This document shows, piece after piece, positions 1 through 64,000 of a stretch of 64,000 nt of DNA. Every line of letters begins with the position of its first letter. Position 1 is the first letter of the stretch. A model generated the notes under the pieces. It did not search any database. It saw nothing but the letters and a program-made list of their open reading frames with translations, and had not been told where the DNA came from. A program made the position numbers and the translations under genes. Origin of the DNA: Hyphomicrobiales bacterium (GTDB lineage: Bacteria; Pseudomonadota; Alphaproteobacteria; Rhizobiales; Beijerinckiaceae); the NCBI GenBank assembly GCA_027484655.1, contig JAIXSM010000029.1:1-64000 (forward strand), read 5' to 3'.

Positions 1-239
1 GCCTGCGGGTTGATGATCTTCTTGCCGTAGTGGCCGGGGCCGCCCTTCCACTTGTGGTCCTTGGTGGAGTAGACGCGCGGCTGGGTGAACAGCTCGCGCA
101 CCAGCTCGCCATAGGTGCCTTCCAGCGCGCGCACGAACACGCGCTTGCGCGTCCAACGCTCCCAGACGACCTCTTCCTTGCCGTCGTTGACGCTGTTGTG
201 GCCGGCCTTCGGGGCGCTCACATCGGCGGACATGCTCAT
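1..239 (-). CDS. Truncated protein, possible cupin-family (5' part only)
   Basis: The frame runs off the left edge, leaving about 79 N-terminal residues. The chosen ATG has GAGGA 7 nt upstream; a second ATG lies two codons further in. There is no signal peptide. Close to the cut end is the stretch GHYGKKIINP. The start lies only 10 nt below the stop of the preceding tctC, so it is probably the next gene of the tct operon. A cupin assignment is an inference from the two bicupins in the same cluster and from a vague resemblance to cytosolic cupins; the metal-binding part would lie outside the window, so the product should be treated as unproven. Confidence 0.5.
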   Translation of the reverse strand, partial: MSMSADVSAPKAGHNSVNDGKEEVVWERWTRKRVFVRALEGTYGELVRELFTQPRVYSTKDHKWKGGPGHYGKKIINPQ

Positions 240-249
240 GAGCTGATCC

Positions 250-1260
250 TCACTTCTTGCGTTCCATGGACTCCTTGAGGAGGGCGACAGTCTCGGGCGA
301 CTGCTTGAGAGCCGCATTGATCATCCTGACGATCGCCTCGCCATAGAGCGGATCCACGGGAAGACCGATCTTCTCCGCACGGGCGCGCAGATCAGTGTCC
401 TCCATGGCCTGCTTGAAGGCCCCGCGAAGGACTTCGAGACGATCCGCGGGAATGGCGGGCGGCCCTGCGGTGAGACGCGCGATCTCGCCGGTGCTCTCGA
501 TCAGCGCCAGAAGCTCCTTGGCTCTGGCATCGGTCACAACGGCGGACATCTGGGGAAGGTTCGGATCATTGCCGCCGATCTGCGCGATCAGACGGCCGAA
601 CCCGTTCTTCACGAACTGGTCGTAGGACGAACGCGAGGCGATGGAGCCGACAATCTCGCCGCGACGCATGGCGAGCTGGTCATCCGTGCCGTTGTACCCG
701 GTCTGGATGCGCACAGGCAGCTTCAGCACGTTGGCGAGCATCACCGTTTCGACGTAGGACGCGCTGCCCGGACCCGCCACGGCGAAATTGACCGGATCCT
801 TGAGCGAAACAAGATCCTGCCAGGTCTTGATTGGCGACTGGGCGGCCACAGCGACGATGCGCGACTCGCTGGCCGCCTTTCCGACCCAGGACATCTTCGA
901 CAGGTCAAAGCGCACGCCGTCGGCGTTGATGAGCTGGTTGTAGATGAGGCCGGTGTTGAAAGAGCCGATCGTCAGTCCGTCCGGCTTCGACGCATAAATT
1001 GCGTTGGTGCCGACAAGGTGACCAGCGCCGGGCATGTTGCGCACGACGAAGGTGGAGCCGGGCAGATACTTCTGCATGTATTCGGCCACAAGGCGGCCAT
1101 ACGTGTCGTAACCGCCGCCTGGCGCTGTGGCGACGATGTAGGTCACCGTCTTGCCCTTGAAGAAGGCGGCGCCTTCCTGCGCGGCGGCAGGGCCCGCCAG
1201 CGAGAAGGCCGCGAGCGCTGCGCCCGCAAGCGCAACTCGAATGGTGCAGTTCTTTTTCAT
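250..1260 (-). CDS. Tripartite tricarboxylate transporter substrate-binding protein (TctC/Bug), copy 1
   Basis: 336 residues with a cleavable signal peptide (about 1-27, ending AAA) followed by a periplasmic Bug fold. The first ligand loop reads APGGGYD (residues 46-52) and the second conserved loop NMPGAGH (75-81). Bug proteins deliver carboxylated solutes to a TctAB membrane pair; the ligand here is unknown. Its ATG overlaps the stop of the upstream paralogue as TAATG, so the two are translationally coupled. Residues 35-100 are almost identical to those of the paralogue, showing a tandem duplication; the C-terminal halves have diverged. It belongs to the tctA-tctB-tctC-tctC operon. Confidence 0.93.
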   Translation of the reverse strand: MKKNCTIRVALAGAALAAFSLAGPAAAQEGAAFFKGKTVTYIVATAPGGGYDTYGRLVAEYMQKYLPGSTFVVRNMPGAGHLVGTNAIYASKPDGLTIGSFNTGLIYNQLINADGVRFDLSKMSWVGKAASESRIVAVAAQSPIKTWQDLVSLKDPVNFAVAGPGSASYVETVMLANVLKLPVRIQTGYNGTDDQLAMRRGEIVGSIASRSSYDQFVKNGFGRLIAQIGGNDPNLPQMSAVVTDARAKELLALIESTGEIARLTAGPPAIPADRLEVLRGAFKQAMEDTDLRARAEKIGLPVDPLYGEAIVRMINAALKQSPETVALLKESMERKK

Positions 1261-2270
1261 TACCGTCCCCTTCCCTTGCTGAAGCCCTCAACGAGGAGCT
1301 GCACGACTTCAGGCGATTGGTTAAGCGCCTGTTCGATAGCCCTCGCGACGTCCTCCCCGTAGAGCGGCTCCACTGGTTTTTCCAGTTTGATGGCGCGAGC
1401 CTGCAATTCCCTGTCTTCCATGGCCGCGCGATACGCGGCGCGCAAGGCGCCGAGCTGCGCCGCAGGCACGCCCGGAGGCGCGGCGGTGAGGCGCGCAATG
1501 TCGCCTTGCGCCGTGATGAGGCGCACCAGACGCTCGGCCTCCGGATTGCCCTTCACCAGATCGGCCATCTGGGGGATATCCTTTTCCGACCCGCCGAACT
1601 GGCCCAGGAAACGGCCATATCCGTTCGCCACGAACTGATCGAAGGATGAGCGCGAGCCGATCGTGCCCACGATTTCGCCGCGGCGCATGGCGAGCTGGTC
1701 GTCCGTGCCGTTGTAGCCCGAGAGCATCCTGATGGGGAGCTTGAGGATCGAGGTCATCGCCAGAACCTCGACGAAATTGGCGCCGCCCGGACCCGAGGTC
1801 GCGAAGTTCAGCGGCTCTTTCGACGTCGTGACCTCGGACCACGATTTGATTGGCGACTGCGATGCGACCACGACCGCGCGGGGGTCTGTGGCGGCCTTGC
1901 CGATCCACGACATCTTCGTCAGATCAAACCTGACGCCTTCATGCTTGGCGAGTTGCGTGTAGACAAGCCCCGTATTGAACGTGCCCAGCGTGAGGCCGTC
2001 GGGCTTGGAGGCGTAGAGAGCGTTCGTGCCGATGAGATGGCCCGCGCCCGGCATGTTGCGGACCACGAAGGTTGAGCCCGGCAGATACTTCTGCATGTAC
2101 TCGGCGACGAGGCGCCCGTACGTGTCGTAGCCGCCGCCCGGCGCGGTCGCGACGATGTACGTCACGGTCTTGCCGTTGAAGAAGCTGGCGTCAGCCTGCG
2201 CATTCGCGCCCGTGCCAGCGAGCATCGCGGCCGCTGCCGCAAGTACGCCCTTCACAACCGTCTTTGCCAA
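1260..2270 (-). CDS. Tripartite tricarboxylate transporter substrate-binding protein (TctC/Bug), copy 2
   Basis: I choose the TTG codon at 2270 because AGGAGGG lies 4-5 nt upstream and it gives 336 residues, the same length as its tandem paralogue; a longer frame back to 2333 would add 21 residues in front of the signal peptide with no good ribosome site. The signal peptide covers about residues 1-24 (ending ANA). The mature part has the APGGGYD and NMPGAGH loops of the GGGYD subgroup. It lies 69 nt after tctB and runs into copy 1 with a TAATG overlap. Periplasmic ligand capture for the adjacent TctAB permease is the likely role; ligand unknown. Confidence 0.92.
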   Translation of the reverse strand: MAKTVVKGVLAAAAAMLAGTGANAQADASFFNGKTVTYIVATAPGGGYDTYGRLVAEYMQKYLPGSTFVVRNMPGAGHLIGTNALYASKPDGLTLGTFNTGLVYTQLAKHEGVRFDLTKMSWIGKAATDPRAVVVASQSPIKSWSEVTTSKEPLNFATSGPGGANFVEVLAMTSILKLPIRMLSGYNGTDDQLAMRRGEIVGTIGSRSSFDQFVANGYGRFLGQFGGSEKDIPQMADLVKGNPEAERLVRLITAQGDIARLTAAPPGVPAAQLGALRAAYRAAMEDRELQARAIKLEKPVEPLYGEDVARAIEQALNQSPEVVQLLVEGFSKGRGR

Positions 2271-2339
2271 GGTTCCCTCCTGATGACGCGCGGGGCTTGT
2301 ACGCCCACCCCGCTCGGCATCAATGTAGAACACATTCCA

Positions 2340-2909
2340 TCATCCGAAAATGCTCAAGACCCTGTCCGTCAGGAACCCCGGGTGAAGCTGGAACTTCAGC
2401 AAATAGCTGAAGGTCAGGAGCAGGGCGCCGGAGCCGACGCCCGCGTAGACCGCAGCCTTGAGCCACGAGCATCCCGCTTCCCAGCGCAGGAACAGCAGGA
2501 TGAACAGGGGCACAGTCACGAAGTATCCGAAGAACAGGATGCCGGCGACGAGGGCGAGGATGTAAACCCAGATGATGAACTCGCGGGAGTGCGCCACGCC
2601 CGTGGGATTCTCCAGGACCTTGATCTCGGGGGCCATGTGCGCCGCCTCGAAAGTGACGTCGCGCCCCGTCATGCGGGCGACGCGCTCCTGGGCGATCTCG
2701 AACTCGTTGCGCGTGTCGCGGGGCTCTTCCTTCTGCTGCGCGGCCCGGGCGTCCAGCACGAGCTGAAGGAGGCACAGCAGAATGGCCGGAATGCCGACGA
2801 CGAACGGCATGAAGCTCGCGCCCGTCGGGTACCCCGTCGCGATGACGACCATCGTCACGAAAATGGCCAGCATCACGAGGGTCATGGGAGACTTGCGAAG
2901 GAGGCTCAT
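2340..2909 (-). CDS. tctB: Tripartite tricarboxylate transporter small membrane subunit TctB
   Basis: 189 residues with hydrophobic segments near 10-28, 36-52, 112-130, 134-150 and 155-175, separated by a long charged loop of about 60 residues, the usual four-to-five-helix TctB plan. TctB is the poorly conserved small subunit that pairs with TctA in the inner membrane to import carboxylates by ion symport. Its ATG overlaps the tctA stop by four bases (ATGA), so expression is coupled. The two tctC genes follow. Assignment rests mainly on topology and on the operon position, since TctB sequences are weakly conserved. Confidence 0.9.
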   Translation of the reverse strand: MSLLRKSPMTLVMLAIFVTMVVIATGYPTGASFMPFVVGIPAILLCLLQLVLDARAAQQKEEPRDTRNEFEIAQERVARMTGRDVTFEAAHMAPEIKVLENPTGVAHSREFIIWVYILALVAGILFFGYFVTVPLFILLFLRWEAGCSWLKAAVYAGVGSGALLLTFSYLLKFQLHPGFLTDRVLSIFG

Positions 2910-4417
2910 GAACCGGCTCCCGCGGGCATGACGTTCTTGCCCTTGACGTTGGAGTAGATCGCGTAGGCGATGGTTGCAGCGATTAACCCGATCAGCACGA
3001 GGGACAGAGGACGGGTGAAGAACCCAATGCCCCAGAGGCCCAACGCCTTGTGCAGGGATTCCTCGGCGATCTTGCCAAGCACGAGACCGATGACGAACGG
3101 CGCGCGCGGCCAGTCATAACGCTGCAGGCCCCAACCAATGGCGGCGATGAGCAGCAGAATGATGAGGTTCTCCCACTGCCCCTCGGCCGAGTACACGCCG
3201 ACCATGACGAGCACGAGGATGAAGGGCACCAGCATGGCCGCATTGACGAACGTCAGCAGCGCCACCCAACGGGTGATGAACAGAAGGAACGAGATCGCGA
3301 TCAGGTTGCCGACCACCAGCGCCCAGATCAGCGTCCAGACCAGATCGATGTTCTGGGTCATCATCGCAGGGCCAGGCTGAATGCCGAGGATCAGGAAGGC
3401 GCCCATCATCACCGCCATGCCGGATGAGCCCGGAATGCCGAAGAACAACGTGGGGAGCAGCGAGCCGCCCTCCTTCGCGTTGCTCGCGGTCTCGGGCGCG
3501 ATCACGCCCTCAACGGCGCCATGGCCGAAGCGCTCGGGGGTCTTCGACGTCTGGACCGCGTGTCCGTAGCAAAGCCAGGCGGCCGCCGAGCCGCCGAGCC
3601 CGGGCACCATGCCGATGATGGCGCCGATGATGGATGTGCGCACCGCCAGGAACCAGTGACGAGGCACCTCAAGCACGCCGGCAAAGAGCTGCCGGTACGA
3701 CACCTTGACAATCTCGCCGCCGGTGGAGGCGATGGAGCCGCCGCGCGCGGCGAGCGCGATCATCTCAGGGATGGCGAAGACAGCGAGAACGGCCGTAATG
3801 GTCGACAGACCGTCCCACAGGAACAGGTAATCGCCGGAATAGCGCGCCGTGCCCGTCTGCGGGTCCATGCCCACCGTGGACAGCATCATCCCGAACAGGC
3901 CAACGATGATGCCCTTGAAGATCTGCCCCTTGCCGGCAAGGAACGCGATGAACGTGATGCCGAGCACGGCCAGCAGAAAGAACTCCGCGGGGCTGAATGA
4001 CAGCACGACGGGTTCGAGAACCGGGATCATCACCGCAAAGACGATCGCGCCCACGATGCCGCCAAATCCGGACGCGGTAATCGATGCGCCCAGCGCGCGC
4101 CCCGCTTCGCCCTTCTTGGCCATGGGATAGCCGTCGATGGTGGTGGCGGCGTCGTCGCCGTCGCCCGGCACGCCGAACATGATCGATGAAATCTGGCCGC
4201 TGGTGCCGTTCACCGCGTGCATGGTGAGCAGGAAGACCGCCCCCTGCGTCATGTCCATGCCGAACACGAACGGAATGGCGAGAGCGATGGACAGACGACC
4301 GCCGATACCGGGCGTAGCGCCCACGATCAGGCCGATCATGACGGCGATGAGCATGAGGCCCATCGTCTGCGGATTGGTCAACAGCCCGACCAAAGAGCCG
4401 AACATCACGTCGATCAT
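2906..4417 (-). CDS. tctA: Tripartite tricarboxylate transporter large permease TctA
   Basis: 503 residues from the ATG at 4417; a TTG six codons earlier is an alternative start with no better ribosome site. It is a polytopic inner-membrane protein with about 12 hydrophobic stretches and the TctA hallmarks GATPGIGG near the N-terminus, GVPGDGDDAATT around residues 80-95, and a second half repeat GMVPGLGGS. It forms the ion-driven carboxylate pathway with TctB and receives ligand from Bug proteins. It is the first gene of the operon and is divergent from a LysR gene across 163 bp. It is the only TctA in the window although nine TctC proteins are present. Confidence 0.96.
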   Translation of the reverse strand: MIDVMFGSLVGLLTNPQTMGLMLIAVMIGLIVGATPGIGGRLSIALAIPFVFGMDMTQGAVFLLTMHAVNGTSGQISSIMFGVPGDGDDAATTIDGYPMAKKGEAGRALGASITASGFGGIVGAIVFAVMIPVLEPVVLSFSPAEFFLLAVLGITFIAFLAGKGQIFKGIIVGLFGMMLSTVGMDPQTGTARYSGDYLFLWDGLSTITAVLAVFAIPEMIALAARGGSIASTGGEIVKVSYRQLFAGVLEVPRHWFLAVRTSIIGAIIGMVPGLGGSAAAWLCYGHAVQTSKTPERFGHGAVEGVIAPETASNAKEGGSLLPTLFFGIPGSSGMAVMMGAFLILGIQPGPAMMTQNIDLVWTLIWALVVGNLIAISFLLFITRWVALLTFVNAAMLVPFILVLVMVGVYSAEGQWENLIILLLIAAIGWGLQRYDWPRAPFVIGLVLGKIAEESLHKALGLWGIGFFTRPLSLVLIGLIAATIAYAIYSNVKGKNVMPAGAGS

Positions 4418-4580
4418 GAGCCGGCAGGCCCCCAAGTTTGTTTCCCCACCTTAACGCATTAGTGGGGGAGCGTGACCGAGTAAATCAAATCATCCTTGCG
4501 GATGGGCAAAAAATTTTGAATCATCATCACGGATGCGTCCGGCCAAAACGTCTGGCGAGCCCAAGGACGCATGAACACGG
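4418..4580. promoter_or_regulatory. Divergent promoter region between tctA operon and LysR gene
   Basis: This 163 bp gap separates the leftward tct operon from the rightward LysR gene. Its middle is visibly AT-rich, with a run of A followed by TTTT near 4508-4517, unlike the flanking coding DNA. A short inverted repeat CATCC-TTGC-GGATG occupies 4491-4504. LysR regulators usually bind such divergent gaps at T-N11-A boxes; I see the general setting but not a convincing pair of boxes, so the operator is an inference. Confidence 0.4.
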
Positions 4581-5456
4581 ATGGCCATGCGCATCGAGGA
4601 TCTCGATTTCGGCAAGCTGCGCGCCTTCCAGATTGTCGCTGACGAGGGAAGCCTGCGTGCGGCCGCGTCCAAGCTCCGACTCACCGCCTCCGCCATATCG
4701 GCGAAACTCAATAGGCTGGAGGAAATCCTCGGCGTCACCCTGTTCGAGCGCAGGCCGAAGTCCCTGGTCCTCACCGCCGCCGGCGAGCGGCTGCGCGCCG
4801 AGATCGCTCCACTCCTGTCGGAAGCGGAACGCGCCCTCGGCCGCTTCTCCGCAAACCCGGACGAGCAGGGCAGCGTCTCCATTGCGGTGGGCGGTGATTA
4901 CGTCTGGTACTTCGTGCCGCGCCTGAACCAGTTCTGGACGCAGTTTCCCAACGTCGAGGTGAATATCCGCGTCTACCGGTCCTCGCAGGCCCTCGCAGCG
5001 CTCCAGAACAACGAAATCGATTTCTGCATGGGTTTCTACTCTCGCATACCTCCAGGCATAGAGGTGGCGACAGTCACGCGGTCTCAGTTCTCGCTGATCT
5101 ACACGGGAGAGCCCGGCGCGCGGCCGAGGGTTTCAGACGTGGTGCGCGACAGGTTGATCGTCGCGCCACGCGGCTCCGCGACGCGCCGGCTCGTTCGCGA
5201 GGCGGCCGACCTGTTTCCCGAGGGCAAGCGCACCCTGCTGGAATGCCCGACCTGCCAGTCCGCAATCGATCTCGTGGATCGGGGAGCGGGGCCAGCGCTC
5301 GTCCACACCGTGTGTGTGGAGGGACGGCTCCCGCCGCGTCTGCAACGACTTGATCTGGGTGAGGATCTCGGCGTGACCCCGTTCCTGGTGCTCTACCGCC
5401 CCACGATCATGTCCAAGGCGCCCACGCGCTTTATTCTGGACGCCATGACTGCCTGA
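4581..5456 (+). CDS. LysR-family transcriptional regulator
   Basis: 291 residues. The N-terminal winged helix-turn-helix spans about residues 10-68 and shows the classic order FGKLRAFQIV, GSLRAAASKL, LTASAISAKLNRLEE and LFERRP. The remaining part is a periplasmic-binding-protein-like effector domain. It is transcribed away from tctA-tctB-tctC-tctC and towards another tctC, so it most likely controls one or both of these uptake genes in response to the transported acid or its metabolite. The ribosome site is weak (AAGGA about 13 nt upstream). Effector unknown. Confidence 0.92.
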   Translation: MAMRIEDLDFGKLRAFQIVADEGSLRAAASKLRLTASAISAKLNRLEEILGVTLFERRPKSLVLTAAGERLRAEIAPLLSEAERALGRFSANPDEQGSVSIAVGGDYVWYFVPRLNQFWTQFPNVEVNIRVYRSSQALAALQNNEIDFCMGFYSRIPPGIEVATVTRSQFSLIYTGEPGARPRVSDVVRDRLIVAPRGSATRRLVREAADLFPEGKRTLLECPTCQSAIDLVDRGAGPALVHTVCVEGRLPPRLQRLDLGEDLGVTPFLVLYRPTIMSKAPTRFILDAMTA

Positions 5457-5577
5457 AGCCCCCCTCTTCCGAGATTTTTTCGGTGCGCGCCGCTTCGGGC
5501 GCCTTGTCGAAAGCGGAGCCGCAACCGACCTCTCTCGCAGCGCCCGCCAACAGAGGCGCGAGGGAAGGGGAACTTCG

Positions 5578-6594
5578 ATGTTCAAGCTTGGTCGCAGGAC
5601 CTGCATTGCGGCGGCGGCGATATCAGTGGCCGCCAGCGCCGCTGTGGCGCAAACGCCGGCGGAATTCTACAAGGGCAAGACCGTCAACATGATCGTGGGC
5701 TTCTCGCCCGGCGGCGGCTACGACCAGTACGCCCGGCTCCTCGCCCGGCACATGGACCGGCATATCCCGGGCGCGCCCACGATCATCGTGCAGAATGCGC
5801 CGGGCGCCGGCAGCCTCACCGCCGTGCGCCGGGTGGAGGCGCAGTTGCCCAAGGACGGAACGGCGATCGTCACGTTCAACCCCGCGCTCATCACAGAGTC
5901 CATTCTCGAGGCGGAGAAGACCAACTTCAGATTCACCGAAGTGGCGTTTCTGGGCAGCATCACCCGCGACTTCCGCGTGTGTTTCATGTGGCACGCCACT
6001 GGCGCGAAGACGTGGGACGAGGCCATGGCGCGCAAGGAGGTCATCTTCGGGGCCACGAGCAAGGGGACCGGCGCCTACGTGAACCAGGCGATCCTGAAAA
6101 ACATGTTCGGAATGCGCGCGCGGCAGATCATGGGCTTTCCGGGCAGCGCCGAACAACGCCTCGCCATCGAACGCGGCGAACTGGACGGCGACTGCGGCTC
6201 GTGGAGCTCGATTCCCGAGGAGTGGATCCGCGACAAGAAGATCCACGCGTTCATTTCGTTCTCGCCGTTCAAGACGCCGGACATGCCGCAGGACATTCCG
6301 TTCATCGGCAATCTCGCAAAGACTGACGAGCAGAAGGCCATCCTCGATATCCTGATCGCCGCCGGCGAACTGGGCCGCCCGTTCATTGTTTCGAACGCCG
6401 TTCCCGCAGATCGTCTGCAGGCGCTGCGCACGGCCTTTGACGCGACCGTGAAGGACAAGGACTTCCTCGCCGAGGCGGCCAAGCAGCAAGCGCCGGTTTA
6501 TCCCGTGGGAGGCGCCGAGGCGGCCGCTATTGTGAAGCGTATCTACGCCTCGCCGCCCGCGCTTGTGGAGAAGGCGCGCAAGGCGGCCGACTGA
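5578..6594 (+). CDS. TctC/Bug periplasmic substrate-binding protein
   Basis: 338 residues with a signal peptide of about 24 residues (ends AVA before QTPAEF). The mature protein carries FSPGGGYDQYARL and a PGAGS loop, placing it with the GGGYD subgroup also seen at 0.25, 1.3, 10.0, 11.1 and 32.4 kb. A good ribosome site, GAAGGGG, precedes the ATG. It lies 121 bp downstream of the LysR gene on the same strand and ends at a strong hairpin, so it may be cotranscribed with the regulator. No TctAB lies with it; it may share the permease encoded at 2.3-4.4 kb. Ligand unknown. Confidence 0.93.
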   Translation: MFKLGRRTCIAAAAISVAASAAVAQTPAEFYKGKTVNMIVGFSPGGGYDQYARLLARHMDRHIPGAPTIIVQNAPGAGSLTAVRRVEAQLPKDGTAIVTFNPALITESILEAEKTNFRFTEVAFLGSITRDFRVCFMWHATGAKTWDEAMARKEVIFGATSKGTGAYVNQAILKNMFGMRARQIMGFPGSAEQRLAIERGELDGDCGSWSSIPEEWIRDKKIHAFISFSPFKTPDMPQDIPFIGNLAKTDEQKAILDILIAAGELGRPFIVSNAVPADRLQALRTAFDATVKDKDFLAEAAKQQAPVYPVGGAEAAAIVKRIYASPPALVEKARKAAD

Positions 6595-6604
6595 CAAAAC
6601 AAAA

Positions 6605-6629
6605 GGGGCAGGCGATCACCGCCTGCCCC
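6605..6629. terminator. Bidirectional intrinsic terminator
   Basis: A perfect 10 bp stem, GGGGCAGGCG with CGCCTGCCCC, encloses the loop ATCAC. It sits between the convergent stops of a tctC gene (6594, rightward) and a bicupin gene (6654, leftward). The left flank is ACAAAAGG-type A-rich sequence, so leftward transcripts would have a U-rich tail directly after the stem; the rightward side has only a weak T content. Confidence 0.8.
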
Positions 6630-6653
6630 GGTTCCTGTTCGACCCGAAGACGC

Positions 6654-7883
6654 TCAGAACGCGTTGCCGGGATCGTCCTCAGCCTGCGCCTCGCCCGTGT
6701 AGAGCTTCGGGTTCATGCGAGACTGCAAGCCCTGCGCCGCCAGCGTCGCCCCGAACTCCTCACGCAGGAAGGGATCCTCCTCGCTGTAGGGAATCGCGTC
6801 GCCGCCCTTCTTGATGTCGATGGCGCCGCGGTCCGTGAGCGCCTCTCCGGGCACCCCGGGCTTGCGGGCGCGCGAGTTGTTGGGGCCAAACCATGCGGTG
6901 AGCCGCAACGCTTCCTTGCCCACGCCAAAGTGCTGGTGGAACCAGTCGCCCGCCATCGGCGCGGCGGAGACCATGCCGCCGAACTCATAATCCTGCCGCC
7001 TTACGTCCGCGTTGGTTCCCAAGGCCCACGGCTGCATGCCGAGCGCTTCCGGCCACGTGTACGTGTAGCCCTTGCCCTTGAGGCAGATCAGCACCGCCGC
7101 AGATGCGTGCTTGTGGGCTTTGGAATAGCGGCCCGTCTCGTGCTGGCCGATCCACTGGTAGAAGCGGTTGCCGGCCATGTGCGGCTCGACGCGGCGGTAT
7201 CCCGGCGAGCGGCGGTTGTCGAGCGGCAGCTCGCAATTGATGACGTCTGGAATGAAGTTCGTCTTGCGCATCGCAAGGCCGCGCACCGGATCGGGCGCGA
7301 TGTCATCCTTCTCCTTGAAGTAGTCGGCTGTGCCCGCGTAGCGATCCGTGAAGTTATATGGGCAATTGAAGATGAAGTGCGGGTTGTCGAACAGGTTGAA
7401 CACGTTCGGCGCCGAGGTGCCGCACAGCAGCAGCGCCGGCGAATTCGTGGCGTTCACGAAGCGATGGTTCGCGTTGAGCGGAATGGGGAACATCGATCCG
7501 CGCTGCCACTCGAAGGTCTGCTTCGTGGGCTGCCCGTCGTTCCACACCTCCGTTGAGCCGCGCCCCTCGATGACGAGAACCATCTTCTCGTACATGTGCT
7601 TTTCGACGTTGAGCGCGCCGCCGGCCGGCACCTCGACGATATACATGCCCCACAGCCCCTCGGTGCCGTAAAGCTGGATGTAGGAGCCGCGACCGCCGAG
7701 CCGCGCCCACGGCTTCATCGGCAGATCGAGCACGGTCTTGCAGCCGATATCGCGATACACCGGCACGCCCTCAGCTTCCATGAACTGGTCGTAGGGCATC
7801 GCGGGTCGGCCGAACTTGCCGAGGCCGGCCTTCTGTCCGGCTTTGGGTTCGTGCCAGTGGCTCGAGGTTTCATCATGCGGCAC
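6654..7883 (-). CDS. Bicupin domain-containing protein
   Basis: 409 residues from the GTG at 7883, chosen because TGGAGGACG precedes it; a longer frame to 7943 exists, whose GTG overlaps the upstream stop, but its extra 20 residues come from a GGTT-repeat-like stretch. Two cupin barrels are visible: the first around EVPAGG...EKHMYEKMVLVIEGRGSTEVW, the second around HETGRYSKAHKHASAAVLICLKGKGY, with HxH-type and Gly-rich turns consistent with metal binding. No signal peptide. It follows an isochorismatase-type hydrolase by 56 bp and has a paralogue at 8.8 kb on the opposite strand. Two-domain cupins of this sort include gentisate-type dioxygenases, but I cannot assign a reaction. Confidence 0.85.
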   Translation of the reverse strand: MPHDETSSHWHEPKAGQKAGLGKFGRPAMPYDQFMEAEGVPVYRDIGCKTVLDLPMKPWARLGGRGSYIQLYGTEGLWGMYIVEVPAGGALNVEKHMYEKMVLVIEGRGSTEVWNDGQPTKQTFEWQRGSMFPIPLNANHRFVNATNSPALLLCGTSAPNVFNLFDNPHFIFNCPYNFTDRYAGTADYFKEKDDIAPDPVRGLAMRKTNFIPDVINCELPLDNRRSPGYRRVEPHMAGNRFYQWIGQHETGRYSKAHKHASAAVLICLKGKGYTYTWPEALGMQPWALGTNADVRRQDYEFGGMVSAAPMAGDWFHQHFGVGKEALRLTAWFGPNNSRARKPGVPGEALTDRGAIDIKKGGDAIPYSEEDPFLREEFGATLAAQGLQSRMNPKLYTGEAQAEDDPGNAF

Positions 7884-7939
7884 GGGCGTCCTCCAGGTGT
7901 TTATGGTTGGTTGGTTGGATGAATGTCTGCTGGCGGCGC

Positions 7940-8629
7940 TCACGCCGCCTGTCGGGAAAGTCCGTCCAGATGGGCGATGACCTCCTCGACGTGCATCACG
8001 TCGGCGTACTTGTGGTGAAGGTCGAAGAGATTGACCTTGTGGCTCAGCATGGAACGATCATAGGTGCACTCCTCAACAAGCACGTTGTGGAAGCCATATG
8101 AATACGCATCCACGGTGGAGGCGCGCACGCAGCCCGACGTGGACTCGCCGAAGATGATGAGGCTCTCCACCTTCAGGCGGCGCAGGTGAGCCACCAGCGG
8201 CGTGCCAAAGAACGCCGAGGCGCGCTCCTTGTGAATGACAAGTTCGCCCGGCTGCGGCGCGAACGCGTCGTAGATGTGATAGTCTTCCTCACGCTCGTCG
8301 CGCAGGTTGCGGTTGGTGGATTTCACACCGCTCGTGTCCGCATGGCGCGTCGAATAGAGGACGGGGATTCCCGCCTTGCGGGCGGCGGCGAACAGTTTCT
8401 GAGTCGGCTCGATGGCGCGCCAGGCGTTCTCGCCGCATGAGCCGGAATGTTCCCGATTCACCTCGCGCACCGGGCGGTTCCCGCCCATGTAGGCCTTGTT
8501 GTAGAGATCGATGGCGAGAATGGCGGGCTTCGGCCCCACAAACGTTTTGCGCTCATAGGCAGCGTAAATCTCGAGAATCTCGTCGTTGACGATGTCCTTC
8601 CAGCAATGATCCTCGAAACCGCGCGCCAT
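7940..8629 (-). CDS. Isochorismatase-family cysteine hydrolase
   Basis: 229 residues with the complete catalytic triad of the isochorismatase-like amidohydrolases: Asp41 in AIDLYNK, Lys134 in IHKERASAF and Cys167 in STSGCVRAS, followed by the typical DAYSYGF. Members hydrolyse amides such as N-carbamoylsarcosine, maleamate or nicotinamide; the substrate here cannot be read from sequence. It is cytosolic, with no signal peptide. It begins a leftward pair with a bicupin and is divergent from a second bicupin across 129 bp, suggesting that all three act in one degradative pathway. Confidence 0.92.
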   Translation of the reverse strand: MARGFEDHCWKDIVNDEILEIYAAYERKTFVGPKPAILAIDLYNKAYMGGNRPVREVNREHSGSCGENAWRAIEPTQKLFAAARKAGIPVLYSTRHADTSGVKSTNRNLRDEREEDYHIYDAFAPQPGELVIHKERASAFFGTPLVAHLRRLKVESLIIFGESTSGCVRASTVDAYSYGFHNVLVEECTYDRSMLSHKVNLFDLHHKYADVMHVEEVIAHLDGLSRQAA

Positions 8630-8758
8630 CTTTCACTCCCGTGATTGTCGTTGGCGGCGATGATAAAGGGCGGGCGCTGGCCCATCAAGCGCGCGCGAGC
8701 CGGCCTTGAGCGGAGTCGTTTTTGCCCCTAGTGTCTGGCAAAACCCGGGAGGAAGACC

Positions 8759-9880
8759 ATGGCGACGTCGCCCACAGTTACGGAAGAGCTCGCGAAAAAG
8801 TTCGCGACGGAGAAAGACAGCCCCTACGAAAAATGGGTCCGCGCCGAGGGACTGGACATCATCAGCGCCCAGTATGTGCCGAACCTGCGCCATGTGGAGC
8901 TCAAGCCATGGGCGCGGCGCGGCGGCAACGGCGTCTTCATCAATCACGAGGCGTCACGCACGTCGAACGACTGCTATGTCTGCGAGATACCGGCTGGCGG
9001 CAAGCTCGCGCCGCAGCGTCAGCTCTTCGATGAAATGATTCTCGTGCTTGACGGACGCGGCTCCACCACCGTGTGGAACGACGCCGGCGACAAGATCACG
9101 TTTGAGTGGAAAGCCGGCGCCATGTTCGCGGTGCCGCTCAACACCTGGCACCAGCACTTCAACGGCTCAGGCCGCGAGGCGGTGCGCTACGTGGGCGTGA
9201 CCTTCTGCCCGCAGGTTATGAACATGTACGGCGAGGTCGATTTCGTCTTCAACACGAAGCACGACTTCAAGGATCGCTTCGCCGGCGAGCCGGACTACTT
9301 CTCCAGCAAGGGCGAGCAGGATGGGTTCCTGCTGCGCGCCAACATGGTGCCGGACGTCGTCAACCTGCCGCTCATCACCGCAAAGGAGCGCGGCGCGGGC
9401 GGCGGGCACATCCGCTTCAACATGGCCAAGGGCGCGATGCCGAGCCATATCTCGCAGTTCCCTGTCGGCACCTACAAGAAGGGCCACCGCCATGGCCCCG
9501 GCGCCCACGTGATCGTGCTGTCGGGCGAGGGTTACTCGCTCATGTGGCCGGAGGGCGACGAGCCCAAGCGCTACGACTGGCAGCCGGGCACGCTCATCGT
9601 GCCGCCGAACCAGTGGTTCCATCAGCATTTCAACGCTGGCGCCACGCCCGCCCGCTACCTCGCCTTCAAGCCCGGCAATTCACCGCGCAACGCGCAAGGC
9701 GTGCCGCTGTCGTGGATCAGCCGGCGAATCGGCGGCAACCAGATCGACTACGCCGACGAGACGCCACTGGTGCGGGATCTGTTCCGCAACGCGCTCTCCC
9801 GCCACGGCATCGAACCGCGCATGGACGCCGCCTACGAGGCGGAGCTTGAGACGCTGCCGCCGAAGGCCGCCGCAGAGTAA
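8759..9880 (+). CDS. Bicupin domain-containing protein
   Basis: 373 residues with GGGAGGAAGACC directly before the ATG. It is a paralogue of the bicupin at 6.7 kb: both share MKPWAR/LKPWAR..GG, EMILVLDGRGSTTVWND, WFHQHF and a C-terminal ExPLVRDLF-type segment. Two cupin barrels are visible, one around residues 65-135 and one around 235-310, the second with HRHGPGAHVIVLSGEGYS and WFHQHFN. No signal peptide or membrane segment. It is divergent from the isochorismatase-fold gene and convergent with a tctC gene. Likely a metal-dependent enzyme or ligand-binding protein of the same pathway; the reaction is unknown. Confidence 0.86.
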   Translation: MATSPTVTEELAKKFATEKDSPYEKWVRAEGLDIISAQYVPNLRHVELKPWARRGGNGVFINHEASRTSNDCYVCEIPAGGKLAPQRQLFDEMILVLDGRGSTTVWNDAGDKITFEWKAGAMFAVPLNTWHQHFNGSGREAVRYVGVTFCPQVMNMYGEVDFVFNTKHDFKDRFAGEPDYFSSKGEQDGFLLRANMVPDVVNLPLITAKERGAGGGHIRFNMAKGAMPSHISQFPVGTYKKGHRHGPGAHVIVLSGEGYSLMWPEGDEPKRYDWQPGTLIVPPNQWFHQHFNAGATPARYLAFKPGNSPRNAQGVPLSWISRRIGGNQIDYADETPLVRDLFRNALSRHGIEPRMDAAYEAELETLPPKAAAE

Positions 9881-9893
9881 GCCCCAAAAGAAT

Positions 9894-9915
9894 TGGCGCC
9901 CCGCAAGGGGCGCCA
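9894..9915. terminator. Intrinsic terminator hairpin between convergent genes
   Basis: A perfect 9 bp stem TGGCGCCCC / GGGGCGCCA with a GCAA tetraloop lies 14 nt after the bicupin stop and 39 nt after the stop of the convergent tctC. The flank on the left, CCCCAAAAGAAT, would give leftward transcripts a modest U-rich tail; no long T run follows in the rightward direction. Confidence 0.7.
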
Positions 9916-9953
9916 TACGAGACGGAAGTTATAGAGGACGCAAGAAGCGTCGC

Positions 9954-11018
9954 TCAGTTGCCCGAGCCCGGCTTCGCCGCGGGCGCGATGACCCTCACGT
10001 CGTTGGGCTTCTTGAGGGCTTCGGACAGACGCGTCACAACGGACTTCGGGCTGGAGTAAACCTCCTTGAGGATGTCCGTCATTTCCTCACCCGTCACCGG
10101 GTTGATCTCCATATCGCCCTTCAGCGCCTCGGCGATGAGATCCTTATCCTTCATGGCCGCATCGAAAGCGCGACGCAGGATGTTCACGCGATCAGCGGGC
10201 ACGCCCTCGGCGACAAACTGCGGGCGCCCGAGTTCGAAGGCCGCGAACTGAAGTTCGAGGATCTTCTTGATCTCCGGATCGCTCGTCAGCTCCGTCACGA
10301 GAGGAATGTTCGGAATCTCCGGATGCCGCTTCAGGCCCATCTGGTAGAGGATCGTGTATTCGCCACTCTCGATCCACTCCTTGAGTCTGGGCTTGAGGCT
10401 CGTCCACGAGAACGTTCCACGCCCATCAACCTCGGCACGCTCCATGGCGAGGTTCACATCCGTGCCGCCGGGATAGCCGGCGATCACCCGGAAGCGGAAC
10501 CCGAGCAGGTTGCGCAGAAGATAGGGAACCGTGACGCTTTCCGTGCCCACGCCAGTGCCGCCGACCACGACTTCCCGATCGCGCAGTTCCTGCCAGGTCT
10601 TGATGCCGGAGCGCTTGTGAACCACCGCCACGGAGGTGTCGCTGTTGGTGCTGCCGATCCAGTTGAGCTTCAATGGATCGAACTTCGCGTGAGAATCGCC
10701 GCCCAGCAACGGCTCAAACGGCACGCCTCGCTGGGGCGCTGCGATGTGCAGGCCATCCTTGGGAGCGACGTTGGCGACGAAGTTGGTCATCACAAGACCG
10801 CCGCCGCCGGGCATGTTGCGCACGACGATGGTGGGCTTGCCGGCAATATACTTGTCGAGATGCCGCGCGACGAGGCGCGCATTCTGGTCATATCCGCCGC
10901 CCGCAGACAGGCCGACATACATGGTGATGGTTTTGCCGGCGTAGAAGTCGGCGCCCTGCGCGAGCGCAGGACCGGCACCCATGGCGAGGGCGAACGCCAG
11001 ACTCATCTTCAGCTTCAT
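9954..11018 (-). CDS. TctC/Bug periplasmic substrate-binding protein
   Basis: 354 residues, the longest TctC in the window because of a roughly 15-residue tail rich in Pro, Ala and Gly. Signal peptide about 1-20 (PALA before QGADFY). Loops are LSAGGGYDQNARL and MPGGGGL, the GGGYD subgroup. GAGGGGAGTGAGGC precedes the ATG. It lies 106 bp downstream of another tctC on the same strand, so the two may be cotranscribed. Expected role: high-affinity capture of a carboxylated solute in the periplasm for a TctAB permease not encoded beside it. Confidence 0.93.
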   Translation of the reverse strand: MKLKMSLAFALAMGAGPALAQGADFYAGKTITMYVGLSAGGGYDQNARLVARHLDKYIAGKPTIVVRNMPGGGGLVMTNFVANVAPKDGLHIAAPQRGVPFEPLLGGDSHAKFDPLKLNWIGSTNSDTSVAVVHKRSGIKTWQELRDREVVVGGTGVGTESVTVPYLLRNLLGFRFRVIAGYPGGTDVNLAMERAEVDGRGTFSWTSLKPRLKEWIESGEYTILYQMGLKRHPEIPNIPLVTELTSDPEIKKILELQFAAFELGRPQFVAEGVPADRVNILRRAFDAAMKDKDLIAEALKGDMEINPVTGEEMTDILKEVYSSPKSVVTRLSEALKKPNDVRVIAPAAKPGSGN

Positions 11019-11124
11019 GCCTCACTCCCCTCAAACATTCTTATTGGACATCGGGCGCTTTGCGAGCCTCTAGGCGGAAGGGTATCGCGAACGGGTTACG
11101 GGCGCAACGCGGGCGCCGCCCGCT

Positions 11125-12159
11125 CTACTCCTGCGTGATTCGCTTGGCTCTCTCGACCACCGCCGAATCGGCGGCGAACACCTGCGCCACAAGGCTTTGT
11201 ATATCCTCGCCGGACGTGGGGCTGATGTCGATGCGCAGCTTCTCGGCTTCCGCGAGGAAGTCTTTATCCGCGAACACCTGGCTGAACGCCCGCCGCAAGA
11301 TACGCACAGCCTCCGCAGGCGTTTCGGGGGCGACCACATAGGGACGGCCGAAGATCTGCTGGGCGAGAACCAGCTCAAGAGCCGGCTTGTCCTGCGCGGC
11401 GCTGACGAAGTCCCAAACGTTGGGCGCGTTCAGCGCATCAAGTTCAGGTTCGTTCTTGAGGCCATTCTGAAGGATAACGTTCGCCGTGCCGTCTTTCACC
11501 CAGGTGGGACGCTGCGCCTTGAGGCTCGACCAGTCCAGACCGCATGTGCCATCGACCTCCCCCTGCTCGATGGCGAGGAAGATATCGACGGTTCCCTTGT
11601 ATCCGCTCACGATGTCGAACTTCGCGCCGGTCGTGTGTTTCAGCATGTAGGCGTAATCGCGACTGGAGCCGCCGGCAGCGCTGGCGCCCATGATCGTCTT
11701 TCGCTCAAGCGCGTCTTTCATCGTTTTGATGGCGGACTTGCGACCGGTGATGCAAACGCGCGTTCCGCTGTCGGCGCTGGCGAGGAAGATGAATTTGGCC
11801 GGATCGAAGTTTAGTCGCGATTGCGGGTCGAGAATCGGCCCCATGATCGCGCCGGGGAACAGGACGCCGATCCATGTGCCGTCCTTTGGGGCGGTGTTGT
11901 AGATTGTCGCCGCAGCGGCGCCGCTGCCGGCGCCCGGTTGGTTGCGGACTATGGTTTGCGGCGATCCGGGAATGTATCTGGGAATGTGGCGCGCAATCGC
12001 CCGCGCGTAGACGTCATAGCCGCCCCCGGTGTTGCCGCCGACAAGGAAGGTGATCGTCTTGCCCGCGTAGTGCTCCTGCGCGCAAACAGCTTGCAACCCA
12101 AGAGCCAGCGCGAACGCCGCCCCGCCCAATGCGCCCAGCGCCTTCAGCGCCTGAACCAT
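11125..12159 (-). CDS. TctC/Bug periplasmic substrate-binding protein
   Basis: 344 residues; signal peptide about 1-27 (ends VCA before QEHYAG). The first loop is NTGGGYDVYARA and the second QPGAGSGAAAA. GGGAGGAATGC precedes the ATG. Cys residues in the mature part (near CITGRKS and GTCGLDW) are unusual among the neighbours. It is the upstream member of a two-tctC leftward unit and forms, with five others, the GGGYD subgroup. Ligand unknown. Confidence 0.92.
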   Translation of the reverse strand: MVQALKALGALGGAAFALALGLQAVCAQEHYAGKTITFLVGGNTGGGYDVYARAIARHIPRYIPGSPQTIVRNQPGAGSGAAAATIYNTAPKDGTWIGVLFPGAIMGPILDPQSRLNFDPAKFIFLASADSGTRVCITGRKSAIKTMKDALERKTIMGASAAGGSSRDYAYMLKHTTGAKFDIVSGYKGTVDIFLAIEQGEVDGTCGLDWSSLKAQRPTWVKDGTANVILQNGLKNEPELDALNAPNVWDFVSAAQDKPALELVLAQQIFGRPYVVAPETPAEAVRILRRAFSQVFADKDFLAEAEKLRIDISPTSGEDIQSLVAQVFAADSAVVERAKRITQE

Positions 12160-12297
12160 GCATTCCTCCCGCGTTGTCCGGCGTCGGTCAGCTGCGCCGT
12201 CTCAATCCAGAATACACGCAGTGCGGGGCGCGGGTGAAATGCCTTGCAAGGGCCGGGAGCCCTCGGGGCCGCTCGTCCTTCGATGACGCCAGATGCT

Positions 12298-12334
12298 GGA
12301 GCGATCAGCCTTCCTCAATCAGGCTGACCGCTCC
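12298..12334. terminator. Imperfect hairpin downstream of the carbonic anhydrase gene
   Basis: GGAGCGATCAGCC pairs with GGCTGACCGCTCC (one mismatch in 13) around an 11 nt loop. It starts 26 nt beyond the stop of the leftward carbonic anhydrase gene, in the position expected for its transcription end, but no U tract follows on either strand. It could be a factor-assisted stop or an RNA-stabilising stem. Confidence 0.35.
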
Positions 12335-12359
12335 GGTCGGATTACGCTGGGGAGTTTGG

Positions 12360-13070
12360 TCAGCCGAAAAATTCTACGCGACCATCATCAAGATCGTAGC
12401 GACCGGCGACCACCTTCACCTTTCCCTTCGCGACGAGGTCAGCGACGATGGCGCTGGCCGAGACGATCCGGCTGGCCGTCCTGATAGCGTTTTCGCGGAT
12501 GGCGTTGTCGACGAAATCGCCCGGCTTGCCTTTCGCAGCGAGCGCGGCCGGGATAATCGGCTCCAGCATCGGGCCGATTGATCCTGGGAACCGGGCGCCT
12601 TTCTCGACAACCTCACACGCTGCGGCCACGGCCCCGCAACGCTCATGGCCGAGAACAACGATCAGCGGCACGCCGAGGGCAGCCGCGCCATACTCAATCG
12701 TTCCCAGCGTGGCCGTATCGGCCATGTTGCCCGCGTTGCGGGCGACAAACAGCTCGCCGACGTTCTGGCCGCCGAAGATGAGTTCCGGCGGTACGCGGCT
12801 GTCGGCGCAGGACAGGATCGTGGCCCACGGCGCCTGATGTTGTGCGACGCCGGCGCGGGCCTTGGCGAGGTCGGCAGCGCACGCCTGCGGCGAAGACACG
12901 TAGCGCTGGTTGCCTTCCTTCAGCTTCGCCAGCGCCTGATCGGCGGTCAGGGTCGTGGCAGGGCCGCCAGCCGCAGCTGCGACGCCGCCCAATGATGCGG
13001 CCGCGGCCAAACCAGCCCCCAGCCGGAGAAAAGCCCGTCGGCCAAGCTTCACATCACAAGCAATGCACAT
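12360..13070 (-). CDS. Beta-class carbonic anhydrase with twin-arginine signal
   Basis: 236 residues from the ATG at 13070, which has GGGAGGAACGCGC in front; an upstream GTG at 13094 would add 8 residues and lacks such a site. The N-terminus carries a Tat-like signal, GRRAFLRLGAG followed by an Ala-rich segment, so the enzyme is probably exported folded. The beta-carbonic anhydrase zinc site is intact: Cys and the Asp-Arg dyad in SCADSRVPPE, and His and Cys in GHERCGA. It converts CO2 and bicarbonate. Periplasmic beta enzymes may help retain CO2 or supply bicarbonate; no neighbour makes the role specific. Confidence 0.93.
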   Translation of the reverse strand: MCIACDVKLGRRAFLRLGAGLAAAASLGGVAAAAGGPATTLTADQALAKLKEGNQRYVSSPQACAADLAKARAGVAQHQAPWATILSCADSRVPPELIFGGQNVGELFVARNAGNMADTATLGTIEYGAAALGVPLIVVLGHERCGAVAAACEVVEKGARFPGSIGPMLEPIIPAALAAKGKPGDFVDNAIRENAIRTASRIVSASAIVADLVAKGKVKVVAGRYDLDDGRVEFFG

Positions 13071-13319
13071 GCGCGTTCCTCCCATGTCGTCCACGCCTTG
13101 TTCGTCATTCAGGAGGCCCGGACTAGTGTTTTTACGGTCGTATTTTTTACATGTCGATTGCGATTAAGGGATAAGGCCCAGCCAGAGGCCGAGCTTGCGC
13201 AGGGTTGGACGGGCGCTCCGCTCCGGGCCGGTCTCGGCGCCGCGGCAAGGGGTGCGGGCGATTGACGGGATCAGCCGGATGTCAGACCATCTGCAAAGCT
13301 TTGGAATGGAGGCCTTGTC
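13071..13319. other. Intergenic region upstream of two divergent exported-protein genes
   Basis: This 249 bp gap lies between the leftward carbonic anhydrase and the rightward small repeat protein. Around 13125-13170 it contains T-rich sequence (TGTTTTTACGG, TATTTTTTACATG) that is the likeliest place for promoters. I see no RNA gene or strong hairpin. Confidence 0.35.
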
Positions 13320-13619
13320 ATGCGCGTCACAGTCATGTTTGCCCTGATGCTGGCTGCTGGAACGGGAATAGCGTCAGCCCAACAGGCGATCTTGAGGAAC
13401 GGCTCTTGTCCCTCCGGCTACAACACCAGCGGAAACTACTGCGTGCCGGGCAGCAGCGCGGGCCACGCAATCGAACGAAACGGCTCGTGCCCGTCCGGGT
13501 ACAACACAAGCGGCAACTACTGCGTGATGGGCAGCGGCGGAAAGATCGCCATACACCGTGTCGGCTCCTGCCCGAGCGGGTACAACACCAGCGGCAATTA
13601 TTGCGTGTCCCAAAGGTAA
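13320..13619 (+). CDS. Small secreted protein of three GSCPSGYNTSGNYCV repeats
   Basis: 99 residues: a signal peptide of about 20 residues (ends ASA before QQA), then three copies of GSCPSGYNTSGNYCV, identical at the protein level and spaced by about 12 variable residues. Each repeat holds two Cys, so the mature protein has six Cys that could form three disulfides after export. GGAGG lies 7 nt before the ATG. No enzyme motif is visible. Proteins with similar GxYCVP-type repeats occur in other Rhizobiales without known function. The DNA of the three repeats uses different synonymous codons, so the repeats are old or under purifying selection rather than a fresh expansion. Confidence 0.85.
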   Translation: MRVTVMFALMLAAGTGIASAQQAILRNGSCPSGYNTSGNYCVPGSSAGHAIERNGSCPSGYNTSGNYCVMGSGGKIAIHRVGSCPSGYNTSGNYCVSQR

Positions 13620-13671
13620 GCGGCCTCGAGGGCCGCCGGAGCGCGCTCGCCTCGGCGGCAAGCCCTCAGCT

Positions 13672-14274
13672 TCACGGCGCAAGCCAGCTTGCGCGCCACT
13701 CGCCTTGCAGCCTCTCGCCCTCCCAGACAAACCGCGCGCGGCGATGGCCAGCGTGGAAGAGATACAGCCATTCGATGGCGGTGACCTCCACCTCGACGAT
13801 ATTGAAGTTCTCCACGCCCTCGCCCTCCCGCACGTCGCCCTCATGCGGCGCGGAGATGACGACGCCGGGGGCCGGCGCCTGCGCGTAACCGGCGCGGCTC
13901 TGGGGGCGTGAGGCCTCCCACGAAGCCTGCGCGCGAGGCGCGGACCACGGATGCACGCGGGCGACGCCGTCCAGCCGCACCTGGATCTTGCTGCGCGCGT
14001 CATACACGTGCACGCCCACACGCGGATCGCGGGCGATCTCGGCGACCTTGCCGCTGCGCGCATCCGTATGAAACCGCAGCAGGCGGGCGGAGGGCTCAGC
14101 GGCGCGCAGGACGACGGTGCGCAGGCGCGGGGCGCCTTCGAGGCCCACGGTGGCGATGGTCGGCGTGTGGAACGCGGAGCGGCGGTCCGCCACGCCGCGC
14201 GTCAAAAGCTTCCAGGCCTCAAGGCGCGTGCCCTCAAGGTCATCGTAGAACAACGGTGTTTCATGAGAGGTCAT
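13672..14274 (-). CDS. Pyridoxamine 5'-phosphate oxidase-like FMN-binding protein
   Basis: 200 residues forming one FMN split-barrel. Visible family features are APRLRTVVLR near the N-terminus, the phosphate-contacting FHTDARSGK, and a C-terminal half ending in an ExxxLxGEWRxxWLAP-type tail. The tail resembles the Alr4036-like oxidases more than PdxH, since the PdxH substrate motif is not present. It is soluble and is read leftward, 39 bp downstream of nothing obviously related; the class II amidotransferase ends 39 bp upstream on the same strand. Substrate unknown; PdxH itself should not be inferred. Confidence 0.8.
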   Translation of the reverse strand: MTSHETPLFYDDLEGTRLEAWKLLTRGVADRRSAFHTPTIATVGLEGAPRLRTVVLRAAEPSARLLRFHTDARSGKVAEIARDPRVGVHVYDARSKIQVRLDGVARVHPWSAPRAQASWEASRPQSRAGYAQAPAPGVVISAPHEGDVREGEGVENFNIVEVEVTAIEWLYLFHAGHRRARFVWEGERLQGEWRASWLAP

Positions 14275-14313
14275 GGTGCAGGTACGCAGCGCGGCCCGCG
14301 CGGGATCACGGGC

Positions 14314-15099
14314 TTACGCCGCCTTGCGCAGTTCCGCCTGCATGCAGCGCACGTCAAGCGCCCCCGCCCGCGCCACCACGGCGCAGCCTTGCGGAACCTC
14401 GCGCCAGCAGCCCTTTTCACGGTCCAGCGGCTCGGAGACCACCACCAGCCCCTCGCGGGTGGAGCGATAGTAGAGCGAGGGCGCCTGCCCGTCCGACGCC
14501 CAGCGGAACGCCCACAGCGTCTCGCCGTCGGTGAGGGCGGAGGTGAACCGCAGCGGCTCGTCGATCCCCGCCCGGCGGGTGATCTCGCCAATCCGGTTCA
14601 GGGTGCGGGCCATGGCGGCGAGCGGATCGTCCATCAGACCGAAGCCAAGCGCCGCGAGGAAAATCGCCTCCGAATCGGTGCCGCCGGCGCGGGCGTTGTA
14701 AAACTCGTCGGGAATCAGCGATTCGATGCGTCGCTTGACGGCCGCATAGCCGCCAACCTGCCCGTTGTGCATGAACATGTTGCGGCCATGCACGAACGGA
14801 TGGCAGTTCGCCCGTGTGCTGGCTGCGCCTGTCGATGCGCGCACGTGGGCGAAAAACAGGCCGGAACGCACCTGCGCGCAGATGTGCCGGAGATTCTCGT
14901 CGGACCAAGCGGGCCGCAGTTCGCGATAGAGGCCCGGCTCCGGGCGTTCGCCATACCAGCCAAGCCCGAAGCCATCGCCGTTGGTGGGCGTCTGCGCCTC
15001 GGCGGCATGGAGCGACTGGGCGATGAGAGAGCGTTCCGGCGCCGCGACCAGAGTTTCGAGGAAGATGGGGGCGCCCTGATAGGCGATCCAGCGGCACAT
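14314..15099 (-). CDS. Class II glutamine amidotransferase (YafJ-like)
   Basis: 261 residues from the ATG at 15099. This start exposes Cys2, the N-terminal nucleophile after removal of Met, as required in Ntn-type amidotransferases; a longer frame to 15177 would bury it. Other active-site elements are NGDGFGLGWYG, FAHVRAST and MHNGQVGGY. The protein is a stand-alone glutaminase domain of the YafJ/EgtC type with no synthetase domain. No egt genes are nearby, so ergothioneine biosynthesis is not supported. It is followed by the FMN split-barrel gene. Confidence 0.9.
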   Translation of the reverse strand: MCRWIAYQGAPIFLETLVAAPERSLIAQSLHAAEAQTPTNGDGFGLGWYGERPEPGLYRELRPAWSDENLRHICAQVRSGLFFAHVRASTGAASTRANCHPFVHGRNMFMHNGQVGGYAAVKRRIESLIPDEFYNARAGGTDSEAIFLAALGFGLMDDPLAAMARTLNRIGEITRRAGIDEPLRFTSALTDGETLWAFRWASDGQAPSLYYRSTREGLVVVSEPLDREKGCWREVPQGCAVVARAGALDVRCMQAELRKAA

Positions 15100-15229
15100 G
15101 GACTTGCGCTCGGCTCTTCGCGATGCGGCGGGCGATTCCGCCGACGTTTGATGTTCGGTCAGCTTACCTGAATGCATGGTTAACGCCAGCTTGCGACGCC
15201 CCGCGCCAGTCAGCGACCGCCCAAAAAAG

Positions 15230-15254
15230 AAAGGCCCCCGCGTGGGGGGCCTTT
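15230..15254 (-). terminator. Intrinsic terminator of pckA
   Basis: A 10 bp stem, AAAGGCCCCC with GGGGGCCTTT, encloses GCGTG. Read leftward it follows the pckA stop by 25 nt and is succeeded by CTTTTTTGG, a clear U tract, making this the strongest rho-independent terminator in the window. Confidence 0.88.
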
Positions 15255-15278
15255 CAGAGAACTTCGTGCGTCCGCGCC

Positions 15279-16892
15279 TTACTCGGCGGCGATGCGCATG
15301 GTGGGCGCGGCGTCGCGCACCTTGGCGTCCACGTGGCTCTCGAACTCGACGAAGTTCTTGCGGAACATCTCGACCAGATGCTTCGCCGTCTTCGCGAACT
15401 CGGACTTGGAGGTCCAGGTCTTCACGGGCTCAAGGATGTGCGGCTCGACGCCGGGCACGGAGGTGGGCACGGCGAGGCCGAAGTAGGGATCGGTGCGGAA
15501 CGTCGCCCGGTTCAGCGAGCCGTCGAGGGCCGCAGTGAGCAGACGGCGCGTCACGCGAATCGGCATGCGGCGGCCAACGCCTTCCTTGCCGCCGGTCCAG
15601 CCGGTGTTCACCAGCCAGCAGTCCACGGAGTGCTTGGCGATGAGTTCGCGCAGCAGGTTGCCGTAAACGGACGGATGCAGGGGCAGGAACGGATGGCCGA
15701 AGCAGGTGGAGAACGTCGCTTCCGGACCCGTGACGCCCTTCTCGGTGCCGGCCACCTTGGCGGTGTAGCCGGACAGGAAGTGGTACATCGCCTGCGCCGG
15801 ATCGAGCTTGGCGATGGGCGGCAGCACGCCGAACGCGTCGCAGGTGAGCATCACGATGTTTTTGGGATGCCCGCCGCGGCCGGTGCGCGACGCGTTGGAA
15901 ATGAAGTCCAGCGGATAGGCGATGCGGGTGTTCTCGGTCTTCGCGTCGCTGTCGAAATCAGGAACGCGGGTGACGGGATCGAACACCACGTTCTCGAGCA
16001 CCGTGCCGAAGCGCTCGGTGGTGGCGTAAATCTCCGGCTCCGCCTCGCGGGGGAGCTTGATGCCCTTCGCGTAGCAGCCGCCCTCGAAATTGAACACGCC
16101 GTCGCGCGACCAGCCGTGCTCGTCATCGCCGATGAGAATGCGGTTGGGATCCTGCGAGAGCGTCGTCTTGCCGGTGCCCGACAGGCCGAAGAAGATCGCA
16201 ACGTCGCCGTCCGCGCCGGTGTTGGCCGAGCAATGCATCGGCAGCGCGTTGGCGTTCGGCAGCGTCCAGTTGAGCCACGTAAACACCGACTTCTTCATCT
16301 CGCCGGCGTAGTTGGTTCCGCCGATCAGAACGATCTTGCGGGTGAAGTCGATGGCGATGACCGTCTCGGAACGGCAGCCGTGGCGCTTGGGATCGGCCTT
16401 GAACGACGGCAGGTCGATGATGGTCAGCTCGGGCGTGTACCCGGCCAGCTCGGAGCGATCCGGGCGGATCAACAGGTTCCGGATGAAGAGCGAATGCCAG
16501 GCGAACTCGGTGATGACGCGCGCCTTGACGCGGAAAGCCGGGTCAGCGCCGCCGTACAGATCCTGCGCGAACAGGTCCATGCCCTCGGCGTGCGTCTGGA
16601 AATCCTGCAGCAGCACCTCGAAGTGCTGCGGCGTCATGGCGTTGTTGTTGCCCCACCAGACCTTGCTCTCGGTGGTGGCGTCACGGACGGTGAATTTGTC
16701 CTTCGGCGAGCGGCCGGTGTGGATGCCCGTCTCGGCATTGATCGCGCCGCCCGGCATAACAACGGCTTCGGAACGGCGGATCGACTCCTCGTAGAGCATG
16801 GGCGCCTCGAGGTTGTACGCAACGCTTCGCGCGCCCGCAAAACCCTGTTTCTCGATGCCCTGCGCCGCGTTCCAGATGCCTGTCTGTTTCAT
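15279..16892 (-). CDS. pckA: Phosphoenolpyruvate carboxykinase (ATP)
   Basis: 537 residues from the ATG at 16892, preceded by GGAGAGAGCG; a longer frame to 16922 exceeds the normal family length (about 536). It decarboxylates and phosphorylates oxaloacetate to phosphoenolpyruvate, the first gluconeogenic step for growth on organic acids. Motifs: TGRSPKDKF, the P-loop [11 protein letters not shown], metal-binding GDDEHGW, and [10 protein letters not shown]. In many rhizobia pckA is beside chvI-chvG-hprK; here those genes lie some 32 kb away. The terminator at 15.23 kb closes the transcript. Confidence 0.98.
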
Positions 16893-17065
16893 CGCTCTCT
16901 CCGGATCAACTCGGGGGCGCACGAGCGCCGCGGCCTCTCCGCCCTGGTGTTTCTGGATCAGGCTGGCTCTTTAGTCCCGGCAGCGTCCAAGAGCAAGCGC
17001 GCCAGCCCTCTTACGAACGTTAATGCTGAAGAATCCGCTGGAGTTGCCAATGCTGCAGCGCAAAA

Positions 17066-17839
17066 TCACTGAGCGCGTGCAGCAACCGCGAGGTCGGCCA
17101 GGGCGCGCCGCAGGCTGGCGCCGGTCACCACGCGTTCGGGAAACGCGACGCGCGCCGAGAGATCGCCGCACGCAAGATCCACTCCGTCGGGGTCGATCCC
17201 GGTCACCTTCCAGCGTCCGTCCGGCTCGCCGCAAAGTTTCGTCGCGTAAAGCCGCGCCGCGTCAGAGTGATCGGCGTTCATGTGTTCGATCGCCGACGCC
17301 TCGATGGCGACGAACTCCTCAGCGCCGGCAAGATCCGTGCGCATCGCGACGCCCTCGAAAGACGCCGCGCGGGCGAACCCGCCGTTGAGGTGAGCCCGCG
17401 CGATGTCCAGTCGCCAGAAGCTGAAATCGCCGAAGTCGGCGTAAAGCGCCGATTTCGGATGCCGCGCCAGAAACCGCGCCCGCAGCGCCGCGCGGCGCGC
17501 CTCTTCCGTCACGCGTTCGGCCCGACCTGTGACGGTGAGCCGCGGGTGGGCGAGCGGATCGCCCTTCCCGGTTTGCGTCAGCAGAATGGAGGCGCGTTGC
17601 TCCGCCTCCAGATGGCGCGTGTGGGCGGAGAGACTCGACATGAGCAGCACCGGCGAACCGTCCACGTCGGTCGCCACGTTGACCAGAGACGCGAAGGGAA
17701 ACCCGTCTGGCGCCAGCGTCGCCAGAGCCCCGGCGCGGATGGACCGCAGCAGGCGCTTGGCATCGCCCAGCGCGTCGTAGCCTTCCGGCAATGCAAACAC
17801 GCGCTCGACAACCGGCTCCTTCGCAGTCTCGTCGCTCAT
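17066..17839 (-). CDS. HugZ-like FMN split-barrel protein with C-terminal DUF2470 domain
   Basis: 257 residues. The N-terminal part (about 25-160) is a pyridoxamine-phosphate-oxidase-like barrel with GALATLAPDGFPFASLVN and a GRAERV strand. The C-terminal part (about 170-250) has the DUF2470 signature EHMNADHSDA. This arrangement is that of HugZ/HutZ heme-utilisation proteins, which open or handle heme in the cytosol. AGGAGCGAGG precedes the ATG. It starts 13 nt after the stop of a tctC gene, so the two are probably cotranscribed, an unusual partner; no heme uptake genes are visible in the window. Confidence 0.88.
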   Translation of the reverse strand: MSDETAKEPVVERVFALPEGYDALGDAKRLLRSIRAGALATLAPDGFPFASLVNVATDVDGSPVLLMSSLSAHTRHLEAEQRASILLTQTGKGDPLAHPRLTVTGRAERVTEEARRAALRARFLARHPKSALYADFGDFSFWRLDIARAHLNGGFARAASFEGVAMRTDLAGAEEFVAIEASAIEHMNADHSDAARLYATKLCGEPDGRWKVTGIDPDGVDLACGDLSARVAFPERVVTGASLRRALADLAVAARAQ

Positions 17840-17852
17840 GCCTCGCTCCTCG

Positions 17853-18833
17853 TCACTTCTGGCCGGGCATTCCCCCCGTCGCCTTCAGGATGCTTTGCAC
17901 GGTCGCCCGCTGCTCTTCAATCACCTGGGTGAATGCGGCCGGCGAAGACGTCCGCACCGCCATCCCGAGCTTCTGGAGCCGGGGCGCCACGTCCGGCTCG
18001 GCGCCGATGGCCTGAATCTCGCGAGCGACGCGCTCGCGCACATCCTCCGGCATGGAGCGCCCGCCAAAGAAGCCGTTGAAGCTGACGATGGTGAGATGCG
18101 GCAGCCCGGCCTCGGCGGCGGTGGGCACGTCCGGCGCCTGGGGCGCGCGCTCGCGGTTGAGAACGAGAATGATCCGCGCCTGATTGGATTCAAGCACCGG
18201 CGACAGGCTCGCATAGGACGTCGCAAAGAGCTGGATGCGCGACTGGGCGAGATCCTGCAGCGCCGGCGCCAGCGTGCTGTAGGGCACATAGGCAAGGTCC
18301 AGCCCGGCTCCGCGCAGGAAGCTGCTCATCAGCAGGATCGGCACGCCCTGCGTCGCGCTCCAGTTCAGCTTGCCGGGCTCTGCGCGGGCGGCCTTCATCA
18401 GCGCGCCAACGTTGTCCACGCCCATGGACTGGGACACCGCGAACACCTGCACGAAGTCCACGATGGGCGAGATCGGCTTGAGGTCCGTCGCAGGATCGTA
18501 GGGCAGCTTGCTCTGCGATGTGAACGGAAGAACCGTGATCGGCGCCCCGAACGAGCACAACAGCGCATGATCATCCGCAGCGGACACAAACGCGCCCACC
18601 CCGATGGAGCCGTCGCCGCCGACGCGGTTCTCGATGATGACCGCCTGGCCCCAGCGCTGCGACAGCTTTTCCGCATAGAGCCGGCACGACAGGTCGATGC
18701 CTGATCCCGGCGGCTGAGGCGTGATGACCTTGACCGTGCGTGTCGGCCACTGGGACTGCGCGCTAGCTGGCGCAACCGCGCCCATCGCCGCCACGAGCGA
18801 AACGCCGAGCGCGGCCGCAAGAATATGTCTCAT
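17853..18833 (-). CDS. TctC/Bug periplasmic substrate-binding protein (divergent loop)
   Basis: 326 residues with a signal peptide of about 25 residues (ends ASA). The first loop is PQPPGSGIDLSCRL, clearly different from the GGGYD group and from the usual PFxxGGxxDxxAR; the second is RVGGDGSIG. GGGGAGGACG precedes the ATG. It runs into the HugZ-like gene after 13 bp. The altered binding loop suggests a ligand different from those of the other TctC proteins; identity unknown. Confidence 0.9.
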   Translation of the reverse strand: MRHILAAALGVSLVAAMGAVAPASAQSQWPTRTVKVITPQPPGSGIDLSCRLYAEKLSQRWGQAVIIENRVGGDGSIGVGAFVSAADDHALLCSFGAPITVLPFTSQSKLPYDPATDLKPISPIVDFVQVFAVSQSMGVDNVGALMKAARAEPGKLNWSATQGVPILLMSSFLRGAGLDLAYVPYSTLAPALQDLAQSRIQLFATSYASLSPVLESNQARIILVLNRERAPQAPDVPTAAEAGLPHLTIVSFNGFFGGRSMPEDVRERVAREIQAIGAEPDVAPRLQKLGMAVRTSSPAAFTQVIEEQRATVQSILKATGGMPGQK

Positions 18834-18913
18834 TGGTCGTCCTCCCCTGATGCGTCGCGTCGCGCGCGGCGCAGCGGGTCAGACCCTAGCCCGACCGTGT
18901 CGAAAAAGCCAAG

Positions 18914-19318
18914 CTAGGCGAGGGGCGGGCTCAGATACTGCTCGTCCGTGACGTGCTCGGCCCAATCCACGTGCTTGCCATCCTTGGCTTCCTGCATGGC
19001 GATGTGGACCATGCCCACGGTTGGCGAGGCGCCATGCCAGTGGCGCTCATTGGGCTCAAAAAACACCACGTCGCCCGGGCGCACCACCTGCACGGGACCG
19101 CCCTCGCGCTGGACGAGGCCGAGCCCGTCAGTGATGTAGATCGTCTGCCCCAGCGGGTGCGTGTGCCACGCGGTGCGCGCGCCCGGCTCGAACGACACGC
19201 GCAGGGCGCGCAGGTTCGCAGGCGCCGGCGCCTCGACAATCGGATCCTGCCAGACGGTCCCGGTGAAATACTGAGATGCGGCGCGCAAGCTGGGCCGGCC
19301 GGAGCGGTGGATGATCAT
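18914..19318 (-). CDS. Small cupin-domain protein
   Basis: 134 residues from the ATG at 19318; an in-frame upstream start at 19357 would add 13 residues lacking similarity to the usual N-terminus. The single cupin barrel has motif 1 FEPGARTAWHTHPLGQT with the metal-binding HTH and motif 2 RPGDVVFFEPNERHWHG. The order WFTG/YFTGTV near the N-terminus and DEQY at the C-terminus is typical of small cupins often annotated as carboxymuconolactone-decarboxylase-associated or quercetinase-like. It is cytosolic; substrate unknown. It is divergent from the TcmP module. Confidence 0.88.
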   Translation of the reverse strand: MIIHRSGRPSLRAASQYFTGTVWQDPIVEAPAPANLRALRVSFEPGARTAWHTHPLGQTIYITDGLGLVQREGGPVQVVRPGDVVFFEPNERHWHGASPTVGMVHIAMQEAKDGKHVDWAEHVTDEQYLSPPLA

Positions 19319-19394
19319 TTCAACACTCGATGTTCGAGACGCGAGTCCCTCTCGCAATCAATCTGTGCCCACTTCTTGCGCCGTTTGCAAACAT

Positions 19395-19409
19395 GTTCTA
19401 CGTATGTTC
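19395..19409. promoter_or_regulatory. Putative LexA (SOS) operator upstream of tcmP
   Basis: The sequence is GTTC, seven bases (TACGTAT), GTTC: an exact match to the direct-repeat SOS box described for alphaproteobacterial LexA (GTTC-N7-GTTC). It lies 29 bp before the tcmP start, where a bound repressor would block transcription, and next to a TTTGCAAA palindrome at 19384-19391. Eight fixed bases could occur by chance in a gap of this size only rarely. LexA is not encoded in the window, so binding is inferred. Confidence 0.6.
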
Positions 19410-19438
19410 TGTTTTTCATACAGTTTAAGAGGGTGGAC

Positions 19439-20335
19439 ATGGCCCTGCAGTCCTTTGGCAGCGTCGATACAAACTTCAAGCTGGATAAGATCGCAGAGTA
19501 TCTGGAGAAATACACTACGGTGCTCAAGGATAAGCCATCTAAAGAAAAGCCTTTTAGAACGATCTTTGTCGATGCATTTGCCGGCACTGGACATATCGAA
19601 CGCAGAAGGGATGCCGAATCACTTTTCGATGGAGATGCCGACTCAATCATCGAAGGGTCCGCAACGCGGGCGCTCAGGCTAAACAATCCTTTCAGCCAGT
19701 ATGTATTCGTCGAGATGAACGCGCAGAAAGCGAGGGCTCTTGAGAAGCTCAAGAGCGATTTTCCGATTCTGGCGCAGCGAATCTCAATTCAGGTTGAGGA
19801 CGCTAACGATGCTGTTCAACGCTTATGCAACGAGACAAATTGGAAAACCACGAGGGCTGTGATTTTTCTCGACCCATTCGGCAACCAGGTAAGCTGGCAA
19901 ACTCTCGAAGCAATTGCCCAAACTCAAAGCATAGACCTCTGGTATCTATTCCCTTCGGGCTTGGGAGTGTGGCGACAGATCAGCAAAGATGGCCGCGTTG
20001 TTAAGGAAGCCAACGAATCGCTGGACCGGATGTTTGGGCGAACAGATTGGCGAGACAGCTTGATAACCCGTTCATATGAAGTTGACCTCTTAGGAGAGCA
20101 TGAGGTCTTTACAAAGGAAGGCGACCCAAACGCCGTCACAGAATACATGATCTCGCTGATGAAAGGGATTTTCAAAGGTGGGGTTTTAGATCAATGGCTA
20201 GTCCTCGGATCGCACCGAGTACACAAGTACTCGTTGATATTTGCCTGCTCTAATCCCAATCCCCGGGCGAATCAATTGGCGTTTCGCTTAGCCAAAGCGA
20301 TCTTGAGGAGTGATAAGGTTGGCCGGCGAAAGTGA
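19439..20335 (+). CDS. tcmP: Three-Cys-motif partner protein TcmP, methyltransferase-like
   Basis: 298 residues from the ATG at 19439 with AGAGGGTGG just upstream. Features recall a class I Rossmann methyltransferase: IFVDAFAGTGHI (motif I-like, about residues 42-53) and VIFLDPFGNQVSW (motif IV-like, about 141-153). This is the pattern of the TcmP family, which is found beside Cys-cluster proteins of the DUF5131/Gp37-Gp68 type, exactly as here. Its 3' end overlaps the partner gene by 17 bases. Base composition is clearly richer in A and T than the flanking genes, suggesting acquisition. The target of any modification is unknown, and catalysis is not demonstrated by sequence alone. Confidence 0.88.
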   Translation: MALQSFGSVDTNFKLDKIAEYLEKYTTVLKDKPSKEKPFRTIFVDAFAGTGHIERRRDAESLFDGDADSIIEGSATRALRLNNPFSQYVFVEMNAQKARALEKLKSDFPILAQRISIQVEDANDAVQRLCNETNWKTTRAVIFLDPFGNQVSWQTLEAIAQTQSIDLWYLFPSGLGVWRQISKDGRVVKEANESLDRMFGRTDWRDSLITRSYEVDLLGEHEVFTKEGDPNAVTEYMISLMKGIFKGGVLDQWLVLGSHRVHKYSLIFACSNPNPRANQLAFRLAKAILRSDKVGRRK

Positions 20336-21086
20336 CATCGAATGGACCGATGCGACCTGGAACCCGGTTTCAGGATGCCGCATCCTCTCAGCTGGCTGCA
20401 CGAACTGCTATGCGATGCGCATGGCCGCTCGCCTGCAAGCGATGGATCATCCGAGTTATCGAGGCGTCGTTCGCAGATCGGGAGGCCGTCCCAAATGGAC
20501 GGGGCGCATTCATCTGAATGACGGCGTCCTTTCCGCTCCGATGAAGTGGCGAAAACCGAGACGTATCTTCGTGAACTCGATGTCCGACCTGTTCCAGGAC
20601 GGCGTCGCCCGCGATTTCATCGCGCGGGTCTGGAGCACAATGGAGCAGTGCCCACAGCACACATTCCAGATACTCACGAAGCGACCAGGAAACATGCGAG
20701 CGCTGCTCGCTGACAGGGCTTTCAAAGTTCTGCCTAATGTCTGGCTCGGAACATCGGTAGAAGACGCCGAGGCGGCCCGCCGTATCGCGCATTTGCGCGA
20801 AACGCCTGCGGCTGTCCGGTTTATTTCATTCGAACCGCTCGTGGCCGACGTTGGTCGGATAAACCTCCATGACATCCATTGGGCAATCGTCGGCGGCGAG
20901 TCGGGCCCCGGGGCCAGGCTGATGAAAGAGGAGTGGGTCGATAACATCAGGGCGCAATGTCGCACGCAGGACGTAGCGTTCTTCTTCAAGCAGTGGGGCG
21001 GCACGAATAAGAAACGAGCCGGGAGGCTCTACAAGGGTCAAACGTGGGACGAATATCCCGACGTGCGCATTCAAACTCCCGCCTGA
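20319..21086 (+). CDS. DUF5131 / phage Gp37-Gp68-family Cys-cluster protein
   Basis: 255 residues from the TTG at 20319, chosen because GAGGAG lies 8 nt upstream and because the product then begins MAGESDIEWTDATWNP, the normal start of the family; a GTG at 20310 is possible. Residues 20, 27 and 30 form the C-x6-C-x2-C cluster (SGCRILSAGCTNCYA). Later conserved stretches are RIFVNSMSDLF, FQILTKRP, ISFEPLV, VGGESGPGAR and FFFKQWGG. The family is thought to be related to radical SAM / spore-photoproduct-lyase-like enzymes, though the Cys spacing is not the canonical C-x3-C-x2-C. It overlaps tcmP and is probably expressed with it. Confidence 0.9.
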   Translation: MAGESDIEWTDATWNPVSGCRILSAGCTNCYAMRMAARLQAMDHPSYRGVVRRSGGRPKWTGRIHLNDGVLSAPMKWRKPRRIFVNSMSDLFQDGVARDFIARVWSTMEQCPQHTFQILTKRPGNMRALLADRAFKVLPNVWLGTSVEDAEAARRIAHLRETPAAVRFISFEPLVADVGRINLHDIHWAIVGGESGPGARLMKEEWVDNIRAQCRTQDVAFFFKQWGGTNKKRAGRLYKGQTWDEYPDVRIQTPA

Positions 21087-21234
21087 GTAGGCGGAAGGTC
21101 TTCCGGAAATACGGAGTCCTCGAACAAACTGATGATCTCCGCATCCGACAGGTCGAAATCATCGGAAATGAAGGTGATGGCAAGCGCCTCGGCGGACTCC
21201 CACTTTGTCGGTTCCTGAAGCGGCGTCTCTACCA

Positions 21235-21235
<1 letters not shown>
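21071..21235 (-). CDS. Unrecognised 54-residue acidic protein coupled to lepA
   Basis: The ATG at 21235 shares one base with the lepA stop (TGATG), the classic sign of translational coupling. The frame encodes 54 residues ending in TGA at 21071, and overlaps the 3' end of the convergent DUF5131 gene by 16 bases. The product is acidic, with segments KWESAEALAITF and FDLSDAEIISLFEDS, and no Cys, signal peptide or membrane helix. I recognise no family. It accounts for what otherwise would be a gap after lepA. Being short, it could be chance, but the exact coupling, the amphipathic composition and full occupation of the gap favour a gene. Confidence 0.5.
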
Positions 21236-23040
<1,805 letters not shown>

Positions 23041-23102
23041 GTGCGGGAGATAGCAGCGCGCGGCCCCGGGGGAAAGGGGCGGCGCGGCCCCGCCCCCGCT
23101 GC

Positions 23103-24191
23103 CTAACCGCGCACCAGACGCGAGACGACCTTCGCGGTGTAGTCCACCATAGGGACAATTCGCCCGTAATTGAGCCGCGTCGGCCCAATAACGCCCACGA
23201 CGCCGACGATCTTCTGGTTCGCGTCCCGGAAGGGCGCCGCGATCATGGACGAGCCGGACAGCGAGAACAGCTTGTTCTCCGAACCGATGAAGATGCGCAC
23301 CCCCTCGCCTGTCTCGGCGCGGGCGAGCAGGTCGATCACGTCCTTCTTGGTCTCAAGATCCTCGAACAGAAGGCGAATGCGCTCCAGATCCTCCGTCGCC
23401 TTCAAGTCCTCCAGCAGGTTCGCCTGCCCGCGCACGATGAGCTGCTGGGCGCTGCCCTCCAGCCCCGTCCAGCTCGCGAGCCCTGCATCGACGAGGCGGG
23501 CGGTGAGGAGGTCAAGCTCTTGCTCGGCGGCGGCGCGGGAGTGCTCGATGTCGCTGCGCAGCTCTGCCAGCGTCCGCCCGCGGATCCGGTTGTTCAGGTA
23601 ATTGGCGGCCTCCACCAGGGCCGAGGCCGGCAGGTCGCGGGGAATGTTGAGGATGCGGTTTTCGATCGCGCCGTTCTCGGCGACGAGCACGGCGAGAGCG
23701 CGCTCGGGCTCCAGCCGCACGAACTCGATCTGCTTGAGACTGACGTTTTCCTTCGACGAGAGCACCACGCCGGCGCCCCGCGACAGCCCCGACAGCAGGG
23801 AGGAGGCTTCCGTCAGCAAGCCTTCCATTGTCTGGCCGGAGGAGGCGGCCTTGACCTGCGCCTCGATGCGGTCGCGCTCATCGGCGGCGATGTCGCCGAT
23901 TTCGAGGATCGCATCGACGAAGAAGCGCAGGCCCAGCTCGGTCGGCAGCCGCCCCGCGCTGGTGTGGGGCGCAAAGATGAGGCCGGATTCCTCAAGATCC
24001 TGCATGACGTTACGCACGGAGGCCGCCGAAAGCGTCATGGGCAGCAGACGGGCGAGATTGCGCGAGCCCACGGGCTCGCCGGTGGCGAGGTAGCTCTCGA
24101 CCACGAGCCGGAAAATCTCCCGCGAGCGCTCATTCATCGCGGCGAGCGCGGAATGGTCCGGTCGAATGAACTTGCCGTGCGGCGCTGCCAT
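23103..24191 (-). CDS. hrcA: Heat-inducible transcription repressor HrcA
   Basis: 362 residues from the ATG at 24191 (MAAPHGKF); a TTG at 24227 would give 374. The N-terminal winged helix carries [26 protein letters not shown] and [16 protein letters not shown]; the HrcA effector/dimer domain follows, ending with [22 protein letters not shown]. HrcA binds CIRCE elements to repress groESL-type heat-shock genes. No groESL or grpE is present here and I see no CIRCE element close by. It is divergent from gcdH across 124 bp. Confidence 0.96.
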
Positions 24192-24315
24192 GCCTCTTAA
24201 GATGACGAACCGCGCGCCCGGGTTCAAGCATCTTGATGACGCGGCCTTGCCAGAGGCGCGCGGCGGCCATATCCCCGGAGTCCGCCCCGCGGAAGAAGGG
24301 GCCGGGAGGCGCAGG

Positions 24316-25533
24316 ATGACTCACATGCAAGACAATCCCGGGGCACGCAGGCAGCCCGCGCGCTTCGCCTGGGAGGATCCCTTCCTGCTGGACGACCAAC
24401 TCACCGAGGACGAGCGCCTGATTGCTCAGGCCGCCCGGGAGTACGCCCAGGAGAAGCTGCTGCCCCGCGTGATCGACGCCTACGCCCGCGAAACATCCGA
24501 TCCCGGCATCTTCCGCGAGATGGGCGAGCGCGGCCTGCTCGGCGTCACCCTGTCGCCGGACTACGGCGCGGCGGGCGCCTCCTATGTGGCGTACGGACTT
24601 GTGGCGCGTGAGGTTGAGCGGGTCGATTCCGGCTACCGCTCGATGATGAGCGTGCAATCGTCCCTCGTGATCCACCCCATCAACGCCTACGGAACCGACG
24701 CCCAGCGCAAAAAGTATCTTCCGGGCCTTGTGAGCGGCGAGTTGATCGGCTGCTTTGGCCTCACCGAGCCGGATGCGGGCTCCGACCCCGCCGGCATGAA
24801 GACCCGCGCCGAGAAGGTGGCCGATGGCTACCGCCTCACCGGCTCAAAGATGTGGATCTCGAACGCCCCGTTCGCCGATGTGTTCGTCGTGTGGGCGAAA
24901 TCAGCGGCCCATGGCGACGCCATCATGGGCTTCATCCTCGAAAAGGGCATGAAGGGGCTCTCGGCGCCGAAGATCGAGGGCAAGCTGTCGCTGCGCGCCT
25001 CCGTCACCGGCGAGATCGTCATGGACGGCGTGGTTGTGGGCGAAGAGCAGTTGCTGCCCAACGTCTCCGGCCTCAAGGGCCCGTTCGGCTGCCTCAACAA
25101 GGCGCGTTACGGCATCGGATGGGGCACGATGGGCGCGGCGGAAGATTGCTGGCTGCGCGCGCGTCAGTACACGCTGGACCGCAAGCAGTTCGGCCGCCCG
25201 CTCGCCGCCACCCAGCTCGTGCAGAAGAAACTCGCTGACATGCAGACGGAAATCGCGCTCGGGCTTCAAGCCGCGTTGCGTGTCGGCCGCCTGATGGATG
25301 AGGACCGCGCGGCGCCGGAAATGATCTCGATCATCAAGCGCAACAACTGCGGCAAGGCGCTCGACATCGCCCGCATGGCCCGCGACATGCACGGCGGTAA
25401 CGGCATCCACGCCGAGTACCACGTGATGCGCCACGCGCAGAACCTGGAAACCGTGAACACCTATGAGGGCACCCACGACGTGCACGCGCTCATTCTGGGC
25501 CGCGCGCAGACGGGCCTGCAGGCGTTTTTTTGA
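24316..25533 (+). CDS. gcdH: Glutaryl-CoA dehydrogenase-like acyl-CoA dehydrogenase
   Basis: 405 residues; GGGAGGCGCAGG precedes the ATG. The flavoprotein shows the acyl-CoA dehydrogenase signature [48 protein letters not shown] and the catalytic Glu in [15 protein letters not shown]. The RYGI..G.MGA and NTYEGTHD patterns are those of glutaryl-CoA dehydrogenases, which oxidise and decarboxylate glutaryl-CoA to crotonyl-CoA in lysine, tryptophan and aromatic degradation. The next gene is a class III CoA-transferase, which would supply glutaryl-CoA from free glutarate. Confidence 0.93.
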
Positions 25534-25540
25534 AGCCCGC

Positions 25541-25635
25541 TTCACATCCCCGGGGCCGCGCAGCGGAACCCGGGGCCCATGCTTTCAGGCGTGACGCTGG
25601 ATCCCGGATTGCGCTGCGCGCATCCGGGAAAGTGA
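25541..25635. repeat. REP-like palindromic intergenic repeat
   Basis: The gap between the acyl-CoA dehydrogenase and CoA-transferase genes contains inverted pieces: CATCCCCGGGGCC with CCCGGGGCCCATG, then GGATCCCGG with CATCCGGGA around GCGCTGCGCG. The same kind of CATCCCCGG...CCGGGGCCC unit occurs again near 57.75 kb. It has the form of the dispersed palindromes common between Rhizobiales genes and could fold in the transcript joining the two genes. Confidence 0.55.
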
Positions 25636-25660
25636 ACGCGCGCAGCAGGAAGATGAGTTC

Positions 25661-26836
25661 ATGACTCCCCCCCTCGCCGGCATCCGCGTTCTCGAACTCG
25701 CGCGCATTCTCGCTGGCCCCTGGTGCGGGCAACTGCTGGCCGATCTGGGCGCAGATGTCGTAAAAGTGGAGCGCGAGGGCGCCGGCGACGACACGCGCAC
25801 GTGGGGGCCGCCATTCATTGAGGCCGCTGACGGCGGCCATCTGGGCGCGGCCTATTTTCATTCGTGCAATCGCGGCAAGCGCTGCGTCACAGCCGATTTC
25901 GAAACTGATGAGGGCCGTGCGCGCGTACTGAAACTCGCCAGCCATGCGGACGTCATTATCGAGAACTTCAAGGTCGGCGGGCTTGCAAAGTACGGGCTTG
26001 ATTATGAGTCGCTGAAGGCGATCAACCCGGGCCTCGTCTACTGTTCCATCACCGGCTTCGGGCAGGATGGACCGTACGCCGCGCGCGCGGGCTACGACTT
26101 TCTCATTCAGGGCATGGGCGGGTTGATGCACATCACCGGCCAGCCGGACGGCCCGCCCACAAAAGCCGGCGTCGCCATCATCGACATGGTGACTGGGCTT
26201 TACGCCGCCAACGCCATTCAGGCCGCGCTGCTGCGCCGCGCGCGCAGCCGTGAAGGCGCCTATATCGATTGCGCGCTTCTTGATACGCAGGCCGCTGTTC
26301 TCGCCAATCAGGCGCTGAACTTCTTTTCAACCGGCCGCGAGCCCGCGCGTATGGGCAACGCGCATCCCAACATCGTGCCCTACGATGTGTTTCCCGTGGC
26401 GGACGGCGACATCATCATCGCCACCGGCAACGACGGGCAGTATCGCAAGTTATGCGAGGCGCTTGGCGCGCCGGCGCTCGCGCACGATGAGCGCTTTCTC
26501 GCCAACAGGGATCGGGTGAAGAACCGCCTGGCGTTCAACGACGTTTTCCATCCGCTCTGCCGGCAGTTTACTCGCGCGCAGTTGCTGCCAAAGCTCGAAG
26601 CGCTTGGCGTGCCGGCCGGCCCCATCAATTCCATCGGCGAGGTGTTTTCCGATCCGCAGATCGTGGCGCGCGGCATGCGGCTTGATGTTGAAAACCCCCA
26701 TGCCGCAGCGGGTTCAACCCCCGGCGTGCGCGCGCCGTTGGTGATGGATGGGGAAAAGATCGCTGCGCCCCGCCCTGCTCCCGCGCTCGGCCAGCATACG
26801 GATGAAGTGCTCGCGGACAAGAACTGGGGCGGGTAG
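25661..26836 (+). CDS. Class III (CaiB/BaiF) CoA-transferase, likely glutarate-specific
   Basis: 391 residues. CaiB/BaiF features: IRVLELARILAGPWCGQLLADLGADVVKVE at the N-terminus (here seen as GIRVLELARI and LGADVVKVER), the nucleotide-contacting NRGKR, NFKVGGLAKYGLDY, and the catalytic Asp region ARAGYDFLIQGMGGLM. These enzymes pass CoA between carboxylates with a covalent aspartyl-CoA intermediate. The upstream gcdH-like gene makes glutarate:CoA transfer the best guess (as in human SUGCT), an inference from context. AGGAAGATG precedes the ATG. Confidence 0.88.
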   Translation: MTPPLAGIRVLELARILAGPWCGQLLADLGADVVKVEREGAGDDTRTWGPPFIEAADGGHLGAAYFHSCNRGKRCVTADFETDEGRARVLKLASHADVIIENFKVGGLAKYGLDYESLKAINPGLVYCSITGFGQDGPYAARAGYDFLIQGMGGLMHITGQPDGPPTKAGVAIIDMVTGLYAANAIQAALLRRARSREGAYIDCALLDTQAAVLANQALNFFSTGREPARMGNAHPNIVPYDVFPVADGDIIIATGNDGQYRKLCEALGAPALAHDERFLANRDRVKNRLAFNDVFHPLCRQFTRAQLLPKLEALGVPAGPINSIGEVFSDPQIVARGMRLDVENPHAAAGSTPGVRAPLVMDGEKIAAPRPAPALGQHTDEVLADKNWGG

Positions 26837-26843
26837 TCGGGAC

Positions 26844-27020
26844 TGGACCGCGCGCGTCCTCGCGCGCTTCATTGGACCGCGCGCGTCCTCGCGCGCACTT
26901 GGCCATCATCCGCGGACCCAGACGAGCCGCCTCGGCTGGATGGCCGGGTCAAGCCCGGCCATGACGCCGTTGAAAGTGACGCGGCTGAAAGTGCGATGCG
27001 CGCGGGGACGCGCGCGGTCC
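26844..27020. repeat. Cluster of direct and inverted GC-rich repeats
   Basis: Two direct copies of a 24-base unit beginning TGGACCGCGCGCGTCC occupy 26844-26867 and 26873-26896, and an inverted copy with one mismatch occupies 26998-27020. Between them, 26938-26966 holds the palindrome GGCCGGGTCAAGCCCGGCC, which belongs to a widespread Rhizobiales intergenic class. The cluster fills the gap between the convergent CoA-transferase and reductase genes and could fold as terminators. The start of the unit (ACTGGACCGCGCGC) recurs at 57.73 kb. Confidence 0.75.
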
Positions 27021-27034
27021 GGCGTCAGCCGCCC

Positions 27035-27985
27035 TCATAAATCCAGCACGAGGCGCGGGCTTTTTGAGCCCGAGCAGCACACCATCATGGTCTTGCTGGC
27101 GACGCGCTCGGCTTCGGTGAGGATGTTGTCGCGATGGTCCGGCGTGCCGGAAATCACCGCTGTCTCGCACGCGCCGCACACGCCTTCCTGACAGGAATAC
27201 ATGACGTCCACGCCGCCCTCGAGCAGAACCTCAAGCAGTGTCTTGCCTTCGGGCACAGTGAATTCCTTGCCCGACTTGCGCAGCTCCACCACATAGCCGC
27301 CGCCGGTCGCGGCCTCGTCCTTCGCGGAGAAATACTCCACATGGACGTGCTCTGGCGGCAGGGCTTTTGTTGCGTCCTCAAACGCGGCGAGCATCGGAAG
27401 CGGCCCGCAGCAATAGAAATGCGCGTCCGGGCGCGACGCGGCGACAGCGGCGGCCACGTCCATAAAGCCGCCCACCTCATCGTCGATGTGGATGCGCGCC
27501 TCAGGCATCGCGGACAGTTCGGCGAAAAACGCCGCTTCGGCGCGCGTGCGGCAGGCGTAGTGCACTTCAAACGAGCGCCCGAGCTTCTTCAAGCGCTGCG
27601 CCATGCACCAGATCGGCGTGATGCCGATGCCGCCAGCGATCAGCACCGTATGGCCTGCGTCTTCGTTCAGCGGAAAATTGTTGCGCGGCCCGCCAATCTT
27701 CAAAACCTCGCCAACGCGCAGCCGGTCGTGGATGAAGATCGACCCGCCGCGACTGGCGCGATCACGCTTGATCCCCACCACGTACGCGGCCGGATCGCCG
27801 TCAGCCGTCACCAGCGAGTACTGCCGCATCATGCCGTTGGGGAGCGTGATGTCGATGTGGGCGCCCGGATCGACAGGCTCCAGCGCAGCGCCATCGGGCC
27901 TGCGGAACTCGTACAGGTTCGTGTCCTGGGCTGCGTAGCGGATCGCGGTCAGCCGCAGGTCCACGGTCTGCTGGGTTGTGCTCAC
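27035..27985 (-). CDS. PDR/VanB-family ferredoxin reductase of an oxygenase system
   Basis: 316 residues from the GTG at 27985 (GGAG 11 nt upstream); a GTG at 28006 has no ribosome site. Domains in order: flavin-binding barrel with MRQYSLV, NAD-binding domain with LIAGGIGITPIWCM and FYCCGPLPML, and a C-terminal plant-type 2Fe-2S ferredoxin with CQEGVCGACE and a final Cys in MMVCCSG. This order is that of phthalate dioxygenase reductase and VanB, which pass electrons from NAD(P)H to a Rieske oxygenase. No oxygenase component is encoded beside it. It ends a four-gene leftward operon. Confidence 0.92.
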   Translation of the reverse strand: MSTTQQTVDLRLTAIRYAAQDTNLYEFRRPDGAALEPVDPGAHIDITLPNGMMRQYSLVTADGDPAAYVVGIKRDRASRGGSIFIHDRLRVGEVLKIGGPRNNFPLNEDAGHTVLIAGGIGITPIWCMAQRLKKLGRSFEVHYACRTRAEAAFFAELSAMPEARIHIDDEVGGFMDVAAAVAASRPDAHFYCCGPLPMLAAFEDATKALPPEHVHVEYFSAKDEAATGGGYVVELRKSGKEFTVPEGKTLLEVLLEGGVDVMYSCQEGVCGACETAVISGTPDHRDNILTEAERVASKTMMVCCSGSKSPRLVLDL

Positions 27986-28021
27986 GGTGTTGTCATCTCC
28001 GCTCACCGCGTGACGAGGGCG

Positions 28022-28870
28022 TCAGCCCCCGTCCACCTCGGCAAGAAACGCCAGCGTGCGGGCGTTGAACTCGTCCGCGCATTCGATGTTGCCCATGTGC
28101 CCGGCGTTCTCGAACACATGCAACCGCGCGTTCGGGATGAACGGCACGAAACCGTCCGTGTAGCCCGGCTCGCGCAGGGGATCGTGCTTGCCTGCAAAGA
28201 CGAGGGCGGGCACGGCGATGTTGCCGTAGGGAATATGATCACGCTCCGAACGCACGCGGCTGGCTTCACGGAACGGGGCCTTGAAGCGCGCGGCCGCCGT
28301 GGCTTCCCACGCGCCGGGCAGGTTGGCGAGTTCCCAACGGCGCGTAATGTAGGCGTCGTCGTTCGGCCATCTCTTGTCGACAAACATGGTGTCGACGATG
28401 CGGCGCATGTGCTCTTTCGTACCGTCGTAGGAGTTGAGCACTTTGCGCGCTTCGTTGTCGGGCGCATCTCCCCCGCCCGAGCAGCACACGACGGAGGCGA
28501 GCGGCCAGTCCGGCTGCTTGCGCGAGGCGACCGTGAGGCTCAGGCCGCCAGACATGGACGAGCCCATGACATGCACCGGACCCACCGCCATCGTCTCGAT
28601 GAAGCGGCGGATGTGGCGGATGCGGCGCTCGAACTGGTTGCCGAAGTCGAAGATCTTTTCCGTGCGGCCAAAGCCCAGATGATCGGGCGCCAGCACATGA
28701 TACCGCTCCGAGAGCGGGCCGATGTTGAACTCCCACGTCACCTCCGCCGCTCCGCCGAATTCGGCGGAGTGAAGAAGCAGGATCGTGGGACGCACGCCCC
28801 GATGCCGTTCGCCGGCCTCGAGGTAGTGCGTCCGGATCCCGTCGACGCTGACGTAGCGCGCCTGGCTCAT
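28022..28870 (-). CDS. Alpha/beta hydrolase (meta-cleavage-product-hydrolase-like)
   Basis: 282 residues. The oxyanion region is LLLHSAEFGG, the nucleophile elbow GSSMSGGL (Ser about 105), the acid AGKHDPL and the catalytic His NAGHMGNIE. The N-terminal pattern resembles hydrolases acting on ring-cleavage products, but the usual GxSxG ends in Ser (GSSMS), a deviation worth noting. The ATG overlaps the stop of the flavin monooxygenase gene as ATGA, showing coupling. Likely substrate: the product of that monooxygenase; identity unknown. Confidence 0.85.
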   Translation of the reverse strand: MSQARYVSVDGIRTHYLEAGERHRGVRPTILLLHSAEFGGAAEVTWEFNIGPLSERYHVLAPDHLGFGRTEKIFDFGNQFERRIRHIRRFIETMAVGPVHVMGSSMSGGLSLTVASRKQPDWPLASVVCCSGGGDAPDNEARKVLNSYDGTKEHMRRIVDTMFVDKRWPNDDAYITRRWELANLPGAWEATAAARFKAPFREASRVRSERDHIPYGNIAVPALVFAGKHDPLREPGYTDGFVPFIPNARLHVFENAGHMGNIECADEFNARTLAFLAEVDGG

Positions 28871-30036
28871 TCAGCGGCGGCCCGCGCGTTCATCGGCTGG
28901 GTGCGCGGCAGATCCCTCACCTGCGGATACACTTCCTTGGCGAAGAGCGTCATGCTGCGCGACGTGCGCTTGTGATCGAGGTGGCCGGCCTGCTGCATCA
29001 TCAGCAGATGATCGAAGCCGCCCACGAGGTCGTACAGGCGCTTGATCTGCTTGGCCACGTCGTCGGGCTTGCCGTAGATCAGCACGCCCTGATCCTTGAG
29101 GAACTCGATCGACTGCTTGCGCATGGCGTCGGTGCGGCCGGTGAACGCGCCCTTGAGCGCCTGCACGTTGAACTCCACCGGCACATAGCCCGGCGGGTTG
29201 CGGTACTGCGGCTCGGTCTTGGCGTCCAGGTACCAGCACAGCTCGCGGGCGCCGGCCTCGGCCTCCTCGTCGGAATCGGCGGTGAAGACCAGCGGCATGT
29301 ACGCCGTGCCGCCGCCGCCGGGCAGGCCCGTGTCCTGATAGGCGCTGCGGTAGCCGTCGAACATCCACTTCACCTTCGTGTGTGGCTGCAAGAAGGTGGC
29401 GAACACGAACCCGCGCGAGGCGGCGCGCTTGATGTTGTCGAGATCGCTCGAGCCCGTGATCCAGATCGCCGGATGGGGCGTCTGGTAGGGACGCGGCCAC
29501 AGGTTGATGGCGCGCTTGTGGGTGAACTTACCCTCGAAGTTGAACGGCCCGTCCGTCGTCGTCCACGCCTTGGAGACGAGATCGATGCCCTCCCACAGCC
29601 GCTCAACCGTCTGCGTCGGGTTGCTGTTGGCGGCGAAGACCTCGTAGGGCACGCCGCGCACGAAGCCCACATCAAGACGGCCGCGCGAGATGCAGTCGAT
29701 CATCGCCATCTCTTCCGCGATGCGGATCGGATCCTGACGGTTGGCGACCGGGTTGCCGAGAATGCAGATGCGGCCCTTGCTCGTCTGGCGCGCCAGCACC
29801 GCGGCGCTCAGCGGCGCGCAGGTGTTGATGCAGGTCGCGGTCTGGTGATGCTCGTTCAGCAGCATGTTGAGGCCGAGGTCGTCGGCCAGCATGTGCTCGT
29901 CGAGATAGCGGTTGTAGAGATCCGCGCCGATCTTGGGATCATACAGACTGCTGGGAAGCGAAACCCGCATCGTCGACAGGGTGTCGAGGGGGGGAAGATT
30001 CGGATAGGGCATTTCGGTGAAGTGCCAGGCGAACAT
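28867..30036 (-). CDS. Luciferase-like (LLM class) flavin-dependent monooxygenase
   Basis: 389 residues with a bacterial-luciferase-type TIM barrel: LLNEHHQTATC, ILGNPVANRQDPIRIAEEMAMIDCISRGRLDVGFVRG split over the first third, and ITGSSDLDNIKRAASRGF towards the middle. These enzymes use reduced FMN, delivered by a separate reductase, to oxygenate organic substrates. It sits between two alpha/beta hydrolases and is coupled to the next gene by ATGA, so it is probably the oxidising step of the pathway. Substrate not deducible. Confidence 0.92.
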   Translation of the reverse strand: MFAWHFTEMPYPNLPPLDTLSTMRVSLPSSLYDPKIGADLYNRYLDEHMLADDLGLNMLLNEHHQTATCINTCAPLSAAVLARQTSKGRICILGNPVANRQDPIRIAEEMAMIDCISRGRLDVGFVRGVPYEVFAANSNPTQTVERLWEGIDLVSKAWTTTDGPFNFEGKFTHKRAINLWPRPYQTPHPAIWITGSSDLDNIKRAASRGFVFATFLQPHTKVKWMFDGYRSAYQDTGLPGGGGTAYMPLVFTADSDEEAEAGARELCWYLDAKTEPQYRNPPGYVPVEFNVQALKGAFTGRTDAMRKQSIEFLKDQGVLIYGKPDDVAKQIKRLYDLVGGFDHLLMMQQAGHLDHKRTSRSMTLFAKEVYPQVRDLPRTQPMNARAAAE

Positions 30037-30067
30037 GTCTCAAGCCTCTTCGTTGGGTTGGGTCAGT

Positions 30068-30853
30068 TCAGGCGATGAAAGCGCGCAGCGCCTTCAGGAC
30101 GGCTTCGGGCTGCTCGATCTGCGGATAGTGCGCAGCCTCAGCGATGGTTGCAAATTTGGCTCCGGGTATCAGCCCGGCATACGCCTTGCCATAGGCGGCG
30201 CTGGCGACGCCGTCCTGCTCGCCCCAGAGCACGAGCGTGGGCGTCTGGATGCGATGCAGCCGATGCTTCAGCTTCGGGTTGTGCATGTAGGGCTCCCAGC
30301 AGAAGCGCGCGAAACTCTCCATGTTGCGGGCGACAACCGTGAGCTCGTCGTCCGACATGGCGCCGAAGTCGCGCTTGCTCTTCTCCTGGTCGAACCATTT
30401 CATGGCCGCGACCTTCTGGGGATGCTGGATCCAGAGGTCCTGGATATCGACGTCAAACGGGCCGCCCACCTTCACGCCGTAGGGGTCGATGAGCACGATA
30501 TGCGAGAAGCGGCTGTCGTCCTTGGTGGCCATCTCGGCCGCGATCCAGCCGCCAAGCGAGCAGCCGACGAGCGGCGCGCCGTTCAGGCCAAGTATTCCGG
30601 CGAGATCCAGCATCACATAAGCGAGATCGTCGGGATTGGTCATCCAGTCCGGCCGTCCGGATTTTCCAAAACCCGGAGGCGAGGGCATGATGACCTGGTG
30701 GGTGCGGGCAAGGTCCGCAACGAAGGCGCTGCCTTCCTCAAGCTGCTCCTCGCCTTGCAACAGGAAGATGGGCGCGCCCGACCCGAGCGTCTTCACCTCG
30801 ATGTCGATCCCCTGAACGTTCACGACGTTCCCGATTCGCTCAGTGACGGTCAT
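30068..30853 (-). CDS. Alpha/beta hydrolase
   Basis: 261 residues from the ATG at 30853, which follows GGAGGAAATGCAGGC; a longer frame to 30946 is Arg-rich with no ribosome site. The nucleophile elbow is VGCSLGGW (Ser about 99), the acid WGEQDGVAS and the His EAAHYPQIE. An unusual LLQGEEQLEEG replaces the common HGxG oxyanion region. It is the first gene of the operon with the flavin monooxygenase (31 bp gap). Cytosolic esterase or C-C hydrolase; substrate unknown. Confidence 0.88.
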   Translation of the reverse strand: MTVTERIGNVVNVQGIDIEVKTLGSGAPIFLLQGEEQLEEGSAFVADLARTHQVIMPSPPGFGKSGRPDWMTNPDDLAYVMLDLAGILGLNGAPLVGCSLGGWIAAEMATKDDSRFSHIVLIDPYGVKVGGPFDVDIQDLWIQHPQKVAAMKWFDQEKSKRDFGAMSDDELTVVARNMESFARFCWEPYMHNPKLKHRLHRIQTPTLVLWGEQDGVASAAYGKAYAGLIPGAKFATIAEAAHYPQIEQPEAVLKALRAFIA

Positions 30854-30979
30854 GCCTGCATTTCCTCCGTTTCTTTTTGTGCGCCTCCGCGTGAGCGGAT
30901 TATCGCGCAGCGCGGCGCGAGCCGTCCCGGCTTCATGTCGTCGCACCCACGCCAGGGACGGCAGCCCCGGCTGCAGGCG

Positions 30980-32143
30980 TCACGCCCCATGGATGTAATG
31001 GGGCGGAATCGGCTGCTGGCCCACCACCTCGATCCCGTAACCCTCGAGACCGACGATGTTCCGCTTGGTGTTCGACAGCAGGATAATCTTCTTCAACCCA
31101 AGATCAGCAAGGATCTGGGCGCCCACGCCGTACTGGCGCAGTTCGGCGATGGAGCGATGCGAGGCCGCGCCATTGCGCTGGTGCACGGCGGTGCTGACGC
31201 TGGCGCCGGACGGCTCGCGGATGATGACGACGACACCCCTGTCGGCTTCCGCGATCATGCGCATGGAGGCCTCAAGCTCGCCGCCGCGGTTGCGCTGTTC
31301 CCCGCCGTAGAACTCGGAAGGCGTGACGTCACCGAGACTGTCGGCGAGCATGTTGGCCTGGTGCATGCGCACAAGAACGGGCTCCGGGCCGCCGATCTCG
31401 CCCCGCACGAGGGCGATGTGCTCGGCGTACTGGATCATGTTGCTGTAGACGCGCAGATCGAACGGGCCGCCAAAGCGGCTCTCGATGCGCGTCTCGGCTT
31501 CCAGCTTGATGAGGCGCTCGGTGCGACGGCGATAGGCGATCAGGTCAGCGATGGTCGCGATCTTGAGGCCATGCTCCTGCGCGAACTTCACGAGGTCCGG
31601 CATGCGGGCCATGGTGCCGTCGTCGTTCATGATCTCGCAGATCACACCCGCAGGGTTGAGGCCAGCCAGCCGGGAAATGTCGACAGCGGCCTCCGTGTGG
31701 CCGGCGCGGACCAGCACGCCGCCATCCTGCGCCATCAGCGGGAACACGTGGCCGGGCGTGACGATCTCGTCGCGGCTGGAGTTCGGATTGATCGCCACCG
31801 CGATGGTGCGGGCGCGGTCAGCGGCGGAAATGCCGGTGGTTACGCCATCCCGGGCCTCGATGGACACCGTGAAAGCGGTCTGGTGGCGGGTGCCGTTGCG
31901 CGGGGCCATCAGCGGCAGGCCCAGTTGCTCCACCCGCTGCCGTGTCATGGAAAGGCAGATCAGCCCGCGGCCGTACCGCGCCATGAAGTTCACGGCCTCA
32001 GCAGAAGCCATCTGCGCGGGAATGACGAGGTCGCCCTCGTTCTCGCGATCCTCGTCGTCCACGAGGATGAACATTCGTCCCGCCCGCGCGTCCTCTACCA
32101 CGTCCTCGATGGAAGAAAGCCAGGAATGCGCGCTCTGGGACAT
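30980..32143 (-). CDS. ribB: 3,4-dihydroxy-2-butanone 4-phosphate synthase with degenerate GTP cyclohydrolase II domain
   Basis: 387 residues from the ATG at 32143 (GGGAGTAGAC upstream). The N-terminal 210 residues form an intact RibB domain, with DDEDRENEGDL, GRGLICLS, TPGHVFPL and RAGHTEA, making the four-carbon unit of riboflavin from ribulose 5-phosphate. The C-terminal 180 residues resemble GTP cyclohydrolase II but lack the three zinc Cys (the usual CLTGD and RCDC segments read MLADS and QRNRG) and the Arg-GRG loop, so that activity should be absent. Such RibBX-type proteins occur in rhizobia. No other riboflavin gene is nearby. Confidence 0.94.
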   Translation of the reverse strand: MSQSAHSWLSSIEDVVEDARAGRMFILVDDEDRENEGDLVIPAQMASAEAVNFMARYGRGLICLSMTRQRVEQLGLPLMAPRNGTRHQTAFTVSIEARDGVTTGISAADRARTIAVAINPNSSRDEIVTPGHVFPLMAQDGGVLVRAGHTEAAVDISRLAGLNPAGVICEIMNDDGTMARMPDLVKFAQEHGLKIATIADLIAYRRRTERLIKLEAETRIESRFGGPFDLRVYSNMIQYAEHIALVRGEIGGPEPVLVRMHQANMLADSLGDVTPSEFYGGEQRNRGGELEASMRMIAEADRGVVVIIREPSGASVSTAVHQRNGAASHRSIAELRQYGVGAQILADLGLKKIILLSNTKRNIVGLEGYGIEVVGQQPIPPHYIHGA

Positions 32144-32356
32144 GTCTACTCCCGCGCGCCCGCCGCCTCTATGGGTGAGCGGGCGCAAACTTAGGTTTCT
32201 AACTTGCTTCTATCGAGCGAGCGGCGCGGGGGTCAAGGGCTCAGGCTGCTTGCAGTCATGCGAAATGCCTATATGGGTTGAACGTTCGCCGGCGCGCCCG
32301 GCGCGCGACCAAGGCCGCCCACAGAGGCTGCCGCATCCATTCTCCGGAGGAATTGC
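32144..32356. other. Divergent intergenic region between ribB and a tctC gene
   Basis: This 213 bp region must hold the promoters of both divergent genes. I looked for an FMN riboswitch because ribB genes often have one, and see no RFN-like conserved helices in the leftward direction. CTCCGGAGGAATTGC immediately before 32357 is an excellent ribosome site for the tctC gene. Confidence 0.35.
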
Positions 32357-33400
32357 ATGGTTTCGTTCAGCGGAGCGGGCAAGCTCCTGCTCGCAGCCGG
32401 CCTTGGCGTGGCGGCTTCGGCGGCCAACGCCCAGGGCGTTGAGGACTTCTACAAGGGCCGCAAGATCGACATCGTCATCGGCTTCACCGTGGGCGGCGGC
32501 TATGACGCCTACGCCCGTCTTGTCGCCCGGCATATGGGCGAGCACATCCCCGGCAAGCCAGGCATCGTGCCCCGCAACATGGCCGGGGCCGGCAGCCGTA
32601 CGGCGGCCGCTTTCATCCATGGCGTCGCGCCGAAGGATGGCACGGCGATGGGCATCGCCGACCAGTCGATCCCGCTGGAGCAGGCGCTTGGCGACGTCGG
32701 CGTGAAGTTCGATTCCCGCGAGTTCAACTGGATCGGAAATCCCAACGCCGACAACAACGTGCTCACCACGTGGCACACGTCGCCGGTGAAGACCATTGAC
32801 GACGCGCGCAAGTTCGACGTGACCGTGGGCGCAACCGGTTTCAACACGTCGTCCCAGTACCCGACGGTGCTGAACGCGGTCGCCGGCACGAAATTCCGCG
32901 TGATCCTGGGCTATCCCGGCGGCAACGAGATCAACCTCGCCATGGAGCGCGGCGAGGTCGCCGGCCGTGGCTCGAACGCATGGGCGTCGTACAAGTCCAC
33001 CCGGCCCGACTGGATCGCGGAGAAGAAGATCAACATCCTCGTGCAGATCGGCCTGCGCAAGGCGTCTGACCTGCCGGATGTCCCCCTGCTCATGGACGTT
33101 GCTGCAAACGACCTCGACAAAGCCGCGCTGCGCCTGCTGTCGGCGCCGACCACCATCGGACGCCCGTTCTTTGCGCCGCCGGGCGTTCCCGCAGAGCGCG
33201 TGAAGGCCCTGCGCGCCGCCTTCAACGCGATGGTCAAGGATACGGCGTTCCTCGAGGAAGCGAAGAAACTGAACCTCGACATTGATGCGGTGTCGGGGGA
33301 GGATCTTCAGAAGATCGTCAGCGAGATCATCGACGCGCCTGCGCCCGTCAAAAAGCGGCTCGCCGAACTGCTGGCGCTCGTCGAGCGCGACAAGAAGTAA
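32357..33400 (+). CDS. TctC/Bug periplasmic substrate-binding protein
   Basis: 347 residues; signal peptide about 1-25 (ends ANA before QGVEDF). The loops are FTVGGGYDAYARL and MAGAGSR, placing it with the GGGYD subgroup of the 0-12 kb cluster. CGGAGGAATTGC gives an ideal ribosome site. It is convergent with a second tctC of the classic type and the two share a strong bidirectional terminator. Ligand unknown; no permease gene adjacent. Confidence 0.93.
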   Translation: MVSFSGAGKLLLAAGLGVAASAANAQGVEDFYKGRKIDIVIGFTVGGGYDAYARLVARHMGEHIPGKPGIVPRNMAGAGSRTAAAFIHGVAPKDGTAMGIADQSIPLEQALGDVGVKFDSREFNWIGNPNADNNVLTTWHTSPVKTIDDARKFDVTVGATGFNTSSQYPTVLNAVAGTKFRVILGYPGGNEINLAMERGEVAGRGSNAWASYKSTRPDWIAEKKINILVQIGLRKASDLPDVPLLMDVAANDLDKAALRLLSAPTTIGRPFFAPPGVPAERVKALRAAFNAMVKDTAFLEEAKKLNLDIDAVSGEDLQKIVSEIIDAPAPVKKRLAELLALVERDKK

Positions 33401-33410
33401 ACATAAAAAA

Positions 33411-33437
33411 GGCCCGGCGGAGCAACGCCGCCGGGCC
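33411..33437. terminator. Bidirectional intrinsic terminator
   Basis: A perfect 10 bp stem GGCCCGGCGG / CCGCCGGGCC with loop AGCAACG lies between convergent tctC genes. AAAAAA directly on the left gives leftward transcripts a U6 tail; on the right GGTTTGC gives a weaker rightward tail. Confidence 0.88.
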
Positions 33438-33458
33438 GGTTTGCAGACAACAGTCCGC

Positions 33459-34454
33459 TCAGTTGATGCGGATGTTGGCCTTCTGGACGATCTCCGCCCA
33501 GCGCGGAATTTCCTTGGCGATGTGGGCGCGGAACGCGTCTGACGTCATCGTCCAGGATTCGGCGCCGTCGCGGTCAAGCGTTTCCGCGACCTGCTTGTCG
33601 TTCATCGCCTTGGCGATCTCGGCGTTCATCTTGGCCACAATGTCCTTGGGCGTTCCGGCCGGCGCGACAAGCCCGTACCACTGGGACGCCTCGAAGCCCG
33701 GCACGCCGGCCTCGGCGATGGTCGGGATGTCTTTGGCCGACGGTAGACGCGTGAGGCTGGCCGTGCCCAGCGCCCGCAGGGTTCCGGCGCGCACATGCGG
33801 GAGAACGGCGGGACCGCCGGTCATCATCAGCTGAATCTGGCCGGAAAGCAGGTCGTTCACCGCGGGGGCCGTGCCGCGGTAGGGCACGTGCACCATCTCG
33901 ATCCCGGTCGCGACCATGAAAGCCGCAGTCGCGATGTGCGCCGCTGAGCCGTTGCCGCCGGTGCCGTAGTTCAGCTTGCCCGGATTCTTCTTGGCGTAGT
34001 CGATGAATTCCAGCACGTTCCTGGCCGGAACCGAGGGATGCACAACCATGATGTTGTGCACCTTGGCCAGCATGCCCAGGTGTTCGAAGCTCTTCAGCGG
34101 ATCGTACTGGAGCCCAGCATAGAGCGAGGGGTTCACGCTGAGGGTGCCAATGTGGCCCATGCCAATGGTGTAGCCATCGGCTGGCGCACGGGCGACCTGC
34201 ACGCTGCCCACCGCGCCGCCGGCGCCGGGGCGGTTCTCAATCGTGACGCTCTGGCCCCAGGCTTCGGTGAACTTCTGGCCGATGATGCGCGCCAGAATGT
34301 CGGTCGAACCACCCGGAGTGAACGGCACGATCATGGTCATGCCCTTGTTGGGCCAAGCGGCCTGCGCGGAGGCGCCGCCGGCGAAGCCCGCCGCAGAGGC
34401 CGCAGCAAGACCAGCCAGCACCTGACGCCGATCGACGTTGTCGCCCATCTTCAT
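33459..34454 (-). CDS. TctC/Bug periplasmic substrate-binding protein (Tat-like signal)
   Basis: 331 residues. The N-terminus DRRQVLAGLAAAS looks like a twin-arginine signal, with cleavage about residue 30 (GASA before QAAW), unlike the Sec signals of the other TctC proteins. The binding loop is the classic PFTPGGSTDILARI and the second NRPGAGGAVG. Two nearby ATG codons could start it; the second, two codons in, is better spaced from GAGGGGAC. Ligand unknown. It is 90 bp downstream of a nitronate monooxygenase gene on the same strand. Confidence 0.92.
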   Translation of the reverse strand: MKMGDNVDRRQVLAGLAAASAAGFAGGASAQAAWPNKGMTMIVPFTPGGSTDILARIIGQKFTEAWGQSVTIENRPGAGGAVGSVQVARAPADGYTIGMGHIGTLSVNPSLYAGLQYDPLKSFEHLGMLAKVHNIMVVHPSVPARNVLEFIDYAKKNPGKLNYGTGGNGSAAHIATAAFMVATGIEMVHVPYRGTAPAVNDLLSGQIQLMMTGGPAVLPHVRAGTLRALGTASLTRLPSAKDIPTIAEAGVPGFEASQWYGLVAPAGTPKDIVAKMNAEIAKAMNDKQVAETLDRDGAESWTMTSDAFRAHIAKEIPRWAEIVQKANIRIN

Positions 34455-34544
34455 GTCCCCTCATGTGATTGTTGTGGGATCCAAATCTAGCGTGAAACGC
34501 GGCTCCGGCAAGGGCGTAGGCTCCGCAGGGGATGATCTGGGATC

Positions 34545-35621
34545 CTACGCCGGAAACTCTCCCCGCCCATCCGCGAGGCGCGCAGCCGCCCCGAAGGCGG
34601 CCCGCGCATCCCCCCAAAGCTCTGCCGTCACGTCCGCCGCACGGCCCGGACGCACGAGCCGGACCGCCTGCCCCGCCCACAGCGACATGGCGTCCGCCAA
34701 GCCGTCGCGGGCGCTGGCGGCGCGCAGCTCCTGGGTGAGCGCGTTCTGAACCGGGTAAGCCGGGACATCCCGTTCGCAGGCGCGCATCTCGCGCATGAAC
34801 GCGTTCTCGACGCCCCGCGCCCAGCGGCCCGAAAACGCCCGCGTGAGCCGGGTGGGATCGTCGGGCGCGGCCTCAATCGCTCGCCGCCACGCGGGCGCAA
34901 TCAGCGATTCCTCGCAGAGCAGGTAAGCGGTTCCCACCTGCGCGGCGTCGGCCCCCAGAACCAGCGCGGCGGCGACGCCGGCCCCGTCCGCGATGCCCCC
35001 CGCCGCGATAACCGGCAGATCGACGGCGCGCCGAATGAGCCGCACCAGAGCGAGCGTTCCGACAGCCGCCTCCGGCGCCAGCTCGAGGAACGAGCCGCGA
35101 TGACCGCCGGCCTCAAACCCTTGCGCGCAAATGGCGTCGGCGCCCGCCTGCGCCCACGCGCGCGCCTCCGCCACTGACGTGGCCGTGCCGATGACGAACA
35201 CGCCGCGCGCCTGCAGCGCGTCGATGCGTTCGCGAGCAAGGACGCCAAAGGTGAACGAGGCGATGGGCGGGGCGATGTCGAGAAGCGCGGCGAATTGCTC
35301 ATCGAACGGCTGCGCCCACTGGTTGGGAACCGCCTGCGGCGGCAACCGAAAGCGCTCCCGCCATGGCGCCAGCCGATCCATGGCCGCGCGCACATCGACC
35401 GGGTCGGGCCGGGCGGGATCGAGCACGAACAGGTTGACGGCGAACGGCGCAGTGGTCGCCTCGCGGATGGCGGCGCAGGCCGCTGCGATCTGGTCGGGCG
35501 TCGATCCTGCGGCGGGAAAGGAGCCAAGCCCGCCAGCGCGGCTCACGGCGATGGCCATCGCCTCGCCGGACGCGCCAAGCATCGGCGCCTGAATGATGGG
35601 TATGCGAAGGTCGCGCAACAT
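34545..35621 (-). CDS. Nitronate monooxygenase family protein (2-nitropropane dioxygenase-like)
   Basis: 358 residues from the ATG at 35621 (MLRDLRIPIIQ). FMN TIM-barrel features: IIQAPMLG at the N-terminus, GGLGSFPAAG, CAQGFEAGGHRG with the catalytic-type His, and AAGGIADGAGVAAALVLGADAAQVGTA given here in part as AAGGIADG and LGADAAQVGTA. Members oxidise alkyl nitronates or act as enoyl reductases. The tctC gene follows on the same strand, so both may belong to one operon, but no common substrate is evident. Confidence 0.9.
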   Translation of the reverse strand: MLRDLRIPIIQAPMLGASGEAMAIAVSRAGGLGSFPAAGSTPDQIAAACAAIREATTAPFAVNLFVLDPARPDPVDVRAAMDRLAPWRERFRLPPQAVPNQWAQPFDEQFAALLDIAPPIASFTFGVLARERIDALQARGVFVIGTATSVAEARAWAQAGADAICAQGFEAGGHRGSFLELAPEAAVGTLALVRLIRRAVDLPVIAAGGIADGAGVAAALVLGADAAQVGTAYLLCEESLIAPAWRRAIEAAPDDPTRLTRAFSGRWARGVENAFMREMRACERDVPAYPVQNALTQELRAASARDGLADAMSLWAGQAVRLVRPGRAADVTAELWGDARAAFGAAARLADGRGEFPA

Positions 35622-35871
35622 GCCAGCATGGTTGCGCCGGCCCGAAGGCTGGCGCAAGTCCCGTCGCGGCGCGGACCGTCAGGCCGCGGGAAAGCCTCGT
35701 GGCGGCTGGGATTTTGGATCCCCACGCCGGCCCCGCTCCGCATGAATAGAGCTTGCAAAAGGCCCAACCGCGCGGCACTGGCGCCCCGCCTCGAAATAGA
35801 CGAGAACAGGCGCGAACGATCCACCTACGCCGCCACCGGGTGACGGCAAGCGTCGCCGGAGACGAAAAGCA
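35622..35871. other. Intergenic region between nitronate monooxygenase and transaldolase genes
   Basis: The 250 bp between these divergent genes contains GC-rich sequence with no frame that I can support and no clear hairpin or RNA gene. Promoters for both genes must lie here; I cannot place them. Confidence 0.3.
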
Positions 35872-36840
35872 ATGCCCTCGAAGCTCGACCAGCTCAAGAC
35901 GATGACCACCATTGTCGCAGACACCGGCGACATGGAGTCGATCCGCGCGTTCCAGCCCACGGACTGCACCACAAACCCGACGCTGATCCTGAAAGCGGCG
36001 CAGATGGACGCCTATCAACATATCGTCGACGAGGCGATCGCGTGGGGTATGAGCCGTCGGCGCGTCACCACGGCTGTATGCGACCGCCTCGCCGTCAACT
36101 TCGGCGTGGAGTTGGCGCGCATCGTTCCGGGCCGCGTCTCGACGGAAGTCGATGCGGACCTGTCGTTCGACGTGCAGGGCATGGTGGACAAGGCCCGCGC
36201 CTACATCGCCGATTACGCATCGCGCGGCGTGGGCCGCGAGCGCGTGCTCATCAAGCTCGCCTCCACATGGGAAGGCGTTCGTGCAGCGGAAATCCTTCAG
36301 CGCGAGGGCATCGACTGCAACATGACGCTTATTTTCAGCCTGGCCCAGGCGGCCGCCTGCGCCGACGCGGGCGCGTTCCTTATCTCGCCGTTCGTCGGGC
36401 GCATTCTCGACTGGCACGTGAAGAACGAGGGCAAAACTTACACCGCAGAGACCGATCCCGGCGTGCTCTCGGTGCGGGCGATCTTCGACTATTACAAGGC
36501 GCATGGCGTCAGCACGGTGGTCATGGGCGCGTCGTTCCGTAACATCGGCGAGATCGAGGCGCTCGCGGGTTGCGACCGGCTCACCATTTCGCCGCAGCTG
36601 CTGGCCGAACTCGCCGCTGACGAAGGCGACCTCCCGCGCCGCCTCGACCCCGGCGCGCCCGACAAGAACACGCCTGCCCGCATGAACCTCGACGAGAAGG
36701 CGTTTCGCTATCTGATGAACGAGGACGCCATGGCGACGGAAAAGCTCGCGGAGGGCATTCGCCTGTTCGCGCGCGACCTGCGGGCCCTGCGCGATATGGT
36801 CTCGAAGCGACTTGAGGCGGCAGAGCTGCGCAGCGTCTGA
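35872..36840 (+). CDS. tal: Transaldolase
   Basis: 322 residues of the TalB-like class. Motifs: TDCTTNPTLI near residue 31, EVDADLSFD, the Schiff-base Lys in VLIKLASTWEG (about residue 128), CNMTLIFSLAQA, and ISPFVGRILDW. It transfers a dihydroxyacetone unit between sugar phosphates in the pentose-phosphate pathway. It stands alone, without zwf or gnd, between the nitronate monooxygenase and a cation antiporter. ACGAAAAGCA before the ATG gives no strong ribosome site. Confidence 0.95.
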   Translation: MPSKLDQLKTMTTIVADTGDMESIRAFQPTDCTTNPTLILKAAQMDAYQHIVDEAIAWGMSRRRVTTAVCDRLAVNFGVELARIVPGRVSTEVDADLSFDVQGMVDKARAYIADYASRGVGRERVLIKLASTWEGVRAAEILQREGIDCNMTLIFSLAQAAACADAGAFLISPFVGRILDWHVKNEGKTYTAETDPGVLSVRAIFDYYKAHGVSTVVMGASFRNIGEIEALAGCDRLTISPQLLAELAADEGDLPRRLDPGAPDKNTPARMNLDEKAFRYLMNEDAMATEKLAEGIRLFARDLRALRDMVSKRLEAAELRSV

Positions 36841-36977
36841 CGGAACGGCGTTTCGCCCGCGGACACAGCGCGCGGCGCGCGGCGCGGGCGGGTTTCATGC
36901 CGGAAGATTGATCCGCGCCTAGCGAACGCCCGCCGGAATGCGTTAGCCTGAGGCGACCCACCTCAGGCTGCGAGACA

Positions 36978-38846
36978 TTGGAACACCAGATTCATCTGTC
37001 TGACTACAAGGAAGTCCTGCTGTTTCTCATCACGGCAGGCATTGTCGTGCCTGTTTTCCGCAGGCTGCGAATCAGCCCGGTGCTGGGCTTCATCGCGGCC
37101 GGCGTGCTGCTGGGGCCGTTCGGCCTTGGGCGGCTTGCAGGGTCATGGCCGCAGATCGAGGCGATCTCGATCCTTGATGTCTCGCAGATTTCCAAGGTCG
37201 CAGAACTCGGCGTCGCCTTCCTGCTCTTCATGATCGGCCTTGAGCTGTCGTTTGAGCGCCTGCGGCGCCTGCGCAAGCTGGTGTTTGGACTCGGCGCGGC
37301 GCAAGTGGGCCTGACCGCGTTGGCGATTGCGCACATCTGCTATTTCGCGGGCTTCAATCTGGGAGCGTCGGCTGCGATCGGCGCGGCGCTTGCTCTGTCG
37401 TCCACCGCCATCGCGATGCCGGCGCTCGCCGAAGGCAAGAGGCTCAACTCCACCGCCGGCCGCGCGGCGTTCGCGATCCTGCTGTTTCAGGATCTGATGG
37501 TGGCGCCGTTCCTGTTCATGATCATGGTGCTTGCCGAAAGCGATGGGGGCAAGAGCGTCCTTCAACTGTTCACGACGACGCTTCTGCCAGCCTTCATCGG
37601 CCTTGTGGCTATCGTTGGCCTCGGGCGTCTGCTCATCCGCCCGCTGTTCCACCACGTCGCGGCCGCGCGCTCGACCGAGTTGTTCGTCGCGGCGTGCCTG
37701 CTGGTCATCATCGGCGCAGGTCTCGCGGCGGCGGCGGCGGGACTCTCCATGGCGCTCGGCGCCTTCATCGCCGGGCTGCTGCTGGCGGAAACCGAATACC
37801 GCCGCGAGGTGGAGGTCACCATCGAGCCCTTCAAGGGGCTCCTGCTGGGACTTTTCTTCGTCACTGTCGGCGCTGGACTCGACCTCGCGACCGTGGCCGC
37901 GCACCCGCTCAAGACGCTGGGGATCGCCGCAGTGCTCATCCTCGGCAAGGGCGCGCTGATCTACGCCGGCGCCCGGGTGGCGGGCCTTCCCGTCGCCCCT
38001 GCCCGGGAGACGGCGCTCGTCACCGCGCCGGGCGGCGAGTTTGCATTTGTGATGCTTGGCGCAGCCGCCGTCGGCGGGCTCATCGACCGCGGATTCGCCT
38101 CCCAGCTCATGCTGGCGGTCACGCTGTCTATGATCGCGATACCGGCGCTCGCCTGGCTCGGCGCGCGCCAATCCCGCGCGGCCCGCACCGCGGCGAACAT
38201 GGAAACGAACCCGTCCGCGCCGCCGGACGGCGAGTATAGCGGACATGTCATCATTGTAGGATATGGCCGCGTCGGAGCGCTGATAGGCGAGATGCTGAAG
38301 CGTCACGGCATCCCCTTCATCGCCATCGACGGGAATCCCCGCCTGGTCGGGCGTGCGCGCGACGAAGGCGTCAACGCCTACTGGGGCGACGCGACCCGCG
38401 TGGAGTTTCTGCGAAAGTGCGGCGTCCACGCGGCCCGCGCGCTGGTGGTCACCATGGATGCGCCTGCGGCCGTGGAGCGCGCGGTGCAGGTTGCCCGCGC
38501 GGAGCGCGATAGCCTGACCATTGTCGCGCGGGCCCGCGACGCCCAGCACGCAGCCCACCTGTATGAACTCGGCGCCACGGACGCCATTCCGGAAACCATT
38601 GAGGCGAGCCTGCAACTTGCGGAAGCCCTTCTGGTAGACATTGGAGTCGCCGCAGGATTTGTGATCGCCTCGATCCACGAAAAGCGCGACGAGTTTCGTG
38701 CGCTGCTTCAGCGGGAGAGCAAGGGGCCTGAGCGCAGGGCCATCCGCCTCTCGCGACGCGTGAAGGACATCGGCCGCAAGGATGCAGGCCGCAGGGAAAC
38801 AGCCGGCAAGACGCCGGAGCACAAGGAGCCCGAGCCCTCGCCGTGA
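36978..38846 (+). CDS. CPA2-family monovalent cation:proton antiporter (KefB/YbaL-like)
   Basis: 622 residues from a TTG start. About 12 membrane helices fill residues 10-395, with GFIAAGVLLGP, LGVAFLLFMIGLELSFERL and LALSSTAIA typical of CPA2 exchangers. A cytosolic TrkA-N domain begins near residue 423 with VIIVGYGRVGALIGEM, a Rossmann nucleotide site for redox or NAD(H) gating. It should exchange K+ or Na+ for protons at the inner membrane. The C-terminal 40 residues are basic and Lys/Pro-rich. The start region has a weak ribosome site, so the exact N-terminus is uncertain. Confidence 0.93.
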   Translation: MEHQIHLSDYKEVLLFLITAGIVVPVFRRLRISPVLGFIAAGVLLGPFGLGRLAGSWPQIEAISILDVSQISKVAELGVAFLLFMIGLELSFERLRRLRKLVFGLGAAQVGLTALAIAHICYFAGFNLGASAAIGAALALSSTAIAMPALAEGKRLNSTAGRAAFAILLFQDLMVAPFLFMIMVLAESDGGKSVLQLFTTTLLPAFIGLVAIVGLGRLLIRPLFHHVAAARSTELFVAACLLVIIGAGLAAAAAGLSMALGAFIAGLLLAETEYRREVEVTIEPFKGLLLGLFFVTVGAGLDLATVAAHPLKTLGIAAVLILGKGALIYAGARVAGLPVAPARETALVTAPGGEFAFVMLGAAAVGGLIDRGFASQLMLAVTLSMIAIPALAWLGARQSRAARTAANMETNPSAPPDGEYSGHVIIVGYGRVGALIGEMLKRHGIPFIAIDGNPRLVGRARDEGVNAYWGDATRVEFLRKCGVHAARALVVTMDAPAAVERAVQVARAERDSLTIVARARDAQHAAHLYELGATDAIPETIEASLQLAEALLVDIGVAAGFVIASIHEKRDEFRALLQRESKGPERRAIRLSRRVKDIGRKDAGRRETAGKTPEHKEPEPSP

Positions 38847-38896
38847 GTGCGGCAAGCGCCCTTGTGACCGAAGGAACGACAGGCTAAGCCGAAAGC

Positions 38897-40699
38897 ATGG
38901 TCACCAAACAGCAAAAGCTCCGCGCCGCCCTCTTCACGGCGGAAACGCATACGATGCTCCTGCGCTTGTACCGCGAGCATGGGCGCAGGCACCTGAGTAA
39001 GTACCTCCTGGCGCTCGGCCTGCTCGGGTGCGGCGCCGCCGCCACCGCCTACTCGGCCTATCTGCTGAAGCCGGTCCTCAACGGAATGCTCGAAGGCGAG
39101 CAATTCCGCGAGCTGCGCGCCCTTGCGTGGCTCGTCTTCGGGCTCTTCGCCCTGCGCGGCGCGGCCTCTTACGCAGCCACGGTGGTGCTGTCGCGGGCCG
39201 GCAACGCCATCATCGCCTCCGCCCAGCGCACCCTGTTCGACCACGTGCTGCGGCTCGACATGCGTTACCTTGGCGAACGGCACTCCACCGATTTCATCAC
39301 ACGGCTCGTTTACGCCCCCAATGGCGTGCGGGACACGATGCAGGCCCTCGTCACTTCTGCGGGGCGCGAGATACTCACCCTCGTGGGCCTCGTGGTGGTG
39401 ATGTTCATCCAGGAGCCTGTGCTGGCGTTGATCGCCCTGAGCACGCTGCCCGTCGCCGCCGTTCTGCTGAACACCACTGTCGGGCGCATTCGCAAGTTCG
39501 TGGCGCGCGGATACGCCGGCTCGACGCAGATCATGCAGACGATGCAGGAGACGGTGCAGGGCGGGCGCATCGTCAAATCGTACAATCTCGAGGAAGAGAT
39601 GCGCCGGCGCATGGGCGTGGCGGTGCGGGAGGTGGAGCGCTCCTCGAACCGCGTCTCGGCCGGTATGGCGTTCTCTGGCCCGGTCGCCGACGCCCTCGCC
39701 GGGTTCGCTATCGGCGCGGTGATCTTCTACGGCAGCTGGCGCGTGACCATCCACGAGGCGGACGCGGGTTCGTTCTTCTCGTTCGTGGCGGCGCTGCTCA
39801 TGGCGTACGACCCCGCCAAAAAACTGGCGCGCCTGAAACTGGAGCTGCAGAACGGCCTGAGCAGCGCCCGCATGATGTACGAGGTGCTCGATCACCCCGC
39901 GGCTGAGACGCCCGTTCCAGGACGCCCGCCGCTGCAGATTTCGCAGGGCCAGATCGTCGCGCGCGACGTTCGCTTCCGCTATCGCGAAGAGGAGCGCGTG
40001 CTTGACGGGCTCGACCTCGTCGTGGAGCCCAACAAGACAACAGCGCTGGTTGGGCCCTCAGGCGGCGGCAAATCGACAGTGCTCGCGCTGCTGCAACGCT
40101 TCTATGCGCCCGAAGCCGGGGTCATCGAGATTGACGGCCAGAACATCGCCGAAGTCGAGCTGGCCTCCCTGCGGGCGAGCATCGCATTCGTCTCGCAGGA
40201 TGTTTATCTGTTCCGCGGCTCCATCCGCGACAACATCGCCCTTGGCCGACCGGGCGCGAGCGATGACGAGATCATCGACGCCGCCCGCAAGGCTCACGCG
40301 CACCACTTCATTGTCGAGTTCGCGACCGGCTACGACACGAGCGTTGGCGAACAGGGCGCGCAACTCTCTGGCGGTCAGAAGCAGCGCATCGCCATCGCTC
40401 GCGCCATCCTCAAGAACGCGCCGATCATCCTGCTCGACGAGCCGACCGCGGCTCTGGACTCGGAATCAGAGCGCGAGGTGCAGAAAGCGCTCGATGATCT
40501 GCGCGTGGGACGCACGACGCTTGTTGTCGCGCATCGCCTGCAGACCATCATCAACTCCGACCGCATCTTCGTCGTCGAGAACGGTCGCGCGGTGGAGTCG
40601 GGCTCCCATGACGAGTTGATCCGGCGCGGGGGAACCTACAGCAGTTTCTTCGCCTCGCAGTTTGGCGAGGCGGGCGCGCAGGTCAAACCGCAGGCGTGA
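38897..40699 (+). CDS. ABC exporter, fused membrane and ATPase domains (MsbA-like)
   Basis: 600 residues. The N-terminal type IV exporter membrane domain (about 30-320) has six helices. The ATPase domain has Walker A GPSGGGKS (about 386), signature LSGGQKQR (about 490), Walker B IILLDEP and the H-loop VAHRL. MsbA-like half transporters flip lipids or export drugs and peptides as homodimers. An O-antigen-ligase-like gene lies convergent to it, overlapping by 17 bases at the 3' ends, so an envelope-lipid substrate is possible but unproven. The last residues, encoded in the overlap, are GAQVKPQA. Confidence 0.94.
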   Translation: MVTKQQKLRAALFTAETHTMLLRLYREHGRRHLSKYLLALGLLGCGAAATAYSAYLLKPVLNGMLEGEQFRELRALAWLVFGLFALRGAASYAATVVLSRAGNAIIASAQRTLFDHVLRLDMRYLGERHSTDFITRLVYAPNGVRDTMQALVTSAGREILTLVGLVVVMFIQEPVLALIALSTLPVAAVLLNTTVGRIRKFVARGYAGSTQIMQTMQETVQGGRIVKSYNLEEEMRRRMGVAVREVERSSNRVSAGMAFSGPVADALAGFAIGAVIFYGSWRVTIHEADAGSFFSFVAALLMAYDPAKKLARLKLELQNGLSSARMMYEVLDHPAAETPVPGRPPLQISQGQIVARDVRFRYREEERVLDGLDLVVEPNKTTALVGPSGGGKSTVLALLQRFYAPEAGVIEIDGQNIAEVELASLRASIAFVSQDVYLFRGSIRDNIALGRPGASDDEIIDAARKAHAHHFIVEFATGYDTSVGEQGAQLSGGQKQRIAIARAILKNAPIILLDEPTAALDSESEREVQKALDDLRVGRTTLVVAHRLQTIINSDRIFVVENGRAVESGSHDELIRRGGTYSSFFASQFGEAGAQVKPQA

Positions 40700-41972
40700 T
40701 CGGAGGAGCAGGCGCTGGGACAGGAGCAGGCGCAGGCGCTGGGACAGGAGCAGGAGCAGCCGCCAGTACGGCGGCGGGCCGTGTCGTGCGGTACTGGCCC
40801 TTGAGCAACAGGGCGCTGGCGATGGTCGCCATGCACATGATCGTCAGCCACCAGAGTTGCAGCGCGATGGGCGTGAACGTGCTGATGGCGAGCGCCGCCG
40901 CAATGGCTGCAAGCAGGAACCCCGGGGCAGGCTGGGTGACAGCGCCGGCGAGGCTGACGGTCCGGGCGATAATGATCGCCCCGAGGGCCGCGCCCGGCAG
41001 TCCATACTCAAACCAGAGCTGGAACACCGCGCCACGGGGGGCCGCCTCCGGAATGTACCCGGTGCTGAAGCCGCGCGGTGCGGAATCCACCCCGTGCCCC
41101 GTCAACAGGCGGAGCCCCTGCTCCTCAACCACCCAGGCCCACGCGGAGAGGCTACGCAGGAACGGGAGGCCAGACTCGGAGAGGCCGCCGCCCACGCGGT
41201 CTGCAATGACGGCGATGGCCGGCCCCGCCAGCAGCGCCACGGCGAACAACAGGCACACCCACTGCGCGGCCCGACGGGCGCCGCCCAGGGCGATCGCGCA
41301 CACGAGGGCGCCGACGGCGAGACCTGTCAGGGCGGCGGGCGAGCGTGTGGCGACAATGGCCGCCGCCGCCGCAAGCGCGAGCACGCCGGCGGACGTCCAG
41401 CGTTCGCGCACTGCGAGCGCGCCCAGCGCCGGCCACAGGAGCACGCTGGAGGCGATGGTCGCCCGCTCAAGCACGCTTGGCTCCGCCCCCTCGGGGCCGA
41501 GCACATCCACCTCGCGCAGCAGCACCAGGAGAAGCAGGCCGAGGGACGAAGCCCCCAATCCCACCGGGAGCAGGTTGAGATTGGGCGTGCGCACATGAGC
41601 CGGCAGAATGGCGATGGCCGCCGCGACCACGGACAGCGTGCCGAGCGTCTTCAGGAACCGCTCCAGCCCCAGCGCGGGAAACGGCGTCCACAGCACGGAG
41701 ACCCCCGCCCACGCCAGCAACGACAGGGCAGCCAGCCCGAGCGGGGTGGCGAGGCTTTCCGCCAGCGGCCGCAACATGCCCCGGCGCGGCGCAAGCAGCG
41801 CGGATGCGATCATCAGCACGGCGCACACAGGCACCAGCGTAATCATCAGCCGGCGTGAAAAGAGCGCGCCCACGGGACCGGCCACCATCAGCACGGCGAT
41901 GGCGAGGCGCATCAGAAACTCTGATGCGCCGACCGCGGGATCATCGAATTCACGCCTGGGCCGAAGTTTCAT
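40683..41972 (-). CDS. O-antigen ligase-like polytopic membrane protein with Pro-Ala tail
   Basis: 429 residues from the ATG at 41972. About 10-11 membrane helices, with a central loop LLTGHGVDSAPRG that resembles the GxG-type periplasmic loop of the Wzy_C / O-antigen ligase family. Such proteins join or polymerise surface glycans in the inner membrane; no glycan cluster is nearby, so the acceptor is unknown. The C-terminus is a low-complexity tail of alternating Ala, Pro and Val produced by two tandem 24-base repeats. The 3' end overlaps the convergent ABC exporter gene by 17 bases. Confidence 0.75.
   Translation of the reverse strand: MKLRPRREFDDPAVGASEFLMRLAIAVLMVAGPVGALFSRRLMITLVPVCAVLMIASALLAPRRGMLRPLAESLATPLGLAALSLLAWAGVSVLWTPFPALGLERFLKTLGTLSVVAAAIAILPAHVRTPNLNLLPVGLGASSLGLLLLVLLREVDVLGPEGAEPSVLERATIASSVLLWPALGALAVRERWTSAGVLALAAAAAIVATRSPAALTGLAVGALVCAIALGGARRAAQWVCLLFAVALLAGPAIAVIADRVGGGLSESGLPFLRSLSAWAWVVEEQGLRLLTGHGVDSAPRGFSTGYIPEAAPRGAVFQLWFEYGLPGAALGAIIIARTVSLAGAVTQPAPGFLLAAIAAALAISTFTPIALQLWWLTIMCMATIASALLLKGQYRTTRPAAVLAAAPAPVPAPAPAPVPAPAPPITPAV
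40708..40755. repeat. Two tandem 24-base repeats encoding a Pro-Ala tail
   Basis: The unit starting GCAGGCGCTGGGACAGG fills 40708-40731 and again 40732-40755, differing only in the last base. Read leftward each copy encodes eight residues of the APAPVPAP type, the end of the O-antigen-ligase-like protein. The array length is a multiple of three, so slippage would alter the tail length without breaking the frame. Confidence 0.85.
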
Positions 41973-42016
41973 GGGTCCGCTGGAAACGCTCAAGTTTCTA
42001 CTGAGCGATGACTATA

Positions 42017-42033
42017 CGGGGCTGTGAGCCCCG
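42017..42033. terminator. Short perfect hairpin after arfB
   Basis: A 7 bp stem CGGGGCT / AGCCCCG with a 3-base loop GTG lies 47 nt after the arfB stop and 45 nt before the start of the O-antigen-ligase-like gene, both leftward. No U tract follows, so it may be only a weak stop or an mRNA structure. Confidence 0.35.
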
Positions 42034-42079
42034 TGACTGTGGGGCTAACGCAACACACGTTGCAGAATCGACACGCTTG

Positions 42080-42499
42080 TTAGTCGGACGGAGGCGCCGA
42101 GCGCTGCCGCTTCACATCGCCCCGGCGCTTCTTGGTGTCGAGACGGGCGCGCTTGGCGGATCGGGTCGGCTTCGTCGCGATGCGCGTGACCGGGCGCACC
42201 GCAGCCTGCCGGATCAACGCCACAAGCCGCTCCAGCGCGTCGGCGCGGTTGCGCTCCTGGGTGCGGAAGCGGTCGGCGTTGATGATCAGCACGCCGTCAT
42301 TGGTGAGGCGGCGCCCGGCGAGGCCAACCAGACGCGCGCGCACGTCATCGGGCAGCGAGGGCGAGTTGGCCACGTCGAAGCGCAGATGCACCGCGCTGGC
42401 GACCTTGTTGACGTTCTGCCCGCCGGGGCCGGACGCGCGCACAAACGTTTCGCTGATCTCGTCGTCGTTGAGAACGATGGAGCGGGTGATGCGGATCAT
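42080..42499 (-). CDS. arfB: Alternative ribosome-rescue peptidyl-tRNA hydrolase ArfB
   Basis: 139 residues from the ATG at 42499, preceded by GGGAGGCGCGC; a longer frame to 42649 overlaps the Rieske gene and is spurious. The catalytic GGQ loop is at residues 26-28 (ASGPGGQNVNK) and the C-terminus is a basic, Arg/Lys-rich tail, used by ArfB to enter the empty mRNA channel of stalled ribosomes. This combination separates it from the full-size release factors. It follows the Rieske gene by 23 bp. Confidence 0.95.
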   Translation of the reverse strand: MIRITRSIVLNDDEISETFVRASGPGGQNVNKVASAVHLRFDVANSPSLPDDVRARLVGLAGRRLTNDGVLIINADRFRTQERNRADALERLVALIRQAAVRPVTRIATKPTRSAKRARLDTKKRRGDVKRQRSAPPSD

Positions 42500-42522
42500 G
42501 CGCGCCTCCCGCCCCTGCGGGC

Positions 42523-42840
42523 TCAGCCAAGCACGGCGAACACGTCGTCGCCGCGCACCTCGATCGCATAGGTCTTCACCGGCACGCTGCAGGGCGACTG
42601 GCGCGGCTCGCCGGTTTTGATGTCGAAGGAGCCGAAGTGCATGTTGCACTCGATCTCGCCGTCGATGATGTCGCCCTCGGAGAGGCTGGCCAGCCCGTGG
42701 GTGCAGCGATCATCGGTGGCGTAGAAGGCGCCATCGAGGTTGTAGACCGCCAGCGCGCCTTCGGCCCGCTCGACCTTCAGAACCGAGTTGGGCGCCAGAT
42801 CAGACGCCTTGCAGAGGAAAAAGAGGTTTTCGCCGGACAC
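42523..42840 (-). CDS. Stand-alone Rieske 2Fe-2S ferredoxin
   Basis: 105 residues from the GTG at 42840, which has GGGAGACCC upstream. The Rieske cluster ligands are complete: Cys46 and His48 in CTHGLA, Cys65 and His68 in CNMHFG. The length and lack of a signal peptide fit a soluble Rieske ferredoxin such as those delivering electrons to aromatic dioxygenases (BphF/NahAb type). No oxygenase is adjacent; arfB follows. It might partner the PDR-type reductase at 27 kb, though that reductase has its own ferredoxin domain. Confidence 0.92.
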   Translation of the reverse strand: MSGENLFFLCKASDLAPNSVLKVERAEGALAVYNLDGAFYATDDRCTHGLASLSEGDIIDGEIECNMHFGSFDIKTGEPRQSPCSVPVKTYAIEVRGDDVFAVLG

Positions 42841-42911
42841 AGCGCGGGTCTCCCTGTTCGCCGCATGGATAGGGGCAAGGCGGGCGGGGAGCAAGGGGGG
42901 CGTACCCCCCG

Positions 42912-44726
42912 CTACCCCCCGATCTCCTCGCGCAGCATTTCCAGTTCAAGCCATTCGTCTTCGGCTGCGGACAGCTCGCCTTCGGTTTTCATCAGCGCGT
43001 CGGAGAGTTTTGCAAAGCGCGCCTGATCCTTCGCGTAGAGCTGCGGATCCTCCAGCTCCTTGCGGATGCGGGCGGCCAGCACGCGCAGCTCATCCATGCG
43101 CTTGGGCAGGGTTTCGAGCGCGTGTTTCTGCTTGAACGACAGTTTGCGGCGCTCAGGCGCGCGGGGCGCGGACGCGGCGCTCTCCGCCTTCGCCCGGGCG
43201 GGCTCGGGCTCGCCTTCCTTGCGCGCCAGCACGCCGACGCCGCGCTGGGCCACCATGTCCGTGTAGCCGCCCGCGTACTCCTGCCAGCGGCCCTCGCCTT
43301 CCGACACGATGACGGATGTGGCCGTGCGGTCGAGAAAATCGCGGTCGTGGCTGACGAGAATCACCGTGCCGGCGTAGTCGTTCAACAGTTCTTGCAGGAT
43401 GTCGAGCGTCTCAAGATCGAGATCGTTGGTAGGCTCGTCCAGCACCAGCCCGTTGGAGGGCATCGACAGCGCGCGGGCGAGCGCGAGGCGACCCCGTTCG
43501 CCGCCCGAAAGCTTTGTGACCGGCTGGCGCGCCTGCTCCGGCGTGAAGAGAAAATCCTTCATGTAGCCGACCACATGCTTGCGGGCGCCGTTGATCTCCA
43601 CCCAGTCGCCGCTGCCCCCGGTCAGCGCCTCCTTCAGCGTCCATTCGGGGCGCAGCTGATGGCGCTTCTGGTCAAGGGAGGCTATTTCGAGGTTGGCGCC
43701 CAGGCGCACATGGCCGGTGTCTGGCGCCAACTGGCCTGTGAGCATGTTGATGAGCGTGGTTTTGCCGGCGCCGTTGGGCCCAACCACACCCAGCCGGTCG
43801 CCGCGCAGGATACGCGTGGAGAAATCCACCACGATCGGCCGGTCGCCATAGGCCTTGGAGATGCGTTCGGCCTCCACCACAAGCTTACCCGAAACCTTGC
43901 CTTCGGTGGCCTCCATCTTGACCGATCCGGTCACGCGGCGGGCGTCGCGACGCTCCTTGCGCAGCTCGGCCAGTTCGCCCACGCGGCGCATGTTGCGCTT
44001 GCGCCGGGCCGAGACGCCGTGGGTGATCCAGTGTTCTTCATCGACGATCTTGCGGTCGAGCTTTTGCAGATCGCGCGCTTCCTGCTCCAAAACCTCGTCG
44101 CGCCATGTCTCGAAGCCGGCGAACCCCTGCTCCATGCGCCGGGTGCGGCCGCGGTCGAGCCACACGGTGGCCCGCGACAGGTTTTCAAGAAACCGCCGGT
44201 CATGGCTGATGAGCACCAGCGCGCAGCGCAGGGAGCCAAGCCGCTTCTCAAGCCACTCGATGGCGGGCAGGTCGAGGTGGTTCGTGGGCTCGTCGAGCAG
44301 CAGCACGTCGGGCTCAGCCGCCAGCGCGCGGGCGAGCGCGGCGCGCCGCGCCTCCCCGCCGGACAGGCGCGCGGGATCCTCCTCCCCGGTCAGCCCCAGC
44401 TCCTCGAGCAGATAGCGGGCCTTGTAGGGATCATCCGTTGGCGCAAGCCCGGCCTCCGCGTACTCCAGCGTGGTGGCGTAGCCGGACAGGTCCGGCTCCT
44501 GCGGCAGGTAGCGCAGGCTGGCGTCTGGCTGGAAGAAGCGCTTGCCGGCGTCGGCCTCGATCTCGCCGGCGGCGATTCGCAGCAGGGTCGACTTGCCGGA
44601 GCCGTTGCGCCCCACAAGCGCGAGGCGCTCGCCGGGGGCGACGGAAAGTTCCGCGTCTTCAATCAGCGGCTTGCCGCCGAGGGTGAGCGCGATGTTCTGG
44701 AGCAGAAGAAGGGGAGGAGCGGCCAT
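42912..44726 (-). CDS. ABC-F family ATPase (Uup-like)
   Basis: 604 residues with two ABC ATPase domains: Walker A GRNGSGKST and LSGGEARRA in the first, GPNGAGKTT and LSGGERGRL in the second, both with LDEPTN. A linker (about 240-290) rich in Arg and Lys and a C-terminal coiled-coil extension (about 520-600, KQKHALETLPKRMDELR in part) are typical of Uup. ABC-F proteins bind ribosomes or branched DNA rather than transport solutes; no membrane domain is present. It is 71 bp upstream of the Rieske gene on the same strand. Confidence 0.94.
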   Translation of the reverse strand: MAAPPLLLLQNIALTLGGKPLIEDAELSVAPGERLALVGRNGSGKSTLLRIAAGEIEADAGKRFFQPDASLRYLPQEPDLSGYATTLEYAEAGLAPTDDPYKARYLLEELGLTGEEDPARLSGGEARRAALARALAAEPDVLLLDEPTNHLDLPAIEWLEKRLGSLRCALVLISHDRRFLENLSRATVWLDRGRTRRMEQGFAGFETWRDEVLEQEARDLQKLDRKIVDEEHWITHGVSARRKRNMRRVGELAELRKERRDARRVTGSVKMEATEGKVSGKLVVEAERISKAYGDRPIVVDFSTRILRGDRLGVVGPNGAGKTTLINMLTGQLAPDTGHVRLGANLEIASLDQKRHQLRPEWTLKEALTGGSGDWVEINGARKHVVGYMKDFLFTPEQARQPVTKLSGGERGRLALARALSMPSNGLVLDEPTNDLDLETLDILQELLNDYAGTVILVSHDRDFLDRTATSVIVSEGEGRWQEYAGGYTDMVAQRGVGVLARKEGEPEPARAKAESAASAPRAPERRKLSFKQKHALETLPKRMDELRVLAARIRKELEDPQLYAKDQARFAKLSDALMKTEGELSAAEDEWLELEMLREEIGG

Positions 44727-44753
44727 GGCCCGCTATGTCGGGGAAAGCGGGCG

Positions 44754-45209
44754 CTATGGCAAGGGCGCAACCGAACGCCGCTTCGCCCGCGCAGACGCAA
44801 CCCAGCGGCCCTTGGGGCGCCGCATCACTCTTTCGGCGGGCGGCTCCGTCTTCGCCGCGACCGATGGGCCGCGCGGCGGAGCCTGAACGGCTTCTGCCAA
44901 AACCTCCGCCGCCCACTGGTTGAGACTCTTGCCCGCGCGCTCCGCCGCCAGCGCGGCGCCGGCGTGCACCTCCGGGGGAACGCGGAACATCAAGTTGCCC
45001 GAGTACGCCTTTTCCGGCGTTTTTCCCACCTTTGCGCAGGTCTCCAGATAATCGTCGACGGCCTCCGCCAAAGCTTCTTTCAGACCCGCGACGGTCTGCG
45101 CATGGAAGCTGACGACATCACGTATCCCTAGCAGACGACCGGTGAAAACCTCGTCATCCTCATCATACTCGACCCGTGCGAAGTACCCTTTGCAGGTCAT
45201 GGTGTTCAT
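44754..45209 (-). CDS. hicB: HicB-family antitoxin
   Basis: 151 residues from the ATG at 45209 (alternative three codons later); a longer frame to 45359 lies inside hicA. The N-terminal partial RNase-H-like fold shows YFARVEYDEDDEVFTGRLLG and VVSFHAQTVAGLKEALAEAV in part, followed by a ribbon-helix-helix segment (NLMFRVPPEVHAGAALAAER region) for operator binding. The last 40 residues are an Arg/Pro-rich extension. The ATG overlaps the hicA stop by four bases, the classic arrangement. It should neutralise the HicA mRNase and autoregulate. Confidence 0.93.
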   Translation of the reverse strand: MNTMTCKGYFARVEYDEDDEVFTGRLLGIRDVVSFHAQTVAGLKEALAEAVDDYLETCAKVGKTPEKAYSGNLMFRVPPEVHAGAALAAERAGKSLNQWAAEVLAEAVQAPPRGPSVAAKTEPPAERVMRRPKGRWVASARAKRRSVAPLP

Positions 45210-45460
45210 GGGCGGATACCGATCAGTTCGAAGAAGTCCCGGGCAGCGCGGACCTGATAGCGCTTGGCCTCCTTCTCGGGGTGGGGGCGATGGAATATGG
45301 CAATATGGCCATCCTTTTCGAACCGCACGCGAGACCCTGCGCCCTCGACCACTCTGCACCCCGCAGCGAGCAACAGCGCCTCAATGTCAGCCCACTCCAG
45401 GGCGCGGGGAAGCGGCTGCCTAAACACGCTTGCGAGAGTTTTCCTATGTCTTGAGTTCAA
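45206..45460 (-). CDS. hicA: HicA-family mRNA interferase toxin
   Basis: 84 residues from a TTG at 45460 (MNSRHRKTL), chosen because GAGGCGGGC lies just before it and because the family normally begins this way; a frame to 45493 would add 11 residues. The dsRNA-binding-like fold is recognisable from WADIEALLLAAGC and GSRVRFEKDG, then FHRPHPEKEAK. The active-site Gly-Ser-His of E. coli HicA reads Gly-Ser-Arg here, as in other alphaproteobacterial relatives I recall, so activity should be tested rather than assumed. It precedes and overlaps hicB. Confidence 0.9.
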   Translation of the reverse strand: MNSRHRKTLASVFRQPLPRALEWADIEALLLAAGCRVVEGAGSRVRFEKDGHIAIFHRPHPEKEAKRYQVRAARDFFELIGIRP

Positions 45461-45608
45461 GCCCGCCTCAATGCAAGCAGTTTCTGATAGCATCCCATTT
45501 TAAAGTCAAGATCAAGATCGCGCAACTTTTTCTTGGCGCCTTCGCAATTACAACGCAGGCTCCACCGAGGCGCGGGAACATCCCGGGCAAGGGTCCAGGA
45601 AGTAGGTC

Positions 45609-47255
45609 ATGACGGACATGCAGGTTGCCGCAGCACTCGCCGCGCTCGAAGCCCACCGCGTCGAGATCGGCCATCGCCGTATCGTCGATCTGTTCGAGGC
45701 CGATCCCACGCGCGCACGCCGTTTCCGGGCCGAGCTCGACGATCTGGCGCTCGACTATTCAAAGCACAGGATCAACGACGACACCTTGGCCCATCTCCTC
45801 GCGCTGGCCCGCGCCGCCGACCTTGAGGGCAAGCGCGACGCGCTGTTTTCCGGCGCGCCTGTCAACCTCACGGAAGGGCGCGCCGCCATGCACATGGCGC
45901 TGCGCGATCTGTCGGGCGAGCCCATCCTCGTCAACGGCGAAAACGTGCGCCCCGCCGTCGAAGCCGAGCGCGCGAAAATGCTCGCCTTTGCGGAGGCGGT
46001 GCGCGCGGGCGACCTGCGCGGCGCCACGGGCGAACGCTTCACGGACGTGGTGAACATCGGCATCGGCGGCTCGGATCTGGGCCCCGCTATGGCGGCGCGC
46101 GCGCTCTCCCCCTTCTCCGGCGAGGGCCCGCGCGCGCATTTCGTCTCCAACGTCGATGGCGCCGATCTCGCCGACACGCTTGCGGGCCTCGATCTGGCGC
46201 GCACGCTGTTCATCGTGTCGTCGAAAACCTTCACCACCCAGGAGACGATGACCAACGCCGCCTCGGCGCGCGCGCGCGTGGCCGCGGCGCTGGGGGAGGC
46301 CGCCGTGGGCGATCACTTCGCGGCTGTGTCCACCAAACTCGACCTCGTCGCGCGCTTCGGCATTCGCCCTGACCGCGTGTTCGGTTTCTGGGACTGGGTG
46401 GGCGGGCGCTACTCGATCTGGTCGTCCATCGGGCTCGCGTTGGCGATCTTCATCGGCCGCGACAATTTCATGGCGTTCCTGCGCGGCGGGCATGACGTTG
46501 ACCGCCACTTCGCGCAGACGCCGCTGCAGGACAACATCCCGGCGTTGATGGGCCTGCTGGGCGTTTATTACCGCAATGCGTGGGACTACGGCGCGCACGC
46601 GGTGATCCCCTATGACCAGCGGCTGGCGCGCTTCCCAGCCTATCTGCAGCAGCTCGACATGGAGTCGAACGGCAAGGGCGTCACGCGCGATGGCGAGCCC
46701 GTGCGCATGGCCACCGCCCCGGTGATCTGGGGTGAGCCCGGCACCAACGGGCAGCACGCGTTTTTCCAGATGCTGCATCAGGGAACGAGCGTCGTTCCGG
46801 TGGATTTCCTCGTCGCCGCGCAGCCGGTGGACGCCGACGCGCATCATCACAACCTGCTGTTCGCCAACTGTCTGGCCCAGAGCGAGGCGCTGATGCGCGG
46901 ACGCACGCGGGCGCAGGTGGAGACGCAGTTGCGCGCGCAAAACCTGAGCGAGCACGAGATCGCGCGGCTTGGGCCCCACAAGGTGTTTGGGGGCGACCGC
47001 CCCTCCTCCACGATTCTCTATCGGCGGCTTGATCCGCGCACGTTGGGCCGGCTCGTCGCGCTCTACGAACACAAGGTGTTCGTGCAGGCCGCCATCTGGA
47101 ACATCAATCCGTTCGACCAGTGGGGCGTGGAGTTGGGCAAGGAGCTGTGCAACGCGCTTGCGCCCGTGGTGGCGGACGCGTCCGCGTCGCTCGACGGACT
47201 GGAGCCCGCGACTGCGAGCCTGATCGAGGCGCGACGGCGTCTGGCGGCCGGGTGA
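45609..47255 (+). CDS. pgi: Glucose-6-phosphate isomerase
   Basis: 548 residues. Signatures: IGIGGSDLGPAMAARAL, VSSKTFTTQETMTNA, the PGI signature FWDWVGGRYSIWSSIGL in part, MESNGKG, and GEPGTNGQHAFFQMLHQG with the base-catalytic His. AGGAAGTAGGTC precedes the ATG. It interconverts glucose 6-phosphate and fructose 6-phosphate in the cytosol. It is divergent from hicAB across 148 bp, a gap holding AT-rich sequence near 45480-45545, probably with both promoters. Confidence 0.98.
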   Translation: MTDMQVAAALAALEAHRVEIGHRRIVDLFEADPTRARRFRAELDDLALDYSKHRINDDTLAHLLALARAADLEGKRDALFSGAPVNLTEGRAAMHMALRDLSGEPILVNGENVRPAVEAERAKMLAFAEAVRAGDLRGATGERFTDVVNIGIGGSDLGPAMAARALSPFSGEGPRAHFVSNVDGADLADTLAGLDLARTLFIVSSKTFTTQETMTNAASARARVAAALGEAAVGDHFAAVSTKLDLVARFGIRPDRVFGFWDWVGGRYSIWSSIGLALAIFIGRDNFMAFLRGGHDVDRHFAQTPLQDNIPALMGLLGVYYRNAWDYGAHAVIPYDQRLARFPAYLQQLDMESNGKGVTRDGEPVRMATAPVIWGEPGTNGQHAFFQMLHQGTSVVPVDFLVAAQPVDADAHHHNLLFANCLAQSEALMRGRTRAQVETQLRAQNLSEHEIARLGPHKVFGGDRPSSTILYRRLDPRTLGRLVALYEHKVFVQAAIWNINPFDQWGVELGKELCNALAPVVADASASLDGLEPATASLIEARRRLAAG

Positions 47256-47332
47256 GCGAAAGCTCGACCAACGTCAGATTGCGCGTGGGCGAAGGGGCTG
47301 CCTAAATGGCGGCAAACAGAGGAGACGCCCCC

Positions 47333-48292
47333 GTGAAACATTTCGCCCTTGCGCTGCTGTCCGCCGTTGGCCTTGCGGCTCCCGCCGCGGCCCAGCAGGC
47401 CTATCCCGCCCGTCCCATCACCATGATCGTGCCGTTCGCAGCCGGCGGCACGTCGGACGTGATCGCCCGCGTCATTGGCGAGCACATGGGCAAGCAGCTG
47501 GGTCAGACCATCGTCAACGAGAACGTGGGCGGCGCCGGCGGCGTCATCGCGCTCACGCGCGCGGCCAACGCGCAGGCCGACGGCTACACGATCCTCATCG
47601 GCAACACGGGCACCAACGGCGCCTCGTATGTGCTCTCGCCGGATGTGAAGTACACGCCCGATTCGTTTGCGCCGGTGGGCCTGATCGCCAAGACCGCGCC
47701 GGTGCTGGCGATCCGCAACGACTTCCCGGCCAAGACGCTGGCAGAATTCGTCGCCTACGCGAAGGCGAACCCCGGCAAGATCAACCTCGGGCACGCAGGC
47801 GTTGGATCATCCAACTATCTGATCTGCAAGAACTTCGTCGCCGCTGCGCAGGTGCAGGTGACATTGGTGAGCTATCGCGGCGCAGCGCCTGCGCTCAACG
47901 ACCTGCTTGGCGGCCACGTGGACGGCGTCTGCGACGCAGCGCCATCCGTCGCGTCGTCAATTCAGGCTGGGCGCGTGCGCGGCGTGGCGCTCGCCGCCCG
48001 CCAGCGGCTTGAGATTCTGCCCGACCTGCCCACGTCCGCGGAAGCCGGCCTGCCCGCGTTCCAGGCGGAAGGCTGGAACGCCATCTTCACGCCCGCGAAG
48101 ACGCCCCAGGCGATCGTGGACCGGCTCAATCAGGCCCTGCGCGCGTCCATCGCCGATCCGGCCGTGAAGAAGCGCTTCAACGAACTGGGCTCAACCCCGG
48201 CGGAAGAGGCGGAGATGACAAGCGAGCACGTTCGCAACCTCGTCGCAAGCGACATCGCCAAGTACAAGGTGCTGCTCGCCACGAAGGATTGA
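47333..48292 (+). CDS. TctC/Bug periplasmic substrate-binding protein (classic loop)
   Basis: 319 residues from the GTG at 47333, chosen because GAGGAG lies about 9 nt upstream and the product then begins with an ideal Sec signal, MKHFALALLS to about residue 20 (AAA before QQAY). An ATG at 47306 would add 9 residues. Binding loops: PFAAGGTSDVIARV and VGGAGG, i.e. the common Bug type. It is 77 bp downstream of pgi on the same strand and ends at a hairpin shared with the convergent ptsH operon. Ligand unknown. Confidence 0.92.
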   Translation: MKHFALALLSAVGLAAPAAAQQAYPARPITMIVPFAAGGTSDVIARVIGEHMGKQLGQTIVNENVGGAGGVIALTRAANAQADGYTILIGNTGTNGASYVLSPDVKYTPDSFAPVGLIAKTAPVLAIRNDFPAKTLAEFVAYAKANPGKINLGHAGVGSSNYLICKNFVAAAQVQVTLVSYRGAAPALNDLLGGHVDGVCDAAPSVASSIQAGRVRGVALAARQRLEILPDLPTSAEAGLPAFQAEGWNAIFTPAKTPQAIVDRLNQALRASIADPAVKKRFNELGSTPAEEAEMTSEHVRNLVASDIAKYKVLLATKD

Positions 48293-48306
48293 TGCTGAGA
48301 GGATGG

Positions 48307-48332
48307 CGGGAGCGTCGCGCGCGGCGCTCCCG
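48307..48332. terminator. Hairpin between convergent tctC and ptsH
   Basis: CGGGAGCGTCGC can pair with GCGGCGCTCCCG with one G-T pair, closing on a very short GC-rich loop. It lies 14 nt after the tctC stop and 8 nt after the ptsH stop in the other direction. Neither side has a U tract, so function as a terminator is probable from position only. Confidence 0.5.
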
Positions 48333-48339
48333 GAAGCGC

Positions 48340-48669
48340 CTACTCGTCCTCGCCGAAGCGGTTGGCCACAAGCGCCTCGAGAGCGTCCAGCGCCTCCGTC
48401 GCCTGCACGCCACGCGCGGCTACGGTGATCGTCGTGCCGATCCCCGCGCCCAGCGTGAGGATGCCCATGATCGAGTCGCCGCCAACGGTCTCGCCGCAGC
48501 GGGACACCGTGATCTGCGCGTCAAAATTCTCGACGCACTGCACGAACTTGGCGGTCGCGCGGGCATGGAGACCCTTGCGGTTGATGATCGGAAACTCACG
48601 AACCTCAGCGCCGGGAAACTCCGGCGTCGGCGGGCAATCGCAATCGGACCCGTTGGCGCTGTCTGTCAT
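48340..48669 (-). CDS. ptsH: HPr-like phosphocarrier protein
   Basis: 109 residues. The phosphorylatable His is His35 in GLHARATAKF and the regulatory Ser, target of HprK, is Ser66 in GDSIMGILTLGA. A 20-residue N-terminal extension with CDC precedes the HPr fold (family length about 88). Together with the EIIA-Man and HprK genes upstream it forms the regulatory, transport-independent PTS of alphaproteobacteria, which reports carbon status to ChvGI and other targets. The start overlaps the EIIA stop by four bases. Confidence 0.95.
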   Translation of the reverse strand: MTDSANGSDCDCPPTPEFPGAEVREFPIINRKGLHARATAKFVQCVENFDAQITVSRCGETVGGDSIMGILTLGAGIGTTITVAARGVQATEALDALEALVANRFGEDE

Positions 48670-49067
48670 TTTCCGCTCAGGATCCGGCTGGCGACTGAGA
48701 TGTACTTGCGGCCTGCATCCTGGGCCTGCGTCACAGCCTGACCGAGCGACGCCTCCTCGCGAACGGACGCGAGCTTGATGAGCATTGGCAGGTTGATCCC
48801 GGCCACGACATCGACGTTGGCGCCGTCCATCACAGAAATAGCCAGATTGGAAGGCGTCCCCCCGAACATGTCGGTGAGAACAACCACACCCTCGCCCGTA
48901 TCAACGCTGGCGACGGCCTTCACGATATCGGCGCGGCGACGCTCCATGTCGTCGTCCGGACCGATCGTCACCGTCTCCAACTGGCGTTGAGGCCCCACCA
49001 CGTGCTCAAGGGCAGAGCGAAACTCCGTCGCCAGGTGACCATGAGTCACCAGGACCATCCCGATCAT
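48666..49067 (-). CDS. PTS EIIA component, mannose family
   Basis: 133 residues from the ATG at 49067; the longer frame to 49169 would invade the hprK gap with an unlikely His/Pro-rich start. The EIIA-Man fold begins MIGMVLVTHGHLA with the active His at residue 9, and continues with VVLTDMFGGTPSN. No EIIB or EIIC is encoded, so it must act in regulation, as the manX-like EIIA in rhizobia does. It overlaps ptsH by ATGA and follows hprK by 128 bp. Confidence 0.95.
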   Translation of the reverse strand: MIGMVLVTHGHLATEFRSALEHVVGPQRQLETVTIGPDDDMERRRADIVKAVASVDTGEGVVVLTDMFGGTPSNLAISVMDGANVDVVAGINLPMLIKLASVREEASLGQAVTQAQDAGRKYISVASRILSGK

Positions 49068-49195
49068 CGGACTCGACCGTCCTTGTTGTGCCCTAGCCCG
49101 GGGATGCGGCGACGCCCCCCCGGAACGATGGAAAGGCGGCCATTGTGTGCATTGCCGCAGAATTGGCAAGCGAAAATGGCGAAGCCGCCGGTCGG

Positions 49196-49663
49196 TCAGC
49201 TACGGCCCGCCAGCCGCGCAAGAAAGTCGAGCACCAGGCGAGCGTTCTCCGCAGGGCGGCCAGAGATCAGAGAAAGCCTCGGCAAATCAACCCCTTCGAT
49301 GGTTACGCGACGATCACAGGCGTCTGGCGCCCGCGGGGGCGGCGCGCCGGCGGGAGCGATATCGACGACGCAGTGCAGCACAACCGCTGTTTCGTGGGCC
49401 GCCGGCCCAATGCCCTGCCCGCGCCGCTCCACCTGTCCGGCGATGCGGGGGTGCGGCCGCATGAGCACCCGCGCATGCATCGCCGACAGCAGAACCCGAT
49501 CATCTCCCACGAGGCGCGCGAAGGCGCCGCTGCGCCGCCCCTCCTCCACGAGCGCGAGAGCGAGCGCGCTCTTGCCCGCGCCCGACGCGCCCCGGATGAG
49601 CACGCCAGCCTCGCCGATCACAACCGCTGTGCCATGAACGGCGATCGCAGGGGCGGGCGCCAT
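49196..49663 (-). CDS. hprK: Short HPr kinase/phosphorylase
   Basis: 155 residues from the ATG at 49663, which shares one base with the chvG stop (TGATG). It is the short alphaproteobacterial form consisting only of the kinase domain: HGTAVVIG at the N-terminus, the P-loop GASGAGKS at residues 25-32, and the later GQVERRGQGI region equivalent to the HPr-binding signature. It phosphorylates Ser66 of HPr and links the PTS to the ChvG/ChvI system through the operon. Confidence 0.95.
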   Translation of the reverse strand: MAPAPAIAVHGTAVVIGEAGVLIRGASGAGKSALALALVEEGRRSGAFARLVGDDRVLLSAMHARVLMRPHPRIAGQVERRGQGIGPAAHETAVVLHCVVDIAPAGAPPPRAPDACDRRVTIEGVDLPRLSLISGRPAENARLVLDFLARLAGRS

Positions 49664-51483
49664 CAGCGGACGGACGGCAGCCACACGGTGAAGCGCGCGC
49701 CGGCGACGCCGCCGCCGCCCGGATTCAGCCGGTTTGCGGCGTGGATCACGCCACCGTGCGCTTCCACGATCTGGCGGGAGATGGAGAGGCCGAGGCCCGA
49801 GTTCTGGCCAAATCCCTGTTCCGGGCGATCTGTGTAGAAGCGCTCGAAGATACGCTCGAAGGCGTGCGCGGGAATGCCGGGGCCGTCATCATCGACCACA
49901 ATCTCGACGCCGTTGCGGCGCGCAGGGGCGTCGACGGCCCCCGGGCCGCGGGCCGGCCGCAGCGCCACGCGCACGCTGCCCCCGCGCCGTGAGAACGAAC
50001 GCGCGTTGTCCACCAGATTGTTGATGACCTGCCCCAGCCGCGAATCGTGCCCCATGATGACGTAGGCGCCCGGCCCCGCCTCGCCAGCGGGCGCCACGTC
50101 CAGGCTGAACCCCACCTGGTCATCGCGCTTCACTTCGTTCGCGAGATCCACGACCGCGCGCAACAGGCGCGCCAGATCGACCGGCTCCGCATCGAGGCGA
50201 GCCATCTCCGCATCGAGCCGCGAGGCGTCGGAAATGTCGCTGATAAGCCGATCAAGGCGCTTCACGTCGTGCTTGATGACTTCGAGCAAGCGCGCGCGAC
50301 TCTCGTCCGTGCGCGCGATGGGCAAAGTCTCCACCGCGCTGCGCAGCGATGTGAGCGGGTTTTTCAGTTCGTGGGACACATCCGCGGCGAAGCTCTCGAT
50401 AGCTTCGATGCGGTTGTAGAGCGCCATGGTCATGTCGCGCAGGGAGCCTGACAGATGGCCGATCTCGTCGGCGCGGTGCGTATAATCGGGAATTTCCTGA
50501 CGGGACTTGATGCCGCGCCGCACGCGCTGCGCCGCTTCCGCGAGCCGCCGCATGGGTTCGGCGATGGTGCGAGCCAGGAAAACCGACACGATGAGCATCA
50601 CGCCGGCGAGCACGAGGAAGATGCGCACCATCGCCCAGCGCTCCGAGGCGATGATCTTGTCGATGTCGCCGCCTTGCGTGGACAGCAGCAGCGAGCCGCG
50701 CACCACGCGGAACCTCTGCACAGGAACGGCGACGGAGATGATCGTCTCGCCCCGGGCGTTCACGCGCACGACAGACTGCGCCTCACCGCTCAGCGCACGC
50801 TGGACCTCCGGATACGCGCGGCCGTTGGCGAGGCCGATGTCCTCGTACAACGGCAGCGTCGGCCCGACGAACAGGTTGGAGAAACTCGCCCAGGTGCGGC
50901 GAAACCACGAGGGCTGGCGCTCCTGCGGCGTGGCGAGATCAAACCGCAGGATGGTGGAGCGCTCCGTCATCGAGCGGGAGTCGATGAGCAGGTAACCCTC
51001 GCGGTCGTAGATCCTCGCCACCGTGCGCGTGGGCCCCACAAGACGGCGCAAAACGGGGCCGATCTGGTCGGGACTGATGGAGAATTCTAGGACGTGATCG
51101 TCGTCGTCCCCCGGCCCATAGGTCTCGCCCGGCGCAAGCTGCAAAAGCTTTTCTGGATCAAGCCGGATCGCGTCGGTCTCAACCGTCGCCGATGAGGCGA
51201 CCGCCGCCGCAATGATCTCGCCTTGCGTCTTCAGGCTCTGGATGCGCGCCTCGATGAGGCCTTCGCGAAACTGGTTGAGATAGAGGAACCCCAGCAGCAT
51301 CAGCACAAGGCCGCCGAGGTTGAGAAAAACGATGCGACGGGTCAGCGACGAGGAAAAAGGCGCGACAAGCGCCCGGCGCAGCGGACGCGTGCGCTGGCGC
51401 ATCGTCCTGCGCGCACGCGCGGCGGGGCCCTTCTGGGCCACGCGCTCGACCACGGCGGGCTGCTCTTGCGCTTCAACGCTCAT
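49663..51483 (-). CDS. chvG: Sensor histidine kinase ChvG
   Basis: 606 residues from the ATG at 51483 (a TTG four codons upstream is possible). One membrane helix near residues 50-70, a periplasmic stimulus-sensing domain of about 200 residues, a second helix near 285-305, a HAMP linker, then the kinase core with the phospho-acceptor His in ADVSHELKNPLTSLR, the N box VINNLVDNARSFS, and G boxes DDDGPGIP and NSGLGLSI. ChvG/ExoS responds to acid and envelope stress and governs host-associated programmes in rhizobia and brucellae. It follows chvI by 52 bp and is coupled to hprK. Confidence 0.96.
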   Translation of the reverse strand: MSVEAQEQPAVVERVAQKGPAARARRTMRQRTRPLRRALVAPFSSSLTRRIVFLNLGGLVLMLLGFLYLNQFREGLIEARIQSLKTQGEIIAAAVASSATVETDAIRLDPEKLLQLAPGETYGPGDDDDHVLEFSISPDQIGPVLRRLVGPTRTVARIYDREGYLLIDSRSMTERSTILRFDLATPQERQPSWFRRTWASFSNLFVGPTLPLYEDIGLANGRAYPEVQRALSGEAQSVVRVNARGETIISVAVPVQRFRVVRGSLLLSTQGGDIDKIIASERWAMVRIFLVLAGVMLIVSVFLARTIAEPMRRLAEAAQRVRRGIKSRQEIPDYTHRADEIGHLSGSLRDMTMALYNRIEAIESFAADVSHELKNPLTSLRSAVETLPIARTDESRARLLEVIKHDVKRLDRLISDISDASRLDAEMARLDAEPVDLARLLRAVVDLANEVKRDDQVGFSLDVAPAGEAGPGAYVIMGHDSRLGQVINNLVDNARSFSRRGGSVRVALRPARGPGAVDAPARRNGVEIVVDDDGPGIPAHAFERIFERFYTDRPEQGFGQNSGLGLSISRQIVEAHGGVIHAANRLNPGGGGVAGARFTVWLPSVR

Positions 51484-51535
51484 GCGCCGGGCCAATCTTC
51501 CCGAAAAACGCGGATCCAGAGGCGCGCGACACCAC

Positions 51536-52234
51536 TCACGCCTCGCGGAAGCGATAGCCCACGCCGTAGAGTGTCTCGATCATCTCGAAGTCTGTATCCA
51601 CCACCTTGAACTTCTTGCGCAGCCGCTTGATGTGGCTGTCGATGGTGCGGTCGTCCACGTAGACCTGGTCATCGTAGGCAGCGTCCATCAGCGCGTTGCG
51701 GCTCTTCACCACGCCCGGTCGATGGGCGAGCGCCTGCAGGATCAGGAACTCGGTGACGGTGAGCGTGACGGGCTCGCCCTTCCAGGTGCAGGTGTGGCGC
51801 TCGGGATCCATGCGCAGCAGCCCGCGCTCCAGAATGCGCGCCTCGGATTCCTTCTGCGCGGCGGCTTCTTTCGGGTTGGCGCGCCGCAGGATCGCCTTCA
51901 CGCGCTCCACCAGCAGGCGCTGGGAAAACGGTTTGCGGATGAAATCGTCCGCGCCCATCTTGAGGCCGAACAGCTCGTCGATCTCCTCGTCCTTGGAGGT
52001 GAGGAAGATCACCGGCAGATCCGACTTCTGCCGCAGGCGGCGCAACAGCTCCATGCCGTCCATGCGGGGCATCTTGATATCGAAGATCGCCAGGTCCGGC
52101 GGGTTGGTGCGCAGACCGTCGAGCGCGCTGGCGCCGTCGTTGTAGGTCTGGACGCGATAGCCCTCACCCTCCAGCGCGATGGACACGGAGGTGAGGATGT
52201 TGCGGTCGTCGTCGACCAGGGCGATTGTCGGCAT
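51536..52234 (-). CDS. chvI: Response regulator ChvI
   Basis: 232 residues: an OmpR/PhoB-type regulator with acidic pocket VDDDR, phospho-acceptor Asp52 in [10 protein letters not shown], the Lys switch IRKPF, and a C-terminal winged helix with [14 protein letters not shown] and GVGYRF. It is phosphorylated by ChvG. It is the first gene of the leftward chvI-chvG-hprK-EIIA-ptsH operon. In rhizobia this operon normally neighbours pckA; here pckA is far away at 15-17 kb. Confidence 0.97.
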
Positions 52235-52349
52235 TCGAAAGTCCGCTGTGTTGCTACGCGGCGCGCAACCTCAGCCCCTATATAGGCTGAAATGTGACAT
52301 TTCGCGAGCCTTGGCGTGGCGGGCGCCCTCGCGGCGGGCGCCCGACGCC

Positions 52350-54275
52350 TCAGGAGACCGACTTCGCCGCGGGCCGGCGCACGTACTCCGCCTTGAACGC
52401 GCTCCACTGCCCGACCGCCAGCGCGGCGAAGAGCCCAAGGCCCACCGTATCGGCCATCCAGTTGGGGAAAACCAGCAAACATCCAGTCGCGAACGCAAGG
52501 ATGCGCTCGATCCATGAAAGTCGCCGGAAGGCCTGCCCCTCCAGCGCCGCAGAGAGCGCGACGATGCCGAGAGCCGCGAAAAACACGGCGAGCGCAATCT
52601 CATCCCACGTCCCGAGCGTGAGCAGCGCGGGGCGGTACACGAACATGAAAGGCACGATGAACGCCACGAAGGCGACGCGCGTCGCATGCAGCGACGTTTT
52701 GAGGAACGGCGAGCGGGCGATGCCGGCCGCCGCCACGGAAGCCAGCGCGTCGGGAGGCGTGAGGACAGCGAGCGCCGCGTAATACATCACGAAGAAATGC
52801 GTCACGACGAGCGCGGTGTCAGCAGGCGTTCCGCCGGCTTTCAAAAAGCCCTGCAGCATCGGAATCGTCACCGCGACCTGCACGATGTAGCTCACCGACG
52901 GCGGCACGCCCATGCCCAGCACGATGGTGATGAGCATCGTCACGATGAGCCCGACGAACAGCGACTGCACGGCCGAACTCGACACCTGCACGACCTTGAG
53001 CGCGACGCCCGTCAGCTCAAACACGCCCACAATCATGCCCGCCGCAGCCGTGGCGATGCCCACGAGCAGGGCGCCCTTTGCGCCGGCTTCCAGCGCCGCC
53101 GCGATGTCTGTGAGGCGCATGCCGGTTTTCGGCCGCAGCCAGGAGACGACGATCACCGAGAGCGTCGCCAGGGTCGCCGAATACTGCGCGGAATAGCCGT
53201 TGGCGAGCATGTAGACGAGAATGCCCACCGGAATGAGCAGATGCCCGTGGGAGCGCAGGCTCGCCCGCCAGTCCGGCAATTCATCCTCAGGCACTGCGCC
53301 GACGTTGTAGCGCATAGCGGACCAGTGGACCGTGAGAAAAATGCCGAAAAAATAAAGCAGGGCCGGTATCAGCGCATACAGCGCCACAAGGCCATATGGC
53401 ACGCCCATGAACTGCGCCATGACGAACGCCACGGAGCCCATGATCGGCGGCATGATGACGCCGCCGGTGGAGGCCGCCGCCTCGATGGCGCCCGCAGTGT
53501 GCGCGGGATAGCCGAGCCGCTTCATGAGCGGAATCGTCATGACGCCGACCGACAAAACGTTCGCCGGCGCGGAGCCCGAGATCGTCCCGTGAACGGCGCT
53601 GCCGATGACCGCGACCTTCGCAGGCCCGCCGCGGGTGCGGCCCACGAGCCCGAGCGTCAGGTCCATGATGACCTTGCCCAGGCCGCTGCGCTCGAGAAAC
53701 GCGCCGAAAATGATGAACAGCACGATGAACTCGGCCGACGCCGACAGCGGCACGCTGAAGATGCCCGCAAGCGTCATGAACTGCGCGTCCATCTGCGTGC
53801 CGAGATCATAGCCGCGGTGCGCAAGAAGCCCCGGCAGATTTGGGATCGCCGGGTACAGCAGAACGACGAGGATGATGAGAACGAGAGCCCACCCGGTCTC
53901 GCGCCGGCACAGATCGAGCACGGCGAAACACAGCGCGACGCCGAGCAGGGTTTCAAGCCCTGTGAGCGGCGTCACGAACTCGAAGCGCCCGGATTCCAGA
54001 TAGTCGAGATTGATGAGCCGATAGCTCATGGCGCCGGCCGCGCAGGCGGCGACCAGCAGATCATAGGCGAGCGCAAGCGCGCGCCCGGCAACGCCGGGGA
54101 AGGGTGGCGGCGACGGTCGCACCATCAGGATGAGCGCCATCACGAAGGCGAGATGCACCCCCGTCTGCACAGCCACCGGAAACACGCCGAACACGCCCGT
54201 GTAGACATGAAACAGCGCGAACGGGATGCAGACGGCGGTAATCAGGCCGGCGCGAACGTTCTCGACGGCGGGCAT
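52350..54275 (-). CDS. TRAP transporter fused permease (4TM/12TM, DctQM type)
   Basis: 641 residues with about 16-18 hydrophobic segments. The N-terminal 4-helix part corresponds to DctQ and the remainder to DctM, with hallmark stretches GSAVHGTISGSAPANVLS, AAASTGGVIMPPIMGS and LGMGVPPSVSYI. Fused permeases of this kind accompany TAXI binding proteins, and one is encoded directly upstream (49 bp). It should drive sodium-coupled uptake of an acidic solute across the inner membrane; ligand unknown. Confidence 0.95.
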   Translation of the reverse strand: MPAVENVRAGLITAVCIPFALFHVYTGVFGVFPVAVQTGVHLAFVMALILMVRPSPPPFPGVAGRALALAYDLLVAACAAGAMSYRLINLDYLESGRFEFVTPLTGLETLLGVALCFAVLDLCRRETGWALVLIILVVLLYPAIPNLPGLLAHRGYDLGTQMDAQFMTLAGIFSVPLSASAEFIVLFIIFGAFLERSGLGKVIMDLTLGLVGRTRGGPAKVAVIGSAVHGTISGSAPANVLSVGVMTIPLMKRLGYPAHTAGAIEAAASTGGVIMPPIMGSVAFVMAQFMGVPYGLVALYALIPALLYFFGIFLTVHWSAMRYNVGAVPEDELPDWRASLRSHGHLLIPVGILVYMLANGYSAQYSATLATLSVIVVSWLRPKTGMRLTDIAAALEAGAKGALLVGIATAAAGMIVGVFELTGVALKVVQVSSSAVQSLFVGLIVTMLITIVLGMGVPPSVSYIVQVAVTIPMLQGFLKAGGTPADTALVVTHFFVMYYAALAVLTPPDALASVAAAGIARSPFLKTSLHATRVAFVAFIVPFMFVYRPALLTLGTWDEIALAVFFAALGIVALSAALEGQAFRRLSWIERILAFATGCLLVFPNWMADTVGLGLFAALAVGQWSAFKAEYVRRPAAKSVS

Positions 54276-54324
54276 GGCCGCTCCCCTGGCAAGCTAGGAT
54301 GAATGTGGAGAAAAGCGCTGGCGC

Positions 54325-55305
54325 TCAACGCCAGCCGCGCTCCTTGAAGTATCGCATGGAGCCGGGATGGATCGGCACACCGACTTCTGTGGCGAGGTTC
54401 TTCAGATCCCAGTCCTTCAGATCGGGCTCGACCGCAGCAACCCTGTCCAGATTGGCGGCGACCGCTTTCGTCATCTCGTAAGCCTGCTGCTCGCTGATCT
54501 TGTCCTTGTGGGCGATGATGATGTTTGGATAGCCAAGCGTCGGGATACGGTTCGACAGGCCCTTGTAGGAGTCCGGATAGGCCGGCCATTCGGTGCGGTA
54601 GAAACTGGGATCCGCCTTGAGCATCGCATCGATGATGCGCTCGGGCAGCGGAACAAGGCGAATGTTGCGCGTCTGCGCCAGATCCATGAACGCGGCGAAA
54701 CGGTCCGAGGGCGAGTACATCAGCGCGTCGATGTTGCCGTCCTTGAACTGGTCGATCGCCTGACCAATCTGCAGGTACTGCATGTTGACCTTCATGTTCT
54801 CCATCTTGAAGATCTGATCGGCGATCTCCACGATCGAAAAGCCCTTCGGACCGGTGTTCACCCGCCTGCCCTGCAGGTCGGCGAAGGTCTTGATGGGCGA
54901 ATTCTCCGGCACAATCACGACGATCTTGAACGCCTGCAGCGCAAAGAGCTGAACGATGTTCTCGGTCTTCGTCTTGTAGGGCGGCTTGCCCTCCAGGCCG
55001 TCGCGGGCGCTGCTGGAGAGCGTGATCCCCAGTTCGGCCTTGCCCACGTCCACCGCAACAATGTTGGCCGCGCCGCCGCCCGGCACGAGTGTGACAGACC
55101 CCACGCCCGGCGCCTTCTCGAGAATCTGCGCCAGCGCGATGCTGACCGGATACTGCGAGCCGCCCTGACGACCGGTGGCGAAGGTCACCTGCGCATGGGC
55201 GACCCCGGCGCAGGCCATGAGCGCCGCAAGCCCAGCGGCTGCAAGACGAAGAAACCCGACGCGACGGACTGCGCCAGCGGCGCCCGGTGCGGTGGTCGAG
55301 GACAT
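54325..55305 (-). CDS. TAXI-family TRAP transporter solute-binding protein
   Basis: 326 residues from the ATG at 55305 with AAGGAGACGCAC in front; a longer frame to 55563 is spurious. Signal peptide to about residue 39 (AHA before QVTFATG). The mature start VTFATGRQGGSQYPVS, then LVPGGGAANIVAVDVGKAELGI in part, and SIVEIADQI are TAXI features (TRAP-associated extracytoplasmic immunogenic family). It captures the solute in the periplasm for the fused permease that follows. Confidence 0.94.
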   Translation of the reverse strand: MSSTTAPGAAGAVRRVGFLRLAAAGLAALMACAGVAHAQVTFATGRQGGSQYPVSIALAQILEKAPGVGSVTLVPGGGAANIVAVDVGKAELGITLSSSARDGLEGKPPYKTKTENIVQLFALQAFKIVVIVPENSPIKTFADLQGRRVNTGPKGFSIVEIADQIFKMENMKVNMQYLQIGQAIDQFKDGNIDALMYSPSDRFAAFMDLAQTRNIRLVPLPERIIDAMLKADPSFYRTEWPAYPDSYKGLSNRIPTLGYPNIIIAHKDKISEQQAYEMTKAVAANLDRVAAVEPDLKDWDLKNLATEVGVPIHPGSMRYFKERGWR

Positions 55306-55669
55306 GTGCGTCTCCTTGTGTCGTTCCCAATCCCTGAAGCGATCAGCCTGAAAGCCGTCGCAGCCCAACGTGAAAGGAGGCGGATGGAGATCTGCGCCAG
55401 CCAATGGCGGCGTGTGGCGTCCTGAGCGCCCAGGCGTCTCCTCCGCCCGGCCTTGTCGCCGGGTCAACGTTGAGCATCGCACGACGCGCCCACGCGCACA
55501 ATGGCGCACCCTGATGGGCGCGAGATGGGCGAAAACTCTGCGAAAGTGGGCGAAATCCCCCATGATTCAGAGAGCAATCCACGCAGCGGACGGGTTGAGC
55601 GGGGGCGTTCGTCGCGCTATCACTGCGCATCTTTCGCGCACTCGCGCGCACAGCAACCGAAGGCCGCCC
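55306..55669. other. Intergenic region between TAXI gene and purU
   Basis: These 364 bases separate divergent genes. I find no frame, RNA gene or strong hairpin that I can support. Promoters of both neighbours must lie here. The last bases before purU (AAGGCCGCCC) form a modest ribosome site. Confidence 0.35.
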
Positions 55670-56524
55670 ATGCCGCAAGCATCCTATGTGCTCACCCTGT
55701 CGTGCGCTGATCGCCCGGGCATTGTCGCCGCGGTCTCCACCTATCTGTTCGAGCAGGGCTGCAACATTCTGGACGCGCAGCAGTTCGACGACGTGGGCAC
55801 CGGCCTGTTCTTCATGCGCGTGACCTTCGAGGCGGAGGTGTTGTCCAGCGATCTGCGCGGCGGCTTCGAGCCCATCGCCTCCCGTTTCGCCATGAACTGG
55901 ATCATGCGCGACATGGCCGAGCGCAAGCGCGCCATGATCATCGTCTCGAAGTTCGATCACTGCCTCGTTGATCTGCTCTATCGCTGGCGCATCGGCGAAC
56001 TGCCCATGGACATCGCCGCCGTGGTCTCGAACCATCCGCGCGAGACGTGGGATCACATCGATCTCGACGACGTGCCGTTCCACCATCTGCCCGTCACCAA
56101 GCAGACCAAGCTCGAGCAGGAAAGCCAGCTCTGGGAGTTGATCAAGTCCACGAAGACCGACGTGGTTGTGCTGGCGCGCTACATGCAGATTCTCTCCGAC
56201 GGACTGTCGGCCAAACTCACCGGCCGCTGCATCAACATCCACCATTCGTTCCTGCCGGGCTTCAAGGGCGCAAACCCCTACACCCAGGCCCACACCCGCG
56301 GCGTGAAGCTGATCGGCGCCACCGCCCACTACGTGACCGCAGACCTCGACGAAGGCCCGATCATCGAGCAGGACGTGGAGCGCATCACCCACCGCGACAC
56401 GCCCGAAGACCTTGTGCGCAAGGGCCGTGACATCGAACGCCGCGTGCTCGCCCGCGCGCTGCGCGGCCACCTTGAGGATCGCGTGATCCTCAACGGCCGC
56501 AAGACCGTCGTGTTTGGCGAATAA
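55670..56524 (+). CDS. purU: Formyltetrahydrofolate deformylase
   Basis: 284 residues from the ATG at 55670 ([12 protein letters not shown]). An N-terminal ACT domain (about 1-80) has [16 protein letters not shown]; the C-terminal formyl-hydrolase domain has [34 protein letters not shown] with the catalytic His, and [12 protein letters not shown] with the catalytic Asp. It hydrolyses 10-formyl-THF to THF and formate, balancing one-carbon pools. The next gene is an oxidoreductase 62 bp downstream on the same strand. Confidence 0.97.
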
Positions 56525-56586
56525 CTCTGGCGTCCGTCCGCGTTGCGAGGCTAGTTTCGTCCCCGGAGAACATCGGGGGAAACGTC

Positions 56587-57558
56587 ATGAAAGCTTTCGC
56601 GAACGCCAAGGGCGCCAGCGGCGCCGTCCTTGAACTCATCGACGCGCCGGAGCCTGCGCCCGGCCCCAACGACCTGCTGGTGGCGGTGCGCGCCATTGGC
56701 CTCAACCGCGCCGAACTCGCCCGCCCCATCGCCAATCCGGACCAGCCGGCGGCCAACATCGCCGGCATGGAGATGGCGGGCGAGGTGATCGCGGTTGGCT
56801 CATCCGTGACAGGCTTTGCGCCGGGCGATCGCGTCATGTCGATGACGACGAAATCCTATGCGCAGATGGCGCTGTGCGACCATCGCATCGCCATGAAAAT
56901 CCCCGCCGCGCTGAGCTTTGAAGAAGCCGCGGCCGTGCCGGTGTTCTTCTCCACGGGCCATGACGCGCTGGTCACCAACGGCGAGATGAAAGCCGGCGAC
57001 AGCGTGCTGATCGCCGGCGTCGCCGCGGGCGTCGGCGTCGCCATGATCCAGATCGCGAAGGCGATGGGCGCAGGGCTTGTGGCTGGCACGTCGCGCAGCG
57101 CCGAGAAGCTCGCTCAATTGCAGGCGTATGGCCTGGATCTCGCCATTCAACAGGGCCGCGACGACATCGCGGAGGCGTGCAAGACGGCGACCGCCGGCAA
57201 GGGCATCGACGTGATCGCCGACAACGTGGGCGCCGGGCTCTTTGGCGCGCTGACCGACGCGGCGGCGATCAAGGCGCGCTACGTCACCATCGGGCGCTTG
57301 AGCGGCAAGATGGATGAGATCGATCTCGACAAGATCGCGCTCAAGCGCATGAAGATCATCGGCGTCACGTTCCGCACGCGCACCGTCGAGGAGAAGATCG
57401 AGATCACCCGCCGCGTAGTCGCCGACGTGCTGCCGCACATCGCCAGCGGCCGCATCAAGCCGCTTGTTCACAAGGTGATTGCGTTCGAAGAAGCGCCTGC
57501 GGCGCAGGCGCTGATGCGCTCCAACGCGCATCTGGGCAAGATCGTGCTGAAGGTGTGA
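56587..57558 (+). CDS. Zinc-independent MDR-family (quinone oxidoreductase-like) enzyme
   Basis: 323 residues. The N-terminal GroES-like domain carries GLNRAEL and GMEMAGEVIAVGSSV; the NADP-binding Rossmann domain has SVLIAGVAAGVGVAMIQIAKAMGA (in part AGVAAGVGVA, a variant of the usual AAAGGVG). Catalytic zinc Cys/His ligands are missing, as in quinone oxidoreductases (QOR). It probably reduces quinones or enones with NADPH. A cluster of REP-like hairpins follows its stop. Confidence 0.9.
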   Translation: MKAFANAKGASGAVLELIDAPEPAPGPNDLLVAVRAIGLNRAELARPIANPDQPAANIAGMEMAGEVIAVGSSVTGFAPGDRVMSMTTKSYAQMALCDHRIAMKIPAALSFEEAAAVPVFFSTGHDALVTNGEMKAGDSVLIAGVAAGVGVAMIQIAKAMGAGLVAGTSRSAEKLAQLQAYGLDLAIQQGRDDIAEACKTATAGKGIDVIADNVGAGLFGALTDAAAIKARYVTIGRLSGKMDEIDLDKIALKRMKIIGVTFRTRTVEEKIEITRRVVADVLPHIASGRIKPLVHKVIAFEEAPAAQALMRSNAHLGKIVLKV

Positions 57559-57584
57559 AGGGGCGGGCTAAACAGCCCTCTCCC

Positions 57585-57783
57585 GGTTTGCTCCGCAAAC
57601 CACCCTCTCCCTCAGGAGAGGGAGTCGCGCACGCTATTTTTAGCTTCAATCAAAGTCGTTGGCGAAACCCTCTCCCGCTTTTAGCGGGGGAGGGTCGGCG
57701 CCGGATGGCGCCGGGGAGGGGGGCGCCCACTGGACCGCGCGCCACATCCCCGGACGCGGAGCGATCCGGGGCCCCGCGCGCAG
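57585..57783. repeat. Tandem cluster of REP-like hairpins
   Basis: Between convergent genes lie several hairpins in a row: GGTTTGC-TCC-GCAAACC (57585-57601), CCCTCTCC-CTCA-GGAGAGGG (57603-57622), CCCTCTCCCGC-TTTTA-GCGGGGGAGGG with one mismatch (57668-57694), GGCGCCGGATGGCGCC (57698-57713), and CCCCGGA...TCCGGGG around 57748-57771. The CCCTCTCCCGC unit is a common Rhizobiales intergenic palindrome. ACTGGACCGCGCGC at 57729-57742 is shared with the 26.85 kb cluster. Confidence 0.8.
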
Positions 57784-57795
57784 CCCCAGTGGACC

Positions 57796-60222
57796 TCACC
57801 CGCGCAGCGTCCCGCCTGTCTTCTTCGACACATCCGCGACGATGCGCGAGGCGACCGCCTCGATCTCCGCCTCGTTCAGCGTCTTGTCGCGCGGCTGCAA
57901 ACGCACGGCGATGGCGACGGACTTCTGCCCGTCCGACACGCCCGGCCCCTCATACACGTCGAAGACCTCCACGCCGGCGATGAGCGCCTTGTCAGCCCCC
58001 TGCGCGGCGCGCACGATATCGGCGGCCTTGACCGAGCGGTCCACAACAAACGCGAAATCGCGCTCCAGCGGCATGAACTCGCTCAAATCAAGCTTCGGCT
58101 TGGCGCGGGTAGCCTTGGGCTTCTGCGCCGGCAGCTCATCGAGATGCACCTCGAACGCGCACACCGGGCCTGAGACATCGAGCGCCTCAAGCGCGCGCGG
58201 ATGCAGCTCGCCGAACCAGCCGATGACGTTCTTCGGCCCGAATTGCAGCGTGGCGGAACGGCCCGGGTGCAGAAACGACGGCCCGCCAGCTACAACCTGC
58301 AGACCACCCATAGACACGCCCAGCGCCGCCAGCATCGCCATGGCGTCGGCCTTGGCGTCAAACACGTCCACGCCCGCAGCCTTGCCCGACCAGTGCCGCC
58401 CGGCGCCGGACGTCTTCGCGGTCCCGCGCCGCACGGCGGCCGCCGCCATGCGCTGATCCTTCTCGCCGGCGCCCAGAAACACCTGGCCCACCTCAAACAG
58501 CGCGACATCGCCAAATCCACGATCCGCGTTGCGCTGAACGGCGGCCAGCAAACCGGGGACAAGGCTCGGGCGCATGTCGGAGAGTTCCGCTGCGATGGGA
58601 TTGGCGAGCGAAAGCTCCGGCTTGCCGCCGCCGAACAGTTTCGCCCGGTCAGCCGAGATAAACGACCACGTCACCGCCTCCACCAGCCCCTGCGAGGCGA
58701 GCGCGCGACGCGCGATGCGCGTGCGCTTCTGCAGCGGCGTGAGAATGGCGCCGGCGACAGTCGACTCCGCGCGCATGAACGGCGTCGAGGCGACGTTGTC
58801 GACGCCGGCGATGCGCACGATTTCCTCAACCAGATCCGCCTTGCCCTCGATGTCGGGCCGCCATGACGGCGCCGTCACTTGCGCGCGCTCTGCCGTGACG
58901 CTCGCCACCGCAAACCCGAGTTTCTCAAGGGTCGCGACCATGTCGCCCGCAGGCAGCTCCATGCCGGTGAGGCGCTTCACCTCGGTGAACGGGAAGTCGA
59001 TGGTCGGCCGCGTCACGGACGTATCGCCAACGACCACGAGGTCGGACGCCTGCCCGCCGCACAGATCGAGCACGAAATGGGTGGCGAGTTCGGCGCCCGG
59101 GACGCAGAACGCCGGATCGACGCCGCGCTCGAAGCGATAGCGCGCGTCCGTGACGATGCCGAGCCCACGGCCCGTGCGGGCGATGTTCATCGGATCCCAC
59201 AGCGCCGATTCAATCAGCACGTCGGTGGTCGCCTCGTCGCAGCCCGAGTGCTCGCCGCCCATCACGCCGGCGATGGACTCAACCCCGTTTTCATCGGCGA
59301 TGACCACGTTTTCAGGCGTCAGCTCGTAGGTCTTGCCGTCGAGCGCCACGACCGTCTCGCCCGCCCTGGCGCGGCGCACCACGAGGTCGCCCTTCACATT
59401 GTTGGCGTCGAACACATGCAGCGGGCGGCCACGATCAAAGGTGATGTAGTTGGTGATGTCGACGAGCGCGTTGATGGGGCGCAGGCCAATCGCCTTCAGC
59501 CGCTTCTGCATCCACTCCGGCGAGGGGCCGTTCTTCACGCCGCGCACGAGCCGCAGCGCGAACGCCGGGGCCAGATGCGTGTCGTCGGCGGTGAAATCGA
59601 GCCGCACGGAGACGGGGCACGGGAAGCCCGCAGGCGCCGGGCGCACCGCGTGCTCCTTCAGCTTGCCCAGACCAGCGGCGGCGAGATCCCGGGCGATCCC
59701 GTGCACGCCGGCCGCGTCAGAACGGTTGGGCGTGAGGTTGATGTCGATGACCGCATCGGCGAGCTTGGCGTAGTCCACGTAGCGCGCGCCCACCGGCGCA
59801 TCGTCCGGCAGCTCGATGATGCCGTCGTGATCCTCGGAGAGCTGCAGCTCGGCCGCCGAGCAGAGCATGCCCAGCGACTCGACGCCGCGAATGACGCCCT
59901 TGCCGAGCGTGATGTTCTTGCCCGGGATGTAGGTTCCCGGCGGCGAGAACACGCTCTTGAGCCCCGTGCGGGCGTTGGGCGCGCCGCACACCACCTGCAC
60001 GGGCGCGCCGGCGCCTGTGTCCACCATGCACACCCGCAGGCGGTCGGCGTTGGGATGCTGCTTGGCCTCGATCACGTAGCCGACGACGAAATCCTTCAGA
60101 GACTTCGCCGGATCATCGACGCCTTCCACCTCGAGACCGATGCGCGTCAGCGTCTCGACGATCACGTCAAGCGAGGCGTCAGTGTCCAGGTGATCCTTGA
60201 GCCAGGAGAGGGTGAGTTTCAT
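57796..60222 (-). CDS. pheT: Phenylalanyl-tRNA synthetase beta subunit
   Basis: 808 residues, normal length. Order of domains: N-terminal tRNA-binding (EMAP-like) region about 40-150 with VVCGAPNAR, the B3/B4 editing domain, B5, the catalytic-like core with [10 protein letters not shown], and a C-terminal FDX-ACB domain with [18 protein letters not shown] in part. It works as an alpha2-beta2 enzyme with PheS to charge tRNA-Phe. Its ATG overlaps the stop of a HEPN-like gene by four bases, so its translation is coupled to that inserted gene, not directly to pheS. Confidence 0.98.
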
Positions 60223-60707
60223 TTGTTTCGCTTCACTTTTGCGCCTGCACGCTGACCTGATCCGGACTGATCGCGTGGCTTGACAATGAGGACGTTGACA
60301 GCGAGATGTAGCCGCAACTCTAGGTCGAGTTTCCCAATGGTTTCGATGACCTGCTCAGCGTAATTGATGAGCTGAGTAATTTGCTCAGGCGGGGCGTCAA
60401 ATGGCCGGAAGTCGTAATCCGCCTTCTCGCGCGACTCCCTCAGGTTCTTCATGGCGGCTCGGATGAATTCGACTTGATCTGAGCCGTGAAGCAGGCCTGA
60501 GTCGCTGAACTGCTTGTGTTCAGGCTTGCGATAGACCCGTTCGAAAAGGCTCGTTCTTTCTTCCGGCACGAGGCTGGACGCGAGCGAATATGTGAACGCA
60601 TGAAACGCGGCGTAATAGGCCGTGGAGACGGCGCGGCGCCTGTGCGCGTCCGTCTCGCCTTGGGCGAGTTCTTTCGCCAAGTTTATGTATTCACTTACAG
60701 ATATCAT
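60219..60707 (-). CDS. HEPN-domain-like protein inside the phe operon
   Basis: 162 residues, largely helical. The segment [20 protein letters not shown] at about 23-42 matches the HEPN-type R..(S/T)xAYYAxFH pattern, and a second helical pair contains [14 protein letters not shown] proteins are often RNases or toxin parts; the canonical R-x4-6-H catalytic motif is not clearly present, so activity is uncertain. The C-terminus is basic. Its ATG shares one base with the stop of the 110-residue gene (TGATG) and its stop overlaps pheT (ATGA), giving continuous coupling through the operon. Base use is slightly more AT-rich than pheT. Confidence 0.75.
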
Positions 60708-61039
60708 CAGTAGGCGCGCTTCTTAGCGACAGCGCCTTCGGGGTATCGCGACACAACCTCGCCAGAACCGCCGCCAGTGCGGCGCGTCGAAAGGTAGGGA
60801 AAACGGGTCTCTCCGAGTTCCTCCAGAGCGCGGCGGAGATCTACATGGGCCCAAATGAAATTGGGCCCGAGCGGCACGGGGGCGGCGGCTCCAATCTGCA
60901 CCTCGAAGAAAAGCGCAGGCTCCTCTTGATGATCGATACCCTCTTGCACGACGACGTCGGCGATCAGATCACCGAATTTCTGCCTGAAAACGCCAAGCGC
61001 CAGTTCACGGTACTCAGCGACTTCCTGTTGTGCGCTCAT
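60707..61039 (-). CDS. Unrecognised 110-residue protein inside the phe operon
   Basis: 110 residues from the ATG at 61039, with AGGAG 8 nt upstream; a longer frame to 61228 would run deep into pheS. I do not recognise a family. It has an amphipathic start (VAEYRELALGVFRQKFG), a central beta-type stretch (ALFFEVQIG) and a Gly/Arg-rich end (TRRTGGGSGEVVSRYP). No signal peptide or Cys. It begins 38 bp after pheS and is coupled to the HEPN gene by TGATG. By position it could be the partner (antitoxin-like) of the HEPN protein; that is inference only. Confidence 0.7.
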   Translation of the reverse strand: MSAQQEVAEYRELALGVFRQKFGDLIADVVVQEGIDHQEEPALFFEVQIGAAAPVPLGPNFIWAHVDLRRALEELGETRFPYLSTRRTGGGSGEVVSRYPEGAVAKKRAY

Positions 61040-61077
61040 CGTCCCGCTCCTCATGCAAGCCAACGCTCCCAGGGAGA

Positions 61078-62163
61078 TTACGCTCCGCTCAATCCGCCCG
61101 CCAGCGTCGGCAGGTCGAGGGGGCGAAAACCGTAGTGCTGCAGCCAGCGCACGTCCGCCTCGAAGAAGGGGCGCAGGTCCGGCATGCCGTACTTCAGCAT
61201 GGCGATGCGGTCGATGCCCATGCCCCACGCGAAGCCCTGATATTCGTCCGGATCAACACCGCAGTTGCGCAAAACGTTGGGATGCACCATGCCGCAGCCC
61301 AGAATCTCCAGCCAGTCCTCGCCCTCGCCGAAGCGGATCTCGCCGCCGGAACGCCGGCACTGGATGTCCACCTCCATGGAGGGCTCCGTGAACGGGAAGA
61401 ACGATGGCCGGAAGCGCATCTTCACGTTCGGCACCTCGAAGAACGCCTTGCAGAATTCTTCGAGAATCCACTTGAGGTGGCCAAGGTGCGCGCCCTTGTC
61501 GATGACGAGCCCCTCGACCTGATGGAACATTGGCGTGTGGGTCTGGTCGCTGTCGCAGCGATAGGTGCGCCCCGGGCAGATCACGCGGATCGGCGGCTTG
61601 TTGGCGAGCATCGTGCGCACCTGCACGGGCGAGGTGTGCGTGCGCAGCAGCTTGCGCTCGCCCGACGCGTCCGGGTTGAAGAAGAACGTGTCGTGCATCT
61701 CCCGGGCCGGATGGCCGGCGGGGAAGTTCAGCTTCGTGAAGTTGTAATCGTCGCTCTCCACGTCCGGGCCTTCGGCAATGGAGAAGCCCATGTCGGCGAA
61801 GATCGCAGTGAGTTCGTCCATCACCTGGCTGATGGGATGGATGCGCCCGCGCTCCAGCGCATTCTCCCGCACCGGCAGCGTCACATCGACCGTCTCGGAG
61901 GCCAGCCGCGCCTCAAGCGCAGCCTCCTTGAGCACGGACCGGCGAGCGCCCAGCGCCTCGCCCACCTTGTCCTTGAGCGCGTTGATGGCCGCGCCGGCGC
62001 TCTTGCGCTCGTCCGGCGACATCTTGCCCAGCGTCGCCAGCAGGGCGGAAACAGAGCCCTTCTTGCCCAGCGCGCCGACGCGCACCGCCTCGAGCGCCGC
62101 CTCGTCGGCCGCAGCCGCAATCGCGCCGAGGGTTTCGCTTTCGAGCTGGTTCAGATCGGACAT
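61078..62163 (-). CDS. pheS: Phenylalanyl-tRNA synthetase alpha subunit
   Basis: 361 residues from the ATG at 62163; the longer frame to 62301 passes through a hairpin. N-terminal coiled coil (about 1-85), then the class II core: motif 1 [14 protein letters not shown], motif 2 [15 protein letters not shown] with the [12 protein letters not shown] region, and motif 3 [17 protein letters not shown]. Catalytic half of the PheST enzyme. It follows rplT by 155 bp and a hairpin, and leads into orf110, the HEPN-like gene and pheT. Confidence 0.98.
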
Positions 62164-62271
62164 GGGCGGGATCACTCTGGCTGGATCGGGCGCGCGTCGG
62201 GCCCACGAAAAGGCGGATGGCTTTTGCCACGGGGGCGAAGCGTTGTCGAGAAAGCGCCGCCCATATGCGAA

Positions 62272-62294
62272 AGGCCCGCCTTGCGGGCGGGCCT
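62272..62294 (-). terminator. Terminator or attenuator between rplT and pheS
   Basis: AGGCCCGCC pairs perfectly with GGCGGGCCT across a TTGCG loop. Read leftward it lies 25 nt after the rplT stop and is followed by TTTCGC, a short U-rich tail. Partial read-through would give lower pheST expression than of the ribosomal proteins. Confidence 0.65.
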
Positions 62295-62318
62295 GATGCA
62301 ATTGCGCGGGCGCAGGCG

Positions 62319-62684
62319 TTACGCCGCGGCCGGCAGGGCGCCCTTGGCCTTCTCGACGATGGCCTTGAAGCCCGCAGGCTCGTGGATGGCCATTTCGGAG
62401 AGCACCTTGCGGTCCACCTCGATGCCGGCCTTGGCCAGCCCGTTGATGAAGGCGCTGTAGGTCAGGCCGAACTCACGCACGGCGGCGTTGATGCGCTGGA
62501 TCCAGAGCGCGCGGAACGTGCGCTTCTTGTTCTTGCGGTCGCGATAGGCGTACTGCATCGACTTGTCGACGGCGGCCTTCGCAGCGCGAATGGTGTTCTT
62601 GCGGCGGCCACGGAAGCCTTTCGCCGCATCGAGGGTCTTCTTGTGCTTGGCGTGGGCGGTTACACCGCGCTTGACGCGAGCCAT
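62319..62684 (-). CDS. rplT: 50S ribosomal protein L20
   Basis: 121 residues, usual length. Typical start [16 protein letters not shown], then [17 protein letters not shown] and [19 protein letters not shown] in part. A highly basic N-terminal extension binds 23S rRNA during assembly. It is 48 bp downstream of rpmI, the usual pair; infC is not between these and the right edge. Confidence 0.98.
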
Positions 62685-62732
62685 GACGGAACTCCTTCAG
62701 ATCGTTTCGGAAAATTGCGTGGTGAGAGGACT

Positions 62733-62933
62733 TCAGCCGTTCGGCAGGAAGTACTTCTTGACGTTGTCGCCATCCGTCTTGAACAGAACGGAGGTGCCGC
62801 GCAGGTTCCGGATCTGCTTGTTGGTCCGCTTGATCATGCCATGGCGCTTGCCGGCCTGAGCATAGACCACCTTGCCGGTGCCGGTGATCTTGAAGCGCTT
62901 TTTCGCGCCGGACTTCGTCTTCAGCTTGGGCAT
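62733..62933 (-). CDS. rpmI: 50S ribosomal protein L35
   Basis: 66 residues from the ATG at 62933 ([15 protein letters not shown]); the longer frame to 63005 is not supported by family length. AAGGAG-type sequence (GAAGGAGAG) precedes it. The basic [17 protein letters not shown] segment and the C-terminal VKKYFLPNG are diagnostic. It begins the rpmI-rplT-pheS... transcript, with promoter sequence in the 186 bp upstream. Confidence 0.97.
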
Positions 62934-63119
62934 TTGGCTCTCCTTCGGCCCGAAGGCCTCGGTTTGGTTCTTGCAGCCGCGCTCCGGGAGCGCCGCCGTT
63001 CGCATCGGAATGAGCGAAAAAGAACCGCCACGGCAGCCCTAACGGCCGGGCGGTTCGAAGCCGGGCTTATAGGGGCAAAGCCGAACGAGTTCAAGCGGCA
63101 ACCGCGTCCGGGGCAAAGG

Positions 63120-64000
63120 CTACCCGCCGCTCCCCTCATTGGAGCTGCGCAACGGCTTCTCCTCGATGAGCAGGAAAGCGACGAGACCTAGCGCGAAACT
63201 GGCGGTCGTCATCCAGAATAGAGCGCGAAAGGCGGAAATCACTCCGGCCGGATCGCTCACGCCGCCGCTCGGAGAAACGGCTTGCAGGGCGACCGCCCCC
63301 AGCGCAGCGACCAGAACCGCCGCAAAAAGTCCCCGGCCAAAGCTCAACGTTGACGTGGCCGCCCCCAGCTCGCTCACCTTCACGCTGTTCTGCACCACCA
63401 GCGTCACGATGGGCGCCATGGGCCCGAAGCCAAGCCCCACGCAAACAAGCACGATCTGGAACTCCAGCATCGAGATCGAGTCGGCACGGATCGCGAGCCA
63501 CGCCATGGCGGCGATGCAGAAGATGTTCGTGACGATGGGATAGATCTTGTAGCTCTCGAACCGGGCCGAGGCGAGCGAGCCCATCAGCGCGCCAAGATTG
63601 ACGGTGACCATCAGCGCCATGAGCTGCAGGCCCGCCTGCGCCGGGCTCATGCCTTGCGCATATTGCAGGTAGAGCGGCAGGTAGATGTTGAGACCGATCA
63701 CCGCGCCCCAGCCGCAGGCGCTGGCCCCAATGGCCGCCATGACGATGCGGCTGCGAAGAATATGCAGGGGAATGAGCGGGTCGGGCGCCGTGGCCTGGCG
63801 CCACACCACGGCGATCCAGGCCACAGCGGAAGCAATCCCCGCCCCCACGATCTCCACAGAACCCCACGGATGCGTCTTGCCGCCCGCGGTGATGACGAAC
63901 ATTGCCGTGGAACTGGCCGCGATGATGAGCGTCGCCCCCAGAAGATCCACCTTGCGGCGCTTTTCGTTGCGCGGCAGCGCCCGCAGCAGGCGGTCGCACC
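63120..64000 (-). CDS. MFS drug-efflux-type transporter (DHA2 family), C-terminal half
   Basis: The frame is open to the right edge, so only the last 293 residues are visible. They begin with the cytosolic linker RLLRALPRNEKRRKVDLLG, typical between helices 6 and 7 of 14-helix EmrB/QacA-type exporters, followed by about eight membrane helices and a short tail ending in RSSNEGSGG. Members export hydrophobic compounds by proton antiport. Substrate unknown. It is read leftward, ahead of rpmI by 186 bp. Confidence 0.9.
   Translation of the reverse strand, partial: CDRLLRALPRNEKRRKVDLLGATLIIAASSTAMFVITAGGKTHPWGSVEIVGAGIASAVAWIAVVWRQATAPDPLIPLHILRSRIVMAAIGASACGWGAVIGLNIYLPLYLQYAQGMSPAQAGLQLMALMVTVNLGALMGSLASARFESYKIYPIVTNIFCIAAMAWLAIRADSISMLEFQIVLVCVGLGFGPMAPIVTLVVQNSVKVSELGAATSTLSFGRGLFAAVLVAALGAVALQAVSPSGGVSDPAGVISAFRALFWMTTASFALGLVAFLLIEEKPLRSSNEGSGG

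What the first reader, a model, noticed from the sequence alone, without database searches (positions are those of the whole stretch)
19319..21086. TcmP/DUF5131 module with an SOS-type operator
A lower-GC, two-gene unit (tcmP and an overlapping Cys-cluster protein of the phage Gp37/Gp68 family) is inserted between a cupin gene and lepA, both read the opposite way. Seen: 29 bp before the first ATG is GTTC-N7-GTTC, an exact copy of the box known for alphaproteobacterial LexA. Inferred: the module is induced by DNA damage and acts on damaged or foreign nucleic acid, as a repair, modification or defence function. I know of no firm function for this gene pair.
Basis: partly seen in the sequence, partly recalled or inferred. 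Interest (0 to 1): 0.78.

Follow-up and report, generated by a model that had tools for sequence, protein, structure and literature searches.

The report
LexA-controlled radical SAM–methyltransferase gene pair

Summary
In detail: GTTCTACGTATGTTC lies at 19395-19409, 29 nt before the tcmP ATG. Alone it is no more than chance (1.56 expected in the window), but it is conserved. Of 21 distinct alphaproteobacterial loci with tcmP then DUF5131 on one strand, 17 have an exact box before tcmP. Where DUF5131 comes first the box is often before DUF5131 (4 of 7 loci; 10 of 29 in a DUF5131-centred sample); in convergent L052 each gene has its own. Four of 18 other proteobacterial loci carry CTGT-N8-ACAG instead, resembling lexA boxes of such hosts. 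LexA control is very likely. Ten of 12 convergent pairs, and 43 loci outside these groups, lack it.

DUF5131 models as a radical SAM fold, nearest to spore photoproduct lyase; TcmP as an RlmJ/Trm1-like methyltransferase. Two other radical SAM genes of this genome carry the box. Best reading: SOS-induced repair or modification of damaged nucleic acid. Defence (PADLOC candidate PDC-M41, unvalidated) is the main rival. Binding, induction and activity are unmeasured.

The parts
19395..19409 (+). LexA-type box GTTC-N7-GTTC (GTTCTACGTATGTTC), predicted SOS operator
   Evidence: Exact match, only one in the window; conserved before orthologous operons; same pattern before recA, uvrA/ssb and lexA of this genome
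19439..20335 (+). tcmP: 298-aa predicted SAM-dependent methyltransferase, RlmJ/Trm1-like fold, motifs DAFAGTG, LDPFG and DLWYLFP
20319..21086 (+). DUF5131 (phage Gp37/Gp68) protein, 255 aa from TTG 20319 (alternative GTG 20310): predicted radical SAM enzyme with CX6CX2C motif, overlaps tcmP by 17 nt

Best explanation
The pair is a LexA-repressed operon. In undamaged cells LexA sits on the GTTC-N7-GTTC box in the promoter; DNA damage activates RecA, LexA is cleaved, and TcmP and DUF5131 are made together. DUF5131 is a radical SAM enzyme related in fold, and weakly in sequence, to the SplB-like group of nucleic-acid repair enzymes; with a [4Fe-4S] cluster held by its CX6CX2C motif it would make a 5'-deoxyadenosyl radical and attack a damaged or modified base. 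TcmP is a methyltransferase of the RlmJ/Trm1 kind that prepares, marks or completes the reaction on the same nucleic acid. Shown by comparison or prediction: the box, its conservation, the operon, both folds. Inferred: LexA binding, induction, cluster, radical chemistry, the substrate, and that the job is repair.
For: Exact box before tcmP in 17 of 21 distinct alphaproteobacterial tcmP>DUF5131 loci, in upstream DNA that by eye does not otherwise align (flank mean 0.20 bits in 16 boxed loci). Background for the exact pattern 0.0026 per 100 nt in the same alphaproteobacterial loci. DUF5131-centred sample: 10 of 29 loci boxed before DUF5131, with a TcmP-like gene downstream, judged by eye, in all 8 boxed loci looked at. 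Convergent L052: a box before each gene. A separate beta-type clade has CTGT-N8-ACAG in 4 loci, 0 in 205,698 background bases, resembling the box before lexA in such hosts. Folds. HHalign DUF5131 against two PA0069-like radical SAM proteins 69.6%, E 4.2e-5, aligning the Cys motifs. Same genome: PA0069-type and UDG-linked radical SAM genes also carry the box. SplB and a two-gene UDG operon are reported as SOS-regulated or in SOS networks elsewhere (PMC8565304, passage seen; PMC3765255, passages seen); that the UDG-linked radical SAM protein here corresponds to that operon is recalled.
Against: No binding or expression data. Ten of 12 distinct convergent alphaproteobacterial pairs lack the box, as do four tcmP-first and three of seven DUF5131-first loci, and 43 loci outside the alpha and beta/gamma groups for the two patterns tested, so the chemistry does not need SOS control. 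DUF5131 does not match the SPL family: no PF20903 hit and HHalign 2.4%; its Cys spacing is not CX3CX2C. Foldseek E-values for DUF5131 are weak: the best row is a decarboxylase at 0.032, spore photoproduct lyase second at 0.043. PADLOC lists the pair as a defence candidate. The spacer of the window box ranks only 25th of 99 genome sites on a small, biased spacer matrix.
Confidence: 0.5

Rival explanations
1. The pair is an anti-phage or anti-plasmid defence system (PADLOC candidate PDC-M41/M30) that uses SOS induction as an infection or DNA-entry alarm; DUF5131 might make a modified nucleotide as viperin does, or the pair might modify foreign nucleic acid.
Against: For 19 boxed loci, the 25 commonest of 110 Pfam families among 108 neighbour ORFs are mostly metabolic; the 25 PADLOC families shown of 208 are type I RM, MADS-type and PsyrA. 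Box-less loci gave a similar scatter, with Dnd, Pbe and type III RM hits, so this test is weak. None of the four plasmid pairs nor the pSymA stretch has a box, and two of the four plasmid pairs have no evident defence gene beside them apart from a GIY-YIG nuclease gene near one. DUF5131 is itself carried by 157 of 50,697 phage records, odd for an anti-phage effector. PDCs are described as unvalidated (PMC12988326, passages seen).
Confidence: 0.27
2. The pair modifies RNA: an RlmJ/Trm1-like methyltransferase and an RlmN/MiaB/TYW1-like radical SAM enzyme that repair or re-modify tRNA or rRNA damaged or cleaved during genotoxic stress.
Against: The top six rows for DUF5131 are the DNA repair enzyme spore photoproduct lyase, and LexA control points to DNA. 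Fold similarity does not fix the substrate.
Confidence: 0.15
3. The boxes are not LexA sites, or LexA control is incidental cargo regulation of a mobile gene pair of unrelated function.
For: The pattern is common (99 in the genome); the pair is patchy and lower in GC.
Against: Conservation with unalignable flanks, presence before whichever gene is first, and the change to CTGT-N8-ACAG in beta-type loci are hard to explain otherwise.
Confidence: 0.06

Closest known systems
Spore photoproduct lyase (SPL) and the SplB-like radical SAM proteins (COG1533; PA0069/Rv2578c families)
   Different: CX6CX2C instead of CX3CX2C, no PF20903 match, HHalign to SPL 2.4%, and a methyltransferase partner
UDG-linked radical SAM system (TIGR03916 rSAM_link_UDG)
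   Same: Radical SAM gene with GTTC-N7-GTTC just upstream in this same genome
   Different: Partner there is a uracil-DNA glycosylase-type protein (from the family name and recall), here a methyltransferase; different radical SAM family
RlmJ (23S rRNA A2030 methyltransferase) and Trm1 (tRNA methyltransferase)
   Different: 11-14% identity; Pfam TRM under cut-off; substrate unknown
PADLOC candidate defence system PDC-M41 (and PDC-M30)
   Same: Both components hit their models strongly
   Different: Defence activity is unproven; no held paper mentions PDC-M41 by name
Viperin

Membership tests
TcmP (NCBIfam TIGR04474) | Score over curated cut-off | tested here: met
   153.1 bits against 53
DUF5131 / Gp37-Gp68 (PF07505) | Score over gathering cut-off, full length | tested here: met
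   321.4 bits against 28.9, positions 1-243 of 243
Radical SAM mobile pair protein A (TIGR04471) | Score over curated cut-off | tested here: not met
   77.6 bits against 355
LexA/SOS regulon | Lineage-appropriate LexA box in the promoter | tested here: met
   Exact GTTC-N7-GTTC; same pattern before this genome's recA, uvrA/ssb, lexA; consensus in print for Caulobacter (PMC9578287; PMC12700426; passages seen)
LexA/SOS regulon | Box conserved before orthologous operons more than chance | tested here: met
   17 of 21 distinct tcmP-first loci; 16 of 25 rows of any order (15 of 24 without the repeat L146) against 0.0026 per 100 nt; 10 of 29 before DUF5131
LexA/SOS regulon | LexA binding and RecA-dependent induction | not testable with these tools
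   Needs experiment
Radical SAM superfamily | Radical SAM fold with a three-Cys cluster motif near the first strand | tested here: met
   Fold. Cys motif in 29 of 29 loci found by the Pfam model; the 64-row alignment was picked by that motif, so its invariance there is built in. Superposition on the cluster site was not checked
Radical SAM superfamily | Canonical CX3CX2C / PF04055 match | tested here: not met
   CX6CX2C; only PF07505 hit at E up to 1
Spore photoproduct lyase (PF20903) | Profile match to the SPL family | tested here: not met
   No hit; HHalign against five proteins found by PF20903 2.4%
PDC-M41 defence candidate | Both protein models | tested here: met
   290.8 and 334.3 bits; PADLOC's own system rules were not run
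PDC-M41 defence candidate | Anti-phage activity | not testable with these tools
   PDCs reported as unvalidated (PMC12988326)
RlmJ/Trm1-type methyltransferase | Rossmann methyltransferase fold with SAM motif | tested here: met
RlmJ/Trm1-type methyltransferase | Membership of TRM (PF02005) | tested here: not met
   13 bits against 27

The most novel reading that the evidence does not exclude
The pair is a third, undescribed class of SOS-controlled radical SAM repair: a two-enzyme pathway in which a radical SAM enzyme and a dedicated methyltransferase together reverse or mark a DNA (or RNA) lesion, recruited to the LexA regulon independently in alpha- and betaproteobacteria and carried by plasmids and phages as a portable repair kit.
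Probability: 0.38. Interest if true: 0.86.

Novelty: new variant of a known kind. Interest (0 to 1): 0.68.

Why it matters
DUF5131 and TcmP are widespread families for which I found no known function: DUF5131 was found in 54 of 385 alphaproteobacterial genomes, 405 of 72,556 plasmid records and 157 of 50,697 phage records. Tying them to LexA with lineage-specific boxes gives a physiological signal, DNA damage, and a short list of chemistries, which makes the function directly testable. It would add a radical SAM plus methyltransferase pair to the SOS repair repertoire, or, if the defence reading is right, a defence system armed by the SOS response.

Tried and rejected
Box by pattern alone: rejected as evidence, since 1.56 are expected in the window and the genome count barely exceeds the reversed control. 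A spacer matrix from nine boxes of this genome, eight of them among the 20 sites that I had picked for AT-rich spacers and so biased, ranks the window box 25th of 99; I put no weight on it.

GAACGATCGTTC-type palindromes before tcmP in L099, L102 and L106 were considered as another LexA box and rejected: the lexA genes of those hosts carry CTGT-type boxes.

A first count by the tcmP promoter only gave no exact box in DUF5131-first and convergent loci of the order; looking before DUF5131 as well changed this for the DUF5131-first order, not for most convergent pairs.

Corrections to my own counts: the alpha group holds one locus twice (L146 is L054) and misses L154; the beta/gamma group holds L090, which is the alphaproteobacterial locus of L147, so 4 of 19 rows is 4 of 18. 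The 'other phyla' group of 43 includes L094, titled only Proteobacteria. L148, tcmP-first and without a box, was missed by the motif script and is counted after (17 of 21, not 17 of 20). L038, L044 and L153 showed no DUF5131 motif beside tcmP and are in none of the three gene-order counts.

Acidobacteria: the lexA upstreams of two hosts share ATTCGCTTTTTATTCGCTA, which I did not see before their tcmP genes (by eye). Boxes of types other than the two tested were not modelled, so SOS control in other phyla is open.

Empty-site test: 1.5-kb flanks of lepA in 19 relatives hold neither the cupin nor the TctC gene, so insertion is not shown. Neighbour scans used crude ORF calls (108 of 154 for boxed loci, module genes and overlapping ORFs dropped by hand; 108 of 114 for 22 box-less loci) and list only the 25 commonest families, so they are coarse. 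In the DUF5131 sample only the 30 best loci were returned, so 24 further genomes with matches were not read.

Literature: searches for TcmP, DUF5131, Gp37Gp68, PDC-M41, COG4422 with LexA/SOS, gp37 with LexA, and three-Cys-motif listed no paper that I could see linking them to SOS;'s 214 papers only 20 were listed, and subscription journals are mostly absent, so this is not proof of novelty.

Full report
What is there. Between a cupin gene and lepA, both on the minus strand, lie tcmP (19439-20335, +) and an overlapping DUF5131 gene (20319-21086, +). tcmP meets TIGR04474 and the second gene meets PF07505; both hit the PADLOC candidate models PDC-M41A and PDC-M41B strongly. GTTCTACGTATGTTC at 19395-19409 is the only GTTC-N7-GTTC in the window and ends 29 nt before the tcmP ATG.

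Is the box more than chance? Not from one copy: 1.56 are expected in the window, and the genome holds 99 against 83 for the reversed pattern. I fetched 20 of the 99 sites, chosen for AT-rich spacers. Eight of the 20 lie before genes of SOS type: recA, the uvrA/ssb divergent promoter, an ImuA-like gene, an SbcD-like gene, a UDG-linked radical SAM gene, a PA0069-type radical SAM gene, a YifB-type gene, and a possible rmuC named by eye that had no NCBIfam hit; in the other 12 I recognised none close to the site. lexA, found by its family, also has the pattern upstream. NCBIfam scores pass the cut-off for recA, ssb, lexA and the UDG-linked gene; the others are cut by the fetched stretch or weak and score below it (ImuA 36.7 against 150, SbcD 51.3 against 77.65). 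The consensus is in print for Caulobacter (PMC9578287 table passage; PMC12700426 passage).

Conservation in Alphaproteobacteria. Of 397 genomes of the order, 23 have TcmP; of 385 of the class, 9; own genome included. Pooling these with one further class genome and the genome contigs gives 43 distinct alphaproteobacterial loci. In 21, tcmP precedes DUF5131 on one strand; 17 have an exact box before tcmP (window, L024, L046-L051, L054, L056-L059, L061, L071, L125, L154) and four do not (L039, L053, L148, and L055, which has one mismatch). By eye the upstream DNA does not otherwise align. In 16 loci chosen for having the box, flanking positions average 0.20 bits, while two spacer positions carry 1.66; the 2.0 bits of the core are by construction. 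In one search, whatever the gene order, 16 of 25 alphaproteobacterial rows (15 of 24 distinct) have the box within 100 nt of tcmP, against 0.0026 per 100 nt elsewhere in the same loci.

The box follows the promoter. In seven DUF5131-first loci it lies before DUF5131 in four (L036, L040, L150, L152), not in L037 or L151, and with one mismatch in L043. Of 12 convergent pairs two have it: L052, where each gene has its own exact box, and L031, with a reverse-oriented box before DUF5131. In three loci no DUF5131 motif was found. A sample centred on DUF5131 found the family in 54 of 385 class genomes; of the 29 loci read besides the window, 10 have an exact box within 130 nt before DUF5131, 8 forward and 2 reverse. 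Two of the ten (L196, L210) repeat L152 and L150. A longer TcmP-like gene, judged by eye, lies downstream in all eight other boxed loci.

A different lineage, a different box. In the TcmP tree, 16 boxed alphaproteobacterial rows sit in one clade of 18 (SH-aLRT 99), and the three CTGT-box rows that were in the alignment sit in a distant, mostly betaproteobacterial clade. CTGT-N8-ACAG occurs before tcmP in 4 of 19 rows of the beta, gamma and unclassified proteobacterial group (4 of 18 without L090, which proved alphaproteobacterial) and nowhere in 205,698 background bases of those loci; neither box appears in the other's group, nor in 43 loci of the rest. Of the four boxed hosts, the L111 host has CTGTATATAATTACAG before lexA, the L110 host CTGGATATAATTCCAG, the L114 host only a half-site that I could read, and no lexA was found in the L095 genome. 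The sister loci L099, L102, L106 and L117 lack the box before tcmP. Independent recruitment in the two clades is the simplest reading, not the only one.

How it most likely works. LexA represses the operon through a box in the promoter; damage releases it; the radical SAM enzyme and the methyltransferase act on damaged nucleic acid. LexA control I hold at about 0.93; repair or modification of damaged DNA as the job at about 0.5; defence at about 0.27; RNA modification at about 0.15. SplB-like radical SAM proteins are described as SOS-regulated and a two-gene UDG operon as part of an SOS network (PMC8565304 and PMC3765255, passages seen), and radical SAM genes of both kinds carry the box in this genome, so DUF5131 would be a third radical SAM family in one regulon. 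Against this, of four annotated plasmid relatives read, none with a box, one sits by restriction-modification genes and one by AbiE genes, the other two not clearly by defence genes; the pSymA TcmP follows what is taken to be hna. PADLOC counts the pair as a candidate defence system, a class described as unvalidated (PMC12988326 passages). The commonest neighbour families of boxed loci are mostly metabolic, and box-less loci are little different.

Novelty. Searches of the held library listed no paper that I could see linking DUF5131 or TcmP to LexA; two papers mention TcmP in passing (PMC12445080, PMC12429752, passages seen), and a third holds the term 'three-Cys-motif' (PMC7387457, listing only). 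I rate it a new variant of a known kind: an SOS-controlled enzyme operon built from two families without a known function.

Noticed in passing
21071-21235 (-): A 54-codon reading frame starts at the lepA stop and runs antiparallel into the last 16 nt of the DUF5131 gene; no match in the lepA flanks of 19 relatives.
   Followed up: partly
L009 and L008 (own genome): Two other radical SAM genes, PA0069-type and UDG-linked, have GTTC-N7-GTTC just upstream.
   Followed up: yes
L138 and L139, upstream of lexA: Two acidobacterial lexA genes share the direct repeat ATTCGCTTTTTATTCGCTA before their starts, a candidate acidobacterial LexA box.
   Followed up: no
L099, L102, L106 upstream of tcmP: A GAACGATCGTTC palindrome (GAACGAACGTTC in L106) that is not the hosts' lexA box; possibly another regulator.
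   Followed up: partly
L183 (S. meliloti pSymA): Near the TcmP gene lies a second pair, a DUF5131 with a TcmP-like gene, in a record without gene annotation; no GTTC-N7-GTTC in the 8.6 kb.
   Followed up: partly
L024: tcmP is interrupted by a stop after 157 codons while its box and DUF5131 are present.
   Followed up: no
L062, L063, L066, L069, L074, L089: TcmP genes in Chloroflexota and Cyanobacteria with no DUF5131 Cys motif within 2.5 kb by pattern.
   Followed up: no
PMC9380542 (passage): A Streptomyces venezuelae LexA-regulon table lists a radical SAM protein, vnz_31145; whether it is a DUF5131 protein was not checked.
   Followed up: no
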